Shown piece by piece: positions 1 through 64,000 of a stretch of 64,000 bases of DNA. A program made the translations under genes and the position numbers. The DNA is taken from NCBI GenBank assembly GCA_903916735.1, contig CAIWXX010000055.1, forward strand, positions 62,001-126,000. Direction: 5' to 3'. Every line of letters begins with the position of its first letter. Position 1 is the first letter of the stretch. Under the pieces are notes generated by a model. The model searched no databases. It was not told where the DNA came from and saw only the letters and a list, made by a program, of their open reading frames with translations. This DNA comes from an uncultured Acidobacteriota bacterium. Lineage in GTDB: Bacteria > Acidobacteriota > CAIWXX01.

Positions 1-39
1 AAGGCGATGAAGCGGATGTACCCTTATCGCGGGATCTGA
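1..39 (+). CDS. 3' end of an upstream gene (partial)
   Basis: Frame 1 is open from the window edge and stops at TGA 37-39, giving the 12-residue tail KAMKRMYPYRGI. The Lys/Arg-rich tail could belong to any protein and no family can be assigned. It lies about 100 bases before the next gene on the same strand. The frame could also be open by chance. Confidence 0.3.
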   Translation, partial: KAMKRMYPYRGI

Positions 40-142
40 GGCAGCATCGCCACCTTGCGAAGATGGACTCATGCTGCTACATTCAACAGCCGTCAGCGAA
101 CTCGATGAACAATAATTTTCTCATGACGAGGTTGAAGCACCT

Positions 143-1357
143 ATGAAAGCCAAATTGCATCGCGGATTCATATTCCTCTGTATGGCGCCTATGCTGATGA
201 TCATCGCCGGCTGCGCCCCGAGGAGAATGCCATTTCCCCCGGCCGACGCGAGATCGACATCCTCATCATTGAAGCCCACGCAGGTTCCGATGTTCGTATG
301 CTTCGGAGTCGACGATAACTCCATTTCCGGCCTGGACGTCTCCGGCAGACAAGGCGGGTTGCATTTCCTAACGGAGCTTTTTGCTTCTTATAAAAACCCG
401 GCCGGCCATGGTCATCCCGGCACTTTCGACGGCACCACTATTCACTATTCTTTCTACGTGAATACCTGCTATATCACCGAACCGGGACTCGACAATCCGG
501 TCTATGTCAAGCGCGCCTGGAAGGAGGCCGTCGACAACGGCCATGAAATCGGTCTCCACACACACTCGCATGAGCACGGTAGTAAATTCAGCTGCCAGGC
601 ATGGCTTCATCAAATCGACCTCAACATCGACTATCTGACTCGACCATTCGATTCGGCAGAAGGGCCTGAGAAGCCGGATATCACGAAAGGAATCGGCGTG
701 TCGGCCGCGCAGCTTATCGGGTTCCGCACGCCATTCGTGGAATATAACGACAATGTCTTCAAAGCGCTTGCCAAAAAGAAGCTTCAATATGATTGTAGTC
801 TCGATGAAGGCTTCGAAAGCGATCAGGATGGCCGCAACAACTACTGGCCATATGCACTGGACAAGGGTAGTCCCGGCAATTTCCTTCTAGCAAAGCAGAA
901 TCAAGCCCCACTGGTTGGTATCTATCCCGGCTTGTGGGAGATACCCGTGTATGCGTTTATCGTCCCGCCGGACGATCTCTGCGAGAAATATGGCGTCCCA
1001 TCGGGCCTGCGCGAGAAGCTGGCACGAGTCCAGAATGACTTCAATCCCGCAGAGGGCAAAATCACTGGATTCGACTGGAACCTGTGGTACGAGTATGCCA
1101 TGAACAAGGCCGAATTCATCGCGACACTAAAATACTCCTTCGATCAACACTTTCATGGCAACCGATGCCCACTCACCGTGGGCTTGCACGCCGACATCTA
1201 TTCCGGAGCCGAACCGGCCTCCAATGCCACGCCCCTTGAGATGCGTGAAGCCGTGAAGGAATTCCTGGATTATGTCATGAGGGAATCCGATGTGCGTGTG
1301 GTGAGTGCACGCGAACTACTCGAGTGGCTTCGGGAGCCGAAACCGCTTGCTGAATAA
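143..1357 (+). CDS. Polysaccharide deacetylase-like lipoprotein
   Basis: Predicted 404-residue secreted lipoprotein. A hydrophobic N-terminus ends in a lipobox (I21-A-G-C24), so the mature protein should start at Cys24 and be membrane-anchored. The rest looks like the NodB/CE4 polysaccharide deacetylase fold: an Asp-Asp pair (D57-D58 in VCFGVDDN) and a His motif (H139-T-H141-S-H143), the usual metal-binding D-H-H set. CE4 enzymes remove N- or O-acetyl groups from peptidoglycan, chitin or xylan; the substrate here is unknown. The protein is longer than minimal NodB domains, with an extra C-terminal segment. A strong Shine-Dalgarno and a 31-codon ORF follow directly. The fold assignment is good, the catalytic role inferred. 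Confidence 0.8.
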   Translation: MKAKLHRGFIFLCMAPMLMIIAGCAPRRMPFPPADARSTSSSLKPTQVPMFVCFGVDDNSISGLDVSGRQGGLHFLTELFASYKNPAGHGHPGTFDGTTIHYSFYVNTCYITEPGLDNPVYVKRAWKEAVDNGHEIGLHTHSHEHGSKFSCQAWLHQIDLNIDYLTRPFDSAEGPEKPDITKGIGVSAAQLIGFRTPFVEYNDNVFKALAKKKLQYDCSLDEGFESDQDGRNNYWPYALDKGSPGNFLLAKQNQAPLVGIYPGLWEIPVYAFIVPPDDLCEKYGVPSGLREKLARVQNDFNPAEGKITGFDWNLWYEYAMNKAEFIATLKYSFDQHFHGNRCPLTVGLHADIYSGAEPASNATPLEMREAVKEFLDYVMRESDVRVVSARELLEWLREPKPLAE

Positions 1358-1373
1358 AGGAGGGGAATCGATC

Positions 1374-1469
1374 ATGTTAAACAGCCGGGCCAAATCGATC
1401 TGGAATTGGGACATGCTGGAGGAATCCGCCGAGAAGCGGAATTGCCTCCTGGACCATAAGAATAATTAG
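1374..1469 (+). CDS. Small ORF behind the deacetylase gene
   Basis: A 31-codon ORF starts 16 bases after the deacetylase stop. Its Shine-Dalgarno (AGGAGGGG) sits 8 bases before the ATG, better than that of most genes here. The peptide begins MLNSRAKSIWNWDM and carries one Cys. No membrane segment or known family is evident. It may be a real microprotein cotranscribed with the deacetylase, the remnant of a longer gene, or a chance ORF behind a purine-rich stretch. Confidence 0.35.
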   Translation: MLNSRAKSIWNWDMLEESAEKRNCLLDHKNN

Positions 1470-1501
1470 CCGAGTTTGCAGTTGCGCCGGCATCCGTGAG
1501 G

Positions 1502-2260
1502 CTATTCGCGCGGCATCGGCAGCAACGCTCCACCGGAACAGCAAATATCAACCCCCGTCAAATGCCGGCTGACGTCGCTGGCCAGGAAAAGGATTGCGGC
1601 GGCGACATCTTCAGATTCGGCCACTCGTCTCAGTGGGATCGCAGAAACGATGGCGCTCTCCTTGAGTTTGAACGTTTCCGTCGACATGGGCGTTCGAACC
1701 CACCCCGGTGAAACCAGATTCACACGGATGGATGGCGCCAGCTCCTGCGCAAGTGAATACACCATCGACTGCATCGCTCCTTTGCTGGCGGCATAATGGC
1801 TGTGATACGGCTCGCCGCGCTGGCCTGCTGTTGAACCGATGTAAATAAAATTGCCGGAAGTCATATAACGGCAGGCTTCGCGTGCGAGGTAGAATGCCGA
1901 GAATGTGTTGGTGCGAAACATTGTCTCCAGAACGGCAGCCGTTATTTCCCGAATGTTCCCGGCATTCCAGATACCCGCGGAATGGACGAGGATGTCCAAC
2001 CCGCCCATGGCTTCTAGGGCACGTCTGCATATATCTCGACATCCATCCTCGGTGGAAAGATCTGCTGCAACCAGGAAGGATCGGCCTGGAAAGAGGCCTG
2101 CCAGTTCCCGAGCCGGAGCTTCCTGGGAATGATAGTGAATCATCACAAGCGAACCTTGTTCCAAAAAGGCCCTTGCCGTCGTTAACCCGATGCCGGAAGA
2201 AGCTCCGGTGATCAAGACGCGACGGTTCTTGAGGTCGGGGTAGTTTGAAGCTGCGGCCAT
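1502..2260 (-). CDS. Short-chain dehydrogenase/reductase (SDR)
   Basis: Classical SDR, 252 residues, the usual length. The NAD(P)-binding motif TGASSGIG is at residues 18-25; the catalytic set is S143, Y156 and K160 (Y-A-A-S-K). Such enzymes move hydride between NAD(P)H and a keto or hydroxyl group, for example 3-oxoacyl-ACP, a sugar or a steroid. Substrate cannot be read from the sequence. The start has AAAGGAA just upstream. It is a single gene flanked by genes on other strands or with other functions, so context does not help. Confidence 0.88.
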   Translation of the reverse strand: MAAASNYPDLKNRRVLITGASSGIGLTTARAFLEQGSLVMIHYHSQEAPARELAGLFPGRSFLVAADLSTEDGCRDICRRALEAMGGLDILVHSAGIWNAGNIREITAAVLETMFRTNTFSAFYLAREACRYMTSGNFIYIGSTAGQRGEPYHSHYAASKGAMQSMVYSLAQELAPSIRVNLVSPGWVRTPMSTETFKLKESAIVSAIPLRRVAESEDVAAAILFLASDVSRHLTGVDICCSGGALLPMPRE

Positions 2261-2372
2261 GTCAAATTCCTTTCATCAATATGGGAATTGGTTGGGGATA
2301 TTGTCACGATCACCGATTTGCCTGGCGGCTTATGACTCTCCATATTAAAAACATCGAAAAAAGCAAAATATC

Positions 2373-4595
2373 TTATCTGATGGCCTTTCTGATCGCAGCG
2401 AAGTAATACTGCCCATATCTGCTGGACCAGCCATGAATTTTGCTTTCCGTATCGACATAGACATTGGAGTTATAGCAGGTTGGTGTTCTCAGTTTTGGAT
2501 TGATGTAGGTATCGCCTCCCGTGACACCAAGGTATCGGATGTAATCCTGAAAAGCATTCTGAGCATAGTCGCGATAAGAGGCCTCCCCTGTGGCTTTGTA
2601 ACAGAAACCTGCAGCATTGGCGGCCATCAACAGATACGGAATCTGACCTTCTCGCTGACCGGGCTGAGTGATATCGATCCACATAGGAATCTGTCGAGGT
2701 CGGTAGAGTCCGGAGCCATTATTATCGCCACCATATGTGATCGATATCAACCAATCTGTCATACGGCGGATAAGCCCAAGCAGCTTTGCGGCATAGGCTT
2801 TGTCGCGCCCTTTGAAGACCTCATCATAGGCATGAATAGCCGGTTCGAGGAAATAGCAATTCATGAGTGGATGCCGCGTGTTGGGATCCGGTGGATCGCC
2901 TGCATAAACATAACCGTGCTTGCCGGCCTTGGCCTCACGGTCGAAGACCGCTTTGAGAATGTCCTTGATGGCCAGCGGCACCGTCTTTGTCCCGTACGAT
3001 TTTGTCTTCAACCTCGCATCAGGATTCACCCTGTAGAGAGTGATGAGGTTCTCGGTGAGCCACCCTGCAATCCGGATCTCGCTCGTATCGATATAGCCTT
3101 CACCATTGAATGATTCATAGGCATACTGACGCACGCCTTCGAGTATCTCCTCGTAGCCATCGCGACCGCGAGGATCACCGCTTATGAGCCAGTGGAGAGC
3201 ATAGCCTGATGACCAGGTATGGCTGGGGCGACCGCAGCCGAACTCATTGCCCGGATTGTCATGGGTCGGACGAGATTCCCAATTCTTCTGGTAATTGTAA
3301 GCCTCGCCATCAGCGCCGGTGTGATAAATGTCCATGTCGATTTCATGGCGAGCGAAAACACGCGCAGCATCGGCGAACGCAAGCCGGCCTGTGCGCATGA
3401 ATTGGAGATACATGCCATAGCTCCAATCGTAGTGATTCCCAGATAAGCTTCCGAAGTCACCTCCCCAGCGCAGGTCACCATAGTCGTGCCAGCTTTTGAT
3501 GTCCTGATACAGGTATTTCCAAAGCGTTATGCCTGGCTGGCCCGGGAGGTTTTCCACATCGGACTGGATGACCTTCGCTCGCTGGAGTTTTTCAAAAAGA
3601 TTGAAGTCCGCCTGTTGACCAGCCGGAAATCCTGAAAGCGCCGGCACAATCGGGCCCCACGCGTTGGTCGATGAATAATAGTCGGGTGAGGAAGCAGCGA
3701 GCGGCCGGGGAGTTGTATATCCCGGCGCCACGGATCCGTTACCCGCATATCGGCTGTCGACTACAACGGGCCGGCCATTCAGAGGCATGATGAGCTCCCA
3801 TGTCTTTTCAACGCCGCTCCCGAAGACATAATGCGTGCCGGGCTTCAGGAGATCGATACCGAAGCGCGCGCCGGTGAGAATAAGATCCGGCTTGCCGGGC
3901 GGGCCTTCGGGATTCCACCCATATGAGTTGTTATTCCTGAATGTCAGAAAAATACGGATTTCACTTTTGTCCCGATAGAAGATGAGACGCGCACGGAATC
4001 GATTGAGGCTGTTGCTCAGAGTTCTATTCCAATTGCCGTCGACCCGGATCACAACCTTCATCGGCCCTTGCTCTTCGATCATCCATCCATTCGATGCAGG
4101 AACGGCTCGATAGGAGCTGCCGCCCGAGCTCACCTCGAACCCAGAGCCGTTCACCGTAAATTCTTTTTTGTTGAAAGCGAAGGTAGAAACGCGAGTGTTG
4201 ATTGTCAGCTGATTCGCCTGATCGCCGACGATGATGCCGGAAACCGGAATTGGCTCCACTCCCGTCTGAAGCGTCACGGTGGAAGTACCAGAGGCAGTGA
4301 GATTGATTTGAAAATCCGATAAAAGCCATCTGATGCTCTTGTCGGGCCAGTAAGCGGTAGGGAGGAATTGTGCCGGAATCTCGACGCCATTCAACAGGAG
4401 GCGCACTGAACCGGGATTTTTCAAAACACCTTGTGCGAAGGGAACGCCCGATGTTATCGGCTCACGATCCCTTGCCATTGAATCGCGATTGGCGATCGTC
4501 AACGGTACATCCAACCCGTAACTTGGAACATTTTGAAAGAGCAATGTGATCTGGAAAATGACAATGATCAGCCGCTGGACGAAGGTCGAATGCAT
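2373..4595 (-). CDS. Secreted PcRGLX/YetA-like protein (possible rhamnogalacturonan lyase)
   Basis: Large secreted protein of 740 residues. The hydrophobic N-terminus (about residues 7-28) looks like a signal peptide. The start of the mature part (REPITSGVPFAQGVL, then a beta-rich region) resembles the N-terminal RIFT-barrel domain of the PcRGLX/YetA family, which includes exo-acting rhamnogalacturonan lyases. An (alpha/alpha)-rich middle follows (many Trp, Tyr and His, e.g. NHYDWSYGMYLQ). The role suggested is breakdown of pectin-like polysaccharide outside the cytoplasm; this is by family resemblance, and catalytic residues were not verified. The start is supported by GGAGGGG before ATG 4595. 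Confidence 0.65.
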   Translation of the reverse strand: MHSTFVQRLIIVIFQITLLFQNVPSYGLDVPLTIANRDSMARDREPITSGVPFAQGVLKNPGSVRLLLNGVEIPAQFLPTAYWPDKSIRWLLSDFQINLTASGTSTVTLQTGVEPIPVSGIIVGDQANQLTINTRVSTFAFNKKEFTVNGSGFEVSSGGSSYRAVPASNGWMIEEQGPMKVVIRVDGNWNRTLSNSLNRFRARLIFYRDKSEIRIFLTFRNNNSYGWNPEGPPGKPDLILTGARFGIDLLKPGTHYVFGSGVEKTWELIMPLNGRPVVVDSRYAGNGSVAPGYTTPRPLAASSPDYYSSTNAWGPIVPALSGFPAGQQADFNLFEKLQRAKVIQSDVENLPGQPGITLWKYLYQDIKSWHDYGDLRWGGDFGSLSGNHYDWSYGMYLQFMRTGRLAFADAARVFARHEIDMDIYHTGADGEAYNYQKNWESRPTHDNPGNEFGCGRPSHTWSSGYALHWLISGDPRGRDGYEEILEGVRQYAYESFNGEGYIDTSEIRIAGWLTENLITLYRVNPDARLKTKSYGTKTVPLAIKDILKAVFDREAKAGKHGYVYAGDPPDPNTRHPLMNCYFLEPAIHAYDEVFKGRDKAYAAKLLGLIRRMTDWLISITYGGDNNGSGLYRPRQIPMWIDITQPGQREGQIPYLLMAANAAGFCYKATGEASYRDYAQNAFQDYIRYLGVTGGDTYINPKLRTPTCYNSNVYVDTESKIHGWSSRYGQYYFAAIRKAIR

Positions 4596-4660
4596 AGCTC
4601 CCCTCCTCTTGCATCATAGCGAGGATACGGAGAAACGATCCGGTCATATCCTCATTCTGA

Positions 4661-4688
4661 TTGTTACCGTGCTGAATCCACTTGTCAA
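4661..4688 (-). promoter_or_regulatory. Sigma-70-type promoter for the PcRGLX-like gene
   Basis: On the minus strand a perfect -35 TTGACA (4688-4683) is separated by 16 bases from TAACAA (4666-4661); with 17 bases the -10 would be AACAAT. Predicted transcription start is near 4654, about 59 bases before the ATG. The -10 is imperfect. Confidence 0.4.
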
Positions 4689-4852
4689 CCGAATCATGCA
4701 TACTGTCAGGGGGTTTTCCAATTTCTGAGGATCTTTTGAACTTTATGTTCTTGGAAATCGTATTTATCATGAGGCCTTCGGTGTGCCTGAGGAGATCTCT
4801 TTTGCGCCGTTGGCAGCTTCGTCTTCTTGCCATCGAAAAAGGAGAAATGATC

Positions 4853-6886
4853 ATGAACAGTTGCATCCATGACTCCCAGATGAAAAGGCTCTCGGCTTTT
4901 GTCATCAGAATCGGCATCATTCTATCAACCTATTGCAACCTGCAGGCTGGACTAGCTTTTCTGCCGGATCTTATTCCGCGCCAGGAGCTTGTCGGCATGG
5001 CCTCCGCGGGAAACCCTCAGCTCTCTCCACACGGAAAGCTTCTGTCTTTTATTCAAAACTCTGACAAGGGCATCCCCAACATCTGGCTCCGGACGATCGG
5101 CCAGAAGGACGATCACATGATCACGGCTGACGCCAAAGCGGGCATCTTTGAATATAGCTGGAGCGCTGATGGGCGGTTTCTCCTCTATCTGAGAGATCGG
5201 GAAGGAGACGAGAATTTTCACCTCTTCAGCCTCGAGCTCAAGACTGGGCTCGAACGCGATCTCACGCCCTTCTCCGGCCTCAAGGCTCAGAACCTTCTTA
5301 CAAGCCCCGATGCACCCAATGAAATCCTCATCGGCCTGAACCTGCGCGACCGGACTCTTTTCGACATGTGCCGTGTCAATATCGACACCGGTGCCCTGGC
5401 ACTCGACACAATCAACCCAGGCGACGTCCGCTGGTGGCTGACCGATCACACATTCCAAATTCGTGCCGCTGTCTCCATCGACGGCCAGGACAGCCACCAG
5501 GAGCTGCGAGTGCGGGATGGCCGCGACCTACCATGGCGAGTCTTGATCAACTGGCCGTTTGGTGAGTCGGGTGTCGTGGAAGGGTATGGCAGCCAACTGG
5601 CCATCGCCTTCAGCCGCGACGGGAAGTCTCTCTATGTTCAGTCCGCCATGCATGCCGATACGACTCAGTTTTTAAAGGTCGATATGGCCACAGGAAAAGA
5701 AGATGTCATCGCGCATGACCCCAAATCCAATCTTTGGAACGTCATGGATATGACACTCTACGATTTCGCCCAGGTCTTGTTCGACCCACGAACGGACGAG
5801 CCCCAGGCAGTGGCTTTCGATTATCTCAAGCCCGAGTGGAAGGTTCTGGATCCGGCGTTGGCGAAGGATTTTGCGTTCTTACAGGACAAGGATTCCGTGC
5901 CTTTCATTATTAGCCGGAGCGCGGATGACACAACATGGCTCATCGGCAAGATTTATGATGATAAGCCCAACCGGTATTATTTTTATGACCGGGTCGCTCA
6001 AAGGCTCGACCTGCTCTTCCCAGATTCTCCGATGCTCGACAAATACACATTCGCCAAAATCACCCCGCTCGTGATCACGGCCCGCGACGGCGCGCAGATG
6101 CCCTGCTATTTAACCCTGCCTCCGGGCGTTCCCGCCAAGAATCTTCCGTTAGTCCTCGCTCCACACGGCGGGCCATGGGCTCGCGACGATTGGGGATTCG
6201 ACCTTGGAAACCAGCTTCTGGCCAATCGAGGCTACGCTGTGCTCCAGGTCAATTTCCGTGGCTCAGACGGCTACGGCAAGAACTACATGAACGCCGGGAA
6301 CGGCCAGTGGGGCGTGGGGATTCTGCAGAACGACCTGACTGACGCAGTGAAGTGGGTTATCAAACAAGGATATGTCGACCCCAAACGGGTCGGGATATCA
6401 GGCGGTTCTTACGGCGGCTATGCGGTCTTGGCCGGCCTGACATTCACTCCAGAGCTTTATGCATGTGGCGTTGATACCTGCGGCATCGCGAACGTCAAGA
6501 CATCTTTCGAGACCATGCCGCCGTTCTGGCAACTCATCAAGCGGCGATGGATCCTTCGGGTGGGGGATGCTGAACACGACGACGCCCTCAACCAGAGGAT
6601 TTCTCCCGTCTTTCATGTGGACAATATTCGAGCGCCACTCCTGATTGCGCACGGCCTCAACGACCCGCGAGTAAAGATTTCTGAGTCCGAGCAGATTGTG
6701 AATGCTATGCGCAAGAAGTCCATCCCGGTGACGTTTGTGGTCTATCCCGATGAAGGCCATGGAATCCAGCGCATGGAAAACTTCCTCGACTTTGCAGGCC
6801 GAATGGAGGAGTTCCTCGCCAAGTACCTCGGCGGTCGGGCCGAGCCCTGGAAAGAGATCAGTGGCAGTTCAGCTCAGCTCAGATAG
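4853..6886 (+). CDS. S9 family (prolyl oligopeptidase-like) serine peptidase
   Basis: 677-residue S9 peptidase. An N-terminal beta-propeller-like half (ISP/WD-like blades such as ILIGLNLRDRTLF) precedes an alpha/beta-hydrolase domain with Ser519 in GGSYGG, Asp604 in HGLNDPRVK and His636 in DEGHG, the expected triad. These enzymes cleave short peptides, often after Pro or dipeptides. The start at 4853 is chosen over upstream ATGs because GGAG lies 8 bases before it. The N-terminal stretch (about residues 10-32) is hydrophobic and suggests export to the periplasm. It stands alone between the PcRGLX-like gene (divergent) and pyrH (convergent). Confidence 0.85.
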   Translation: MNSCIHDSQMKRLSAFVIRIGIILSTYCNLQAGLAFLPDLIPRQELVGMASAGNPQLSPHGKLLSFIQNSDKGIPNIWLRTIGQKDDHMITADAKAGIFEYSWSADGRFLLYLRDREGDENFHLFSLELKTGLERDLTPFSGLKAQNLLTSPDAPNEILIGLNLRDRTLFDMCRVNIDTGALALDTINPGDVRWWLTDHTFQIRAAVSIDGQDSHQELRVRDGRDLPWRVLINWPFGESGVVEGYGSQLAIAFSRDGKSLYVQSAMHADTTQFLKVDMATGKEDVIAHDPKSNLWNVMDMTLYDFAQVLFDPRTDEPQAVAFDYLKPEWKVLDPALAKDFAFLQDKDSVPFIISRSADDTTWLIGKIYDDKPNRYYFYDRVAQRLDLLFPDSPMLDKYTFAKITPLVITARDGAQMPCYLTLPPGVPAKNLPLVLAPHGGPWARDDWGFDLGNQLLANRGYAVLQVNFRGSDGYGKNYMNAGNGQWGVGILQNDLTDAVKWVIKQGYVDPKRVGISGGSYGGYAVLAGLTFTPELYACGVDTCGIANVKTSFETMPPFWQLIKRRWILRVGDAEHDDALNQRISPVFHVDNIRAPLLIAHGLNDPRVKISESEQIVNAMRKKSIPVTFVVYPDEGHGIQRMENFLDFAGRMEEFLAKYLGGRAEPWKEISGSSAQLR

Positions 6887-7002
6887 CGACAGTTCATCCC
6901 CCGCATCGCTTCGACGGTAGCGAGGCGCAGGCCGACATAATCGACCTTACGATCACTCGACCCGGTCACTCACTTTTGCAGCGAGGGTACCGGGACAAGC
7001 AT

Positions 7003-7743
7003 CTAGCCGACAGCTGATCCGATCTTTTCCCCTCTGACGATTCGCACAATGTTCCCGCGCTGACGAAGATCGAAGACTCTGATCGGCATGTGATTGTCCA
7101 TGCAGAGCGAGATCGCAGTGGCATCCATCACCTTGAGGCCTCTGGTCAGCACATCGATATGGCTGATTGAATCAATCTTAATAGCGGTCGCATCTGTGTG
7201 CGGATCAGCCGTGTAGATACCGTCGACTTGTGTTGCCTTCAAGATGGCATCAGCCTTGATCTCCATCGCGCGGAGGGCGGCGGCCGTGTCGGTTGTGAAA
7301 TACGGATTACCCGTGCCGGCCGCCAGGATGACAAGCCGCCCCTTTTCGAGATGACGAACGGCTCGGCGGCGTATATAAGGCTCGGCGACTTCCCGCATTT
7401 CGATTGCGGACATCAATCTCGTGAAAACGCCCAATTTTTCGAGTGCATCCTGAAGGGCCATCCCGTTAATAACTGTGGCGAGCATTCCCATATAATCAGC
7501 TGAGGAACGATCCATGCCTCGAGCCGACGCCGCCACGCCACGGAAGATGTTGCCGCCGCCGATCACGATGGCGACTTCAACTCCGAATGCACGCACATCC
7601 CGAACCTCTTCGGCGATCGCATGGACAACCGCAGGATCGATACCATAACCTGAGTTGCCCATGAGGGCCTCACCCGACAGTTTGAGAAGTATGCGCCGAT
7701 AAATCGTACCCGGGGGCGGAGCCGATGAATCCAGTTCGGCCAT
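7003..7743 (-). CDS. pyrH: UMP kinase
   Basis: Bacterial UMP kinase (246 residues): transfers phosphate from ATP to UMP in pyrimidine nucleotide synthesis, usually a cytoplasmic hexamer. It shows the amino-acid-kinase fold signatures [10 protein letters not shown] near the N-terminus, the [10 protein letters not shown] loop, and [19 protein letters not shown] near the C-terminus. The start at 7743 (MAELDSSAP) follows GAGGGGG; an earlier in-frame start would overlap tsf and lacks a better ribosome site. Last gene of the ribosomal-protein operon, 16 bases after tsf. The frequent next gene frr is absent; a convergent gene follows. Confidence 0.95.
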
Positions 7744-7759
7744 AACGCCCCCTCTGTTC

Positions 7760-8359
7760 CTACGCCCCTTCACCCATGCGGTAGCGCGTGAAGCGGCGGA
7801 TCGTGATGTTTTCGCCGGATTTGGCGATGAAAGCGGCCAGGAATTCGCGAACCTTCAGCGACTGTTCCTTCACAAAAGGCTGTTCCAACAAACAGACTTC
7901 GGCATAGAAATTTTCCAGCTTCCCGTCGACAATCTTCGGAATAACCGCCGCGGGCTTCCCCGAGTTACGGAGCTGCTCTTCGTATATTTCGCGCTCTTTC
8001 TTCAGCATCTCTGGAGTGACATCATCCTTGGAGATGAAACGCGGATCGGCTGCGGCGATGTGCATGGCAACGTCCTTGACAAGCGTATGGAATTCGGAGT
8101 TCTTCGCAACGAAGTCGCTTTCGCAATTGACTTCGATAAGAACACCGATTTTCCCACCGGCATGAATGTACGCGGAAATAATCCCTTCGCTTGTCGTCCT
8201 CCCGATGCGTTTTTCCGCGAGCTTCAAACCTCGCTTGCGCAGGACAACGATTGCTTCCTCCATGTTGCCCTTGGACTCGGCAAGCGCACTCTTGCACTCC
8301 ATGATTCCGAGACCGGTGCGTTCGCGAAGTTCCTTGACCATCGTAGACGTGATTTCCAT
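7760..8359 (-). CDS. tsf: Elongation factor Ts (short type)
   Basis: EF-Ts recycles EF-Tu by releasing GDP. The N-terminal UBA-like helices contain the signature [13 protein letters not shown], and the core has [15 protein letters not shown]. The reading frame stays open upstream into rpsB, but the real start is ATG 8359 ([14 protein letters not shown]) with AGAGG 7 bases ahead; this gives 199 residues, the compact EF-Ts type seen in Thermus and some other phyla rather than the roughly 283-residue enterobacterial form. Lies between rpsB and pyrH, the classic order. Confidence 0.95.
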
Positions 8360-8447
8360 ACCTAACCTCTGTGCTGATAATTCCTTACTGTCGCACGCAG
8401 AGCCGGTGATAAAAGGAGAGGCCGAGGGCGCGTGCTCCATCGACGAA

Positions 8448-9257
8448 CTAAACCGGCGCCGGCGCCTCGCGGTGATCGGCAGCCTGGCCTGAGCCGGCCT
8501 CAGTGAGAACGCCCGTAGGAACCATTCCCTCATCGGCGGCGATCTTTTCTTCAACCGCCTTAAGGCCCCGATGGATGCTCCGGCCTTCAATGAGCGCATC
8601 GGCGATCTTTGAGGCGAAAAGCTTGATGGCGCGAATCGCATCGTCGTTCCCGGGAATCGGGAAATCGACTTCACTCGGATCACAATTCGTGTCGACAACC
8701 GCGATGACAGGGATGCCGAGTCGCCTGGCTTCAAAGATGGCGATGGTTTCTTTCTTCGAATCGATCACGAAGATGGCTTCCGGGAGAGTGGTCATGTCTC
8801 GAATGCCCGAAAGGTTGCGTTCGAGCTTCTTCTTTTCCTTCTCCATCCGGCCCTGTTCCTTCTTCGTAAAAACCTCTTCCCACCGTCCGTCTTTTTTCAT
8901 CTCATCGAGTTCCTTGAGACGTTCAACGGAACGCTGGATCGTCGAAAAGTTCGTCAGAAGCCCACCCAGCCACCGCTCCTTGACATAATACCCGGCACAC
9001 CGCTCGGCTTCTTCCGCCACGATGTCCTTCGCCTGGCGCTTCGTCCCGACAAACAGTATGTGGCCTCCGTGCGAGGCGAGGTCGAGGGCGAAAGTGCAGG
9101 CTTCCTTGAAGAGCACGAGTGTCTTCTTCAGATCGATAATGTAGATGCCATTGCGCTCGCCAAAGATATATTCCTTCATCCGGGGGTTCCACTTTTTGGT
9201 TTGATGACCAAAGTGAACACCCGCTTCCAAGAGCTCTTTCATCGTGACGAAATTCAA
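8448..9257 (-). CDS. rpsB: 30S ribosomal protein S2
   Basis: S2 of the small ribosomal subunit, 269 residues. Signatures include [19 protein letters not shown] near the N-terminus, FVGTKRQA, and WLGGLLTNF. The C-terminal tail after about residue 230 (acidic, Ala/Glu-rich) extends past the core. The start is read as TTG 9257 because AGGAGG stands 7 bases before it; the ATG at 9242 would have its ribosome site too far away. Middle of the operon rplM-rpsI-rpsB-tsf-pyrH. Confidence 0.95.
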
Positions 9258-9276
9258 AGACGTTCCTCCTTACAAT

Positions 9277-9669
9277 TTACCGCTTGGAGAACTGGAACCG
9301 GCGGCGGGCACCCTTCTGCCCGTATTTCTTTCGTTCCTTCATTCGGCTGTCCCGCGTGAGAAAGCCGGCTTTCTTCAGCTTCTTGCGCAATTCCAAGTTG
9401 GCGGCCACGAGGGCTTTCGCAATGCCAAGCCGCATCGCGCCGGCTTGACCGACAACCCCGCCGCCATCACACAGCGCGAGAACATCGAATTTATCGACGG
9501 TTTCGGTCAACAGCAAGGGCTGCTTGACCATCATTTTCTGCCCAGGCAACGGGAAGTATTCATCGAATGGGCGGGCGTTCACCGTAAGTGTCCCTTTGCC
9601 GGGTCTCAAGATGACGCGAGCCCTTGACGACTTCCGCCGTCCAATGCCGCGATATTGAATCAATGACAA
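9277..9669 (-). CDS. rpsI: 30S ribosomal protein S9
   Basis: S9 of the small subunit, 130 residues; its C-terminal tail reaches the P-site tRNA. Typical features are the N-terminal [12 protein letters not shown], the middle [19 protein letters not shown], and the basic end [22 protein letters not shown] split around residue 115. The start is TTG 9669 with AGGAGG 8 bases before it, and no better ATG is available. The second TTG start in this operon. Twelve bases separate it from rplM. Confidence 0.95.
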
Positions 9670-9681
9670 GCTCGTTTCCTC

Positions 9682-10122
9682 CTAGTATCTCTTGGGAAGC
9701 GGGATGCTCTCAGGAGCCTGCGCTTTGTGCGGATGATCCGGCCCGCGATACACCTTGAGCCTGCTCCGAAGCTGCTGCCCCAATTTGTTCTTCGGGAGCA
9801 TTCCGAAGATGGCGAGCTCAATCACCTTTTCTGGTTTTTGAGCGAAGAGATCTTCGTAGGCCGTTTCTTTCATCCCACCCGGATAGCCGCTATAGTGATA
9901 ATACTTCTTCTTGCCCGCTTTGCTGCCGGTAATCTTGATCTTCTCGGCATTGATGATAATGACCCCGTCACCGATCGCCAGGTAGGGCACATACTGTGGT
10001 TTGTGTTTGCCCATCAGGATGTGAGCCGCCGCAGTTGCCAGTCGTCCCAGAACGACATTCTCCCCGTCAAGCAGCTTCCATCCGAGCGGGACATCGCCCG
10101 CCTTTGGATGATATGTCCTCAT
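9682..10122 (-). CDS. rplM: 50S ribosomal protein L13
   Basis: L13, an early-assembly protein of the large subunit. The first gene of the operon. The start at 10122 (MRTYHPKAG) is preferred: GGAGAAG lies about 9 bases upstream and L13 proteins commonly begin M-K/R-T-Y. An upstream in-frame ATG at 10140 would add six residues but has no ribosome site. The length of 146 matches the family. Signatures include GRLATAAAHILMGKHKPQY and the C-terminal LKVYRGPDHPHKAQ. Confidence 0.95.
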   Translation of the reverse strand: MRTYHPKAGDVPLGWKLLDGENVVLGRLATAAAHILMGKHKPQYVPYLAIGDGVIIINAEKIKITGSKAGKKKYYHYSGYPGGMKETAYEDLFAQKPEKVIELAIFGMLPKNKLGQQLRSRLKVYRGPDHPHKAQAPESIPLPKRY

Positions 10123-10157
10123 AACGTTCGCTTCTCCCATACAGAGTGCAAAAATGG

Positions 10158-10186
10158 AGGATATACCAGAGGGGAGAGGCTGTCAA
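10158..10186 (-). promoter_or_regulatory. Promoter of the rplM-rpsI-rpsB-tsf-pyrH operon
   Basis: A perfect -35 TTGACA (10186-10181, minus strand), 17-base spacer, and -10 TATCCT (10163-10158). Predicted start near 10150, about 28 bases before the L13 ATG. A strong housekeeping promoter, fitting a translation operon. The remaining stretch to 10358 shows nothing convincing. Confidence 0.65.
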
Positions 10187-10358
10187 GAAAAACCGCACGC
10201 TGTCTGGAAATCCATGCCGCCCGGCAAATGAACCGATTCTCATCATCAGAGAGCGGGCTAAACGGAATCAATATTATTCGAAGAGCTGAATCTGATCAAG
10301 GGAGTACCCTCTCCAATTACACGAGTAGGACTCGCGGATTTCGGGGCTTCAAACCGGC

Positions 10359-10387
10359 TTGACAGGGCACGTCGCTCACCCTAGACT
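10359..10387 (+). promoter_or_regulatory. Promoter of the CcdA-like/NapH-like cluster
   Basis: Plus-strand TTGACA (10359-10364), 17-base spacer, TAGACT (10382-10387). The start predicted 7 bases after the -10 falls on the A of an ATG at 10394, so the transcript may be leaderless and begin directly with a 23-codon ORF. Confidence 0.55.
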
Positions 10388-10393
10388 CGATCC

Positions 10394-10465
10394 ATGGTGA
10401 CGGCAGAACAACGGATCAAAGATACGCCGAGAATCGAAATTCTTCAGTCCCGGGCCTGTTCCTGA
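10394..10465 (+). CDS. 23-codon upstream ORF overlapping the CcdA-like gene
   Basis: Short ORF starting MVTAEQRIKDTPR and ending in RACS. Its TGA (10463-10465) overlaps the ATG at 10465 of the next gene, an arrangement used for translational coupling. The next gene has no visible Shine-Dalgarno, which supports the ORF being translated. It begins at the predicted transcription start. It could be a regulatory leader peptide; the alternative is a chance ORF with the downstream gene starting elsewhere. Confidence 0.4.
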   Translation: MVTAEQRIKDTPRIEILQSRACS

Positions 10466-11100
10466 TGGAGGGGCTTTTCCTGGGCCTCGCCACCGGCACA
10501 GCATGCCTGGCATATTGTGCCCCGGTCCTCATCCCCTATCTCATCGGAGAAGGGAAAGGCATTCGGCAGAATTCGTTGATGCTGGTTGTGTTTCTCATCG
10601 GGCGGCTTTACGGCTATCTCCTCTTTGCCGTTCTGGCATGGCTTGCGGGACTCCTCATTGGGCAGGGCATCATTTATCGGGATTTGATTTTTGGCGGCAC
10701 TTATCTCGTGCTGGCACTTCTACTGATGATTTATGGATTTTCGACTTCAGAACGATACTGCCCAGCAAAGATCTCATCGAGCCTCTCTGAGAAGTTCGCC
10801 CGTTTGTGGCCATCTCTGCTGCCGCTCGTTCTCGGGTTTTTCACAGGGCTCAATCTCTGCCCGCCCTTTTTCCTGGCAATTGCCGGGGCTGCCAAAACCG
10901 GCACCCTGGCCGGCAGCCTCTGGTTTTTCCTCCTTTTCTTTTTCGGAACAACTCTTTATTTTGTGCCTGTTCCTCTTCTGGGGATTTTTCGAAAGTTTCA
11001 GCAGCTCAAGATGGTGGCGCGGCTTGCTGCCGGAACTGTCGGACTTTATTATGCGTATATCGGTGTGATCATGATTTTTGGAGGGGTGAAACGGCTATGA
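10465..11100 (+). CDS. CcdA/DsbD-like (TauE/SafE-type) membrane protein
   Basis: About six membrane helices in 211 residues. The first helix contains CLAYCAP and the fourth LNLCPPF, placing Cys-Pro elements in two membrane segments as in the CcdA/DsbD transmembrane family that passes reducing power across the membrane; proteins annotated as sulfite exporter TauE/SafE are related in overall pattern. Starts at ATG 10465 overlapping the stop of a 23-codon ORF. Its stop overlaps the start of the NapH-like gene (ATGA), so the two are probably made together, suggesting an electron-transfer pair. Transported species unknown. Confidence 0.7.
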   Translation: MEGLFLGLATGTACLAYCAPVLIPYLIGEGKGIRQNSLMLVVFLIGRLYGYLLFAVLAWLAGLLIGQGIIYRDLIFGGTYLVLALLLMIYGFSTSERYCPAKISSSLSEKFARLWPSLLPLVLGFFTGLNLCPPFFLAIAGAAKTGTLAGSLWFFLLFFFGTTLYFVPVPLLGIFRKFQQLKMVARLAAGTVGLYYAYIGVIMIFGGVKRL

Positions 11101-12272
11101 GTGAAAGCCTTCTTGAGGCGCTGGATACCAAAACACAGCGGCGTCTGACCAGCACGATTCTGTTAACCTTGCCCATGGTACTTCTGACGGCCTTTATGTA
11201 TGTCGGCGGCGGTATGCCTCATGGCTGGCGAGCAACCGTCCCGATGATACTCACCTACGTCTTCGTGAATGTGCTTTTTTTCCAAATGCTGCGGACTGGC
11301 CGGACCGACAAGTATCGGGCAGCTTTTTTCATCACGATGGCGATCACCTTCATCATCAGCTTCATGACGAATCTGATCGAGATGCGAGGAAGCCTGGTGC
11401 TCTCGGCCGCCGACATGGCCAAAGGAGAAACGCCCTTTTGCCACATGGTCATTCCCATGACGATCATTCCGGCGGCTCTAACCCGAACGATCATTTTTCC
11501 CGGGAGAATACTGGGAGGCTTCGCTGATGTAGCCACGATGTTCACCCTATGGATCGGCGCGACTCTCGCACTCGGTCGCGGATTCTGCAGCTGGGGATGC
11601 TTTTACGGAGGTCTGGACGACGGGTTTTCGCGACTGAGAAAAAAACCTCTCATAAAGAAGATTTCAGAACGGTGGACTTATCTGCCCTATGCGGTGCTGG
11701 TGGCCATTGTTCTGCTTTCCGCTCTCACTCTTTCGCCGACGTATTGCGCATGGCTTTGCCCATACAAGGCGGTCACCGAGTTCGCAGCGATCACGTCATC
11801 CACTGTCGTCGTGCAGACGATCCTCTTTTATGCCCTCTTCATCGGCCTTGTTATCGTCCTTCCCATCCTGACGAAAAAACGAACTCAATGCGGCCTTTTC
11901 TGCCCGTTTGGAGCCTTCCAGTCTTTCAGTAACAAGATCAACCCATTCGAGATACGCATCAATCGCGACGTCTGCAAGGATTGCCAGGTGTGTGCGCAGA
12001 AATGCCCCACATTCTCACTGGATAGGAACAGCATCGAAAATGGACGCACACGACTTTCTTGTATGAAGTGCGGCCGGTGCGTGGATACATGCCCCAAGGG
12101 CGCCATCGCGTATCATGTGAAAGGAACACCTCTCACATTCAATAGTCAGCGGGCGCGGCTCTTGTTCATCTATCCGGCTTTCTTGTTCCTGGTCGTCTTT
12201 GGAGGCGGGATGATTCGAGATGGGATTTACCGGATTTTACTCCTGATCTCAACTGGAAGCATGATTCGATAA
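11097..12272 (+). CDS. NapH/NosR-type membrane polyferredoxin
   Basis: 391-residue membrane iron-sulfur protein. Several helices carry paired Cys motifs typical of the NapH/NosR/CcoG group (CSWGCFYG, CAWLCPYK, CGLFCPFGAFQ), followed by two 4Fe-4S binding motifs, CKDCQVCAQKCP and CMKCGRCVDTCP, and a final hydrophobic segment. Such proteins pass electrons between quinol and periplasmic or membrane acceptors. Although the frame is open upstream, ATG 11097 is the start: GGAGGGG precedes it and it overlaps the previous stop. No catalytic subunit (nap, nos, mau) is nearby, so the partner is unknown. Confidence 0.85.
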   Translation: MSESLLEALDTKTQRRLTSTILLTLPMVLLTAFMYVGGGMPHGWRATVPMILTYVFVNVLFFQMLRTGRTDKYRAAFFITMAITFIISFMTNLIEMRGSLVLSAADMAKGETPFCHMVIPMTIIPAALTRTIIFPGRILGGFADVATMFTLWIGATLALGRGFCSWGCFYGGLDDGFSRLRKKPLIKKISERWTYLPYAVLVAIVLLSALTLSPTYCAWLCPYKAVTEFAAITSSTVVVQTILFYALFIGLVIVLPILTKKRTQCGLFCPFGAFQSFSNKINPFEIRINRDVCKDCQVCAQKCPTFSLDRNSIENGRTRLSCMKCGRCVDTCPKGAIAYHVKGTPLTFNSQRARLLFIYPAFLFLVVFGGGMIRDGIYRILLLISTGSMIR

Positions 12273-12403
12273 AAGAATATTTTATGAGAATTGTTGTGTT
12301 GCTTTTCACTATCACAGCGGGTGAGGACACATCTCGGCTCACAAGGCTGAATTTGATAGAGCTGGGGCACTGGAACGGGAACGGATAAACAGAGGAGATA
12401 TTC

Positions 12404-12898
12404 ATGGATCGGTTGAAATCCATCCTTGGAAACGCTTGGGCGATCACGGCCATCCCGATCATACTCGCCACATTCATCGGAATGAACTTCTGGGCAAAAG
12501 GGATGGCGACTGCCACTGGGGTCACGATCTCGCCGTGGTATTCCGCGGGAGATGTCATGCAGACAATCCAGCATCCGGGATATCGAACCATAATTCACCG
12601 CCCAGTTTTCATGGGACTCTTTGGTGAAACCAAAAACGGATTCGTCCAGATCAACTGGGCGCCGGATGAAAAGACAGTGTTGCCGACTCAGATTGATGAG
12701 GATATTGATCTGACGGGGAACGGCACGCCGAGTTTTCACATACACGTGAACACGGATACCGATGAAGCCGCTCTGACAATCCGTACTCCACAGGTGATCA
12801 ACATCGAGACTGTTCTCAGAATGGATAAAGAAAGAGCCGTTCGAATCCAGCTCCACAATCCCTCAGGAAAATGGCCGTTCACTCCCAGCTGGTCGTGA
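12404..12898 (+). CDS. Unrecognised single-span membrane-anchored protein
   Basis: No family recognised. 164 residues, one N-terminal membrane helix (about residues 12-32, ITAIPIILATFIGMNF), then a mostly beta-like soluble domain without Cys (segments such as NWAPDEKTVLPTQIDEDID). Predicted to face the periplasm. GAGGAGA stands 8 bases before the ATG, so it is well translated. It lies 131 bases downstream of the NapH-like gene on the same strand and probably belongs to that electron-transfer cluster. Confidence 0.65.
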   Translation: MDRLKSILGNAWAITAIPIILATFIGMNFWAKGMATATGVTISPWYSAGDVMQTIQHPGYRTIIHRPVFMGLFGETKNGFVQINWAPDEKTVLPTQIDEDIDLTGNGTPSFHIHVNTDTDEAALTIRTPQVINIETVLRMDKERAVRIQLHNPSGKWPFTPSWS

Positions 12899-12984
12899 GG
12901 GGCGAGGATGGGAATGGAGTGGCACAGGCGACTCTAGCCCAACTTCCGCAGCAGGATCTTGGCGGTTCGGGGTTTTGAAATATC

Positions 12985-13140
12985 GGTGTAGGCCAAGGAG
13001 GGGCTGGTTCGCACCAGTGGGGTCTGCACAGAGCGGCGGCGGGCCATGTCCACGTGGGCTATCAATTCTGGAAGCGGCTGGGACTGGACGCGATTCTGAG
13101 TGATGCCGGCCGGCGCAACGCGGAAAATCCGGGGTTGTGA
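12985..13140 (+). mobile_element. Remnant of an IS1634-like transposase N-terminus
   Basis: One plus-strand frame reads GSHQWGLHRAAAGHVHVGYQ, then FWKRLGLDAILSDAG, before a TGA at 13138-13140. The pattern WGLH..-GxVHVGxxFWxRLGLDxIL resembles the N-terminal region of IS1634-type transposases. Only about 45 residues remain, with no DDE domain and no recognisable ends. It stops 30 bases from the truncated end of the gene at 13170. The assignment rests on pattern memory, not a search. The rest of 12899-13169 shows nothing else. Confidence 0.4.
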
Positions 13141-13169
13141 GCAGCCATCTCATCACGGATCGAGGCTTC

Positions 13170-14621
13170 TTAGACTTCGAGGCGATCGATGTCATCAAGT
13201 CGCTTCTGTGTTTCAGCAGCGACCAGCCCTCCATTCAGCAGCTGTTGCTGATGCCGAGCGATCATTTCCAGCACCGCTCGTCGCTTCTCATTCAATGGAC
13301 CAGCTGGAGTGATTTCATTTGTGGCATTGGAGGCGTCGAGAGAATCGAGGAGAATTCGCGCCCGCAAGCGTTCGATTGCGAGAAAGGCGAAATTCACATC
13401 ATCAAGAGACAGATCGCCAGTTGGCTGACCGAGGAGATAACCGGAATAGCGATAGTACGCTTCAGCCCACTCCGAAATAAAACCCGCCTGGATCATCTCA
13501 TCGTGCTGGAGGTCGCGAATTTTTTCTATGGCCTCAAAAGTTTTGCTGGAATCGGCAATCAGATGGATCCGATCGCCAGTGAGAATTCGCTGAGACATTC
13601 TCTTATCCCACCCCCAGGCGACTCCGCGAAAATCCCCCGACTTCCTGGCCATCTCGATGGCTTCATCACAAGTTTTAAAAGCAGCATCGGGATGTTCCGG
13701 ATTAAGACGAAGCTGGTTTTGAGCCAGAGTTCTGAGAGCATATGTGATGCCGGCGAGATCACCCATCTGACGTGTGATCGCCAGAGCTCGCCGGCTTTCT
13801 TCGACGGCTTGCACCGGCGTCAATAACGGATCCTGAGCCCGCAAACATCGGACGAATGCTCCCGCGCGGGTATTATTCGCCTTGATGGCATAATCCAACG
13901 CCTTCAACTCAAGAGCATTCGCTTCCTCATTGGTCATTTCTCCGAGGGCATTGAGCTGCCATCCCAGGAGCGCGAGATTATTGAGCACAGGAGCGCTCAT
14001 CCACTGGTTGTGATCGGCGTCGAGCAACACGGCGATCCGCCGAAAATAGTCGAAAGACTCACGGCTTCGACCGAGGGAGTGGGTCACCTTGGCGAAGCCG
14101 TACAGCACCTTCAACTGCATGTCAACGGGCCCGGATGGATACGCCACTGGCTCGGCCTTTTTGAAATATGTCCAGACTTCTCCATAGAGGCTTTCTGAAT
14201 GAGAAATATATCCCCGTTCGATCCACACATCAGCCTCCAGAAGGGGGTCGCCTGACTGCTGAGCCGCCGCATCCGCATGATCCAATGCGGCATGGCTTTT
14301 TTCCAATTCTCCCCGTACACGGTGGAAAGCGCTCAAGCCGACGACGGATTCCGGCATTCCATCGTTTAGTGGAATCTCCTGCAACCGTCGCAATTTTCTG
14401 ATCTCGTCCACCATGGCGCTATATGCCACCTTCCATAAATATGACGAGTTGAACTCGATATTCCCCTCACCTCTTTTTTCGACGTCCATCAGCCGGATCA
14501 TGGTCGCCTGCACAATATCGTCCCTGCGATCCTGAAGCCATCGCGGGCAGATGCCGACCAGAGTGCTGGCGAGCTTCTCCCGCATGCTCTCAAAATGTTC
14601 GTCCGACCGGTAATAAGACAT
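13170..14621 (-). CDS. Sigma-region-2-like/TPR protein, probably truncated before a CHAT domain
   Basis: 483 residues. Residues 15-85 look like sigma-70 region 2 (RRDDIVQATMIRLMD, then SYLWKVAYSAMVDEIRKLRR), but no region 4 follows. Instead there are TPR-like helical repeats (about 100-430). The end (AIERLRARILLDSLD, then QQQLLNGGLVAAETQKRLDD) is the linker normally found just before a CHAT caspase-like protease domain, which is missing: the frame stops at DRLEV. Next to the stop is a transposase remnant, so the C-terminus was probably lost. GAGG precedes the ATG closely. Whether the remainder still works is unknown. Confidence 0.65.
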   Translation of the reverse strand: MSYYRSDEHFESMREKLASTLVGICPRWLQDRRDDIVQATMIRLMDVEKRGEGNIEFNSSYLWKVAYSAMVDEIRKLRRLQEIPLNDGMPESVVGLSAFHRVRGELEKSHAALDHADAAAQQSGDPLLEADVWIERGYISHSESLYGEVWTYFKKAEPVAYPSGPVDMQLKVLYGFAKVTHSLGRSRESFDYFRRIAVLLDADHNQWMSAPVLNNLALLGWQLNALGEMTNEEANALELKALDYAIKANNTRAGAFVRCLRAQDPLLTPVQAVEESRRALAITRQMGDLAGITYALRTLAQNQLRLNPEHPDAAFKTCDEAIEMARKSGDFRGVAWGWDKRMSQRILTGDRIHLIADSSKTFEAIEKIRDLQHDEMIQAGFISEWAEAYYRYSGYLLGQPTGDLSLDDVNFAFLAIERLRARILLDSLDASNATNEITPAGPLNEKRRAVLEMIARHQQQLLNGGLVAAETQKRLDDIDRLEV

Positions 14622-15115
14622 GTCCTCAGCGACTCTAGTGCAAAAAAAATGTGACTATCATAATACAATCGGCCGGCATTCCGGCTGTTCTTTTCTGCAC
14701 GCCCTTCATGCGCTCGCGCAGTATCCACACCTCGCGTTTTGCCAATAGAGCATTCAGATAAGCATGAAAAATTCACGACAGGATATATGTGGATCTGCGT
14801 GCATATGTGGATTCAATTTTGGGTCTGTCATGAGGATCATTAAGGGAAGGCATCACAAAAATTTGGAGGCATGACAGTAGCAGGCCATTCTACAAGTGAC
14901 TCACTCGGAGATAGGTCATTGCCCAGGGAGTTGATGCCTTTTCAGGTTTGAGTCATGATAGGGGTGTGTTTGGGCGGGGGAAACCTCATCAGACGATCCT
15001 ATCCCGAAAAAATGGGCCTACTGACGGAACGAGAATGCAAAGTAAATTCAGGTGCATCAACGAGAGTCAGCCCATCACAACGATTCAAAGTCGGATGCCA
15101 TCGAGGTGAAAGAAA
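14622..15115. other. Long intergenic region with a direct repeat and a small hairpin
   Basis: No convincing gene in about 490 bases. Two copies of ATATGTGGAT lie 18 bases apart (14785-14794 and 14803-14812), which could be a tandem operator for either flanking gene. A short hairpin GCCGG-CATT-CCGGC (14672-14685) followed by a T-rich run resembles a weak terminator for plus-strand transcripts. The lipoprotein gene at 15116 is preceded by GAGGTGAAAG, a ribosome site. No clear promoter was found. Confidence 0.35.
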
Positions 15116-16072
15116 ATGAACCATCTTAAAATATCTGGGCGACTGGGAAAGCGCGTGTTCTCGAATCGATGTTTGGTCGTCCTGATCACAGTGATCGGTC
15201 TTGTGTTTTTGCCGGGCTGCTCCGTGCGACGGCTGGCCATCAACTCACTCGGCGATGCCCTGGCCAAAGGTACAGCCGCTTATGCTCAGGATGACGACCC
15301 GGGGCTGGTGGAGCAGGCCATTCCCTTCGGGCTCAAAACAATCGAAAGCCTCCTGGCTGAATCGCCTCGTCATCGAGGACTCTTGCTGGCTTCCGCCAGC
15401 GGGTTTACATCGTATTCATATGCATTTGTGCAATGCGAGGCTGATTACATCGAGAATGCCGATCTGGCTCGAGCAACGGCGATGCGCGCCCGCGCCGGCA
15501 AACTCTACAAGAGGGCGATGAATTACGGCTTCCGGGGGCTTGAAGTGGGGCTGCCGGGGTTTCGGGGCGAATTGCCGCGAGATTCCAAATCGGCCCTTAC
15601 GAAGATACGGAAGAAGGATGTCCCGTTGCTGTATTGGACAGCGGTTGCCTGGGCTGCTCAGATTTCGCTCGCCAAAGAAAACGCGGAGTTGACGGCCGAC
15701 CTGCCATTGATCGAGGCCATGATGCGACGTGGGTTGGAGCTGGACGAGGGGTGCGAAGGCGGCGCGATCCATGATTTTTTCATTGCCGACGAAGGAGGCC
15801 GACCGGCATCGGCGGGCGGGTCAGTTGAACGCGCACATCAACATTTCGAACAAGCGATGCGAATCTCACAAGGGACACGCGTGACACCGCTGGTCACCTA
15901 CGCCGAAACCGTTCTCGTCGGCACGCAAAATCGTGCCGAATTTAGTAAAATGCTCAATCAGGCTCTCGCGTTTGACCCCGACAGTGCGCTGGATGAGCGC
16001 TTGCCGAACCTGATCGCTCAGAAAAGGGCCCGGTGGCTCTTGAGTCAAGTTGATACTCTGTTCCTGGAATGA
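15116..16072 (+). CDS. TRAP transporter TatT component (TPR lipoprotein)
   Basis: 318 residues with an N-terminal hydrophobic segment and Cys (VFLPGC, about residues 31-36), predicting a lipoprotein. The helical body matches TatT-type T-components (e.g. ESPRHRGLLLASASGFTSYS and DVPLLYWTAVAWAAQISLAK), TPR-like proteins that form trimers and bind the P-component of TRAP transporters on the periplasmic side. It is directly followed by the P and fused QM genes, confirming the role. T-components are thought to hand a ligand between protomers. The ligand is unknown. Confidence 0.85.
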   Translation: MNHLKISGRLGKRVFSNRCLVVLITVIGLVFLPGCSVRRLAINSLGDALAKGTAAYAQDDDPGLVEQAIPFGLKTIESLLAESPRHRGLLLASASGFTSYSYAFVQCEADYIENADLARATAMRARAGKLYKRAMNYGFRGLEVGLPGFRGELPRDSKSALTKIRKKDVPLLYWTAVAWAAQISLAKENAELTADLPLIEAMMRRGLELDEGCEGGAIHDFFIADEGGRPASAGGSVERAHQHFEQAMRISQGTRVTPLVTYAETVLVGTQNRAEFSKMLNQALAFDPDSALDERLPNLIAQKRARWLLSQVDTLFLE

Positions 16073-16131
16073 CGGCCGTCTGGATTCATGACGAAAAAGA
16101 AAGTTCAGTGAAATTTCAAGAGGTGGTCCTT

Positions 16132-17148
16132 ATGCGATGTGTGAAACTCCTCGCCTTCCTGTCCTGCATCATGATCTCTCTCGCACAACCCGTGCGCGCA
16201 CAACAGGTCATCGTGAAAATGGCGACGATGGCTCCGAAGGGGTCTTCCTGGCACCTCATCCTGCAAGAGATGGGTGAAAAATGGAAAACGGTTTCCGGCG
16301 GTCGAGTCACAGTGACGCTCTATCCCGGCGGCGTCGCCGGCGATGATTCTGATGTCGTCAGGAAAATGCGTCTGGGCATTTTGAATGCAGGGCTTCTCAC
16401 CAGCCTCGGGCTCGGCGATATCGATCGAAACGTGCTCGCACTACAAATTCCGATGATGTACGAATCCTATGACGAGCTCGACTATGTGATCGAGAAAATG
16501 AAACCCAATCTCGATGCCATTTTCCAACAGAAGGGATTCGTCGTCCTTAACTGGACGGATGCCGGATGGGTGTACTTCTTTACAAAAACTCCCGTTCGGA
16601 CTCCGGATGATCTGCGTGCGCTCAAGCTCTTCACAGGCGCCGGCGATGTCCAGACAATCGAAATCTGGAAGGCGGCCGGATTCAAGCCCGTTCCTCTGCC
16701 GGCCACCGAGATTTCAACCGCTCTCCAGACAGGCCTCGTGACGGCTCTTCCCTGCCCCCCGCAGGCCGCGGTCATTCTGCAATGGTACAACAATGCCAGG
16801 AATATGACGGATTTGAAATGGGCCGTACTCATCGGAGCGACACTCATCTCCAAAGCAACATGGGACAAGATACCCGCCGATCTGCACGGCCTATTGCTCG
16901 ACGCATCGCACGATGCCGGCAAGCGGCTGCGCGATGAGGTTCGGAAGCGGGAACCGATGGACATCGATGCCATGCAAAAGCGCGGCGTATCGATCATTCA
17001 TCTCGATACGGCCACGATCGACCTCTGGAGGCGCGCCGCCGAAAATGCCTATCCAAGCATGCGGGATAGCTTCGTGCCCGGTCAGGCTTTCGATGAGGCG
17101 AAACGAATCCGGGATGAATTCCGGAAGCAGCATCCCCCGGCGAAGTGA
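16132..17148 (+). CDS. dctP: TRAP transporter substrate-binding protein (DctP family)
   Basis: 338-residue periplasmic solute-binding protein of a Na+-driven TRAP transporter. A signal peptide (residues 1-25, ending PVRAQQ) precedes a DctP-type domain (VIVKMATMAPKGSSWH near the mature start; GLVTALPCPPQAAV in the middle). The ATG at 16132 is chosen because GAGGTGG lies just upstream; earlier in-frame codons overlap the TatT stop. Substrates of this family are mostly organic acids; the usual carboxylate-binding Arg was not located with certainty. Followed after about 217 bases by the fused QM membrane component. Confidence 0.9.
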   Translation: MRCVKLLAFLSCIMISLAQPVRAQQVIVKMATMAPKGSSWHLILQEMGEKWKTVSGGRVTVTLYPGGVAGDDSDVVRKMRLGILNAGLLTSLGLGDIDRNVLALQIPMMYESYDELDYVIEKMKPNLDAIFQQKGFVVLNWTDAGWVYFFTKTPVRTPDDLRALKLFTGAGDVQTIEIWKAAGFKPVPLPATEISTALQTGLVTALPCPPQAAVILQWYNNARNMTDLKWAVLIGATLISKATWDKIPADLHGLLLDASHDAGKRLRDEVRKREPMDIDAMQKRGVSIIHLDTATIDLWRRAAENAYPSMRDSFVPGQAFDEAKRIRDEFRKQHPPAK

Positions 17149-17365
17149 CATCATCTGCCGGCGCTTGCCCACAGCGGCGCATAAGGTGGATAGATCGGGC
17201 GCAGGATCTTCATGTGATCGATGAACTCCAAGGAGCACAGTATGAACGGTTGGGAAGCCACCTTCTCCGTGTTCACACTTCGTCGATGAACCGACCATCA
17301 CTTTTTCGCAGGATGTGGAACGCACTTTTTCATAAATGCCGATAATTGAGACAGGCCGGTCAACA
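17149..17365 (+). other. Gap between dctP and the QM gene with tiny ORFs
   Basis: A 15-codon ORF (17242-17289, MNGWEATFSVFTLRR) has AAGGAG 7 bases before its ATG, and its stop overlaps the ATG of a second 19-codon ORF (17286-17345). They might translationally link dctP to the membrane gene, which has only a weak ribosome site of its own, or be leftovers. No hairpin or promoter was recognised. Confidence 0.25.
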
Positions 17366-19189
17366 ATGAAATCATCGAGGGTCCTCACTAAAATCGAAAA
17401 TGGATTCCCTGTCGCCGCTTTCCTACTGGCGATTCTTCTGCCTCTGGTCGAGTCGATCGGACGACCATTTTGGGGATTTCACATCCCAGGATCATCCTTG
17501 TATGTTCAGCAACTCACCTTCTGGCTGGCCTTTCTGGGCGGGCTGCTGGCCGCTCGTGAAAACCAGCACCTGACTTTGTCGACGACGAAATTGCTGGGCG
17601 AGACGCGGACTGCGCGCCTGACGAGGATTCTCGCGCTGGCAACGGCGGCATCGGTGACGGCGGCGTTGTCGTACGGGAGCTACCTGCTGGTGCTCGCCGA
17701 CCGCCAGCTCGGGAAAGTGCTTCCGATTGGGCTCCCTGAGTGGATCAGCGAATGCGTCATGCCGATTGCATTGGCATTGATCTCTCTTCGATTTGTTCTG
17801 CGTGCGTCGGATCGGATGGGAGGGCGGATTTTCGCTTTCGTGGCCGTTGCAGCGGTCCTGGGAATGGGAGGAATCTCTTCGCATGTCGGGCCGCTGGTCA
17901 TTCCATTGCTTCTTGTGATTCTCCTCGCCTCTCTCGCTGGTGCCCCTGTATTCGTGGCCATGGGCGGGATCGCCCTTCTCTTGTTCTTCAAAGACGGCAC
18001 ACCCATTTCGGCGGTTTCGGCGGAAGTTTATCGACTCGTCGCGTCTCCCACCTTGCCCGCTATCCCGCTCCTCACGGCTTGTGGCTACATCCTTGCGGAG
18101 GCGCGTGCATCGCATCGTCTCGTTCGTTTTTTCCACGCGATCTTTGGGTGGATGCCGGGAGGAGTTGCAGTTCTCGTCGCGGTTGTCTGCGCACTCTTCA
18201 CAACATTCACCGGAGGATCGGGAATCACAATCATCGCTCTGGGAGGACTCGTATATCCGATCTTACGCGAAGAAGGTTACACAGAACGGTTTTCATTGGG
18301 GTTAGTCACGGCCGCAGGAAGCCTCGGGTTGCTCTTCCCTCCGAGCCTCCCCGTCATCTTGTATAGCGTCGTTGCGGGTGTACCGGCCGATCAGCTTTTT
18401 TTGGCCGGCTTCCTTCCAGGGCTGCTCCTGGTCATCCTGGTTGCCGCCTACGGAATCCAGGTCGGACGGAAAGCAGAATCTGGCGTCAGAACATTTTCAT
18501 GGAAAGAGGTGGGCGCTGCGGCTTGGGAGGCGAAGTGGGAGCTGTCAATCCCGCTTCTCGTCATCGTGCTGTTTGGAAGCGGATTTGCATCCATGGTCGA
18601 AGCCGCTGCCGCGGCCGCCGCATACACGATCATCATCGAGTGTTTCATCATGCGGGATCTCCATGTCGTGCATGATCTGCCGCGGGTGCTCGTAAAGGCC
18701 GGCGCTCTTGTCGGCGCCGTCCTGATGCTCCTCAGCACTGCCATGGGATTGACCAGCTATCTCGTCGATGCACAAATCCCGGATCATTTGATGGCAACGG
18801 TCACAACGCACATCCACTCACCCATCGTGTTTCTTCTCATCTTGAATGTCATTCTTCTGATACTCGGAAGTGTGCTGGAAATATACTCAGCGATCGTCAT
18901 TCTGACTCCGCTGATAGCGCCAATCGGAGTTGCATTCGGGATCGACCCGGTGCACCTCGGGGTGATCTTTTTGGCCAATCTCGAGCTCGGCTTTCTCTTC
19001 CCACCGGTGGGCCTGAATCTCTTTCTGTCATCGACCCGATTTGGAAAGCCCTTGCCCTTTCTCTATAGAAGCGTTCTGCCCTTCCTGGTAATCCTCGCTG
19101 CCGGTGTTCTCGCCATCACCTATCTGCCAGTGATGACAACCGGTGTTCTGAAACTTTTCGGTAAGTACCAAGGTGTTGGCGGGTTTTAA
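17366..19189 (+). CDS. dctQM: TRAP transporter fused small/large permease (DctQM)
   Basis: Fused membrane component, about 607 residues: residues 1-150 resemble the four-helix DctQ (QQLTFWLAFLGGLLAARENQH) and the rest the large DctM permease (SLGLLFPPSLPVILYSVVAG, GLNLFLSSTRFGKP). It imports the ligand delivered by DctP, driven by a sodium gradient. Start uncertain: ATG 17366 (MKSSRVLTK) is preferred on protein grounds, ATG 17336 is possible, and both have weak ribosome sites. Completes a T-P-QM set. Its stop overlaps the end of a decayed gene on the opposite strand. Confidence 0.88.
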   Translation: MKSSRVLTKIENGFPVAAFLLAILLPLVESIGRPFWGFHIPGSSLYVQQLTFWLAFLGGLLAARENQHLTLSTTKLLGETRTARLTRILALATAASVTAALSYGSYLLVLADRQLGKVLPIGLPEWISECVMPIALALISLRFVLRASDRMGGRIFAFVAVAAVLGMGGISSHVGPLVIPLLLVILLASLAGAPVFVAMGGIALLLFFKDGTPISAVSAEVYRLVASPTLPAIPLLTACGYILAEARASHRLVRFFHAIFGWMPGGVAVLVAVVCALFTTFTGGSGITIIALGGLVYPILREEGYTERFSLGLVTAAGSLGLLFPPSLPVILYSVVAGVPADQLFLAGFLPGLLLVILVAAYGIQVGRKAESGVRTFSWKEVGAAAWEAKWELSIPLLVIVLFGSGFASMVEAAAAAAAYTIIIECFIMRDLHVVHDLPRVLVKAGALVGAVLMLLSTAMGLTSYLVDAQIPDHLMATVTTHIHSPIVFLLILNVILLILGSVLEIYSAIVILTPLIAPIGVAFGIDPVHLGVIFLANLELGFLFPPVGLNLFLSSTRFGKPLPFLYRSVLPFLVILAAGVLAITYLPVMTTGVLKLFGKYQGVGGF

Positions 19190-19401
19190 GAGACCGGGTC
19201 GGAGGTTTTTCTTTTCGGTGAGAAAAATGAGGGGCCAGAGAAATTTTTCCAGACCCTTTTCAAATAGTCTCTGTACTGATCGCCGAATTTCTTTTCCAGG
19301 TACCCGTGCTCCCTTTTGACGTGAGTCGTCATAGGGATGTCATCTAAAACGAGCGGCGTCGGCACCAACCAGTCAACCCACTGAGACTCAAGCTTGTTCT
19401 G
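19186..19401 (-). pseudogene. C-terminal remnant of an isoprenylcysteine carboxyl methyltransferase-like gene
   Basis: The minus-strand frame encodes a fragment containing WVDWLVPTPLVLDDIP and then KREHGYLEKKFGDQYRDYLK. The pattern RE.-YLE-FG-YR-Y is the conserved C-terminal end of ICMT/PEMT-like membrane methyltransferases. The expected membrane helices upstream are missing: an in-frame TGA sits at 19404-19402, with only about 40 open codons before it. No start codon or ribosome site fits. Judged a decayed gene; the family call is by motif only. Confidence 0.4.
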
Positions 19402-19555
19402 TCAGGGGTTGGTGAACGCGGTGCGATTGTCGATGTGAACGTGGACGTAAACCAACTCAGCTTGATTCGTCCACGACAACGTCCAGGTTTGCAAGAACAT
19501 CGCCGCCAGATTGCGGACATGCCCAGATCTCGACAATTAAGATTTGGGGCATCGC

Positions 19556-19671
19556 GGGGGAGGCTTACGTTTCTATAACCTCTATTTTTTGGCTTCCCAG
19601 GAGGTGTTTACCCAAGGAGGCACCGGGACCGGGGGGCACACGGGTACCCTCACATGGGCTTAGCCTCCCCC
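19556..19671 (-). ncRNA. Possible structured RNA
   Basis: A 10-base perfect inverted repeat (GGGGGAGGCT at 19556-19565 against AGCCTCCCCC at 19662-19671) encloses about 96 GC-rich bases with further pairings, such as GGCT/CCCA with TGGG/AGCC (19590-19598 with 19655-19665). On the minus strand it begins a few bases after the start predicted for the CRP/FNR-like promoter at 19683-19726. No known RNA family was recognised and SRP, 6S and tmRNA signatures are absent. The strand is inferred from the promoter only. Confidence 0.25.
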
Positions 19672-19682
19672 TTTTCATAGCT

Positions 19683-19726
19683 ATTATGATAGAAAAATGC
19701 CTCAGGCGCTGTGATGTACATCACAG
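19683..19726 (-). promoter_or_regulatory. CRP/FNR-type operator with promoter, class II geometry
   Basis: A perfect 18-base palindrome CTGTGATGTACATCACAG (19709-19726) matches the CRP/FNR-family pattern TGTGA-N6-TCACA. On the minus strand a -10-like CATAAT (19688-19683) would start transcription near 19676, putting the palindrome centre at about -41.5, the exact position used by class II activators. The transcript would run into the decayed region and the possible structured RNA. The stretch from here to 19906 has no other gene. Confidence 0.5.
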
Positions 19727-19906
19727 AACTTAAAGAATTCACCTGTTTGGAGGACATTGAACCCGGCATTTGTGGTGCAACAATGAGCCCTGTAGCGGGC
19801 ATTCAGCCCATAGCACCCTGCCCCTCATCCCTCGCCGAGATCTGCACATCATCATCATCATCTCGGCGCACGACCTCTCCTCCAGCTGACTCCTCGCCTC
19901 TTTCGA

Positions 19907-20812
19907 TTAGACGCCAACTCTTACCTGAGCCTCATAGAATAGAAATCGACCCAGTGTTTCTGCCGAGAGAAAGAGTCCAAAAGCTGAATAGAAGAACAAA
20001 GATTTGTACGTTGGATCTCCGAACGGCAAAAGAAACCATGTGATGGCAATAATTCCGGCAAAGGACAAAGCCAGTCGCAATAGCAACACCGGCCGAAATG
20101 CTCGCGTCACCCGGGCAGCAGCCTCGGCTGCAGCGCCGGACCCCGATGTCAATTCAAGCAGCCACAGACGGAAAAGGATGAGCTCGATGCACGCCAGAAA
20201 TGCCGATGCCCATCCGAATCGGTGGAGGAGAATCCAATCCAACTCCTGATAAGCCGCGATGAAAGGAGTATGCTTCTGAGTCTGGATGAGGCCTCGCATC
20301 GACACCAGCCCGCCGCTGGTTGCCAGAAGGCCGAGTAGCAGCGTCGCGATGAAAAACGTGACCGGCGTCTGCCATGTATCCCAGGCCGGGATCGTGCGAA
20401 GCCGATAGGCTTGCGACATCCCGACAATCAGGCCGAGCCCGAAGGCAGCTGAGACAAGGACGAGAATATTTTGATAAATCAGAGGCCCGAGATCGAGTGC
20501 CTGGGAAACCGCATAGAACAGACTGGCGAGAGTGAAAAGAAGGGCGAAGAGAATTTCGCGGCTCAACCAGGACGTCCGCACATTGAAAACCGCACGCCAT
20601 GCATTTCTCGGTGAACCGAGGTGTAGGAATGAGGCCGTGATACTCAGGATCATCACGACAGGGATCACGATGAACACTCTATCCAAGGCAGCTGCGGTGG
20701 ATGAAAGGCCGTCGCCATCAGCCAGTGAGAAACGCAGTCCGGATAAAATCCAGAATGTGCCGACGGCCAGCTGCGAGAGAATCGTGAAGGCGATGAGAGA
20801 TCGTTCTTTCAT
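19907..20812 (-). CDS. dmsC: DMSO reductase-type membrane anchor subunit
   Basis: 301 residues, about eight membrane helices, DmsC family. A family-typical stretch is FLHLGSPRNAWRAVFNVRTS followed by WLSREI near residue 70. DmsC anchors the DmsAB dimer and takes electrons from menaquinol. Start overlaps the end of dmsB (ATGA), so the two are coupled. Last gene of dmsABC. The C-terminal part is less conserved and was not analysed for quinol-binding residues. Confidence 0.85.
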   Translation of the reverse strand: MKERSLIAFTILSQLAVGTFWILSGLRFSLADGDGLSSTAAALDRVFIVIPVVMILSITASFLHLGSPRNAWRAVFNVRTSWLSREILFALLFTLASLFYAVSQALDLGPLIYQNILVLVSAAFGLGLIVGMSQAYRLRTIPAWDTWQTPVTFFIATLLLGLLATSGGLVSMRGLIQTQKHTPFIAAYQELDWILLHRFGWASAFLACIELILFRLWLLELTSGSGAAAEAAARVTRAFRPVLLLRLALSFAGIIAITWFLLPFGDPTYKSLFFYSAFGLFLSAETLGRFLFYEAQVRVGV

Positions 20813-21432
20813 GAAGCCCCCACCTCCTCGCGATTTCCGACTTCCGTTGTTTCCGTAGCTGTTCTTCGCGCGGCACTGTGCGGCGTGATCACCAAGGAGG
20901 GCGCTGTTAAATGAGCCTCAGGCAAGGGGCTGACAGGGGCAATGACGCCATATCGCGCCTCCAGTTCGGTACGCTCCCCAAAATCCAGCGCGCGCATGGG
21001 GCAAGCCGCGACACAAGCCGGGGGCAGCCCGGCATCGATATTATCAATGCACAATGAACATTTGGTCATTTGACCCGTTTGTTCGTCATATTGGGGTGCG
21101 CCATAAGGGCATGCCCACCGGCAATATCGGCATCCGAGGCATTTGTTGGAGTCGAGTTGCACAATGCCATCGGCTCGCTTTGTATAGGCGGCTGCCGGAC
21201 AGATTTCGACACATATTGGACGATCACAGTGATTGCATGCCAGCGAGATGTTGTATGCAAAGACAGTCGACATCCAGGCAGGGCCTCGCTGCGTCCAAGT
21301 GCCTCCGGTAATTTCATAGACACGTCGCCAAAGTATTCCCACCGGCAGCCCGTGCTTATCCTTGCATGCGGCCTGGCAAGCCTTGCACCCGGAGCAGGCG
21401 GAGGAGTCGAAGTAGAAGGCGTATTGCTTCAT
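20809..21432 (-). CDS. dmsB: DMSO reductase-type iron-sulfur subunit
   Basis: 207-residue electron-transfer subunit with four Cys clusters for four 4Fe-4S centres: CSGCKACQAACK, CNHCDRPICVEICP, CLGCRYCRWACP and CSLC-x11-CVAACP. It passes electrons from DmsC to the molybdenum subunit. The second cluster keeps Cys at the place where some relatives have Trp. The tail (about residues 170-207) is a variable extension rich in Ala, Thr and Glu. Overlaps dmsC and lies 69 bases after dmsA. Confidence 0.92.
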   Translation of the reverse strand: MKQYAFYFDSSACSGCKACQAACKDKHGLPVGILWRRVYEITGGTWTQRGPAWMSTVFAYNISLACNHCDRPICVEICPAAAYTKRADGIVQLDSNKCLGCRYCRWACPYGAPQYDEQTGQMTKCSLCIDNIDAGLPPACVAACPMRALDFGERTELEARYGVIAPVSPLPEAHLTAPSLVITPHSAARRTATETTEVGNREEVGAS

Positions 21433-21501
21433 GGCGAGTCCCTCATCCAGAATCCCCTTTTGTTCAAGCAGGAGTTTTCTCGCATTTCAAGATATTTCAT
21501 T

Positions 21502-23826
21502 CTAACTGCCACCCATCGCCTTCTCGACCTGCACCATGATTGTGTGCTGCGCCGTGCCGAAGGCCAGAGGAGTCCATCGTTCTGACGTCAACACATTGAT
21601 CGAGCCGCGCCGATCGATTCCGTCTTCGCCGGGGCTCCACCAGGCGCCCTGGGGGAGATCCACGACACCCGGCATGATACGGTTGGTCAGCCGGCAGGGG
21701 ATTCGCGTCTCGCCTCTGTCATTGTAGATTCTGACTGTGTTTCCATCTTCGATATTGCGCGCACGAGCATCAATCGGGTTCATGAAAACTCGTTGTGGAA
21801 ATGCCTCCTCCAGCCAATCGTTGTTATCGTGGGTCGAATGGACCCGATGGAGTGTGTGGTGGCCGATGGCTTGTAGAGGATAACGAACAGCCTCGGACCC
21901 GAATGGGCTTTCCCACTCCTGGATGTATTTCGGCACCCCCGGAATTTCATTCGGGCGATGCATATCGAAAAGACGTTTGGAAAAAATTTCGATCTTGCCG
22001 GACGGCGTCGCCAGCGGATGCGCAACAGGGTCAGCGCGAAAATCGGTAAAAGCCACAGCCGGCTGAGTCACCGGATTTGCGAAGACGCCGATATTGGATG
22101 CTTCGAACTCATCCAAAGACGGCAGATCTGGAAAACGCGCCTTGCGATAATGATCGAGTAACGACGCAACCCAGCCACGCTCGTCGCGGCCTTCCGAATA
22201 GGCTTCGCGGATCCCCAGATATCCGGCGAGTTCAGAGCAGATACGGTAGTCGCTCTTGCTTTCGCCGAGCGGCTCGACGAGCTTTGGCATCAGGATCACT
22301 TCATCGCCGTATTTCCAGCCGTCTTCCACTCCCCATGTCTCAAATTGCGTACATGCTGGGAGAAGCACATCCGCGAAGCGGCCAGACGATGTGAGAAAGT
22401 TATCCTGGACGACAATGAACTCGACAAGGCTCTCATCACTCAATATCTTCACTGTGCGGTTGATGTTGGCATGCTGGTTGATCAGGATATTGGTCGCGAC
22501 CGCATAAATAAGCTTGATGTTGTTGTCCAGCTTCCCGGCGCCGATGATTCCATCGGCAGGAGTCATATCGCGCCCTCGTAGTACGGCTTCTGTCCACAAG
22601 AAGACGGGAATCGATGCCGCGACAGGGTTCACGCCCGTTGGAAAAACAATCCAGAATGGGCCGTCGTCCGGGGCTTGCTGACCGAGGCCGCTGGCCCAGC
22701 CGCCGGGGATGCCGACATTGCCGGTGATCGCGGCCAGCACACAACCGGCTCTAACAACCTGTTCTCCGTATGCCCGCCGCTGCATACCATACCCCTGATA
22801 GAGCACGCCCGGCTTTGTTGTGGCGTATTCGCGAGCAATGCGGGCAATCGTTTCTCGAGGAACCGCCGTTATCGCCTCAGCCCATTCAGGCGTCTTTGAA
22901 ACTCCATCGCGTCTGCCGAGAATGTAGTCGCAATAGCTCTCAGCGCCTGCTGCTTCTGGGGGCATCTGTGTTTCATCGAACCCGACACAGTGAGTTCGGA
23001 TAAACTCGGCGTCATAGAGATTTTCCGTCATCATGACGTATGCCATGGCGCTCATCATGGCTGCATCTGTGCCAGGCCTGATGGGAATCCACTCGTCGGC
23101 GAGGCTCGCGGCACTCATGCTGTGGCGCGGGTCGATGCAGACGACGCGCGCGCCCTTGTGCCGTGCCAGTTTGACAAAGTAATCGCTGTTCGTGCCGTCG
23201 CGCATCTCGGCCGGGTTCCATCCCCACATGAGGATGTATTTCGAATTCAGCCAGTCCTGACGCTGATTGCCGGTCTGCAGAGTGCCATAGACATAGGGCG
23301 TTGCGATATTGATGGCGCCCCAGCTGTAGCTGTTGTAAATGCCCAGGCAGCCTCCGAAGAGATTCATGAGCCGGCGCACTGTCGATGAACCGTTGATCTG
23401 GCTATAGCTGCCGGTGCCATAAGGAACGAAAAGGGCGCTATTGCCATACGTCTCACGGACGCGGCGGATCTGATGGGCCACAGTTTCGAGAGCCTCATCC
23501 CAGGAGATGCGCTCGAACTTCCCTTCACCTCGCCGGCCGACGCGCTTCATCGGATATTTCAGCCGATCGGGATGATACTGGCGGCGCAGATATGAACGCC
23601 CACGCACACAAGCCCGCAACTGCGGTGCCGCAACGGTGTCGGGGCGGTCATCAGTATCGAGCTGTGTGATACGTCCATCCTTAATATGCGCTATCAGAAG
23701 ACAGCGCCCGCCGCAGTTATGCGCCGGGCAGCCGACTCGAATGAGGCGTTCAGGAGAGTTATCGAGCCGAGACGCCGGCTGCTGGCGAAATGATTTTAGA
23801 AAGCGCAATAAACCAAGTCCGGGCAT
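21502..23826 (-). CDS. dmsA: DMSO reductase-family molybdopterin catalytic subunit
   Basis: 774-residue molybdo-bis-MGD oxidoreductase of the DMSO reductase family. The N-terminal Fe-S domain has Cys residues at CPAHNCGGRC and later CVRG. NSYSWGAIN aligns with the region that provides the Mo-ligand serine in DmsA. The C-terminal MoCoBD domain shows NPIDARARNIEDGNTVRIYN. Unlike E. coli DmsA there is no twin-arginine leader: the protein starts MPGLGLLRFLK and an in-frame TAG (23862-23860) blocks extension. Likely acceptors are S- or N-oxides, not proven. dmsB and dmsC follow. Confidence 0.9.
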   Translation of the reverse strand: MPGLGLLRFLKSFRQQPASRLDNSPERLIRVGCPAHNCGGRCLLIAHIKDGRITQLDTDDRPDTVAAPQLRACVRGRSYLRRQYHPDRLKYPMKRVGRRGEGKFERISWDEALETVAHQIRRVRETYGNSALFVPYGTGSYSQINGSSTVRRLMNLFGGCLGIYNSYSWGAINIATPYVYGTLQTGNQRQDWLNSKYILMWGWNPAEMRDGTNSDYFVKLARHKGARVVCIDPRHSMSAASLADEWIPIRPGTDAAMMSAMAYVMMTENLYDAEFIRTHCVGFDETQMPPEAAGAESYCDYILGRRDGVSKTPEWAEAITAVPRETIARIAREYATTKPGVLYQGYGMQRRAYGEQVVRAGCVLAAITGNVGIPGGWASGLGQQAPDDGPFWIVFPTGVNPVAASIPVFLWTEAVLRGRDMTPADGIIGAGKLDNNIKLIYAVATNILINQHANINRTVKILSDESLVEFIVVQDNFLTSSGRFADVLLPACTQFETWGVEDGWKYGDEVILMPKLVEPLGESKSDYRICSELAGYLGIREAYSEGRDERGWVASLLDHYRKARFPDLPSLDEFEASNIGVFANPVTQPAVAFTDFRADPVAHPLATPSGKIEIFSKRLFDMHRPNEIPGVPKYIQEWESPFGSEAVRYPLQAIGHHTLHRVHSTHDNNDWLEEAFPQRVFMNPIDARARNIEDGNTVRIYNDRGETRIPCRLTNRIMPGVVDLPQGAWWSPGEDGIDRRGSINVLTSERWTPLAFGTAQHTIMVQVEKAMGGS

Positions 23827-23901
23827 AGTGACTGATGCATGGCTATTGGCGCCGAATTTCTATTTTCATGCCGATCATCCGAATCATAAAACTCCGCATC
23901 A

Positions 23902-23930
23902 AGTTTAGCCGTGATAACACGATCACGCAA
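23902..23930 (-). promoter_or_regulatory. dmsABC promoter with an operator in its spacer
   Basis: On the minus strand TTGCGT (23930-23925), a 17-base spacer and TAAACT (23907-23902) form a plausible promoter. The palindrome CGTGATAACACGATCACG (23910-23927) fills the spacer and overlaps the -35, a place typical for repressor binding. Its half-sites GTGAT/ATCAC equal those of the site at 19709 but with 6 rather than 4 bases between them. The remaining bases to tldD hold a strong ribosome site (AAGGAGG) and nothing else clear. Confidence 0.45.
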
Positions 23931-24222
23931 TGGAGCTGATGAATCCGGCCATGACAAGCTGCTTGTGTAAAAGCACGGAGTCTGTCTCTTTGTATGAGAT
24001 CCTGACTTTCATGAGAGAGGCCGACCGTGGCATCATCAAAATCAGGCGATCAATCGGTCGCATTTCCCGCGAAATTTTGGAAACTTGTGTACGGTTTTGC
24101 GCGTACGATCTAATGGAGCGATCATTTTATTTCATGGATTTTATCAGCACATACACAACAAAACGCAGGCCGAGATGGCCGACCAAATGCCCGATTGGAA
24201 TCCGGGCAAGGAGGAAAACCGA

Positions 24223-25749
24223 ATGCGGGAAATCGAGCGACGGGGGTTTCTCAAACTCACCGGGACGGGAGTGGGGGCTGTGATCATTTCCAGCCTTTTC
24301 CATGACCGGCTCCTGGCGGGCACAATTCCTGAACCAACGAGGTTCTTTGAAGAAAAGTTCGGCATTTCTTCGGAGATCATGAAAAAAATACTCGATGCAG
24401 CGCTTTCGAGAGGCGGTGATTTTGCCGACCTTTTCTTCGAGTACAAACAAGCCAACTCGGTTGTCATGGAAGACGACATCATCAAGGAATCCACAGAAAA
24501 TATCATTCTCGGCGTCGGCATACGGGTCCTCAACGGCGAACAGACCGGGTATGGGTACACGAGCGACCTGACGCTGGAAAAGATGAAGCAGGCGGCTTTG
24601 ACTGCAGGGGCGATCGCCGCATCCGGCTCAAAAACACGGACGGCCGGCTTCAAAGAAATCGTCCCAAACAAACAGGTCAACGTCACAGAACGGCTGCTGG
24701 CGACTCTCCCGCTCAATGATAAAATCGGTCTCGTCAAAGAGGCCTACGCGGCGACGCTGGCTCATGACACCAGCATCAAAAAGGCTGTCGCAACACTGGC
24801 CGATGAACTGCAATACGTGATGATTGCCAACAGCGAAGGACTTCTCGTTTCCGATAAGAGACCTCAGACCCGTCTGAGTGTACGAGCAACCGCTGAGAAC
24901 AATGGCGTGCGAGATACAGGCAGCTCCAGTGCCGGCGGCCGTATCGGGATGGCCTTCTATGAAACCGCAGGAACAACTCCCAAGGAAGTCGGTGTTCGAG
25001 CCGCTCAGGAGGCCCTGACTCTGCTTTCAGCGGTCAATCCTATTCCCGGCGACCAACCGGTGGTGCTCGGAAAGGACCACTCCGGTGTCATGGTGCATGA
25101 AGCCGTCGGCCACCCGCTCGAAGCCGACTCCAACTGGCGCAAGCTTTCAATTATGTGGGACAAGCTCGGCACAATGGTCGCGAGCCCCCTTGTCACCATC
25201 TACGATGATGCCACGATCCCTTATTATCGCGGGAGCCTCAACATCGATGATGAAGGGACGCCGACCGTCAATGCAATGCTCATCGAAAAGGGAAAGCTCG
25301 TCGGCTATCTTCATGATCGTCTCTCAGCCCGCATCATGAAAATGAAACCGAATGGCCACGGCCGTCGCCATGGATTCGGCAATATTCCCATTCCGCGGAT
25401 GAATAACACCATCTTGGGGAGAGGCGATAGTGATCCTGAAGAGATCATCAAATCCGTCAAAAAGGGGTTTTTTGCTGACACCTACTTTGGAGGCGAGGTC
25501 GAGGACACCGGCAAGTTCACATTCTCGGTGAACCTCGGATTCATGATCGAGGACGGCAAGCTGACGCGCCCCGTCAAGAATGCGACCCTCATCGGCACAA
25601 ACGTTCAAATCCTCAAGGAAGTGGAGATGATCGGCAATGATATGGGCTTCTTCCTGGGCACATGCGGAAAAGACGGACAATCGGCTCACGTGACAGCAGG
25701 CCTGCCGACGATCAAGATACGGCAGATGACAGTCGGAGGTCGCTCATGA
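24223..25749 (+). CDS. tldD: TldD metallopeptidase with a twin-arginine signal
   Basis: 508-residue TldD/PmbA-family metalloprotease subunit. The active-site motif HEAVGH (H292-E293 to H297) binds zinc. In E. coli the TldD/TldE heterodimer degrades unfolded peptides and matures microcin and CcdA-type substrates in the cytoplasm. Here the N-terminus (RRGFLKLTG, then a hydrophobic run and a polar c-region) resembles a Tat signal, so export is predicted. The ATG at 24223 follows AAGGAGG; the frame is open further upstream but without a ribosome site. Overlaps tldE by ATGA. Confidence 0.92.
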   Translation: MREIERRGFLKLTGTGVGAVIISSLFHDRLLAGTIPEPTRFFEEKFGISSEIMKKILDAALSRGGDFADLFFEYKQANSVVMEDDIIKESTENIILGVGIRVLNGEQTGYGYTSDLTLEKMKQAALTAGAIAASGSKTRTAGFKEIVPNKQVNVTERLLATLPLNDKIGLVKEAYAATLAHDTSIKKAVATLADELQYVMIANSEGLLVSDKRPQTRLSVRATAENNGVRDTGSSSAGGRIGMAFYETAGTTPKEVGVRAAQEALTLLSAVNPIPGDQPVVLGKDHSGVMVHEAVGHPLEADSNWRKLSIMWDKLGTMVASPLVTIYDDATIPYYRGSLNIDDEGTPTVNAMLIEKGKLVGYLHDRLSARIMKMKPNGHGRRHGFGNIPIPRMNNTILGRGDSDPEEIIKSVKKGFFADTYFGGEVEDTGKFTFSVNLGFMIEDGKLTRPVKNATLIGTNVQILKEVEMIGNDMGFFLGTCGKDGQSAHVTAGLPTIKIRQMTVGGRS

Positions 25750-27086
25750 GCTCCAACAAGAAAAATTTCATCGGATTGGCTGAATCACTTGTCGACTACG
25801 GCCGGACGCATGGCGCCGCGGAAATCGAAGTCTCCATCACAGATGGCAGCGAGTTCACCGTGAACGTCCGTGATCAGAAGGTCGAGAATCTCACTGAGGC
25901 AGGGTCGAAGGGGATGGATATCAGAGTCTTCGTCGACGGCAAAGCAGCGTCTGCAAGCTCCTCCGACTTTGCCGAAGAAACCCTGCACCGACTGATCGAT
26001 AATGCTGTGGCGAGAGCCAAGCTGGGCGGTCAGGATGAGTACGCTGGGTTGCCTGATCTGGAAAAGATCACGGCGGATGCGACAAGTCTGAAAATTTTCG
26101 ATCCAAAGATACTCGAGCTTCTTCCTGAGAAAAAAATCGCCATTGCCAAGCAGCTCGAAGCCATCGGCATGACGGACAACCGGATCAAGAAGTCGACTGG
26201 TTCCTTGTATGGAACCTACGAATTCACACAAACCCTCGCCAACTCCAAGGGCTTTTCCGGGTCTTACAACAAGACCGTTGTCAATTGCGGTGTGGGATTC
26301 CAATGCGGCGAGGGCGAAAACCTTTTCCAGGATGGTTGGTACGAAGGCGCGGTCAACCTCGACAAGCTTAACACTCCGGAAATCATCGCCGCGAAGGCCG
26401 TCAATCGTGTGACGCGGCTCATTGGAGCCCGCAAGGTGGAGACTCAGAATGGTCCTGTCGTGACCGAACCTCCGATGACGGCCTGGCTGCTCGGCTTCCT
26501 TTCCGAGTGCATCGGCGGAGTCAACATCGCTCGTAAGCAGTCTTTCCTTGTGGACAAACTGGGCGGGAAAATCGGCAGTGAGCAGGTGACGATTCTCGAT
26601 GACGGGATGCTCCCGCGTGGCCGGGGATCGGCGCCTTTCGACGGCGAAGGCGTCCCATCACGCCGGACACCGATCATCGAGAAAGGCGTGTTGAAGAATT
26701 ACCTCCTGGATACCTACTATGGACGCAAGCTCAAATTGAAATCGACCGGCAACGCTTCCGGCGTCACGAATCTGTATGTGGCCGCCGGAACAAACAAACC
26801 GGATGACATCATCAAGTCCGTGGACAAAGGCCTGTTGCTCACCGGCACACTCGGGCTCGGTACCGTGCCGACAACCGGTGACATTTCGGTCGGCGCTTTT
26901 GGAATGTGGATCGAGAAAGGTCAGATCGCTTTTCCAGTTGCGGAAATCACCATCTCAGGGAACCTCGGAGAGCTTTTAAAAAGCGTTCAGATGGTGGGCA
27001 ATGACCTCGATTTCCATGGCAGAATCAACGGCCCAACAATCAAATTCGCAGAAATGACGATCGGCGGAAAAGCAGGCGACGCCTGA
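25746..27086 (+). CDS. pmbA: TldE/PmbA metallopeptidase partner
   Basis: 446-residue TldE (PmbA) subunit, the non-catalytic partner of TldD; it lacks the HExxxH motif. Starts with MSSNKKNFIGLAESLVD, with no signal peptide. Family-typical regions include EIEVSITDGSEFTVNVRDQ near the N-terminus and GVPSRRTPIIEKGVLKNYLL later. GGAGG precedes the ATG, which overlaps the tldD stop, so the pair is made in fixed ratio. Because only TldD carries a Tat leader, TldE would have to cross as a folded passenger or stay inside. Confidence 0.92.
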   Translation: MSSNKKNFIGLAESLVDYGRTHGAAEIEVSITDGSEFTVNVRDQKVENLTEAGSKGMDIRVFVDGKAASASSSDFAEETLHRLIDNAVARAKLGGQDEYAGLPDLEKITADATSLKIFDPKILELLPEKKIAIAKQLEAIGMTDNRIKKSTGSLYGTYEFTQTLANSKGFSGSYNKTVVNCGVGFQCGEGENLFQDGWYEGAVNLDKLNTPEIIAAKAVNRVTRLIGARKVETQNGPVVTEPPMTAWLLGFLSECIGGVNIARKQSFLVDKLGGKIGSEQVTILDDGMLPRGRGSAPFDGEGVPSRRTPIIEKGVLKNYLLDTYYGRKLKLKSTGNASGVTNLYVAAGTNKPDDIIKSVDKGLLLTGTLGLGTVPTTGDISVGAFGMWIEKGQIAFPVAEITISGNLGELLKSVQMVGNDLDFHGRINGPTIKFAEMTIGGKAGDA

Positions 27087-27479
27087 CACCGCTGAGGCGC
27101 AATGGCCTTCAATCGCGCCACCGAAAGCAAAACATAGGATCCCAATCTGGATGTGGGACCTGCCTCGATGCTCCACATCCGGTTCATTCATCTTGCTCGT
27201 ATCCCTTCAGGACAGATGCCGGTGAGAGCACGTGTCAGCAGGTCCCTCGATCCGGATCTGCGCTACCAAATAGGCGCGGGCACGAATGGGAGAGCTCAAG
27301 ATGCAAACAGCTTGATAAATTTCGGACTTTTCTTCAGAATGGATAGGCACAGTGACATGATATTGGGAGGCGTGAATTTATTAAAGTCGCATTTTCAAAA
27401 CAACCCTGCGGTCTCCTCCGGCAAAGAATTGGGAATCCCATCCTCCTCGCCATCCAGAATACATCATCACCGGAAATAA
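27087..27479. other. Intergenic region, nothing recognised
   Basis: About 390 bases between tldE and the ferredoxin promoter. Short reading frames are present but have neither a good ribosome site nor a recognisable product. No hairpin with a T-run, tRNA or riboswitch core was found. Confidence 0.3.
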
Positions 27480-27515
27480 TTGAATATTTTTGCAGCAGGG
27501 AGAAGATTCTCCCTG
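27480..27515 (+). promoter_or_regulatory. Ferredoxin/AOR promoter with an overlapping palindrome
   Basis: TTGAAT (27480-27485), a 17-base spacer and AAGATT (27503-27508) form a possible promoter. The inverted repeat CAGGGAGAAGATTCTCCCTG (27496-27515, 9-base arms) covers the -10, as expected for a repressor operator. If transcribed it would also form a hairpin, but the T-run of a terminator is absent. The ferredoxin start is about 33 bases downstream. Confidence 0.4.
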
Positions 27516-27547
27516 TTTGAAAAATGCCGCTCCATTTTAGAGGTTAA

Positions 27548-27991
27548 GTGTGTCTCATGATGAAGTTAATGAAATGCCTTCAAATCGACATGACGAAATG
27601 CAATGGCGGCCGCAATTGCAACCACGAGTGTGAAGCCGCGTGCGCGGCCAAAGTCATTAAATCCAATGATCCGGCAACAGCGGCTCTGCATATCACGGCA
27701 GGGGCCGATGGCGGCGCCGCCGCGGTGATCTGTAATCAATGCGGCGATTGCGTCGTTGTGTGCTCCACCGACGCCCTCAAGCGCAACAAGCTGGGGGTTG
27801 TCCTCCTCGATAAGAAAATCTGTGTCGGGTGTTATATGTGCATCGGTTTCTGCGAACAATTCGCCTTCCAGCGGATACCCGGCAGAATGGAACCCAATAA
27901 ATGCATCGCCTGCGGGATCTGTGTGAAAGCCTGCCCGCTGAATGCGTTGACAATAGCCGAAGTTCCTCAACCCGAACCGCGATTTGTTTAA
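27548..27991 (+). CDS. Poly-4Fe-4S ferredoxin of the AOR cluster
   Basis: 147-residue electron-transfer protein with Cys motifs for about four 4Fe-4S clusters (CNGGRNCNHECEAAC, CNQCGDCVVVCS, CVGCYMCIGFCE, CIACGICVKACP). Such proteins carry electrons to or from aldehyde ferredoxin oxidoreductase-type enzymes. The frame can start at GTG 27548 or ATG 27557; GAGG is nearer the GTG. The AOR gene starts 15 bases after its stop, so the two are certainly one transcript. Predicted cytoplasmic. Confidence 0.85.
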   Translation: MCLMMKLMKCLQIDMTKCNGGRNCNHECEAACAAKVIKSNDPATAALHITAGADGGAAAVICNQCGDCVVVCSTDALKRNKLGVVLLDKKICVGCYMCIGFCEQFAFQRIPGRMEPNKCIACGICVKACPLNALTIAEVPQPEPRFV

Positions 27992-28006
27992 TGTAAGGTG
28001 TGAAAA

Positions 28007-30238
28007 ATGAGCCACGGAGAACCAATCAATAAAGAACGGAAACATTGCAATGTCGATTTCACTCTTCGAACCGAATATATCGAAGGGTGGGAAGCCATTC
28101 GAGCTGCGCATAGGCTCGTCGTTGAAGTTCCCTTTACACCCAGCCTTCCTCAGCGTGGATATAATAATCGCACTCTCTACGTCAATTTTTCTACCAATGA
28201 GATTAAGGAAAAACCCGTCACTCAGCAGATGAAAGATATCTTCATCGGAGGACGGGGGTTTGGTCTCTGGCGTCTCTGGCACGCGGTCACTCCCAAAACA
28301 CGCTGGAATGACCCGGAAAACGAGATTGTGATCAGTCCCGGCCCGGTCGCGGGGATCACTCAATATCCCGGTTCCGGCAAATCCTTGGTGGTTTCGATCA
28401 GTCCGCAGACGGATATTCCCATTGATTCCAACGTCGGCGGCTACTTCGGCCCGTTGCTCAAGTTCTCCGGCTTCGACGCGCTCGAGCTCCAGGGCAAAGC
28501 TGAACAGGACGTCATACTCTTCATCGACGGTGTGAAGGGCATCATTCGTATCGAAGAAGCCCCATTAGAACCCATCAACAGCCATGTGCTGGCGGAAGTT
28601 CTCACCAGGATGTACGCCGAAAGCGAGGAGGATCGAATCAATGTCTCCGTCGTCAGCACAGGAGCGGGCGCTGATCATAGCTTGATCGGCATGCTCAACT
28701 TCACCTGGTGGGACAAACGCCGTGGCTGCATCCGCCTCAAACAAGCGGGGCGGGGCGGAATAGGGACGGTTTTCCGGAACAAGAAAATTCGAGCGCTCGT
28801 CTGCCGTGGCCCAGTCATCAAAGCCGACATGAATCACGTTGTGGATTTCGAAACGATTGCGAAAACCGGAATTAAGCTCCATAAGGAAATTCATAATAAT
28901 GATCCGCATCAATGCGTGATGCGCCGAAACGGCACCGCCCACATCGTGGAAATCATGGACGCCTACGACCTGTTGCCGACCCATAATTTCCAATACGGAT
29001 CTCATCCCGACACTCACAAAATCGCTTCCACCGTCTGGCAGGCACGCTGCACTCAAATGACCGTCGACGGGTGCTGGTATGGATGTTCCATGGCCTGCGC
29101 CAAAGGGGCTGACGGGCTCGTCTTGAAAACCGGCCCCTACAAAGGCCATATGGTGACGGTGGACGGTCCCGAATATGAAAACGCCGCCGGCCTGGGTTCC
29201 AATTCAGGGATCTTTGACCCGGACTATTTACTCGAATTGAATTTCTACTGCGACACCTACGGTATGTGCACTATTACGTGGGGCACGCTTTGCGCCTTCA
29301 TCATGGAGTGCTACCAACGCGGCATTCTCAATTTGGAACGAACAGGCGGCCTGGATCTCACTTGGGGCAATGCGGAAGCCGACTTGGAGATGATGCACCA
29401 GGTTGCACGCGGAGAAGGCTTTGGTTTGATCGCCGGGCAGGGCGTGAAAAAAATGAAAGAGATGTTCATCACCAAGGGATGGGGTGATCCTCAACTCATT
29501 CGTGACATCGGAATGGAGAACAAGGGTCTGGAATACAGCCAATATCTCTCCAAGGAATCCCTCGCGCAACAAGGCGGCTATGCATTCACCAACAAAGGCC
29601 CTCAACACGACGAAGCCTGGTTGATCTTCATGGACATGGTCAACAAGCAGATCCCGACGTTCGAGGATAAGGCCGAAGCATTGTATTATTTCCCGCTGTT
29701 CCGAACATGGTTCGGCTTAAACGGCTTCTGCAAGCTGCCGTGGAACGATGTCGTGCCCAGCAACAACTCTCAGCAGCCTGAAGCACATAAAATTCCAGAG
29801 CATGTTCAGAATTATGTTGATCTCTTCAGTGCCACCACTGGTATTCAAATCACCAAGGATGAATTGCTGATGCAATCGGCGCGAGTTTATAACTTCCAGC
29901 GCATTTTCAATATCCGGATGGGGAAGGGACTTCGTGAGCATGACAGGGCTCCGTACCGTTCCGTCGGACCCGTCACTCGAGAAGAGTATGAATCCCGAGC
30001 TGAACGTTACGACAAGCAGATGCGCGACGACATTGGAATCGATCCCGCCGGCAAGACAACTGATGAGAAAATAGCCATACACCGGAAATACCGAACCGAT
30101 CGGTTTGAAAAATTGATGGACGTCGTTTACAAACGCCGTGGATGGACCTCCCAGGGCGTTCCTACCTATGCGCGGATTAAAGAGCTCGGCATCGACTTCC
30201 CGGAAGTTCTGGAAGTCGTCAAGCCCTTCCTGGGTTGA
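28007..30238 (+). CDS. Aldehyde ferredoxin oxidoreductase-family tungsten enzyme
   Basis: 743 residues, AOR family (bis-pterin tungsten or molybdenum cofactor plus one 4Fe-4S cluster). The family N-terminal domain begins about residue 50 (YVNFSTNEIKEKPV, IFIGGRGFGLWRL). Cluster ligands are probably C356, C360, C364 (GCWYGCSMACAKG) and C575 (NGFCKLPW); the first spacing is C-x3-C where P. furiosus AOR has C-x2-C. The first roughly 50 residues are an extra segment. AOR-family enzymes oxidise aldehydes or reduce acids or aromatic acyl-CoAs (BamB), so the exact substrate is open. Ferredoxin lies upstream and a sulfur carrier downstream. Confidence 0.88.
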   Translation: MSHGEPINKERKHCNVDFTLRTEYIEGWEAIRAAHRLVVEVPFTPSLPQRGYNNRTLYVNFSTNEIKEKPVTQQMKDIFIGGRGFGLWRLWHAVTPKTRWNDPENEIVISPGPVAGITQYPGSGKSLVVSISPQTDIPIDSNVGGYFGPLLKFSGFDALELQGKAEQDVILFIDGVKGIIRIEEAPLEPINSHVLAEVLTRMYAESEEDRINVSVVSTGAGADHSLIGMLNFTWWDKRRGCIRLKQAGRGGIGTVFRNKKIRALVCRGPVIKADMNHVVDFETIAKTGIKLHKEIHNNDPHQCVMRRNGTAHIVEIMDAYDLLPTHNFQYGSHPDTHKIASTVWQARCTQMTVDGCWYGCSMACAKGADGLVLKTGPYKGHMVTVDGPEYENAAGLGSNSGIFDPDYLLELNFYCDTYGMCTITWGTLCAFIMECYQRGILNLERTGGLDLTWGNAEADLEMMHQVARGEGFGLIAGQGVKKMKEMFITKGWGDPQLIRDIGMENKGLEYSQYLSKESLAQQGGYAFTNKGPQHDEAWLIFMDMVNKQIPTFEDKAEALYYFPLFRTWFGLNGFCKLPWNDVVPSNNSQQPEAHKIPEHVQNYVDLFSATTGIQITKDELLMQSARVYNFQRIFNIRMGKGLREHDRAPYRSVGPVTREEYESRAERYDKQMRDDIGIDPAGKTTDEKIAIHRKYRTDRFEKLMDVVYKRRGWTSQGVPTYARIKELGIDFPEVLEVVKPFLG

Positions 30239-30250
30239 TCACAATCATCG

Positions 30251-30273
30251 TGCCCGGACAACGTGTCCGGGCA
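30251..30273 (+). promoter_or_regulatory. Strong hairpin between AOR and the sulfur-carrier gene
   Basis: A perfect 10-base stem TGCCCGGACA / TGTCCGGGCA with a 3-base loop (ACG) starts 12 bases after the AOR stop. No T-run follows, so it is not a classic terminator; it could slow RNA decay from the 3' side or set the ratio of the two genes. GAGGGAG and the next start follow after 20 bases. Confidence 0.5.
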
Positions 30274-30292
30274 TAATCACTGAGGGAGATTC

Positions 30293-30490
30293 ATGATCAA
30301 CGTGAACGGCGAATCCATGGATTGGCAGGACGGCATGTCGGTTCGAGATATCCTGAAAGCCAGGAAGTTCCTGTTTCCCCTTCTGATCATTGCCATCAAC
30401 GGAAGCATCGTCGACGCAAAAGCATATGACATCACCATTGTGCCGGACGAAGCCGAAGTGAAAATCATCCACCTTCTCAGCGGCGGATAA
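30293..30490 (+). CDS. MoaD/ThiS-like sulfur carrier
   Basis: 65 residues ending in Gly-Gly (HLLSGG), the C-terminal diglycine that MoaD and ThiS thiocarboxylate for sulfur transfer. Beta-grasp-like pattern (MINVNGESMDW, DITIVPDEAEVKIIHLL). In molybdenum/tungsten cofactor synthesis MoaD supplies the dithiolene sulfurs. The position directly behind the AOR gene suggests a dedicated carrier for its pterin cofactor. No MoaE-, MoeB- or ThiF-like gene is in the window. Its stop lies next to the left end of a mobile element. Confidence 0.8.
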   Translation: MINVNGESMDWQDGMSVRDILKARKFLFPLLIIAINGSIVDAKAYDITIVPDEAEVKIIHLLSGG

Positions 30491-30491
30491 T

Positions 30492-31444
30492 ATGGGGCCA
30501 GGTCTTCACTTTTCATTTTTGTTGTTGTTGGAGGAGCAGTGAGTTAGGATAGATGTATGGCTCGGCCCACAAGAATCGAGTTCCTGGACATTCTTGCGGC
30601 CTTCGTCGGCGATGGGCATATTGTTCGCGTTCTGCCTCATGCCGAATCACTATCACATGCTCTGTGAGACGCCCGGAGGAGACCTTGGCCGGGTGATGCG
30701 GGACCTCAACGGCCACAGTATGCCCAGATTTTCAATCGACGCCATCGGCGCGTGGGCCACCTCTGTGGCAGGCCCGCTACAAGGCGATCATCGTCCAGGA
30801 AGGCGAGTACTTCCTTGAATGTTCGCGCTACATCCACCTCAATCCGAACCGATCACGTTTGACGAGGCCGGCCGAGCGATACCGATGGTCGAGCTACCGC
30901 AACTACGTCTTGGGCGGTCCGGTATGCGTGGACTGGGTGACGACGGGGAGGACTCTAGAGGAGTTCGGGAGAGATCGCCATCGTTACAGGGCTTGGGTTG
31001 AGGCTGGGATGGGAGGAGTGAGAAGCCAGTCGACCCGTTCGAACGAGCCGTTGCTGGATTGGCTCTGGGCGGCGAGGAATTCACTCGGCGCCTCGTGCAC
31101 CTCATGAGGGCTGCTGTGAGTGGAGAAGAACCATCTGCCCGGCAACTTCGGTGACACCACGAAAAGAGAAGGAGTCCCTAACAGATCGAACAGGCGGTTG
31201 AAGACCTGTTTCGAGATGAGCATCCCAGGCGCCGAGCGCGGATGTTCCTCTGCGCCCAAAGGCTGTATTCTCTAATGACTGTGCGAGAGATCGCCGAACG
31301 ATACGGGAAAGGCTCGTCTGCTGTCCCGATGGCGGTGAAGGCAATCAAGAGGGAATCTGAGAACGATTTGAGTTTGGCTGCGAAGCTTCAGCAGTAGGGT
31401 CAACGCCTGATCTCGAAAAGTGAAAAATGAAGACCTGGCCCTAT
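30492..31444 (+). mobile_element. HUH (IS200/RAYT-like) element, copy A
   Basis: 953-base element with imperfect terminal inverted repeats of 24 bases (30492-30515 and 31421-31444; 22 of 24 positions match, core GGGCCAGGTCTTCA). It carries a decayed Y1-type transposase gene. The left end begins one base after the stop codon of the sulfur carrier, the right end runs into a CCCCGT repeat. About 95 percent identical (by eye) to copy B at 32508-33517. No clear target-site duplication was found. Confidence 0.75.
30557..31430 (+). pseudogene. Decayed REP-associated (Y1, HUH) transposase, copy A
   Basis: Starts MARPTRIEF, as copy B, then misses 81 bases: the segment between two near-identical stretches (AATTGAGTT and AATCGAGTT in copy B) was lost, a replication-slippage deletion. 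The HUH region reads FCLMPNHYHMLCETPGG (H-x-H) but in a shifted frame. Later parts (KAILVQEGEYFLECSRYIHL, and a DnaA-like helix-turn-helix MTVREIAERYGKGSS) lie in other frames, and a TAG interrupts the last helix. At least three lesions; not functional. Confidence 0.75.
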
Positions 31445-31445
31445 T

Positions 31446-31469
31446 CCCCGTCCCCGTCCCCGTCCCCGT
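31446..31469. repeat. CCCCGT tandem repeat
   Basis: Four exact copies of the 6-base unit CCCCGT, beginning one base after the right end of mobile element copy A. Slippage-prone; it may mark the insertion or excision junction. No gene overlaps it. Confidence 0.85.
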
Positions 31470-31558
31470 TGTTCGGTTTTTGCCCATCTGCCCTTCGTAA
31501 TCGGGTAATAGCATGAGGTCGCGGCGTGATTGTGAAGACACGCGGCGCAACAGTCTAC

Positions 31559-31587
31559 TTGTCAGGTAATGCAAAGGTCGGTATTCT
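31559..31587 (+). promoter_or_regulatory. Methyltransferase promoter
   Basis: TTGTCA (31559-31564), a 17-base spacer and TATTCT (31582-31587). The start predicted near 31594 leaves about 29 bases before the ATG at 31623. It gives the gene its own transcription, independent of the flanking mobile elements. Confidence 0.45.
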
Positions 31588-31622
31588 AGATTGGATCGGA
31601 CCGAGCTAAAGGAAACCCGTGT

Positions 31623-32480
31623 ATGTTTGGCAAAAACATAGATTATTTATTTCTACGCCCATACGCCCATAAGCGCAATATTGCCACAGAAGAAGAACTC
31701 AACCGCCACGCCAATCAAATATCTCTACAAGCAATCGAAGCCGGCGGGTATCGGCTTCAAGAGCGCATTCGCCGCTTCGAGGGGTTGTTTCCCCTCGATC
31801 CAAATCTTCGGTATCTGGATATGGGCTGTGGCACGGGCGAGTTGACCATCGCCCTAGCGAAATTAGGTTGCAAATATGTAACCGGCGTCGATATCGTGCC
31901 TCGAAACATTGTTGCTTGCCAACTCCATGCTGAGCAGCTAGGCGTCGGCAATGCGGTTCAATTTGTTTGTGCTGATCTTTACGATTGGGCCCCCGCGCCA
32001 AAATATGACGTGCTCTTGTCTTTCGACGCCTTTGAGCATATCGACAATCCGGGCTGTTTCCTGCGCAAGATCGTGGATATCATTTCTCCGCAGGGAATGG
32101 TCATTTTGGCCTTTGGGCCATTGTTTCACTCGCCGTTTGGCGATCACATGGGAGATTTTTATCGTTTGCAAATACCCTGGCGCGGGATCTTGTTCTCGGA
32201 AAAGGCCCTGCTCAGAATCAGGCGCGAGTGTTTTCGCCCTACGGACCGCGCGGAACGTTTCCAAGAGGTCGTCGGCGGCATGAATCAGATGCGCTACACG
32301 GAATTCCTGCGATACGTTAATGACGCAGGCTGGCATTTCAGTTTCTTGTCCGTCAATCCCTTCCTAAAGCGTCTGCCGCTCTTATACTTCGTCTCGAACG
32401 GTCTCACACGAACGCCCATGATCAGGGATTATTTTGTGCATAGCATCTACGCCATTTTGCACCGAGGTTGCGACAGATAG
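31623..32480 (+). CDS. Class I SAM-dependent methyltransferase
   Basis: 285 residues. Motif I LDMGCGTGELT (about residues 62-72) and the acidic GVDIV after the second strand bind S-adenosylmethionine; FDAFEHIDNPGCFLR is the motif IV-V region. The hydrophobic C-terminal part may touch the membrane or a lipid/quinone-like substrate (compare UbiG/UbiE-type enzymes), but substrate is unknown. The AAAGGAA ribosome site and its own promoter indicate an active gene. It is the only intact gene between the two HUH copies, thus possibly acquired with them. Confidence 0.8.
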   Translation: MFGKNIDYLFLRPYAHKRNIATEEELNRHANQISLQAIEAGGYRLQERIRRFEGLFPLDPNLRYLDMGCGTGELTIALAKLGCKYVTGVDIVPRNIVACQLHAEQLGVGNAVQFVCADLYDWAPAPKYDVLLSFDAFEHIDNPGCFLRKIVDIISPQGMVILAFGPLFHSPFGDHMGDFYRLQIPWRGILFSEKALLRIRRECFRPTDRAERFQEVVGGMNQMRYTEFLRYVNDAGWHFSFLSVNPFLKRLPLLYFVSNGLTRTPMIRDYFVHSIYAILHRGCDR

Positions 32481-32507
32481 GCAACGGACAACGGACCAAC
32501 CGGACGG

Positions 32508-33517
32508 ATGGGGCCAGGTCTTCACTTTTCAATTTTGTTGTTGTTGGAGGAGCAGTGAGATAGGATAGATATATGGCTCGGCCCACAAGAATTGAGTTTG
32601 ATGGTGCGCTGTATCATGTAATGTCCCGCGGAGTTGCACGCATGCCGGTATTCGTCGACGACTCCGATCGAATCGAGTTCCTGGACATTCTTGCGGCCTT
32701 GGTCGGCGATGGGCATATTGTTCGCGTTCTGCCTCATGCCGAATCACTATCACATGCTCTGTGAGACGCCCGGAGGAGACCTTGGCCGGATGATGCGGGA
32801 CCTCAACGGCCAGTATGTCCAGATTTTCAATCGACGCCATTGGCGCGGCCCGCTACAAGGCGATCCTCGTCCAGGAAGGCGAGTACTTCCTTGAATGTTC
32901 GCGCTACATCCACCTCAATCCGAATCGGTCACATTTGATGATGCCGGCCGAACGGTACTGATGGTTGAGCGCAACCGCAACTACGTCGTGGGCGGTCCGG
33001 TATGCGTGGACTGGGTGACTACGGGGAGGATTCTAGAGGAGTTCGGGGGAGATCGCCATCGTTACAGGACTTGGGTTGAGGCTGGGAGGGGTGAGAAGCC
33101 AGTCGACCCGTTCGAACGAGCCGTTGCTGGATTGGCTCTGGGCGGCGAGGAATTCACTCGGCGCCTCGTGCACTTCATGAGGGCTGCTGTGAGTGGAGAA
33201 GAACCATCTGCCCGGCAACTTCCGTGACACCACGAAAAGAGAAGGAGTCCCCAACAGATCGAACAGTCGGTTGAAGACCTGTTTCGAGACGAGCATCCCA
33301 GGCGCCGAGCACGGATGTTCCTCTGCGCCCAAAGGCTGTATTCTCCAATGACCGTGCGAGAGATTGCCGAACGATACGGGAAAGGCTCGTCTGCTGTCTC
33401 GATGGCGGTGAAGGCAATCAAGAGGGAATCTGAGAACGATTTGAGTTTGGCTGCGAAACTTCAGCAGTTGGGTCAACGCCTGATCTCGAAAAGTGAAAAA
33501 TGAAGACCTGGCCCTAT
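32508..33517 (+). mobile_element. HUH (IS200/RAYT-like) element, copy B
   Basis: 1010-base second copy with the same terminal inverted repeats (32508-32531 and 33494-33517). The right end is followed by the odd palindrome ATCACGTCACGTGAT (33516-33530) and lies 4 bases from the stop codon of the convergent creatininase-like gene. Compared with copy A it keeps the 81 bases near the 5' end but lacks about 20 bases in the middle. Confidence 0.75.
32573..33503 (+). pseudogene. Decayed REP-associated (Y1, HUH) transposase, copy B
   Basis: Frame 1 encodes MARPTRIEFDGALYHVMSRG onward to a stop at 32762-32764. The HUH part (FCLMPNHYHMLCETPGG) continues in another frame, and the following helices and HTH domain (MTVREIAERYGKGSSAVS) in further frames. 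The first frameshift is the same as in copy A, so both copies descend from an already broken gene or were moved by a transposase acting in trans. The HTH end is intact here, unlike copy A. Confidence 0.75.
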
Positions 33518-33521
33518 CACG

Positions 33522-34265
33522 TCACGTGATCTCTTCCACCAGGCAGTTCACCAGCTTTTTCAGGTAGGCTTCGCCTTTCTCAGCCGTTGCTTTTCTCGGA
33601 TCTCCCAGGATACCGTTCTGCGTCAAAGCCGGCATGCCTTGTTCAAAAATGATCTTGAGTTCTCTTTCGCCCGCCGGGCCGATATAACCTGGAGCCAGTC
33701 GGTCGAGAGGGATGAGATGGCCCCTGAGCGCCATCATGATGGATGTTTCACTTTCGCCTGCATGGCCCCCGGATTCCTCCTCGGAGATTCCAAATTCCGC
33801 GGATGCGTCGTAAAAAATCTTAATGAAGCGCATCAGATCGGTGAAGCCGGTGATATCTGCGTCGGGATGCCTCCGGCGGGCTTCGTCGATGGCATCTCTT
33901 ACAGGAGCGAAATTCCCGCCATGGCTGGGAACAAAAACTATCTTTTTAAAGCCACTTCGAAGGAGGCTGTCGATATAATCATTGATCACCATTTTCAGCG
34001 TGGCTGATTTGAGAGAGATTGTGCCTGGGAATGCCAGGTGGTGTTCGGAACACCCCACGCTGATTGTCCGCCCCACAAGGGCATTTCCGAGTTTCGCTGC
34101 AACCCTCTCGGCGACGACATCGCCAATCAGTGCATCGGTCATCGTAGGAAGGTGTGGGCCGTGTTGCTCGGTGGAGCCGACGGCAACAAGAACTGTCTTC
34201 ATTCCGCCAGCAATGGCCGTTTTGATATCCGGCCAGTTCATTTCTTCAAGACGGATGGTTTTCAT
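33522..34265 (-). CDS. Creatininase-family amidohydrolase
   Basis: 247 residues, the usual family length. Metal-binding and active-site elements: E and H in STEQHGPHLP, an acidic D in TMTDALIG, and PSHGGN. The family hydrolyses cyclic amides (creatinine) or N-formyl/aminoimidazole-type compounds, e.g. MftE and ArfB; the substrate is not evident. Start at ATG 34265 (MKTIRLEEMNW) with GGAG 6 bases upstream; the frame upstream (to 34475) has no ribosome site. Convergent to mobile element copy B, which ends 4 bases from its stop. Confidence 0.85.
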   Translation of the reverse strand: MKTIRLEEMNWPDIKTAIAGGMKTVLVAVGSTEQHGPHLPTMTDALIGDVVAERVAAKLGNALVGRTISVGCSEHHLAFPGTISLKSATLKMVINDYIDSLLRSGFKKIVFVPSHGGNFAPVRDAIDEARRRHPDADITGFTDLMRFIKIFYDASAEFGISEEESGGHAGESETSIMMALRGHLIPLDRLAPGYIGPAGERELKIIFEQGMPALTQNGILGDPRKATAEKGEAYLKKLVNCLVEEIT

Positions 34266-34324
34266 TCTTTTCTCCTGCGGGAACAAAGAAATTGATCGAT
34301 GATCAGCATTCTCGGATATTTCTA

Positions 34325-34336
34325 TCACAATTGTGA
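34325..34336 (-). promoter_or_regulatory. Palindromic operator upstream of the creatininase-like gene
   Basis: The perfect 12-base palindrome TCACAATTGTGA is centred about 65 bases before the start at 34265. A regulator site is plausible from size and place, but no promoter elements could be fixed around it. Confidence 0.35.
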
Positions 34337-34562
34337 GAAAGCTATCCAACGTAATTCGCTGTTCTCTGTCTCCTTTTTTCTCAAAGCTTACGAGCGACGG
34401 TTGATCCCAGCGGCGGCCTCCACGATGGGACGCCGCTATGCTTTCTCCAACGGCCAGCACCAGGCCGATTACCATTGTGCGAGCACTCCCTGTAACTCAT
34501 GATAGTATCGGTTTGGGTGATATGGCTCATGCCACGGTGCAGAAACCGTCTTTAATAGCAAT

Positions 34563-34606
34563 GGATAAATGCAGCTTTTATCCGTTTGGCATCAAGCCAT
34601 TTTTTT
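34563..34606 (+). terminator. Two hairpins and a T-run upstream of cyuA
   Basis: An inverted repeat GGATAAA-N7-TTTATCC (34563-34583) is followed by a small TGGC-ATCAA-GCCA hairpin (34587-34599) and seven T's (34600-34606). It looks like a weak terminator insulating the cyuA promoter, or an attenuator for a promoter further up. The stem of only 4 bases makes this uncertain. Confidence 0.3.
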
Positions 34607-34607
34607 G

Positions 34608-34636
34608 TTGTCGTTGATGCTAAATTGACCTAGTAT
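34608..34636 (+). promoter_or_regulatory. cyuA promoter
   Basis: TTGTCG (34608-34613), a 17-base spacer and TAGTAT (34631-34636), directly after the T-run. The predicted start near 34643 precedes either possible start codon of cyuA. Confidence 0.4.
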
Positions 34637-34686
34637 GCATAGCTCGTTAAGAGCAAAAAATGGCGAATTTTCAAAAGGGGACTGCC

Positions 34687-35979
34687 GTGAATATTATTAA
34701 GGATATTTTTGCGAATGAGGTTTTCCCGGCCGTCGGATGCACTGAGCCTATTTCTTGCGCGTACGCATCTGCCGCTGCCGCCGAACAACTGGGTGGTCCG
34801 GTGGAAAGAATTGAGCTGACGGTTGATCCTGGCACATTTAAAAACGGCGCCGCCGTGACAATCCCGAACAGTCAAGGACAGAAGGGAAATGTAATTGCGG
34901 CGGCCATGGGCGCCGTCCTCGCCAAATCGAGCCTTCGTCTGGAGATCTTGAAAGAGGTCGACCAGGAAGTCCTCGAAAAAGCAAAGAAACTGATTGACAC
35001 GGGGTGCGTGCGTTATCAGTGCAGGGAGGATACGGCCGGCTTTCACCTAGAAGTGATCGCCGAAGGATGCGCTTCTCGTGTGAGTTGTATCGTCTCAGAA
35101 GGGCACACGAACATAACAAGCCTGGAGAAGGATGGCCGATCAATTATCCAGGGCCACCCACACGCCGGCACTGCGGGCAACGCATATCAGGTTCGCCTCC
35201 GGTCGATGAAGCTGGAGGAGGTGCTGCGCGAAGTCATTCAGCTCGATGATGCGGCGCGTGCTTATATCCAGCGAGGCATTGACATGAACCTGGCCATTTC
35301 TGAAAAAGGCGTCGATCTGAAGAGAAACGCATACCAGATCAAGCATATGATGAAACAAGGCCTCATGTCGGATGATTTATTTTACCGCGTGAAACTGCGG
35401 GTTGCGTCCGCTCTGGATGCTCGCATGGGCGGCTTGGCGGAGCCGGTGATGACAAGCGGCGGGTCCGGCAACCAGGGCGTGCTCACGATTTTACTCCCTT
35501 ACCTCGTGGGGCGGGATCAGGATGTGGATCTGGCTCGTATCCAGGAGAGCATTGCCATCAGCCATGCGGTTAATTCCTACATCAAGCGCTTTACCGGTGA
35601 ACTATCGGTGATTTGCGGCTGTGCTATTGCCGCCAGTATTGCCGCCGCGATTGCCGTCGTGTATCAGAAAGCCGGTATCGACATGGAAAAAATCACCTTC
35701 GCCATCGATAACATCATCGGAGATCTCTGCGGGATCATCTGCGACGGAGCCAAATCGGGCTGTTCCATGAAAATTGTGACCGGCGCCGATACGGCTATGC
35801 GTTCAGCCTTCATGGCTCTGGAGGGCTATGGAGTATCGAAGGACGATGGAGTCATTGGGAGCTCGGCGGAGGAATCGATCCGCAATCTGAGCAGGATTTC
35901 CCTCGAAGGCATGGGTTTGGTGGATTCCACAGTAGTGCATATCTTGCAGGGGAAGACCCCCCGGCGGGGCCAGGCCTGA
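34687..35979 (+). CDS. cyuA: L-cysteine desulfidase (CyuA/YhaM family)
   Basis: About 430 residues, UPF0597/serine dehydratase alpha-like family. Members bind a 4Fe-4S cluster and split L-cysteine to pyruvate, ammonia and sulfide. Conserved parts are FPAVGCTEPIS near the N-terminus, SGGSGNQG in the middle, and CGCAIAAS plus GDLCGIICDGAKSGC near the C-terminus, containing the likely cluster cysteines. GTG 34687 is chosen (AAAAGGGG 7 bases upstream, family-typical length); ATG 34660 is the alternative. It may supply sulfide or remove cysteine. Confidence 0.85.
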   Translation: MNIIKDIFANEVFPAVGCTEPISCAYASAAAAEQLGGPVERIELTVDPGTFKNGAAVTIPNSQGQKGNVIAAAMGAVLAKSSLRLEILKEVDQEVLEKAKKLIDTGCVRYQCREDTAGFHLEVIAEGCASRVSCIVSEGHTNITSLEKDGRSIIQGHPHAGTAGNAYQVRLRSMKLEEVLREVIQLDDAARAYIQRGIDMNLAISEKGVDLKRNAYQIKHMMKQGLMSDDLFYRVKLRVASALDARMGGLAEPVMTSGGSGNQGVLTILLPYLVGRDQDVDLARIQESIAISHAVNSYIKRFTGELSVICGCAIAASIAAAIAVVYQKAGIDMEKITFAIDNIIGDLCGIICDGAKSGCSMKIVTGADTAMRSAFMALEGYGVSKDDGVIGSSAEESIRNLSRISLEGMGLVDSTVVHILQGKTPRRGQA

Positions 35980-36111
35980 TTGGACCATATCGAGGGGTAT
36001 GATGATGAGCAGTTCGATGGCGCTACCACATTCAACAATGCATCGGGGTACGGGGTCGTGGGGGCGATGCCTGGGTGGGCGGAGCTCCCGTCAAAGGGTC
36101 ATGATGGTGCC

Positions 36112-36258
36112 ATGAGCAGCTTCCCGCGCTTCCCGCGAGGCAAGGTCCGCATCGGATTGTTGGGTGTAGCATTCGATGAGAGCTCATTTTATCAGCGCGG
36201 TAGCAAGCTTGCTCCATCTCGCATTGCGCGCAGCATTCTTATGGTCAGCCTGTTTTAG
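36112..36258 (+). pseudogene. N-terminal remnant of an agmatinase/arginase-family gene
   Basis: The fragment contains KVRIGLLGVAFDESSFYQRG then SKLAPSRIA, the conserved start of ureohydrolases (strand 1, then a GxxxxPxxIR element). The frame stops about 49 codons in, before any of the manganese-binding Asp/His residues. It follows cyuA by about 130 bases with no clear ribosome site. A deletion before xdhC is likely, leaving a nonfunctional stub. Confidence 0.5.
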
Positions 36259-36333
36259 ATTACAATAGCCTATGTGTTGGTCCAGGAGCATGGGAGCGGA
36301 GATGATGCCGCGCCGCTGGGCGGAGGACAATGG

Positions 36334-37137
36334 ATGAGGCAGGTTGAGCTTTTTAATCGGATGACAAAAGTGCTTGAAGAGAATCGTGAGTTTGCTGTTG
36401 CCCGGTTGCTGTTCAGCGAGGGGAGCGCGCCTCAGGAGCCCGGCGCCGGGATGATTATTTTCCCTAATGGTTCGACGGAAGGCACGATTGGCGGCGGACC
36501 TTTTGAGGCACAGGTGATTGCTGACGCTTTAAATCTCATTCGAAGCGGGAAAATCTTGCACAAACGCTATGAGTTCACGCGAGAAGGCCTGGGCATGCTC
36601 TGTTGCGGCGCCGCCGATGTTCTGATCGAGACCTTTCGCCGGCCCTGGAACTTGTGGATCTTCGGTGGAGGACACGTCGGCCAGGCCCTTTGCCGAATGG
36701 CCGCTCAGATCGGCATCTTCCGGATGACGGTGTTCGACGATCGCATCGAGTATGCAACTCGCGAGCGGCACCCAGATGCAGATTCCGTGATCCTGACAGA
36801 TCCGGAATACTGCAACAATGTCCCGATTCCAGATCTTACTACGTTTGTAGTAATTGTGACCCGTGGACATTCTATGGATCAGAAGCTCGTCGCTCGGTTA
36901 TCTCCGCACGATTCAGCATACATCGGGATGATGGGTAGTGTTTCCAAAAAGAAGGCGATGATCAGCGAATTGGAAGCTCAGGGGGTCGAGCCGCAGCACC
37001 TCGCGAAGGTTGAAATTCCAATCGGCTTGCCTCTTGGCGGCAAGGCGCTCCCGGAGGTTGCATTGAGCATTCTGGCTCGTCTCGTACAAGTCAAGAATGA
37101 ACTCGAAACCCGACACAAATCAAGCGGCAGAGACTAA
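36334..37137 (+). CDS. xdhC: XdhC/CoxI-family molybdoenzyme maturation factor
   Basis: 267 residues. XdhC family: an N-terminal cap with GTIGGG and a conserved Cys-Cys (LCCGAADV), then a Rossmann fold with GGGHVGQAL (about residue 113). XdhC binds molybdenum cofactor and promotes its sulfuration for xanthine dehydrogenase-type enzymes; CoxI-like proteins serve related hydroxylases. No xanthine dehydrogenase is in the window, so its client is unknown. ATG 36334 (MRQVELFNRM) is chosen since GGAGG stands 7 bases before it. Confidence 0.85.
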   Translation: MRQVELFNRMTKVLEENREFAVARLLFSEGSAPQEPGAGMIIFPNGSTEGTIGGGPFEAQVIADALNLIRSGKILHKRYEFTREGLGMLCCGAADVLIETFRRPWNLWIFGGGHVGQALCRMAAQIGIFRMTVFDDRIEYATRERHPDADSVILTDPEYCNNVPIPDLTTFVVIVTRGHSMDQKLVARLSPHDSAYIGMMGSVSKKKAMISELEAQGVEPQHLAKVEIPIGLPLGGKALPEVALSILARLVQVKNELETRHKSSGRD

Positions 37138-37142
37138 TGATT

Positions 37143-37170
37143 TTGACTTTTTCCCCGCGTTTCATATAAT
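37143..37170 (+). promoter_or_regulatory. HU/IHF gene promoter
   Basis: TTGACT (37143-37148), a 16-base spacer and a perfect TATAAT (37165-37170). Predicted start near 37177, about 19 bases before the ATG. It overlaps the end of the xdhC region only by a few bases. Confidence 0.6.
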
Positions 37171-37195
37171 CTCCCGGATTACAAAGGGAGTTCGC

Positions 37196-37486
37196 ATGAT
37201 CAAGTCTGATATCATCGACGCCGTTTCAGAAAAACTAACCTATAACCGCCCCAAAGCGGAGATGGCGGTGGAGGATCTGCTCCAGCTCTTGAAAGACTCC
37301 CTGAAAGATGGCGGGAGAATTGAGCTGCGGGGTTTCGGCGTTTTTCTGGTCAGGCCCAAGAAAACAGGTGTTGGGAGAAATCCGAAGACTGGGGAGCAGA
37401 TACCATTGCAGCCCGGCAAGGTTATTAAGTTCAAGCCCAGCAAGGATGTTCTCTCGGCTGAGAGCGCTCCACAGATCATCGGGTAA
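37196..37486 (+). CDS. HU/IHF-family DNA-binding protein
   Basis: 96-residue nucleoid protein. The family signature GRIELRGFGVFLVRPKKTGV, then GRNPKTGEQI (beta arm with Pro that enters the minor groove) and the C-terminal KVIKFKPSKDV are present. These proteins bend and compact DNA and aid replication and site-specific recombination. The start at 37196 has GGGAG upstream; the frame extends further up without a ribosome site. HU and IHF cannot be separated by sequence reading alone. Confidence 0.92.
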   Translation: MIKSDIIDAVSEKLTYNRPKAEMAVEDLLQLLKDSLKDGGRIELRGFGVFLVRPKKTGVGRNPKTGEQIPLQPGKVIKFKPSKDVLSAESAPQIIG

Positions 37487-37583
37487 GACCGGATACCCGG
37501 TGGATCAGTTTCGAATCGATCGAAGAGACGGCCTACCCGGGAGCACGGAGAGTCCCGCTATTCGTGTTCGCATCGCCGTACCC

Positions 37584-38519
37584 ATGTCATTGCAACAGCC
37601 AAATAGAACTCAACCTGTCTCTTATCGTACCAACCTCCTGCTCTTCATCCTCACATTTTTGACGACACTCATTTTCGGCGCCTACTATCAGATCGATTTC
37701 ATGATGAGCAGGCCGATTGCACTCGGCGTTTTTGAATTTCTGGGGCGACTCTTCGCGCACCCGCTGTATCTCCTTTACGGATTGCCCTTTTCATTCACGC
37801 TTCTGATCATCTTGCTCTCGCATGAAATGGGGCATTACTTGGCCTGCCGATATTATGGCATCGTCGCCACGCTGCCGTTTTTTATCCCTGGACCGATTTC
37901 CCCGGTCGGCACGTTCGGTGCTTTTATAAAAATTAAGTCTCCGATCACCAATAAAAAGGCGCTTTTTGATATTGGGATTGCGGGCCCGCTAGCCGGCTTC
38001 ATCATGGCGGTTCCTGCAATGGCCATCGGACTGGCCGCGAGTCATATCTGTGAGCCCTCCCGGATTCCTGCGCCCGGTTCAGAGGTGGACGTGATGGGGG
38101 TGCCGCTCGTTTACAAAATCTTGGTACTCTTTTTCCCCCAGTTCAATCACGACATCATTGCTTTTCACCCAATTTGGTTCGCCTCCTGGTTCGGACTTCT
38201 CGCCACGGCTTTGAATCTCTTCCCCATCGGGCAGCTGGATGGCGGCCATATTCTCTATGCCGTCGTCGGCCGGAGATTCCGCTGGCTCACACGTATTTTC
38301 TGGGCATGCACAATTTTTCTCGGAGTCCTTGTCTCATCTCATTGGCTTGCCTGGTCGCTGCTGACTCTCATTCTGGGACTCGATCATCCGCCGACGTGGG
38401 ATGAGCGAGATCCTATCGGGCGAGGGCGTCTCATTCTCTTTTTCGTCGCTATTCTGATTTTTGTGCTTTCTTTTATGCCGGCGCCGATTTCCAGGCAGGT
38501 TTTTCAAACTTTCAGATAG
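37584..38519 (+). CDS. Membrane M50 (site-2 protease-like) metalloprotease
   Basis: 311 residues, about six to seven membrane helices. Zinc motif HEMGH (H80-E81 to H84) in a membrane segment and the distal NLFPIGQLDGGH (Asp219), the typical M50 pair. Such enzymes cut membrane-bound regulators within the bilayer. There is no PDZ domain. ATG 37584 lacks a good ribosome site; an in-frame GTG at 37500 would add 28 residues. Lies 97 bases after the HU/IHF gene and converges with the GH9 gene. Confidence 0.85.
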   Translation: MSLQQPNRTQPVSYRTNLLLFILTFLTTLIFGAYYQIDFMMSRPIALGVFEFLGRLFAHPLYLLYGLPFSFTLLIILLSHEMGHYLACRYYGIVATLPFFIPGPISPVGTFGAFIKIKSPITNKKALFDIGIAGPLAGFIMAVPAMAIGLAASHICEPSRIPAPGSEVDVMGVPLVYKILVLFFPQFNHDIIAFHPIWFASWFGLLATALNLFPIGQLDGGHILYAVVGRRFRWLTRIFWACTIFLGVLVSSHWLAWSLLTLILGLDHPPTWDERDPIGRGRLILFFVAILIFVLSFMPAPISRQVFQTFR

Positions 38520-38546
38520 ACAACACGATCGCTTCGGGATGCCTCT

Positions 38547-40625
38547 TCAGGGAAAGAGCTCGGACATTGTCAATAGAAAAAAGCAGTTGTGCGGCAACCA
38601 TGGTTCATTTGTCTCATAGCTGTTGCCGAGGATATCGAAGCGCGGTTCCGGGCTGTCGATTGATTCGCGAGTGAGGCCGTTCGGGATGGCGCCCGGCACG
38701 GCGCCGTTGCTATGGCCGGGCAGTTTATCATATCGATGGTGGTAAAACTGCGGGTTATAGCTTCCCATGCCTTGGATCATGCAGACTCCGAAGGGATTCT
38801 TCCCCATGATCCAGTCGAGATGATTTTGGATGATTGATTTATATGCAGCCGTTAACTTGATGGATTTTCCGGCCAGGGCAGCGGCCCAGGCAACAGAGAG
38901 GTAGTCGGAATTTTCGCCGACCTTCCAAGCATCAATCCCATCGTAGGGGAAAAAGAAGGTTGATGAGTCGTACGGCTGCACTCCGAACGCATTTCGATTC
39001 AGAGAGGTGACACTCCTCAGATATCTCCTGAGCGACTTGCGGATCATGGGAGTCGACGAATCAGTTGGGTTGGAAGCGGCCCAGTAGGCGAGGCCGGCCG
39101 CGCCGACCCCGCGATCTGTCAGATTGTAGCGCGGGAAGCTTCCATCGCTATTTTGCAAGGCGATCAACTCATTCACATGCGTCTGCGCCTGATCGCGGTA
39201 TTTGACCTCGCCCGTCTGTGCATAGAGAAGGGTGTCCAAGATGACGAGGCGCCCAAGATTCTGCGCGTCAACCGGCGGCTCGGCCGAGCACACCCTCTGC
39301 CAGAGGCTCCGCGCCCTATCGAGGTAATCGGTGCGCGCGGCGAGTGGCGAGAGAATCGCAAATCCGGCGGCCGCCAATTGGTTGTCGGTACTCCAGATGG
39401 GCGCTGTCAGTATCTCCCGATCATCTCCATTTCCTGGAATTCCGTCCGTCTCGTCTTCGGGGCGTCCCCAAAAATACTGGCGATTGTAAATGCCGAACAG
39501 GAGCCTGCCTGTGGATGGATCGATGAGCTGTGTCAAAAAAACGGCGCCCCACTTCGATTCATCGAGCAACTTCTGATAGGTGCTCATCCCCACTCGTTGT
39601 GAAGCGAGTCGGCTCAGCGCAAAGAATGATAACGGTTCGCCATAGGCCGTTTTGATATAATCCCCGGCATCGTGCCAGCCCCCGATGATCGGGATGTGAG
39701 TACCATCCAGGTTGCCGTCATCAAGATGGCAATAACTATGCCAGCCGGTGATTTTGGCCCCACAACGCTGGTAGTAGAAAAACTGGCGAGCAAGATCTTC
39801 GGCTTTGGCATATGGATTCGCAGAAATACGGAAGCTGTATGAGATGAGGCCGCTTGGCTGGAGCCGAACCCGATATGTCCCTTCTGTATCGACTGAGGAA
39901 AAATCCCCCCGCAGGTAATAGTAGCTCCATCCACGAGGCGTCGAGGCAGGAACGGTCGAGCCGGTGCGGACGATGTTGCCTGTACTTGACAGGATCTCAA
40001 ATGTCCCTGTCGACAACGGCTGGGTTGATTGCACAAGAAATGTCTTCGGCCATCCGATGCGGTAGCCGATCTGGTTAACAAGAATATCCGTGCGTGGATA
40101 GCTCGCGATATTCACCGCAACATCATCGACCCAAACCGATCCGGCACCGCTCTCGCCAGCGCAAATCACCTGGTAGCGGCCGGCGCCCTGAGGAGGCTGC
40201 GTGTCGGTGAGCACAATCTGCTTCCAGTCATACGTCCCTCCGTCGACGAGAATGCGTTTGATCTTGACGACATTCTCATGGTTGAACCAGATGAGCCAGA
40301 GATGGAATCTTCCGGCCTGGCTGGCTTTGACCCATGATGAGACGGTGATGCTTTTCTCCCACGGATAAAAGGGAAGTTTTTCGCTGCCGATGCCATAGAT
40401 TCCTAGAATTTGCGACAACCGGAGTGAGGCTGAACCGCTTCGATAGATCGTGAGATCTTGCTCAAGGTGGCCCAATCCGAGTTGATCGTACCCTTTCCAT
40501 CCAACCGGAGTATCATCCTTCATTCTCTCGAATGAACCGTTGGAAATGGGATCGGCCCATACCCATTGAGCCAAGGCCAGCACGGTGAGTGCGTACGCAA
40601 AACATATCATTTTCAGGCGGTCCAT
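38547..40625 (-). CDS. Secreted GH9 family glycoside hydrolase
   Basis: 692 residues: signal peptide (1-24), a CBM4/9-like carbohydrate-binding region (about 27-175), an Ig-like CelD_N domain (about 180-275), and a GH9 (alpha/alpha)6 catalytic domain (about 280-690). Active-site elements are DAGD (D319, D322), HHR (YHHRYDKLPG) and Glu674 in TNEPWLPHN. GH9 enzymes are mainly endo- or exo-glucanases acting on cellulose, xyloglucan or mixed-linkage glucans. AAAGGA precedes the ATG. No cohesin or dockerin was seen. Confidence 0.88.
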   Translation of the reverse strand: MDRLKMICFAYALTVLALAQWVWADPISNGSFERMKDDTPVGWKGYDQLGLGHLEQDLTIYRSGSASLRLSQILGIYGIGSEKLPFYPWEKSITVSSWVKASQAGRFHLWLIWFNHENVVKIKRILVDGGTYDWKQIVLTDTQPPQGAGRYQVICAGESGAGSVWVDDVAVNIASYPRTDILVNQIGYRIGWPKTFLVQSTQPLSTGTFEILSSTGNIVRTGSTVPASTPRGWSYYYLRGDFSSVDTEGTYRVRLQPSGLISYSFRISANPYAKAEDLARQFFYYQRCGAKITGWHSYCHLDDGNLDGTHIPIIGGWHDAGDYIKTAYGEPLSFFALSRLASQRVGMSTYQKLLDESKWGAVFLTQLIDPSTGRLLFGIYNRQYFWGRPEDETDGIPGNGDDREILTAPIWSTDNQLAAAGFAILSPLAARTDYLDRARSLWQRVCSAEPPVDAQNLGRLVILDTLLYAQTGEVKYRDQAQTHVNELIALQNSDGSFPRYNLTDRGVGAAGLAYWAASNPTDSSTPMIRKSLRRYLRSVTSLNRNAFGVQPYDSSTFFFPYDGIDAWKVGENSDYLSVAWAAALAGKSIKLTAAYKSIIQNHLDWIMGKNPFGVCMIQGMGSYNPQFYHHRYDKLPGHSNGAVPGAIPNGLTRESIDSPEPRFDILGNSYETNEPWLPHNCFFLLTMSELFP

Positions 40626-40720
40626 GAAAATCCTTTCAAAAAGGCAGTGAAGAAATAAATCTCCAGTAAGGCCTTTTGCATACTCAAACTATTCTACTTC
40701 ATTCCTTCTGAAATTTTTAA

Positions 40721-40755
40721 CGGGCCGGCATTCTCCGGGAGTGGTCATCGGCCCG
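40721..40755. other. GC-rich inverted repeat between divergent genes
   Basis: Seven all-GC base pairs (CGGGCCG at 40721-40727 against CGGCCCG at 40749-40755) with a 21-base loop, between the GH9 gene and nfnA. It might be a regulator site or an RNA hairpin; neither strand shows a T-run. The rest of the 268-base gap holds the nfn promoter. Confidence 0.3.
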
Positions 40756-40783
40756 GCTGCCGAGCGGGATGAGTGCGACCAAG

Positions 40784-40812
40784 TTGATTGAGTCTCGATG
40801 AGTTGGTATGGT
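40784..40812 (+). promoter_or_regulatory. nfnAB promoter
   Basis: TTGATT (40784-40789), a 17-base spacer and TATGGT (40807-40812), about 80 bases before the nfnA start. A fair sigma-70 match. Confidence 0.5.
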
Positions 40813-40893
40813 AATAGTCTTGAGATGAAAGGGAACTGAAGAATTGCCACGCACGTATCACTATTACTGAATCCGCCGGGAGAGATAATCAAA

Positions 40894-41748
40894 ATGTACG
40901 AAATCCTTCGCAAGGAAGACATTGCTCCGCGTGTCTGCAAGTACGTTGTCCGCGCCCCGGCCGTTGCCCGGGCTAGAAAGGCTGGGCAATTTGTTATTAT
41001 CCGGCCGAAAAATGACTCGGAACGGATTCCGCTGACGATCGCCGATGGGGACGAGGAGACAATTACGCTTGTTGTCCAGGAAGTCGGTAAGACAACGGCC
41101 ATCATGGCCGACCTCAAGGAGGGCGATTCGCTATCCGACGTCTGTGGGCCCCTTGGCAAACCGACTCACATCGAGAAGGTCGGTACGGTTGTCATCATTG
41201 GAGGGGGCATCGGAATCGCGCCGGCACACCCGATCGCTCAGGCCATGAAGGTCATTGGCAATCGGGTTCTCACCATTCTCGGCGCCCGCAGCCAGGACTT
41301 GCTCATCATGGAAGAAGAAATGCGGCGCGCTTCCGACGAGGTCATCATCATGACGGATGATGGGAGCTATGGGAAAAAGGGTTTTGTCACTCATGCCTTG
41401 CAAGATCTCATCAATGCCGGAAATGAGATCCGGCAAGTGGTCGCCATTGGACCAGCGATCATGATGAAGATGGTATGCAAGGTAACTCTGCCTCTCCATA
41501 TCCCAACACTCGTCAGCCTTAACACGATCATGATTGACGGCACCGGGATGTGCGGCGGTTGCCGAGTCACGGTTGATGGAAAAACACAATTCGTCTGTGT
41601 TGACGGCCCCGAGTTTGACGGGCATCAGGTTGATTTCGATCTGATGATGCGCCGCCAGGCAATGTATCTGGAACAGGAGCGCTTGTCCTACGATAGCTAC
41701 GTTCAGAAACACCGATGCAAGCTGACCCCCGAGGCGGAGGCTCTATGA
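40894..41748 (+). CDS. nfnA: NfnA-like ferredoxin-NADP reductase subunit
   Basis: 284 residues. A FAD-binding N-terminal barrel (GQFVIIRPKNDSERIPLTI) and an NAD-binding domain (VVIIGGGIGIAP), with 2Fe-2S cysteines in GTGMCGGCRVTVDGKTQFVC, the arrangement of sulfide dehydrogenase SudB and NfnA. NfnAB couples NADPH oxidation to reduction of ferredoxin and NAD+ (flavin-based electron bifurcation) in anaerobes. The Ala/Pro-rich GIAPAHPIAQ loop is slightly unusual. Overlaps nfnB by ATGA; cytoplasmic. Confidence 0.88.
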   Translation: MYEILRKEDIAPRVCKYVVRAPAVARARKAGQFVIIRPKNDSERIPLTIADGDEETITLVVQEVGKTTAIMADLKEGDSLSDVCGPLGKPTHIEKVGTVVIIGGGIGIAPAHPIAQAMKVIGNRVLTILGARSQDLLIMEEEMRRASDEVIIMTDDGSYGKKGFVTHALQDLINAGNEIRQVVAIGPAIMMKMVCKVTLPLHIPTLVSLNTIMIDGTGMCGGCRVTVDGKTQFVCVDGPEFDGHQVDFDLMMRRQAMYLEQERLSYDSYVQKHRCKLTPEAEAL

Positions 41749-43208
41749 GTAACTGGCGTGAGGTCAAGACAAAGGATCGTCTGAAAATACCGGCGCAGAA
41801 GATGAAGGAACAAGCCCCCGAAGCTCGCGTCCGCAACATGCAGGAAGTGCCACTGGGATTTACTCCCGAGCAGGCCATTCAGGAGGCGCAGCGATGCCTC
41901 CAGTGCAATAACGCCAAATGCATCGAAGGATGCCCAGTGGGGATCGAAATACCAAGATTTCTGGCTGCTGTCGCCGATGGCGATTTTGCGAAAGCAGTTG
42001 CGGTGGTCAAGGAGACAAACCTGCTTCCAGCAATCTGTGGGCGTGTTTGCCCTCAAGAAGAGCAATGTCAGGTTGTCTGTACGGTGACGAAGGCGCTCAA
42101 ATCGATCGAGAATTCTGTCGGCATCGGGAAGCTGGAAAGATTTGTAGCTGACTATGAACGCATACACGGCCAGGCTGTGCTGCCCCCAATTCCGCCTCCC
42201 ACTGGAAAACGGATCGGTGTCGTCGGTTCCGGCCCGGCCGGCCTGACGGTTGCTGGTGATCTCATCAAGCTCGGGCACGCCGTCACGGTCTTTGAAGCGC
42301 TGCACCGCCCCGGCGGAGTGCTCGTGTATGGCATCCCTGAATTTCGCCTTCCGAAGGAAATTGTCTATAAGGAAGTTGAGTATCTGCATAGACTCGGAGT
42401 CGAGTTCCGTTACAATTTCGTCGTCGGCAAGACGTTGACAATCGAGCAGCTCTTTGCGGATGGATACAATGCCATCTTCGTTGGAACAGGAGCCGGTCTT
42501 CCGAAGTTCATGAACATACCTGGTGAAAACCTCTGCAGCGTTTACTCAGCCAATGAATACTTGACTCGGTCCAATCTCATGCGGGCTTTTGATTTTCCAC
42601 TCTCCGACACGCCACTCAAGGCCAGCAAGAAGGTCGCAGTCGTCGGCGGCGGAAATGTCGCGATGGATTCAGCTCGCACCGCGATGCGACTCGGAGCCGA
42701 AGCCGTTTACATCGTCTATCGCCGGTCGGAAAAAGAGATGCCGGCTCGTCTTGAAGAAATCCATCATGCCAAGGAAGAGGGAGTCATTTTCCATCTTTTG
42801 CAGAACCCAACCAAAATAGTCGGTGATGACAAGGGCTGGGTCGCCGGGATGGAGGTCCAGCGGATGGAACTGGGCGAAGCGGATTCAAGCGGGCGACGGC
42901 GGCCGATCCCGATGAAGGGGAGTGAATACTTTCTCGATGTCGACACCGTTATCATTGCCATCGGAAACGATCCAAACCCACTCATTCCTCAGACAACCAG
43001 TAAAATCCGCACAACCAAGTGGGGAAACATCGTTGTCGATCCTCAAACCCAGCGGACATCCATGAAAGGCGTATTTGCCGGCGGGGATATAGTGCTCGGA
43101 GCCGCCACCGTTATTCTGGCGATGGGCGAGGGCCGACGTGCCGTCAAGGCGATTACCAAGTATCTTCAAGACGATGATTGGACGGGAACACCCGAGCCAA
43201 TCGTGTAG
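41745..43208 (+). CDS. nfnB: NfnB/GltA-like NAD(P)-binding subunit
   Basis: 487 residues, same family as the small subunit of glutamate synthase. Two N-terminal 4Fe-4S binding Cys sets (CLQCNNAKCIEGCPV; CGRVCPQEEQC) are followed by FAD (VVGSGPAGLTVAG) and NADPH (VAVVGGGNVAMDSARTAMR) domains. Carries the bifurcating FAD in NfnAB. The ATG overlaps the nfnA stop and GGAGG stands just before it. No gltB is present, so it acts with nfnA, not as glutamate synthase. Confidence 0.9.
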   Translation: MSNWREVKTKDRLKIPAQKMKEQAPEARVRNMQEVPLGFTPEQAIQEAQRCLQCNNAKCIEGCPVGIEIPRFLAAVADGDFAKAVAVVKETNLLPAICGRVCPQEEQCQVVCTVTKALKSIENSVGIGKLERFVADYERIHGQAVLPPIPPPTGKRIGVVGSGPAGLTVAGDLIKLGHAVTVFEALHRPGGVLVYGIPEFRLPKEIVYKEVEYLHRLGVEFRYNFVVGKTLTIEQLFADGYNAIFVGTGAGLPKFMNIPGENLCSVYSANEYLTRSNLMRAFDFPLSDTPLKASKKVAVVGGGNVAMDSARTAMRLGAEAVYIVYRRSEKEMPARLEEIHHAKEEGVIFHLLQNPTKIVGDDKGWVAGMEVQRMELGEADSSGRRRPIPMKGSEYFLDVDTVIIAIGNDPNPLIPQTTSKIRTTKWGNIVVDPQTQRTSMKGVFAGGDIVLGAATVILAMGEGRRAVKAITKYLQDDDWTGTPEPIV

Positions 43209-43252
43209 GATGATTCAACAAAGAAAAAGGGGCCATTCGGAGCTCTTCGATC

Positions 43253-43267
43253 GAGCAGGCCCTGCTC
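43253..43267. terminator. Small hairpin between convergent genes
   Basis: GAGCAG-GCC-CTGCTC forms a 6-base stem with a 3-base loop between the ends of nfnB and the PilZ gene. Neither side has a T-run, so termination would need another factor. A weak call. Confidence 0.25.
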
Positions 43268-43275
43268 TGGGCGAC

Positions 43276-44574
43276 TCAAGGTTGAGCCGGGATCAGCTTT
43301 TTGATTCTATCGGATAGGACCGCCGGACTCAGCGGTTTTGAAAGTATGTGAAACACACCTGCGCTCACGAGCCCCGTGATATCGCACGGGATGCCTGGTT
43401 CGGTAACGACGATGATAGGGATGCGTGCCAATTCCTGCCTGCTCTTCATTGCTTTTGCCAATTGTACAATCGGCACATCTTTCATGATCGCGCTGGCAAT
43501 GAGAAGGGCGCATGAGCTCCCGGAGATCCCTTCGAACAATTCTCTGGCTGAACCAATGCAATGGATATTGGTGAGGCCAAGCGAATGAAGTGTCGCTGCC
43601 ATTCGCGCGCCGAATCGATCCTTATCCCCAAGAACAACGATCCTCGGGCCCGTAGCCACAGGCTCGGGCTTGGCCACGGCCGCAGTTTCGTGCGTCTGTT
43701 CTGGCGGTGTCGTGAGGTATTCCGGCTTTTCTGGATCTGCGATAGACCCAGCATCCTCTGAAGAGGGGACTTCTTCTGAAGGAGTCTCTTCATCATTCCG
43801 ATATTCATCGGCGAACAACGGCGCTCGTACAGGCTGCCTCGCAAACCGGCTATCGATGAGCTGCGTGACTGCAATTGGGTTCATGCGGCCGCCACCGCTG
43901 AATTCAAGAGCGACGGTGAGGAGCCGTCCGATCCCCCACGTCCTCTGGACGCTGGATGGGAAATCACTTTCGACCAACTGTCCGGGAAAAGCGATTCTGA
44001 CTTGGAAAATTTCCATGCCTGTTGGAAAGAGGTCCGGTAAAAGTCCCAGGAGCTTTCCCGTTGTATTCTCAATGATTTGGAGGGGTCGGAAACAGATGCC
44101 AAGCTTGGAGATCTCTGACAGAATTCCGGTTGCCACCGGTCCGGCCGTGCGATCCACCGTGACGATGACCGGCACGGCTTCGCCTTTCCGGCATCGCATC
44201 CGGAAGGATTGTCTCCGTTCACCATCGGCCAAAACATCCGGGAGGGGGCAGAGATATTTGTTGCCTTCCAGGCATTGTTCTACTTTGGTAGTAAAAATAT
44301 ATCGCCAGACGGATGTTTCCACCACGACCGAAATAATGTCGCCGTTCTGAACATCCAGTGGCTGATAGGATCGCAGGATAATATAGTTTTGATAGGTGTT
44401 TTCGACATCGACAATTCGCGCCGCTTCAGATCCGGACTTTTCGTCGATGCAAACCTGGATCACCAAACTTTCCTGCATGACCACATGCAGAGTGCCGGCG
44501 ATTGCCGACGTCTCACTGATTTCTCGGAGGATGTTTTTGCCAAACGGATCTTCTTGTCGGGAAAATAATCCCAT
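43276..44574 (-). CDS. PilZ-like protein with a C-terminal pseudo-receiver domain
   Basis: 432 residues. An N-terminal YcgR-like beta domain (about 20-115), then a PilZ-like region beginning DGERRQSFRMRCRKG (about 115-225; RxxxR motif for cyclic-di-GMP seen as RRQSFR), a Glu/Pro-rich linker, and a response-regulator fold (about 310-430, RIVVLGDKDRFGARM to LSKPLSP). The receiver keeps the late Thr and Lys but has Ala/Ser (LLIASAIM) at the usual phosphorylated Asp, so it should not be phosphorylated. Suggests a cyclic-di-GMP sensor with a protein-binding module. No ribosome site is obvious. Confidence 0.75.
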   Translation of the reverse strand: MGLFSRQEDPFGKNILREISETSAIAGTLHVVMQESLVIQVCIDEKSGSEAARIVDVENTYQNYIILRSYQPLDVQNGDIISVVVETSVWRYIFTTKVEQCLEGNKYLCPLPDVLADGERRQSFRMRCRKGEAVPVIVTVDRTAGPVATGILSEISKLGICFRPLQIIENTTGKLLGLLPDLFPTGMEIFQVRIAFPGQLVESDFPSSVQRTWGIGRLLTVALEFSGGGRMNPIAVTQLIDSRFARQPVRAPLFADEYRNDEETPSEEVPSSEDAGSIADPEKPEYLTTPPEQTHETAAVAKPEPVATGPRIVVLGDKDRFGARMAATLHSLGLTNIHCIGSARELFEGISGSSCALLIASAIMKDVPIVQLAKAMKSRQELARIPIIVVTEPGIPCDITGLVSAGVFHILSKPLSPAVLSDRIKKLIPAQP

Positions 44575-44597
44575 TTTTATGCTCTGTATCTTCTTTC

Positions 44598-44626
44598 ATG
44601 ATGCAACATGGTCTGATCTCTGTCAA
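44598..44626 (-). promoter_or_regulatory. Promoter of the PilZ-like gene
   Basis: TTGACA (44626-44621, minus strand), a 17-base spacer and CATCAT (44603-44598). The -10 is poor, the -35 perfect. Predicted start near 44591, about 17 bases before the ATG. Confidence 0.35.
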
Positions 44627-44741
44627 CGGCTCATCGACCGAGCCCAACCATGCAGAGTTGGAATCATCTGCGAATCGTGTTTCAAAGTGTGCCTTTTTTT
44701 TGATCATCGCCGGTTTTCCCGGGTCGTGTTTGTAACATGGC

Positions 44742-46154
44742 TCAATCAGCTCGCGACCGAAAGCCGCCTTCAGTCATTGCGCGCACATCCAATAATTGCT
44801 GGATCTGATCGGCATCGAGCAATTTTTTTTCCAATACAATTTCGCTGATGTCCCGGCCGGTTTCCATGGATTCGCGAGCGATGGTAGCTGCCGTATGATA
44901 TCCCAGAATGGGGCTGAATGCGGTGATAAGGATCGCATTTTTCGCGAGCCATCCGGCCGCCTTTTTCCGGTTCGCCACGATGCCATGGATGCATTTCTCT
45001 GTGAAAGCCGTGATGGCGCCGATCAGAACATGCATCATTCCAAATAGGTTATGTGCAATGATCGGCATCATGACGTTAACTTCAAGCTGGCCGGCTTGGG
45101 CGGCGAGAGCCACGGTGAGATCGCATCCCTGGACATGGTAGCAGGCCATGTTGAGCATCTCTGCGAGCACCGGGTTGACCTTCCCCGGCATGATGCTCGA
45201 ACCAGGTTGAACCGCCGGCAAGCGGATTTCGTCGATACCCGTTGCGGGGCCGGACGCCATCAACCGCAGATCATTAGCGATACGTGTCAGTGTGATGCAC
45301 AGTGTTCTCAGGGTCGCCGAGAAATCCGCAGGATCGGCCATGCTTTGCATGGATTCAAAGAGGTTGCCGGAAGATCGGAGCGGTTGGCCGGTGAGTTCAG
45401 AAAGGCGACTCAGCATCCTCTGGTGGTACTCCGGGTGGGCATTGAGTCCGGTGCCGGCAGCAGTTCCCCCGATTCCGATCCGACGGAGACGGTCTCCGGC
45501 TGCCATCAGCCGCTCGCGATCATTCCTGATAGCCTGTGCGTAGGCGCCGAACTCCTGGCCGAGTCGCACCGGAACGGCATCTTGAAGGTGCGTTCGCCCG
45601 GATTTGATCACATCATCAAATTCTTGCGATTTCAGTGTCAGCGCTTGAGCGAGCTCGTCGAGAGCGCTGATCAGCTCATTGAGTCTCCAAAGGCATCCAA
45701 GTCGGATGGCCGTCGGTACAACATCATTCGTACTCTGCGCCATATTGACATGATCGTTCGGGCTGACAGGCTTCTGACGATCATCCAGCTCGTATCCGAG
45801 TATCTGATTGGCTCGATTGGCGATCACTTCGTTAACGTTCATGTGATGGCTGGTTCCGGCCCCTGCCTGAAAAGGATCGACAACGAAGTGTTCATTCAGT
45901 TTTCCTTCAATCACCTCCTGTGCTGCTTGGATGATCGCGGCCGAGAGCTGAGAGTCGAGGATACCCAAGTTCCGATTAACCTCGGCTGCAGCACGCTTAA
46001 TAATTGCCAGGCTCCAGATGAAGGCTGGATAGGGCTTCATCCCCGAAATCGGAAAATTCAGGACGGCACGCTGAGTCTGGGCGCCATACAGCGCATTCGC
46101 CGGGACGTTGATCTCACCGAGAGTATCTCTCTCCAGACGCACTGAACTGCTCAC
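44742..46154 (-). CDS. aspA: Aspartase/fumarase-family lyase, probably aspartate ammonia-lyase
   Basis: 470 residues. The family loop GSSIMPGKVNPV carries the catalytic Ser. The region GAGTSHHMNVNEVIANRA and NDHVNMAQSTNDVVPTAIR is closer to aspartase patterns than to class II fumarase (which usually reads GSGTQTNMNVNEV). Aspartase releases ammonia from aspartate to give fumarate; fumarase hydrates fumarate. Which reaction runs here needs testing. The start is GTG 46154 with GGAG 6 bases upstream. No carrier or anaerobic TCA genes are adjacent. Confidence 0.7.
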   Translation of the reverse strand: MSSSVRLERDTLGEINVPANALYGAQTQRAVLNFPISGMKPYPAFIWSLAIIKRAAAEVNRNLGILDSQLSAAIIQAAQEVIEGKLNEHFVVDPFQAGAGTSHHMNVNEVIANRANQILGYELDDRQKPVSPNDHVNMAQSTNDVVPTAIRLGCLWRLNELISALDELAQALTLKSQEFDDVIKSGRTHLQDAVPVRLGQEFGAYAQAIRNDRERLMAAGDRLRRIGIGGTAAGTGLNAHPEYHQRMLSRLSELTGQPLRSSGNLFESMQSMADPADFSATLRTLCITLTRIANDLRLMASGPATGIDEIRLPAVQPGSSIMPGKVNPVLAEMLNMACYHVQGCDLTVALAAQAGQLEVNVMMPIIAHNLFGMMHVLIGAITAFTEKCIHGIVANRKKAAGWLAKNAILITAFSPILGYHTAATIARESMETGRDISEIVLEKKLLDADQIQQLLDVRAMTEGGFRSRAD

Positions 46155-46178
46155 AATTTCTCCTCGGCCGCTAAATGC

Positions 46179-46197
46179 CTCTTAGATTATATAAGAG
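46179..46197 (-). promoter_or_regulatory. aspA -10 region within an inverted repeat
   Basis: On the minus strand a perfect TATAAT (46191-46186) lies inside CTCTTA-N7-TAAGAG (46179-46184 and 46192-46197). A protein bound to these arms would cover the -10. The -35 is poor, so activation or an alternative promoter is possible. Confidence 0.35.
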
Positions 46198-46307
46198 CAG
46201 ATCGCTTATTTTGGCCAAAGCGAGGAGGAAACAAACGGGGGATTCCGCTGTTGTGTCCATGGCCGAATCCCCCCAAAGATCATACGCTTGTGCAGTCGTC
46301 CCGAAAT

Positions 46308-47657
46308 TCACTCCAGAGCGATAACAATCTTTTGGAAGAGGAACTTATCGGGATTCAGTATTTCAATTGTCGCTTCCTGACCATCTGCACTGATTGTGAT
46401 TTTGTAGTCAATTTTCTCCTTGAAAATCGACGGCAGAATGACGGCTTTCTTGATCTTTTTCATTCCGAAGTTCGCTGCCTGCATGACGATGGAAGTCTGA
46501 CTCCTCAGATCGATCTTCCCCGTAAAATCTTCACTCTTGAAGTTTTCAAGACGCACTTTGCCGAGGAATGGATCCTTGATGATGCCTGATTTTTCGAGAT
46601 CATCCTTTAACCCGGCACGGAAGTAGAGCGAGTTGACATCAGATTCAAGATTCGCCTGAACGCCCTTCAATTCCTCGACATTGGTTGCCAGGCTTTCTTT
46701 TTCCTGCGTCAGGCCGGTGATCTGTTCATTGAGTTGTGTTTTCTGTCCTTCCAGATCTGTGACTTGAGTCTTCAGGTTATCTCTCTCGGCAAATGCAGTA
46801 TTCCGCTCATCCACAATTGTTTGGATTTTTTCGCGTTCTGCTTCATTGGGGCTGATGGGTGCTGTGCCCTGAGTGATGTAAGTTCCGAATGCTCCATTGA
46901 TGTAGAAATTCCAAACTTTGAATCCGGGCAGGAGAGGATCGAGCAAGTTGATACGATCCACTAGATCCTCGGCTTGTTTCCTCGAAAGCTTCTGAACTTC
47001 GGTGAGAAAGTGGATGGCGATGTCTCGATGGCGTTCACCTGCCTTGACGACATGTGGTCGAGGCAGTTGCTCTTCCAGTGAGGAGAGCCGGGCCTTGGTG
47101 TCCCAGATCTCCTTGTCCTTGGACAGGATTTCGCGGAGCAAGTCCTGGTACCCGGATTTTTCATTCTTCATGAGATCCGCTAAGAGTTTCCGCTCATCTT
47201 CGGTGAGCGCGATGCCTCCGACTTTGAGCGTTCCGCCTCGAGCCTGATACTCAGCCTGGAGCCGGGCCATTTCCTGGCCTCTCTGCTGCATGTCCTGCTC
47301 CAACTTGTCGATGTTATTTGCCATCTCCTGCATATTTTCGAACTTGGCATTTGTCTCTGCATTCGCACCAACTTGGGAAACGCCGGGGAAGGCGCCTTTC
47401 TTGCCCAGTTGCCAGTTGAATGCAAAATGGCCGACGAGAACGACGATGATCGCGAGCAACGCAATGCCGGCAATGATGAAGAGAATTTTGCTGCCGGAGC
47501 GCGACGGAGCCGGTTCCGATATTTTGGGAGGCTCGGGGTCCGGCTTCCGGACAGGTCCGGTTTGGTCATCAGCTTTTTTCTCTACCCGAGTTCCGCAATA
47601 GGGGCACACTGCCGCCGATTCAGGTACGTCCTTACTACATTTCTGGCACGTCATCAT
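46308..47657 (-). CDS. Zinc-ribbon, membrane-anchored coiled-coil protein
   Basis: 449 residues, no known family. Residues 3-21 form a zinc ribbon (CQKCSKDVPESAAVCPYCG), then a Pro/Lys-rich linker, one membrane helix (about 55-80, ILFIIAGIALLAIIVVLVG), long coiled coils (about 95-190 and 280-345), and a middle LysM-like stretch (HVVKAGERHRDIAIHFLTEV). The C-terminal 90 residues look beta-rich. Probably a cytoplasmic ribbon with an outside coiled-coil body, perhaps envelope-binding. AGGAGG stands close to the start. A single gene, 226 bases from ispE. Confidence 0.7.
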   Translation of the reverse strand: MMTCQKCSKDVPESAAVCPYCGTRVEKKADDQTGPVRKPDPEPPKISEPAPSRSGSKILFIIAGIALLAIIVVLVGHFAFNWQLGKKGAFPGVSQVGANAETNAKFENMQEMANNIDKLEQDMQQRGQEMARLQAEYQARGGTLKVGGIALTEDERKLLADLMKNEKSGYQDLLREILSKDKEIWDTKARLSSLEEQLPRPHVVKAGERHRDIAIHFLTEVQKLSRKQAEDLVDRINLLDPLLPGFKVWNFYINGAFGTYITQGTAPISPNEAEREKIQTIVDERNTAFAERDNLKTQVTDLEGQKTQLNEQITGLTQEKESLATNVEELKGVQANLESDVNSLYFRAGLKDDLEKSGIIKDPFLGKVRLENFKSEDFTGKIDLRSQTSIVMQAANFGMKKIKKAVILPSIFKEKIDYKITISADGQEATIEILNPDKFLFQKIVIALE

Positions 47658-47883
47658 GCTGGTCCTCCTGTCAAGGTAAAATAACCATGTGAGCTAATAG
47701 TCAATCCACACTATCAAAGAATTGGGTCTGAGACAACTATCATGGAACGGATTCTGATCCGCGAGTAAAAGCATTACCTCGCTGAAATTCACATCGAGGA
47801 ACCCGAACCCGTGGCCACACCCGCACCCGACTCGATTTGAAGGACCCAATGCACATTTACGGGAATGGCATCGGGGCTGATCG

Positions 47884-48807
47884 CTAATTCTCCGATGAGG
47901 GCGTTGTTTTCTGAGGATTTAGTCTCAATGCCACGGCCCGGGAAATCAGCCTGCTCATGATCGTAGTATGCCCCAAGCGCGCTATTTCGCGCGAGGCTTT
48001 TGCCAAAAGTTGCGAATTTCCGAAAATGCCGTAGATGCAACTCCCACTGCCTGTCATCTGCGCGTGGAGAGCGCCTGAATCATATAATGCTGCTTTAATG
48101 ATCGATAGCTGGGGATGATGAGCGAATACCTCCGGCTCAAGATCATTTCTCATTGACGCCCAAGAGCCCTTTTTGTAGGAAGCCTCTATTGCACGCGCAT
48201 AGTGCGAAGCCGTTTGGACGGGAGACGATGTTGTCCCTGCCCAACTACGCGCGTACCAGCCATATGCATCAACCGTCGAGACATGGAGGTGTGGAGTCAC
48301 AAGCAGTATCGGCACCCGGCGATTGGCATGAAGGGCTTTCACAATGGCTCCTCTTCCGAACGCAGCACACAACCCGCCGTGGAGAAAGAAAGGGACATCG
48401 CTCCCAATCGTCGAAGCAATTTCGGCGAGAGCGTTGTCTGAGAAGCGTAAACGCAGAAGCTTATTCAAGCCTCGTAGCACGGCGGCGCTGTCACTGCTGC
48501 CGCCTCCCAATCCGGCGCCCAATGGGATTCTCTTTCGCAAAGTGAGGGTGACGCCGGTGTGAGCTGCCGCCGTTCTGGAGAGAAGCGCCTCGGCCGCACG
48601 ATAGGCGAGGTTCTCTGAGTCGGCCGGCACTTTTTGCAATCCCAGACACCTGAGTCGAATCCCGGGCGTCCGGGAAAGCCCTATTTCCAGACCGTCCCCA
48701 AGATCGATGGTTTGCATAAGGCTCTGGATCTCGTGATATCCGTCGTGGCGCTTCCCGATGATTCGCAGATCCAGATTGACCTTGGCGTAGGCGTGGAGAT
48801 GAATCAT
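47884..48807 (-). CDS. ispE: 4-diphosphocytidyl-2-C-methyl-D-erythritol kinase
   Basis: 307-residue GHMP kinase of the MEP isoprenoid pathway; phosphorylates CDP-methylerythritol. Signatures: AYAKVNLDLRIIGKRHDGYHEIQSLM (abridged: AKVNLDL near residue 7 and DGYHE near 22), the ATP loop PLGAGLGGGSSDSAAVL (about 95-110), and GSDVPFF. The frame is open further upstream but ATG 48807 overlaps the stop of the LolB-like gene, the genuine start (coupled). A housekeeping gene at the end of an otherwise unusual operon. Confidence 0.93.
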   Translation of the reverse strand: MIHLHAYAKVNLDLRIIGKRHDGYHEIQSLMQTIDLGDGLEIGLSRTPGIRLRCLGLQKVPADSENLAYRAAEALLSRTAAAHTGVTLTLRKRIPLGAGLGGGSSDSAAVLRGLNKLLRLRFSDNALAEIASTIGSDVPFFLHGGLCAAFGRGAIVKALHANRRVPILLVTPHLHVSTVDAYGWYARSWAGTTSSPVQTASHYARAIEASYKKGSWASMRNDLEPEVFAHHPQLSIIKAALYDSGALHAQMTGSGSCIYGIFGNSQLLAKASREIARLGHTTIMSRLISRAVALRLNPQKTTPSSEN

Positions 48808-49445
48808 CGCCCGATCTTTTCGAGAAACGCCGGCCTTTCGCATGGGTCGTATCCTGCTGGAGGCTCGAAGGCGACTTCCTCGGGGTCTGAATCGAAAGTG
48901 ACCTGCCGCCATGAGAGTCGCGCATATTGAGAATGATTAATTAATTCGATGACCAGCGGAAGCCCGGTCTGCGCGTGTACCCGACTCAGAACCACCCTCA
49001 CATCACCTCGATTCAACTCATGCGCGGTTTTAACCCAATCAACCAGGCCGTTGATCTGTCCGGAGAGGAGAAAGGCCAGATCCCGACTCTTAATTTCCGT
49101 TCCCAGGAAATCATTTGTGAGCATCGCCGCAGAAGAGATGTAGATCAGGTGGTCAGGCGGGAAGGCGCACGAAGCTCTCTCGCCATTCAGAATAATCAGT
49201 GCTTCAGTGCGATTCCCTGACATGATTTCAAACCTCAGCCGGTCCGGTATCAGGATGGCTACCATGGCCTCGACCTTGCCGTGGAAGCTTCTGGACCGGA
49301 TATCGAGAATTCCCGAAAGGGAATTGGCCGGCTTATTGGGGATGTTCCGGATTTTTGGAAGCGCCGGTCCACATGAGATCAATAGGAATCCAGCGAGGCT
49401 GGTTGCCAGGATGCGGAGGCTGCTGGACACCAATCGGCCCTTCAC
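48804..49445 (-). CDS. LolB-like outer-membrane lipoprotein
   Basis: 213 residues, signal peptide with lipobox (LLISCG, Cys at about 25) and a beta-rich body with a curved-sheet pattern (GILDIRSRSFHGKVEAMVAI, DRLRFEIMSGNR) similar to LolB and related lipoproteins (DUF4292). LolB receives lipoproteins from LolA and inserts them in the outer membrane. The family call is by pattern. LolB is often next to ispE in Proteobacteria, which supports it. Overlaps ispE and the TPR gene by ATGA. Confidence 0.6.
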   Translation of the reverse strand: MKGRLVSSSLRILATSLAGFLLISCGPALPKIRNIPNKPANSLSGILDIRSRSFHGKVEAMVAILIPDRLRFEIMSGNRTEALIILNGERASCAFPPDHLIYISSAAMLTNDFLGTEIKSRDLAFLLSGQINGLVDWVKTAHELNRGDVRVVLSRVHAQTGLPLVIELINHSQYARLSWRQVTFDSDPEEVAFEPPAGYDPCERPAFLEKIGR

Positions 49446-51379
49446 TTTCTCTTCACTGCCGCCAGCTTATCTTTGATCCGCGCCGGCTCTTCCGGGCTGC
49501 TTGATAGGGCTTTTTCATAAAATACGACGGCTTCCGAGGTCAAGCCGAGAGCCGCGTAGATATCCCCGGCATGTTCCAGAATTTCCCAGTTGGGTTCTCC
49601 AAATTTCAGCGCAAGATCGATTTGCTTGCGAGCGTCTTCGAGTTTTCCCAGTTTGAGCTCTCCACATGCGAGGCTGTCAAGAAAGGCTTCGTTCTCTGGA
49701 TCGGCTGTGACCGCTCTCTGGATAAGACCTACGGCATACCCCATGTCAATGTTATGTTCGATGAGAGTGTACCCGAGGTAATTCATCATATCGGAGCTAT
49801 CTGGGAATCGCTGAATTCCTTTCTCCAATATCTCACGGGATTTTCTGAGATCTCCAAGGCGTTCGTAGCTCGCGCCGAGCAGATAAACAGCATCCTCCGG
49901 AGCCTTGGCATCCGAGTCCGCCGTCTTCAAAGTTGTGACGACTTCTTTGAAGGCCTTTTCATCGAAAAGTTTTCGCCCGAGCACGATCCGGATATCCCAT
50001 GAGTTCTTTTGAGTTGCCAGCAGAGATTTCAGTTTTGAGACTGCGTCCTTCTTGCGGCCTGCTTGCCAGAGAATGTCTGCGGGAAGCGTTTTCATCTCGA
50101 TGTCGTCAGGGAAGAGGTGATATGTCTCGTTGGCAATATCTTCCGCTTTCTTTATCTCGCCCATTTCAGCCAGCAGAAGCGCTCGATCCCGCCAGAGAGT
50201 CCGTTCCATCTCATTGTCGGCCGAAGCCTTGGCCGCTTCAATCCCTTCGGCATAGCTCTTCTGGGCTTCCGCATATCGTTTCTGGGTCTGCTGGGCGAAG
50301 CCGAGATGCAAAAGGATGGGAGCGCGTTCGGCGAGTTCGCTGCGGGTGAGAATTTTTTCGAAAAGCTTGGAGGATTCAGCAAAATTACCGATTCGTTCGT
50401 ATGCCTGCGCCAACTCCAGAAGGGAATCAATCGGTGCTTTTTCTTGGGGGGCGGAGTCTTTCAGAATTTCGATGACCTTGTATGGCCGGTTCAGACGTGC
50501 AAATATCTTGGCAGCCAGAACCTGTGCTGCGGGGTTGTAGCCTTCGGCCAGGTTCTCATAATCCATGACCTCGTGGGCTTCCGAATAAAGCCCCTGTTCG
50601 TAAAGGCTGACGGCCAGGGCCGAGCGGGTGCGAAGATCGAGTGGGTTGTCGGCCAGTATTTTCTTGTAGAGTTTGCGGAGATCATCAGTCCGGTTGAGAT
50701 GGGCGTAGAGGCCCATGAGTGATCGGTAGGCCGGGGTGAATGTCGGCGCAATTTCGACGGCTCTGACATAATCCGCCTCGGCAGCGGCATCATCCTGAAG
50801 AGCCTGATTCAGGAGGCCCATTCGATAGTAGCCCTCTGGATTTCCCGGCACCGCATCTGCATATTTTTGAAAGGCTGCAAGAGCCTTTTTGATGTTTTCG
50901 GTGTTATTAGGATCTTCTTCCAGATAGATTTGAGCGAGAAAATAGAAGACCTGCGGATTTGATGGCTGTGCAGCAGCCTTTTCAATTGCCTCTCTGGCTT
51001 TTGTCAGATTCGCGTGATCCTGATCCTTCAGATTGTAATAGTAGGTACCAAGGAGTTCATTGGCATCAGTATTTTCCGGATCGGCCTTGAGGATGATGTC
51101 CAGTTCATTTTTCATGACATCCAGATGGTCTTGCTGCATGTAGACGCGGGCTCGAGCGATTCGAATGTCCGTGCTGGACGGGTCATTATCGAGGGCTGCG
51201 GTATATTCCTTCAGAGCGGTGTCGGCATCTCTTTCGGCCTCAGCCATGGAGCCGAGGAGATAATGGTAATAAGACTGGCTTCTGGAATCATGGACCGCAT
51301 GAGATTCTTTAGGTAGCGAGACAGCCCAGAATGGCAATCCGACAAAAAGGAGGGTGGTGATGGATGTTGATGATATCAA
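49442..51379 (-). CDS. Secreted TPR-repeat protein
   Basis: About 645 residues. A signal-like N-terminus (up to SHA about residue 28) is followed by 12 or more TPR repeats (e.g. EKGIQRFPDSSDMMNYLGYT, LKFGEPNWEILEHAGDIYAA). TPRs form binding surfaces for other proteins. The start is read as TTG 51379, overlapping the TGA of the AAA gene with GAGGTG 8 bases ahead; an ATG-type start further up would lie inside the AAA gene. Predicted periplasmic or outer-membrane-associated partner within the operon. Confidence 0.75.
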   Translation of the reverse strand: MISSTSITTLLFVGLPFWAVSLPKESHAVHDSRSQSYYHYLLGSMAEAERDADTALKEYTAALDNDPSSTDIRIARARVYMQQDHLDVMKNELDIILKADPENTDANELLGTYYYNLKDQDHANLTKAREAIEKAAAQPSNPQVFYFLAQIYLEEDPNNTENIKKALAAFQKYADAVPGNPEGYYRMGLLNQALQDDAAAEADYVRAVEIAPTFTPAYRSLMGLYAHLNRTDDLRKLYKKILADNPLDLRTRSALAVSLYEQGLYSEAHEVMDYENLAEGYNPAAQVLAAKIFARLNRPYKVIEILKDSAPQEKAPIDSLLELAQAYERIGNFAESSKLFEKILTRSELAERAPILLHLGFAQQTQKRYAEAQKSYAEGIEAAKASADNEMERTLWRDRALLLAEMGEIKKAEDIANETYHLFPDDIEMKTLPADILWQAGRKKDAVSKLKSLLATQKNSWDIRIVLGRKLFDEKAFKEVVTTLKTADSDAKAPEDAVYLLGASYERLGDLRKSREILEKGIQRFPDSSDMMNYLGYTLIEHNIDMGYAVGLIQRAVTADPENEAFLDSLACGELKLGKLEDARKQIDLALKFGEPNWEILEHAGDIYAALGLTSEAVVFYEKALSSSPEEPARIKDKLAAVKRK

Positions 51380-53034
51380 TGGCGAGCACCTCGCTGCTGG
51401 ATCTCGGCTCGTATCTGGTCGGCGTTTGGCGGCAATAGACGCCTCGATCGACATTCATCGAGCGCCAGAAGGGTCATCTGATCGATGGCCGCCACATCAC
51501 GTGCCGAAGGAATGAAATCATCCAGCGCCTTCATCCAATCAGCTTCTCGAATGACAGGTGAGTTGTCTCGCGATGAAAACCGGAATGCCGTGGTTGCCAG
51601 GAGCTCGAGGTCGGCTCCGGTGAAACCATCGGTTCGCGTGGCGATGGTCGTGAAGTCGGTAAGTTCTGTCTTGAAACCGTGCTTCTTCATTAGAACGTTC
51701 AGTATTTGCCGGCGTGCTGTCTGGTCGGGCATGAGAATCGGAATTTTGATATCCGTCCGGCCGGAACGACGCATCGCCGGATCGATGAGATCCACGCGAT
51801 TGGTGATGTCGATCCGCAGGACCTTTCCCCGTAGCGATTGATCTCCCCAGAATTGAAACGCCTGGCCGCGCATTCGTTCGCTGACTCCCGAGTCTCCTGA
51901 TGGGCCGCTTCCACGCGCCTGCTCCTCTTGATCGCTCTCATCAACAACTACGACGACCGGCGCCAGAGAACGAATGGCGTTGAAGGCGCGTTCCTGATTG
52001 CGTTCCGACGCGCCGACATACATCTGCCGCAGTGGCTTGAACTTCACGCACAGCAAGCCGCATTCTTTCGCGAAACACTCGGCCAGATAGCTTTTTCCAG
52101 TGCCCGGAGGACCCATGAGCATAATCCCCATTGGAGCGGCTGATATGACCTGCTGGCGCATCAATTCGGCCACCTCGCGCAATTCCTGGATTGCGTATTC
52201 CAGCCCACCAACCGCGTCCAATCCATAATGGGATTCGATGATTTCGAGAATGTCGCCATATTCCTTGGCGAGCATTTCGATTTTTTTGGAAACGATGGCT
52301 GAGGGTTCATTGAAGTCGCGTTCGCGAAGCAGAATGTCTTCGATCTGGCGCAACGTCATGCCTTGAGATTTTTCCGCGATAAGCATGATGGAGACCGGAT
52401 CGACGGGACGTTGCTTCTGTTCAATGAATCGTCGGAGGAATGCCTCCCGCGATAGGCTGTCGGGGCGTGGTATCTGAACGGCATGAATTCCGCTTTGCGA
52501 TGCGCGAAGAGGTTCCGCGACATCAGCCAGGTTTTCGGCCAGAAGCACGATAACGGCTTTCTCAGCCACAATCGGATCATCCGCCCATCGGACAAGTGAT
52601 GTAATAATGGATCGTTCTTCCTGGGATTGATAGGCACTCCCGCCAGCTGGCGCAATCGTCTCAACATAAGGAAAAACGGCAAAGACGCTCCGACGAGGGG
52701 TCTTTTGATTAAGAATGATACGTTCCAACAAAGCCAGGGCTGCGTGCGGTTGAGCCGGCAGCGGAGTCCGGTTATCTAGCGAGGCCGCTCGTCGAAACGC
52801 CATTTCACGTTCTCGTGATTGGAACCGGAATCCAGTGGACAGGCTAAAGCTGAAAACGATGGGCCGCTGAGCTCCCAGCGCCATGATGGCCTCTTCGAGC
52901 GGTTGAAACTCATTTCCGATCGGAATGTAATCTTTGATATTGCCGGTCAGCAGGAACACGTGCGATGCATGAGAGTTGTAGATGTCGAGGAAATTTTCTT
53001 CCATCCATTTTGGAACGATTGAGAGGGCGTTCAT
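51376..53034 (-). CDS. AAA+ ATPase with a degenerate N-terminal AAA half
   Basis: 552 residues. The first half (1-255) looks like an AAA domain without Walker motifs. The second half has Walker A GPPGTGKS (Lys314), Walker B VVVVDESD (Glu366; Ser in place of the usual Ile/Val), sensor TNR, and arginine finger RRSGRTD. The overall plan resembles Ycf46/CDC48-like proteins. ATP-driven remodelling of a protein partner is expected; the pseudokinase-propeller and TPR proteins are candidates. Overlaps its neighbours by ATGA and TTGA. Confidence 0.8.
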   Translation of the reverse strand: MNALSIVPKWMEENFLDIYNSHASHVFLLTGNIKDYIPIGNEFQPLEEAIMALGAQRPIVFSFSLSTGFRFQSREREMAFRRAASLDNRTPLPAQPHAALALLERIILNQKTPRRSVFAVFPYVETIAPAGGSAYQSQEERSIITSLVRWADDPIVAEKAVIVLLAENLADVAEPLRASQSGIHAVQIPRPDSLSREAFLRRFIEQKQRPVDPVSIMLIAEKSQGMTLRQIEDILLRERDFNEPSAIVSKKIEMLAKEYGDILEIIESHYGLDAVGGLEYAIQELREVAELMRQQVISAAPMGIMLMGPPGTGKSYLAECFAKECGLLCVKFKPLRQMYVGASERNQERAFNAIRSLAPVVVVVDESDQEEQARGSGPSGDSGVSERMRGQAFQFWGDQSLRGKVLRIDITNRVDLIDPAMRRSGRTDIKIPILMPDQTARRQILNVLMKKHGFKTELTDFTTIATRTDGFTGADLELLATTAFRFSSRDNSPVIREADWMKALDDFIPSARDVAAIDQMTLLALDECRSRRLLPPNADQIRAEIQQRGARH

Positions 53035-54494
53035 GTGAGGATCAAGGCTGAGAAACCGCCTTCATGTCCTAGGAAAACGGTCGTGTCGGTGATGATGGGG
53101 CTGGACTTAATTGTCTTTCCGACATCGATGGACGCCATACATGCGCCTGTCGCGCCGTCCAGGAGGAAAATCGCACCATTAGTGGACGCGCCGAGTACAT
53201 TGCTGCCGATGAGAACAGGAGACGAAACAACAGAACTACCCGACGAGTACTTCCATTGGATGTCGCCTGTCTTTCTGTCGAACCCATAAACCGAACCATC
53301 ATGTGAACCACAAGCGATGGTTTTTTCTCCGCAGGCGGCTGAGGAGAAGTATGGTTTGCCAGTTGATTTTTTCCACCGGACCGCACCATCCGCAGAGAGG
53401 CAGTAGAAACACCCATCGAAGGAGCCGACAAAAATATCGCCTGATACAGCCGGTGTCGCTCGCACCTTGGCTTCTGTTTGAAAGGCCCAGATTTTTTTGC
53501 CGGTCGAGATATCCACCGAATGGATAGACCCATCATCGCTGCCGACGATGATGGATTTTCCGCAAAGAGCAGGGGAGGAAAACACTTCTCCACACCGGTA
53601 GGTCCAGATGGTTTTTTTCTTTTGAATATCGATGCACTGGAGAGTCCCCTGATCGGGAGCATCGACGGTTCCTATGAAGAGAAGGCCTTCTTGGGTGAGC
53701 GGCGACGATCGGATCATCCCCCCGATTTTGTGTTTCCACTGGATCTTCCCCATCTGCGCGTCTATGCAATAGAGGCAACCATCATCCGCGCCCAGGCAGG
53801 CGATCTCCTTTGTCAAGGCGGCTGTCGATTCCGATGGCACTCCGATCTCGATTTCCATCGCCGTCGTTCCGTTTGTGCCGTCGACGACCATCAATTTTCC
53901 ACTGGCAGAGACAACGAGAAGAAATCCGGCATTGAGAAGGATCGGAGAGGCGAGGATTTCCGGGTATTGCCGGTACCAAAAAATATTCATCTTCGATGCC
54001 GGAGATGGAGGACCCGCGATCACTCCGGTGCGCCCTTGATCTCCCCGGAAGCAGGGCCACGGGCCGTCGTATGGAGATCGTGACAGTGTCACGCGTTCCA
54101 GAAGCTGGAGTGTTGCTGGACGGCCGATCACCCTCTCGGATCGAATGGGATCCGTCAGCCGATCGATCAGATGAGTAAAGAACCACGGAAGTGTCACATT
54201 CGAAGGCAGGCCATCCAATAGGAAAGACGGTTCGAACTTAATGCCTGTCGCCAGAGCGAAGAGCAAAATGCCCAGGAGATAATAGAATTCCGGCTCCGAC
54301 TTTGGCAGCGCACTCTCGGCGAATGTGAGCGTGCCGGTGGAATCGAGCCGCATCCTTTCAATGTCTTCACCATGGGGGTCAGGTTGATTGAGGATCTGCT
54401 TGGCGATTTCCAGGACTGCATCAATCGGCAAGGTCTTGCCGCTCCGAACGAGATCAAGCAATGTATAGCCGGCGTAGGATGCTAATATTTCCAT
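53031..54494 (-). CDS. Pseudokinase C-lobe fused to a PQQ-type beta-propeller
   Basis: 487 residues from ATG 54494. Residues 1-145 match the C-lobe of Hanks-type Ser/Thr kinases without the catalytic parts: hinge MEILASYAGYTLLDLVRSG, helix E AVLEIAKQIL, a catalytic loop HGEDIERMRLD where HRDxKxxN is expected, AES where DFG is expected, and helix F FYYLLGILLFALATG. The N-lobe is missing. Residues 170-487 are six to eight PQQ/BamB-like blades (e.g. IIVGSDDGSIHSVDISTG). No signal peptide is seen, so it is likely cytoplasmic. No ribosome site; see the promoter entry. Confidence 0.7.
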   Translation of the reverse strand: MEILASYAGYTLLDLVRSGKTLPIDAVLEIAKQILNQPDPHGEDIERMRLDSTGTLTFAESALPKSEPEFYYLLGILLFALATGIKFEPSFLLDGLPSNVTLPWFFTHLIDRLTDPIRSERVIGRPATLQLLERVTLSRSPYDGPWPCFRGDQGRTGVIAGPPSPASKMNIFWYRQYPEILASPILLNAGFLLVVSASGKLMVVDGTNGTTAMEIEIGVPSESTAALTKEIACLGADDGCLYCIDAQMGKIQWKHKIGGMIRSSPLTQEGLLFIGTVDAPDQGTLQCIDIQKKKTIWTYRCGEVFSSPALCGKSIIVGSDDGSIHSVDISTGKKIWAFQTEAKVRATPAVSGDIFVGSFDGCFYCLSADGAVRWKKSTGKPYFSSAACGEKTIACGSHDGSVYGFDRKTGDIQWKYSSGSSVVSSPVLIGSNVLGASTNGAIFLLDGATGACMASIDVGKTIKSSPIITDTTVFLGHEGGFSALILT

Positions 54495-54501
54495 CGATCG
54501 A

Positions 54502-54530
54502 AACCTAACATAGGAGGAAACCACCGTCAA
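54502..54530 (-). promoter_or_regulatory. Operon promoter that appears leaderless
   Basis: Minus-strand TTGACG (54530-54525), a 17-base spacer and TAGGTT (54507-54502). The predicted start falls on 54495-54494, the A of the pseudokinase ATG. No Shine-Dalgarno precedes that ATG, so a leaderless message is the simplest reading. Drives the five-gene operon down to ispE. Confidence 0.55.
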
Positions 54531-54648
54531 TGCGATTTGATAACCCCTCCTCCCGCGCCACTCAAATTGCGCATGAGATGGGAGATGCGGCATGTATGGT
54601 TTTTGGGGCTGATTCAATTGCCTACAGAGAAAAGAAAATAAAAATCAT

Positions 54649-54676
54649 TTGATACCGAAGTTTGATCTGGTAGAAT
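54649..54676 (+). promoter_or_regulatory. Promoter of the cus metal-efflux operon
   Basis: TTGATA (54649-54654), a 16-base spacer and TAGAAT (54671-54676). Start near 54683, about 29 bases before the tolC-like ATG. No MerR- or CusR-type dyad was recognised around it. Confidence 0.5.
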
Positions 54677-54711
54677 TTGGTTTAAGAGGATTCGCCGGAT
54701 TTGAAGGTGGG

Positions 54712-56004
54712 ATGAAGGCTATCATCAGTTTTCAATGGCCCAAAGTCATTATCGCTATCATATGCTGCCTGACTCCACTTGTTGCTCGATCTGATGAAGC
54801 CGTCACTCTTGATTCTGTCATCAATGAAGCCCTCACTCACAACTCCAGGCTCCAGGCTTCCCTCAAACGATATGAAGCTGCTTCGTTGAGGCCATCTCAG
54901 GCACGGGCGTTGCCTGACCCAACGATCGGGATCATGTCGACAAGCATGACAAATCCCATTCCTCTCTATTTCGCTGATCCCATCGCGAATGTTGCTGTTT
55001 CTTTCTCTCAGGAAATTCCGTTTCCAGGCAAGCGAGCACTGGCCGCTAATGTCGCCATGCTCGAAGCCGAAAGCGCGCGCGAAGAGCATGAAGCCTTGAA
55101 ACTCGACATCATCTCCCAGGTAAAGGAATCGTATTTCGATCTCGTATATTTTGATCGAACACTCGGTCTTCTGAAAGAGAGCCGGCACTTGCTGGAAGAA
55201 CTTTCGGGAATCGCGCAGGCTAATTATGAAGTCGGCCTGGCATCCCAACAGGATGTGCTGAGGGCTCAGACTGAAATCTCTTTGCTCATCGCTCGCCAGA
55301 TTTCGCTCGAACAACGTCGCAGCGCCGCTGTTGCTCGCATGAACGAGCTTTTGCATCGGGCAGCGGGAACGCCTTTTGGTTCACCGTTGGATAGCCATTT
55401 GCCGGAACTCCGCTTCAGTTCACAGGAACTTCGCAACAAAGCTCACGACATGTCACCGTCCCTGAAGGCACGCGAACGCGACATTGCCTCCGCTTCCAGC
55501 CGGCTTCAGCTCGCTCAACGGCAGTTGAAACCCGATTTCATGGTCGGAGCTTCCTATGGCTATTCGCGAGAATATCGGGATATGTGGCAGCTCAAATTTG
55601 ATCTGCGCCTGCCGCTGTATCGGCGAGAAAAGCAAATTCCGGGAATCGATGAAGCGGCGCATGAACTTGAAGGCGCACGCGGGGAATATGATGCCGCACA
55701 ACAACAAATTGATTCGGCTATTGAAGAACAATATTCAATGGCATCCGCATCCCGACGACTCATTTCGCTGTATGACACAGGACTCATCCCGCAGGCACGG
55801 TCGACCTTTGATGCATCCATGGCCAGTTATAAAGTGGGTCGAGTGGATTTCCTTACGATGATGACCAATTTTGTGGGTGTGTTGGAGTATCGGATGAATT
55901 ATTTTGAAGAGGTCACGACGTACCAGAAAGCGCTCGCACAACTTGAAAAGTTGAGCCTGACACCTCTGCTTGCGGATGGCACGGACAAGCCGGGGAGGCA
56001 ATAA
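54712..56004 (+). CDS. cusC: CusC-like outer-membrane factor (TolC family)
   Basis: 430 residues with a signal peptide (1-23) and two long alpha-helical hairpin regions typical of TolC proteins ([54 protein letters not shown]). Forms the outer-membrane exit duct of the RND pump. The frame is open further upstream, but AAGGTGGG precedes ATG 54712. Ends one base into the start of cusB. Confidence 0.88.
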
Positions 56005-57548
56005 TGGCGGTATCGCAGAAATCCAAATGGGTGATTCTGATCGTGGCCGCGGTGGCCATCCTCGCCCTCGCAGCCGGCTGCGCCAGACACACCTCCACAA
56101 ACATGAAGTACCAATGCCCAATGCACCCAACATACATCTCCGACAAGCCAGGTGATTGCCCGATATGCGGGATGCAGCTGGTTCCGGTTGGAATCAAGGA
56201 AGAGCCGTCGCCAAAGGCCGCCTTCGTTTGTCCGATGCATCCGGAAGTGACATCGGACAAGCCGGGGAAATGTCCGAAATGCGGAATGACGCTTGTTCCG
56301 ATCAAAGCAGGCGCTCCCGCCCCGGCTCTCGAAACCCCCAGCGTGATTGGAGAAAAGCGAATTCTTTATTACCGGAATCCCATGGATCCGAGCGTGACGT
56401 CATCGGTTCCAGCCAAAGATTCAATGGGCATGGATTTTGTGCCGGTCTATGCAGATGAATCGGCGCCCGGGGGTGGTGGAATCGCCGGCATGGCCGATGT
56501 TTCCATTGGCGCCATAGGAATCCAGTTGGCTGGTGTGCAAACGGCCCCGGCAAAATTTCAGCGTCTGCAGCGCGTGGTCCGCACGGTCGGGGTTGTGAAG
56601 CCTGATGAAACCCTCATCCGGCATGTTCACACAAAGGTGATGGGTTGGATCGAGAAGCTTTTCGCAAATTACACCGGGCAGATGGTCACACGAGGAGAAC
56701 CGATCCTGACAATCTACTCGCCGGAGCTCGTCGCGAGCCAGGAGGAATTCCTGCGAGCGCGTCAGGAAGTCAGTGAGGTGAGGACCTCCGATATTCCCGA
56801 AATTCGACAGGGGAGTGAGGATATAGTGAAAGCGGCTCGACACCGGCTCGAGCTTTTTGATGTGCCGCAGGATCTCATCGATCAGCTCGAAAAAGGCGGC
56901 GGCGTACAACGCACAGTGACACTCCGAAGCAGCGCCTCAGGCTATGTGACGGCCAAAGATGTCTACGAAGGCAAGCAGATTGATCCAAGCATGGAGCTGT
57001 TCACCATTACCGATCTGTCGCGGATCTGGATCGATACGGATTTCTACGAATTTGAAGCCCGCATGATTCACATCGGCCAGCAAGCTTCATTGACTCTGCC
57101 ATATGACCCTTCTCTGAAGCTGGCTGGTCGTGTTTCTTACATCATGCCGTATCTCAATGCTGAGAGTCGGACTCTGGGGGTGCGATTCGAGTTTCCGAAT
57201 CGAGATCTCAAACTGAAGCCGTCGATGTATGTGGATGTGGAGTTGGCGATTGATGGCGGCGAAGGAGTCGTCATCCCCGACTCTGCCATTCTAGATACAG
57301 GCGAGAGGCAGGTGGTTTTCGTACAGACGGGAGAAGGACGCTTTATGCCGCGAGAAGTGACAACGGGGATACGCAGCAACGGTATGGCCATGATACTCGC
57401 GGGTGTACACGCCGATGAGCATGTCGTCATCCGGGCGAATTTCCTGTTGGATTCGGAAAGCCGCCTTCGTGCCGCTCTTGCCGGCATAAACACTGAGGCA
57501 CCGCCGACACAAAAAAGCACTCAGCCTAATGATCAAGCGAATCATTGA
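56004..57548 (+). CDS. cusB: CusB-like membrane fusion protein with heavy-metal-binding repeats
   Basis: 514 residues. Lipobox-like Cys at about 26 (LALAAGC). Three consecutive HMBD-type repeats: YQCPMHPT..CPICGMQLVP (about 35-62), FVCPMHPE..CPKCGMTLVP (about 74-100), and a third version YYRNPMDPS..SMGMDFVPVY (about 121-149) with no cysteines. The membrane-fusion domains follow (ILTIYSPELVASQEEFLRAR, YVTAKDVYEGKQIDP). The metal-binding repeats pass Cu(I)/Ag(I)-type ions to the pump. Overlaps cusA. Confidence 0.9.
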   Translation: MAVSQKSKWVILIVAAVAILALAAGCARHTSTNMKYQCPMHPTYISDKPGDCPICGMQLVPVGIKEEPSPKAAFVCPMHPEVTSDKPGKCPKCGMTLVPIKAGAPAPALETPSVIGEKRILYYRNPMDPSVTSSVPAKDSMGMDFVPVYADESAPGGGGIAGMADVSIGAIGIQLAGVQTAPAKFQRLQRVVRTVGVVKPDETLIRHVHTKVMGWIEKLFANYTGQMVTRGEPILTIYSPELVASQEEFLRARQEVSEVRTSDIPEIRQGSEDIVKAARHRLELFDVPQDLIDQLEKGGGVQRTVTLRSSASGYVTAKDVYEGKQIDPSMELFTITDLSRIWIDTDFYEFEARMIHIGQQASLTLPYDPSLKLAGRVSYIMPYLNAESRTLGVRFEFPNRDLKLKPSMYVDVELAIDGGEGVVIPDSAILDTGERQVVFVQTGEGRFMPREVTTGIRSNGMAMILAGVHADEHVVIRANFLLDSESRLRAALAGINTEAPPTQKSTQPNDQANH

Positions 57549-60500
57549 GTTTTCGGCTTACAATCGGGCTTTGGTGTTGCTCGGATTTGCCGTGCTGTGC
57601 ATTTTTGCATGGCACCTTCTCTCGGAAATCCGCCTGGATGCGCTTCCGGATCTTTCAGATACACAGGTCATCATTTTTTCTCGCTGGGATCGATCGCCCG
57701 ACATCATCGAAGATCAGGTAACATATCCGATCATTTCTACGCTCCTGGGCGCGCCCCAAGTGAAAGCCATCAGAGGATTTTCGGATTTCGGCTTTTCCTA
57801 TGTCTATGTCATTTTCAAGGACGGCACGGATCTGTACTGGGCCCGATCGAGAGTTCTTGAGTATCTTTCAAAAATTCAATCACGGCTTCCGGAGGGAGTA
57901 CAGACGGAACTCGGCCCTGATGCCACCGGCGTTGGCTGGGTCTTTCAATATGCGCTCGTCGATCGCTCGAACACCCTGTCATTGGATGAACTGCGGTCCT
58001 ATCAGGATTGGACACTGCGTTACGCACTGCAGTCGGTCCCGGGAGTTGCCGAAGTCGCCTCCATTGGAGGATTCGTCAAACAGTATCAGGTGACGGTTGA
58101 TCCGAATCGGCTTGCCGTCTATCAGCTATCGATTGAAACGGTTATTGCGGCGATCCGAACGTCGAATAATGAAGTTGGAGGCCGGTTGGTGGAGTGGGGC
58201 GGCCGCGAATATATGGTGCGAGGCCGAGGATATGCGAAGTCCACGAGCGACCTGGAACAGATTGTCGTGAAAGTAGGACCGGGTGGCGTGCCTGTTTTGG
58301 TTCGCGATGTAGCGCGTGTGGAGCTCGGTCCCGAAATCCGGCGTGGGGTCTCGGATCTGGATGGCAAGGGAGATACCGTCGGCGGCATCGTCGTGATGCG
58401 TCATGGGGAAAATGCGCTTAATGTCATCAAGAGTATCAAGGAGAGATTAAAGGAGCTGCAACCGTCGCTTCCCAGGGATGTTGAAATCGTCATAACCTAC
58501 GATCGGTCCGATCTCATCACCCGCGCCATAGAAACACTACGTCACGAGCTCACGATCGAAATGATCATTGTTTCGCTTGTCATCCTGATCTTTCTTTGGC
58601 ATATCCCATCGGCTATCGTTCCCATCATCACGATCCCTGTGGCGGTCCTCCTGGCGTTTATTCCAATGTATGGACTGAACGTGACTGTTAACATCATGTC
58701 TCTGGCAGGGATTGCGATTTCGATTGGCGTCCTGGTTGATGGATCGATCGTGGAGGTTGAGAACGCCTATAACCGGCTGCATCAATGGCAGGAACAGGGG
58801 AGAAGAGGCGATTTTCATCAAGTCCGATTGCAGGCGCTCAAAGAAGTTGGTCCATCGGTCTTTTTCTCTCTGCTCGTCATTGCGGTTGCCTTCCTCCCGG
58901 TTTTCACCCTTGTTGATCAGGAGGGTCGTCTATTTCGGCCTCTGGCTTATTCAAAGAATCTCGCCATGGCCATCGCCGCTCTTCTTGCCATCACACTCGA
59001 TCCCGCCATGCGGATGGCCTTCACACGCATGCACCCTTTTTCTTTCCGCCCACGATTCTTCTCATGGATAGCCACCAAAGTCGCGGTCGGAACTTATTAT
59101 GCCGAAGAGCGGCACCCAATCAGCCGGATGATTTTCCGTCTCTACGAGCCGGCGTGCCGCTTTGTCCTTCGATACCCGAAAATCATCATCGCATCTGCGA
59201 TCGTTATCATTGCCGTCAGTGTCCCTTTTTATTTCCGACTCGGCTCCGAATTCATGCCGCCCCTCAACGAAGGCACACTTCTCTACATGCCGACAACGTT
59301 GCCGGGGATTTCAGTGGCTCAGGCTCAGGAATTGCTCCAGTCACAGGACCGGGTCTTGCGATCTTTCCCTGAAGTGGAACGCGTCTTCGGGAAAGCCGGT
59401 CGCGCCGATACATCGACGGACCCAGCACCTTTTTCCATGATGGAAACCACGGTTGTTCTCAAGCCCGAAAGTGAATGGCGTGCGAAAAAACAGTGGTATT
59501 CTTCAATTTTCCCCAGCTGGTTGAAGCCCCTCGCTCGACCCATCTGGCCTGAGCATATCTCTTCGGAGGAGCTGATCGCTGAAATGAATAAGTCACTCCA
59601 GATCGTCGGAGTGACGAACGCATGGACGATGCCGATCAAGGGCCGCATCGATATGCTCACAACCGGAGTGCGGACACCGATTGGGATAAAAATCTTTGGA
59701 GCCAACCTGCAGGAGATCGAACGGATCGGCGGAGAATTGGAAAAGATCTTGCAGCGGATCCCCGGGACACGGAGCGTTTATGCAGAGCGTGTGGCCGGTG
59801 GGTTCTTTCTCGACTTCCAGCCTCGCCGTGATCAGCTTGCACGCTACGGGCTGACCATCGGAGAACTCCAGTCTGTTATTCAGAGTGCCATCGGCGGAGA
59901 AAACGTCACGACCACGATTGAAGGGCGGGAACGATATCCGGTCAACGTACGATATCCACGTGAACTGCGTGATAATGTTGATCGCCTCCAGCGTGTGCTG
60001 GTGCCGACCTCCTCTGGCGCTCAAGTCCCACTCATCCAACTCGCAGATATCGCGCTTGTTCAAGGCCCCGCAATGCTGAGAGACGAAAATGGATTTCTAG
60101 CGGGATACGTCTTCGTCGACATTGCCGGCAGGGATATCGGCGGATACGTGCGCGATGCAAAACAGGAGGTCAGCCGGGTGATGGCTCTTCCGGCAGGGTA
60201 CGTGCTGCAGTGGAGCGGTCAATATGAAAACATGCTTCGTGTGCGTGAACGTCTCAAAGTCGTCGTTCCTATCACTCTTATTCTCATTTTCGTGTTGCTC
60301 TTAGCCAATACACGATCGGCGTTCAAGGCTGCCGTCGTGATGCTCGCCGTGCCATTTTCTGCAGTTGGTGCCATATGGCTCTTCTATATTCTCAATTACA
60401 ATATTTCAATTGCCGCATGGGTCGGCATGATCGCACTTCTGGGGCTCGACGCTGAGACTGGTGTCTTCATGATGCTTTTTCTGGATCTGTCTTTTGACGA

Positions 60501-60798
60501 GGCAAAACAGAATGGCCGGTTGACGAAAATCACCGATCTGGATGAAGCCATTATCCATGGAGCGGTAAAGAGGGCTCGTCCCAAGATGATGACTGTCTGT
60601 GCAGCATTCATGGGACTGCTTCCAATCATGTGGTCGACCTCTGCGGGAGCCGATGTGATGAAACGGATCGCAGCGCCGATGATCGGTGGCCTTGTCACGT
60701 CGTTTCTGATGGAGTTGCTCGTCTACCCCGCAATCTATAAACTCTGGAAGATGTTTGGGGAACTTAAGGAAATCAATCGTACAGAGGAGGTCCAATGA
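57529..60798 (+). CDS. cusA: CusA-like RND metal efflux pump
   Basis: 1089 residues, heavy-metal RND (CzcA/CusA) transporter with 12 membrane helices (e.g. ISIGVLVDGSIVEVENAYNR, GLDAETGVFMMLFL). The three methionines of the Cu(I)/Ag(I) site of E. coli CusA have equivalents: Met587 (LLYMPTTLPG), Met637 (PFSMMET), and Met709 (RIDMLTTG). This favours Cu(I)/Ag(I) over Zn/Co/Ni. Expels the metal from periplasm or cytoplasm using the proton gradient. Overlaps cusB and the YHS gene by a few bases. Confidence 0.93.
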   Translation: MIKRIIEFSAYNRALVLLGFAVLCIFAWHLLSEIRLDALPDLSDTQVIIFSRWDRSPDIIEDQVTYPIISTLLGAPQVKAIRGFSDFGFSYVYVIFKDGTDLYWARSRVLEYLSKIQSRLPEGVQTELGPDATGVGWVFQYALVDRSNTLSLDELRSYQDWTLRYALQSVPGVAEVASIGGFVKQYQVTVDPNRLAVYQLSIETVIAAIRTSNNEVGGRLVEWGGREYMVRGRGYAKSTSDLEQIVVKVGPGGVPVLVRDVARVELGPEIRRGVSDLDGKGDTVGGIVVMRHGENALNVIKSIKERLKELQPSLPRDVEIVITYDRSDLITRAIETLRHELTIEMIIVSLVILIFLWHIPSAIVPIITIPVAVLLAFIPMYGLNVTVNIMSLAGIAISIGVLVDGSIVEVENAYNRLHQWQEQGRRGDFHQVRLQALKEVGPSVFFSLLVIAVAFLPVFTLVDQEGRLFRPLAYSKNLAMAIAALLAITLDPAMRMAFTRMHPFSFRPRFFSWIATKVAVGTYYAEERHPISRMIFRLYEPACRFVLRYPKIIIASAIVIIAVSVPFYFRLGSEFMPPLNEGTLLYMPTTLPGISVAQAQELLQSQDRVLRSFPEVERVFGKAGRADTSTDPAPFSMMETTVVLKPESEWRAKKQWYSSIFPSWLKPLARPIWPEHISSEELIAEMNKSLQIVGVTNAWTMPIKGRIDMLTTGVRTPIGIKIFGANLQEIERIGGELEKILQRIPGTRSVYAERVAGGFFLDFQPRRDQLARYGLTIGELQSVIQSAIGGENVTTTIEGRERYPVNVRYPRELRDNVDRLQRVLVPTSSGAQVPLIQLADIALVQGPAMLRDENGFLAGYVFVDIAGRDIGGYVRDAKQEVSRVMALPAGYVLQWSGQYENMLRVRERLKVVVPITLILIFVLLLANTRSAFKAAVVMLAVPFSAVGAIWLFYILNYNISIAAWVGMIALLGLDAETGVFMMLFLDLSFDEAKQNGRLTKITDLDEAIIHGAVKRARPKMMTVCAAFMGLLPIMWSTSAGADVMKRIAAPMIGGLVTSFLMELLVYPAIYKLWKMFGELKEINRTEEVQ

Positions 60799-61208
60799 TG
60801 AAATCCCGATTCACGATTTTCGCTGTGACCGTGTTGTTGGCTCTTGCAGGCGCCGTTCTTGCGGCGGACATATCGCAAACAAAATGTCCGGTGTCAGGAA
60901 TGGCCATCAACAAGGCGTCGAGCCCGCATATCGATTTTCAAGGACAGCGAATCTACTTCTGTTCGGATTCCTGCCCGGCCGCGTTCAAGGCCGATCCGGA
61001 GAAGTATTTTGAAAAAATCGCAGCTGACAAAGTTGTGCTCGAAAACGTGCAAAAAATTTGCCCTGTCACCGGGGAACAACTCGATAATAAGAAATCGTTT
61101 ACGGATTACAAGGGGCGCCGGCTCTATTTCTGCTGTGATGCGTGTAAGCCTAATTTTGCCAAAGACCCGGTGAAATATCTGAACAGCATGATCGAGCAGC
61201 CCAAGTAA
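60795..61208 (+). CDS. Periplasmic double-YHS (TRASH-like) metal-binding protein
   Basis: 137 residues. Signal peptide (1-23) followed by two repeats of a YHS/TRASH-type motif: CPVSGMAINKAS..IYFCSDSCPAAF (about 31-64) and CPVTGEQLDN..RLYFCCDACKPNF (about 89-124). These Cys residues bind soft metals. It takes the place of CusF, the periplasmic Cu/Ag chaperone of E. coli cus operons, which it does not resemble. ATG overlaps the cusA stop, so it is produced with the pump. The metal delivery role is inferred. Confidence 0.85.
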   Translation: MMKSRFTIFAVTVLLALAGAVLAADISQTKCPVSGMAINKASSPHIDFQGQRIYFCSDSCPAAFKADPEKYFEKIAADKVVLENVQKICPVTGEQLDNKKSFTDYKGRRLYFCCDACKPNFAKDPVKYLNSMIEQPK

Positions 61209-61243
61209 CAGAGCGAGATTCTCGAAATTCCACCAGGGAGATC

Positions 61244-61387
61244 ATGAGGTTCGCAAGTCGATTGTTTACCGCTGTGAGTGTGGGATTTGGGAGGAGGCTG
61301 CTGGAGCCAAAATCCGTCGGCATCAACTCGAGTCCTTCACTCCAGATTCCGCTCGCGGGCGAACTTCACCTGACTAACTCTTTATGA
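61244..61387 (+). CDS. 47-residue ORF coupled to mscS
   Basis: ATG 61244 has GGGAG just upstream. The stop TGA (61385-61387) overlaps the ATG of mscS (61384), and mscS has no ribosome site of its own, so translation of this ORF probably feeds mscS. The peptide (beginning MRFASRLFTAVSVGFGRRLL) may form an amphipathic N-terminal helix. No family is recognised. It could act as a leader, a small membrane-associated partner of the channel, or only as a translational coupler. Confidence 0.45.
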   Translation: MRFASRLFTAVSVGFGRRLLEPKSVGINSSPSLQIPLAGELHLTNSL

Positions 61388-62442
61388 TTCACAACCTGCA
61401 AGAGGGACTTTTCGGACTGGCGCTGCTCGCCGGCTATGGACTCCTGATGCACATGGGCCTCCGCCTCATGCGCCGTCTCGTATCTAGATCTGTTCCGAAA
61501 GCCCAGGATACCCTTGCCAGGCGATTGGTCCGAAATCTGGAAACGCCTTTTTTCCTCGCGATCATGCTTGTCGGCCTGAACATACTCCTGAGTCAAGTTC
61601 TGTTGCTGAACCGTTACTCGCCGTACCTCCAGTTGGGATCAAAACTGGCCCTAATCCTCATTCTCTCACTGGCTCTGGATAGAATCGTCCGAACCCTGAT
61701 TATCTGGTACGCTCAATCAAGCACGCCCAACGCCGATGTGATCTCGGAAGATCGCCTGATGCCTCTCGTGCGGAGGCTCGTCAGCGTTGTGATTTGGACG
61801 CTGGCGGGGTTGGCCGTTCTTCAACAGCTTGACGTCCAGATCACGCCGCTCCTGGCAAGCCTCGGTGTGGCCTCTCTCGCCGTTGCACTCGCCCTGCAGG
61901 ATACGCTTTCCAATTTTTTTGCCGGCTTGTACGTCATTGCTGATCGGCCTCTTTCAGTGGGAGATTTCATCAAGCTGGAAACAGGGCAGGAGGGGACTGT
62001 CGATCGAGTTGGCTGGCGGAGCACCAGGATCCGCACCCCTTCCAACACCATCATCACTGTCCCCAACTCCAAGCTTGCGCAAAGCGTTTTGACGAATTAT
62101 AGCCTGCCCGAGTCCGACGTTTCCATTTTCCTTCCCTGCGGCGTCGCCTATGGATCGGATCTCGATAAGGTCGAACAGGTGACATCAGAAGTTGTCCGCG
62201 ATGTTCTGACGACGGTCCATGGTGGAGTGAATACAGACAAGTCGGTCGTTTCTTACAGCGCATTCGGGGATTCGAATATACAATTCACCGTCCAGTTGAG
62301 AGTGCGGGCCTATGCTGACCGCACCCTCATCATCCACGAATTTATCAAACGGCTGATGGATCGATACGCGCGTGACGGCATCAAAATTGCTTTTCCAACG
62401 AGAAGTGTCTATCTCCGTGGCGACGGCAAGGGCATCGGCTGA
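61384..62442 (+). CDS. mscS: MscS-family mechanosensitive channel
   Basis: 352 residues. About four N-terminal membrane helices, then the pore-lining helix and middle beta domain (LASLGVASLAVALALQDTLS, IADRPLSVGDFIKLETGQEG, TPSNTIITVPNSKL), and the C-terminal alpha/beta domain. Opens under membrane tension to release solutes on osmotic downshock. Larger than E. coli MscS (286) by extra N-terminal helices. Its tail overlaps the decayed D-aminoacylase gene on the other strand. Confidence 0.9.
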   Translation: MIHNLQEGLFGLALLAGYGLLMHMGLRLMRRLVSRSVPKAQDTLARRLVRNLETPFFLAIMLVGLNILLSQVLLLNRYSPYLQLGSKLALILILSLALDRIVRTLIIWYAQSSTPNADVISEDRLMPLVRRLVSVVIWTLAGLAVLQQLDVQITPLLASLGVASLAVALALQDTLSNFFAGLYVIADRPLSVGDFIKLETGQEGTVDRVGWRSTRIRTPSNTIITVPNSKLAQSVLTNYSLPESDVSIFLPCGVAYGSDLDKVEQVTSEVVRDVLTTVHGGVNTDKSVVSYSAFGDSNIQFTVQLRVRAYADRTLIIHEFIKRLMDRYARDGIKIAFPTRSVYLRGDGKGIG

Positions 62443-63433
62443 GGCCAGTTAAGTGCTCTGCCATGGTGCGGCTGGTCGCTGTTGGAACCATCCCTTTGCG
62501 CCGCGCCCGGCGCCCGCGAAGGACTCTCCCAGGGAGAGTGTTCGTCGCTTTTCCATTGTCGATGACGGGTACACCGTTGACAAGCACATATGCCATGCCT
62601 TCTGAAAGCTGGTTTGGCTTGTCGAACGTGGCCAGGTCTCCGATTGTCTCCGGATCGAAAATGACAATATCGGCACACATTCCTTTCTTGAGGACTCCTC
62701 GGTCGATCAGTCGCATTCGTTGAGCCGGGAGGATCGTATCTCCATCACTTCTCAAATGCGTTGCATAGATGCCGCCGAAGTGAGCGGATTCGGCTGCGAG
62801 CGCGATCAATTCATCGGTTTTGGCGTAAGGGGCCGGAGGATATTGGAGCGATGATGAGAGCCCAAAGGCGCCTTGCTTCATGGAGTCGCGAACGATTGCC
62901 TTCATGGAATCAAGTTCCGCTGTGGTGGGTGCTCGATCGTCATCGCCGATAACAAGTCGTATCGCCTGGGTTGCTCCGACATATAAGTCCATGTTGATGC
63001 CGGTCCCTTTGTGTTCGAGTCATGCAAAATATTGGCTAAAGGTCCTACAATCAGGCTTGATCCCGAAAAAGTCATATGCCTGAATGCCAGCTCTTATGAG
63101 AGCATCGCCAAGGGGGGCAGGCGATGTTCCTTCGCCGGTGAACTCAGTGGTGATGCCTTGGAAGATTTTAGATGGCACATGGGGATTAGCGAGGACCGTC
63201 AGTTCTGATTGACCGAGCATATCGATGAAGCCTGGAGCAACAGTGAGGCCGCGCGCATCAATTCTTCTTTTGGCTGGGGAGGCAGCCAATTTCCCGATAT
63301 CGACAATTCGGCCGTTTTGGATACCGATGTCTCCTGAGTACCAGGGTGATCCGATGCCGTCAATAATGTGGCCATTACAAATGACGAGATCCAAGGGTAT
63401 CGTTTGAGCGCTGATCCGCTGCGGAAGAATCAA
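62381..63433 (-). pseudogene. Inactivated N-acyl-D-amino-acid deacylase gene
   Basis: The N-terminal part (about 137 residues: LDLVICNGHIIDGIGSPWY, then APGFIDMLG) matches D-aminoacylase-type amidohydrolases, but an in-frame TGA (63022-63020) interrupts it where relatives have Arg in YFARLE. The same frame resumes (TGINMDLYVGATQ, YATHLRSDGD) and ends with LPAQRMRLIDRGVLKKGM and DIVIFDPETI. A large middle segment with the metal-binding residues has been lost between YATHLRSDGDTI and LPAQR. The tail runs on past the usual end and overlaps mscS. Inactive. Confidence 0.75.
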
Positions 63434-63651
63434 TACGATGATTGATATGAGAACTCAGACGGCAAGATATGTGCACATATTTAACTCTCAATTTCCGTCT
63501 CCAGGTTACCATTTTCCATCGGGCTTGACACGCTCCGGCTTATGGGAAATAGTTTAGCGCCTCTGTGGCGTTGGATACTTCAGGACAGATGGTTGCTTGA
63601 AGAGACGACGCTGCAAGGCGTTTACAGATTTAAAGGAGAGAGGTATTCCTC
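63434..63651 (+). promoter_or_regulatory. Region with a promoter for the beta-helix gene
   Basis: TTGACA (63525-63530) followed after 17-18 bases by AATAGT/ATAGTT. A start near 63560 precedes the ATG at 63652; GAGAGG is about 9 bases before it. The other bases, including the upstream side of the pseudogene, show nothing clear. Confidence 0.35.
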
Positions 63652-64000
63652 ATGCACCAATGTTTTGCCCGTACTCTGATATTCTCGACACTGCTTCTCG
63701 GCATTTTCGCCGGATTCATGTGTGTTTCCGCTTCCGCAGAGACTCTCGCAGCCAAGACATACTATGTGTCCACAACCGGCAGCAATTCCAATCCAGGCAC
63801 ACAAGATAGCCCATGGGCAACGCCCGCATATGGTGCCAAGAAACTCAAAGCGGGCGACACGCTGATCATCGAGGCCGGAACCTATGTGATTGCTGATTCG
63901 TCGGCTGTCCTCAAGCCGCGCTCTGGAAGCTCTGTTGCTGCAATCACTATTGAAGGCAAGAGTTCCAAGGGGGAAAAGCCTGTTCTTGCCGGACGAGGAA
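63652..64000 (+). CDS. Secreted right-handed beta-helix protein (partial)
   Basis: Starts with a signal peptide (1-30) and the typical N-terminal element of parallel beta-helix carbohydrate-active or surface proteins: YYVSTTGSNSNPGTQDSPW, then LKAGDTLIIEAGTYV. The window ends after 116 codons, so the catalytic or binding part is unseen. Such proteins often act on pectin-like or other acidic glycans (polysaccharide lyases, glycosidases, or sulfatases' partners). GAGAGG precedes the start. Confidence 0.8.
   Translation, partial: MHQCFARTLIFSTLLLGIFAGFMCVSASAETLAAKTYYVSTTGSNSNPGTQDSPWATPAYGAKKLKAGDTLIIEAGTYVIADSSAVLKPRSGSSVAAITIEGKSSKGEKPVLAGRG

Follow-up and report, generated by a model that had tools for sequence, protein, structure and literature searches.

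A pseudokinase-propeller and a double AAA+ ATPase form a conserved pair, probably a variant of a PspA-linked system, in Acidobacteriota

Do five overlapping genes on one strand of an uncultured Acidobacteriota genome encode one machine or several? The locus lies in a window of 64,000 nucleotides (G000:C55:62001-126000; contig CAIWXX010000055.1) from a genome of 5.37 Mb (G000), and all coordinates below are positions in that window. A sequence-only reading of the window had proposed that the first three products form a cytoplasm-to-envelope scaffold or quality-control machine, made in fixed ratio with lipoprotein sorting.

An ORF check found all five minus-strand frames open. Consecutive genes overlap by 4 bases: ATGA at 53031-53034, TTGA at 51376-51379, GTGA at 49442-49445 and ATGA at 48804-48807. 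The five overlapping genes are real as first described; the description of every overlap as ATGA or TTGA fails at 49442-49445, where it is GTGA. The sole other genome of the same family in the comparison set is an Acidobacteria MAG (G001, JACPPM010000099.1). Gene order and overlaps are kept there, and the protein identities are 47% for the first product (kin), 70% for the second (AAA), 48% for the TPR protein, 34% for the LolB-like protein and 49% for IspE. Because order and overlaps are preserved at 34-70% protein identity, the arrangement is not due to chance.

The first gene, kin (53031..54494, minus strand), encodes a cytoplasmic protein of 487 aa, in which no signal peptide was seen. Its second part, residues 182-476 (53067..53951, minus strand), is clearly a PQQ/BamB-type beta-propeller, as had been read from the sequence. 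It matched Pfam Beta-prop_ACSF4 (PF13570) at 5.9e-56 and PQQ_2 at 2.6e-30, and its matches in the PDB were designed and natural PQQ propellers and BamB.

The N-domain of kin, residues 1-165 (54000..54494, minus strand), had been read as a dead kinase C-lobe. Since a Pfam search of kin N-domains (first 165 residues) gave no relevant match, we used fold and profile tests. A profile of seven N-domains ranked PknB kinases first in the PDB, as a weak match (E 0.08). When the N-domain was compared by hhalign with four intact kinases of related genomes, the match was 96.8% with E 2.8e-10; the alignment ran collinearly across 142 columns, and the activation segment was missing from it as a deletion. 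An AlphaFold model (pLDDT 78, from a three-row alignment) was searched with Foldseek. The matches were kinases, with B-Raf the best (9.7e-4, prob 1.00), and the Spir-1 KIND domain (2yle) was among them. The C-lobe assignment is thus backed by hhalign and by AlphaFold/Foldseek, not by Pfam. What marks an active kinase is absent: there is no N-lobe and no activation segment, and HRDxKPxN is replaced, for example by RHPDLEPEA. Because the catalytic residues and the N-lobe are missing, we describe the domain, as judged from its sequence and model, as KIND-like or as a pseudokinase.

Two known architectures resemble kin. AfsK-type kinases with a PQQ propeller (NF053615) likewise carry a PQQ-type propeller after a kinase fold. 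In contrast to them, kin lacks an N-lobe and catalytic residues and has no apparent TM segment; it scored 79.6 bits against NF053615, far under the family cut-off of 1300 bits, and the match was confined to the propeller. The KIND domain (kinase non-catalytic C-lobe domain) of Spir-1 is, like that of kin, a C-lobe without an N-lobe. However, Spir-1 is a eukaryotic actin regulator, and the resemblance is at the level of fold only, with ordinary kinases outscoring KIND.

The distribution of kin was followed by searching 396 genomes of the phylum with a profile of seven kin proteins. Kin was present in six of them (701-752 bits), each time directly upstream of AAA; the next-best matches, at 238 bits, covered the propeller only. 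With a Vicinamibacteria MAG (L023) included, kin adjoins AAA in 7 of 7 examined cases, which come from at least three families. No kin without AAA was found among the 396 genomes, and 5 of the 129 genomes in the class of G065 carry kin. The window copy shares 25-47% identity with the others. Kin and AAA are a conserved dyad. The co-occurrence expected earlier for kin, AAA and the TPR protein was borne out for the first two, and the TPR gene joins them in two genomes only.

The second gene, AAA (51376..53034, minus strand), encodes a double AAA+ ATPase of 552 aa. Its second AAA+ domain (residues 304-432; 51739..52125, minus strand) is intact and, by its motifs, active: it matches Pfam AAA at 1.3e-22 and has Walker A GPPGTGKS (52090-52113), Walker B VVVVDE and a pore-loop YVG, with a lid after it. 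The first AAA+ domain (52315..53034, minus strand) is degenerate and has no Walker A. The first 240 residues match p97/Cdc48 domains by profile (7.5e-9), and the predicted fold matched spastin (5.6e-6), with Vps4 and p97 also listed; the structure models were built on alignments of three rows. A motif count gave the same division among relatives, with Walker A in the first domain of 1/70 and in the second domain of 67/70; in 59/70 the pore loop carries the aromatic W or Y. Both sequence and fold therefore agree with the earlier call of an AAA+ ATPase with a dead first domain. The nearest solved relatives of both domains are Cdc48/p97. A contig scan with AAA as query returned only three loci, of which two were true relatives.

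To which family does this ATPase belong? Ravi et al. 2024 (PMC11237479) described a double AAA+ ATPase with an inactive N-terminal domain that is linked to PspA and was compared with Vps4. In their account this ATPase type goes with TM-Snf7/ABC/PBPB-OmpA operons, and pspA is in the same operon occasionally, not universally. AAA shares the two AAA+ domains with a dead first copy, is about 30% identical along its whole length to copies adjacent to PspA and falls in one tree with them. It is very probably a member of this PspA-linked family (published examples AEY64321 and OGG56892), as matched by the published description of domains and operon. The earlier statement that no such system is described is partly wrong in this respect; a reading of the text of Ravi et al. 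2024 (PMC11237479) gave no pairing with a pseudokinase-propeller. Unlike the published system, AAA is here apart from pspA and the transporter cluster: no pspA lies near the seven kin-AAA loci, and pspA is elsewhere in 6/7 of the genomes. No experiments on this ATPase family were found in the literature searched.

We surveyed the same 396 genomes for AAA, by its N-terminal domain profile, and for PspA, by PF04012. AAA was present in 69 genomes and PspA in 127. Both were together in 63 of the 69 AAA genomes, as compared with PspA in 64 of the 327 others (OR 43, p 3e-30). Collapsing the genomes to 87 families, by family numbering, lessens the effect of kinship. At this level 32 families had both, 2 had AAA only, 10 had PspA only and 43 had neither (p 1.6e-12). 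PspA was within 10 kb at 44/70 AAA loci. Clustering of neighbours also gave a protein of 280 residues, with an N-terminal membrane stretch and a coiled coil, at 44/70 loci, mostly directly upstream of AAA, together with an ABC ATPase at 38 loci and permease and substrate-binding/OmpA genes at 31 each. PspA, TM coiled-coil protein, ABC ATPase, permease and PBP-OmpA are the family neighbours of Ravi et al. 2024 (PMC11237479), and the AAA neighbourhood in the phylum matches their operon by description. Since hhalign and a PDB profile gave no support for the TM coiled-coil protein as a PspA/ESCRT-III homologue, it corresponds to their "TM-Snf7" by operon position only.

When 70 AAA proteins were placed in a tree, rooted at the midpoint and with some long branches, the seven kin-linked ones formed one clade with support of 100/100, and the remainder was dominated by PspA-adjacent members. 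The seven kin-AAA loci have neither PspA nor the coiled-coil gene, and kin sits in the coiled-coil slot. Kin is not a full replacement of the coiled-coil protein, as most kin genomes encode that protein or a distant form of it elsewhere. In G000 the protein is on another contig (C178) with an ABC ATPase, a permease, a substrate-binding protein and a substrate-binding-OmpA protein; Pfam confirmed all of these except the coiled-coil protein, for which there is no Pfam family. In G065 (contig C52), Pfam confirmed PBP-OmpA and the other cluster members were seen in frames. The coiled-coil protein is also in G001, G340, G220, G403 and G411, the copies in G000 and G001 being the distant form (E 1e-22). 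It was not detectable in G025.

One PspA subtype, of 211 residues, also recurs among the kin genomes. It is in G025 and, at 57-60% identity to that copy, in G065, G340, G220 and the L023 genome; the last is apparently one assembly with G403, the pspA coordinates being identical, and the two were counted once. G000 has a readable N-terminal part of the subtype (60% identity) beside a masked stretch. The subtype profile matched in 5/396 genomes, all kin-positive, with a chance p of 8e-11 if kinship is ignored. There are exceptions. PspA was not detected in G001, a MAG 100% complete in 350 contigs, despite the whole five-gene operon. G411 has kin without the subtype, and G417 and G422 (78% and 63% complete) have the subtype without kin. 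In one family (f38), among genomes at least 90% complete, four have kin with the subtype, one (G411) has kin only and at least three have neither. This pattern agrees with a linkage of kin to the PspA subtype; the counts are small, and presence or absence may partly follow kinship.

ESCRT-III polymers of eukaryotes and archaea require Vps4 for turnover. AAA shares with the ESCRT-III/Vps4 system (and archaeal CdvB/CdvC) an AAA+ ring ATPase, active by its motifs and with an aromatic in the pore loop, and a co-occurring polymer of the ESCRT-III superfamily, PspA. In contrast to Vps4, which has an N-terminal MIT domain and a single AAA domain, AAA has two AAA domains; no MIT domain was identified, the N-terminal region is the degenerate AAA domain, and the partner is PspA, not Snf7.

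Our best reading is that kin-AAA is a variant of the known PspA-linked system, a bacterial membrane-repair system described only recently, with kin as the new element. The first two genes are probably a dedicated pair of a PspA/ESCRT-III-type membrane-remodelling system, in which a Vps4-like unfoldase would act on PspA polymers and kin would serve it as adaptor or sensor. AAA would form a Vps4/Cdc48-like ring. Its dead first domain would probably be an assembly or docking layer, and its second domain would hydrolyse ATP and thread substrate through a pore lined by the aromatic loop. The substrate is rather likely to be the polymer of PspA, whose gene lies elsewhere in the genome, and we infer that AAA disassembles it. 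In most relatives the ATPase is made beside the membrane-anchored coiled-coil protein, with kin in that place in the kin clade. Kin, a soluble protein with two binding domains and no catalytic residues, would act by recruiting the ring or gating it; from its position and architecture, we give an adaptor or sensor role about even chances. More tentatively, a dead kinase lobe on a propeller may have replaced the coiled-coil protein as gene-level partner, so that a signal-reading adaptor controls the disassembly of a co-evolving PspA subtype. Counting against the PspA reading, kin-AAA never adjoins PspA, and G001 is without detectable PspA.

The locus names a concrete candidate ATPase for the recycling of bacterial PspA, one whose travel with PspA across the phylum is shown quantitatively. 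It also brings in kin, a partner protein that the papers found had not connected with such systems. Kin, AAA and the 211-residue PspA subtype are small, expressible proteins suited to direct reconstitution.

The main rival is a Cdc48/p97-like segregase for quality control of membrane or cytoplasmic proteins, independent of PspA, with kin as its substrate adaptor. WD40-type adaptors serve p97. Both AAA domains match Cdc48/p97 best by sequence, and the double-ring layout is common to Cdc48/p97 and AAA; AAA itself is bacterial, has no Cdc48 N-domain and has no Walker A in its first domain. The kin clade's distance from pspA and the PspA-negative G001 also fit a segregase. Against this, the whole AAA family is tightly tied to PspA in the phylum, and the PspA subtype tracks kin-AAA. 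We regard the segregase as unlikely.

The single five-gene machine proposed at first, including the TPR protein and lipoprotein sorting, fares much worse and is improbable. In its favour are the overlapping genes and the order conserved in two genomes of the family. The TPR protein (49442..51379, minus strand) has many TPRs by Pfam and an N-terminal signal-like stretch, and is predicted to be exported. The next product (48804..49445, minus strand) is a putative LolB-like lipoprotein, labelled from its size, its lipobox (LLISC) and its position beside ispE; it matched nothing in Pfam or NCBIfam, and a search of PDB sequences gave noise. IspE (4-diphosphocytidyl-2-C-methyl-D-erythritol kinase; 47884..48807, minus strand) is clearly identified (TIGR00154, 6.4e-61), in agreement with the earlier reading. 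In G025, G065, G220, G340 and the Vicinamibacteria MAG (L023), the kin-AAA pair is without TPR, LolB-like or IspE neighbours. G065, G220 and the L023 genome have a TPR homologue on another contig, with a LolB-like gene and ispE after it. Other families thus carry the dyad and the triad separately, and the five genes are two modules rather than a single machine; the five-gene operon, found in two genomes of a single family, is a fusion of the dyad with an independent triad. The triad, opened by the TPR gene, is a separate, ordinary envelope/isoprenoid operon that shares a transcript with the pair only in this family; co-transcription with IspE argues for operon joining rather than a complex. 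The link to lipoprotein sorting is not supported either, as the AAA family points instead to PspA/ESCRT-III membrane remodelling.

Slightly less probable again is that inheritance alone keeps kin and AAA side by side, with no common function. Only about eight genomes are known with the pair, and those of family f38 are mutually related. However, the pair is retained at 25-47% kin identity in at least three families with differing flanking genes, and kin without AAA is absent from the 396 genomes. An anti-phage defence pair related to IetAS is very improbable: the second AAA domain is hit by PADLOC models of IetA (3e-19), but these cover the generic AAA core only, as with p97 and FtsH, there is no IetS protease partner, and the gene is single-copy and kept in long-diverged families.

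The gene next to ispE (46308-47657) encodes a zinc-ribbon coiled-coil protein, which follows in G001 as well, at 58% identity.

Family f31 is a second lineage in which the gene for the PspA-associated double AAA+ ATPase has separated from pspA. In this family (genomes G050, G062, G095, G122 and G164), pspA lies distant from the AAA gene, and the pseudokinase-propeller gene is absent. The coiled-coil gene is likewise distant from the AAA gene in G050 and G164. A pattern search found no standard Walker A motif in the PspA-adjacent AAA proteins of G384 and G317 (loci L105 and L116), and therefore some members of the AAA family may be inactive.

In the window's own genome, pspA (contig C120, around position 143999; L037) is broken off after ~92 codons because the adjoining sequence consists of N. 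This masked stretch spans no less than 8 kb and is probably ~72 kb long, as estimated from open-frame length.

In two genomes of family f38 (L084 and L085), a gene with FHA-like sequence adjoins the pseudokinase-AAA pair, convergent with it and downstream of the AAA gene; the L085 gene also has a cyclic-nucleotide-binding part. An FHA-like gene next to a pseudokinase is suggestive.

Downstream of ispE, the window encodes a zinc-ribbon, single-TM, coiled-coil protein (46308-47657, minus strand), which may form one transcription unit with the ispE operon. Genome G001, of the same family, has this protein at the equivalent position (58% identity). Divergent from the pseudokinase operon is a three-gene cluster (54649-60798, plus strand). 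One gene appears to encode an outer membrane factor of the TolC type, another a membrane fusion protein that carries metal-binding motifs, and the third a large pump of the RND family. The cluster looks like a CusCBA-like heavy-metal efflux system.
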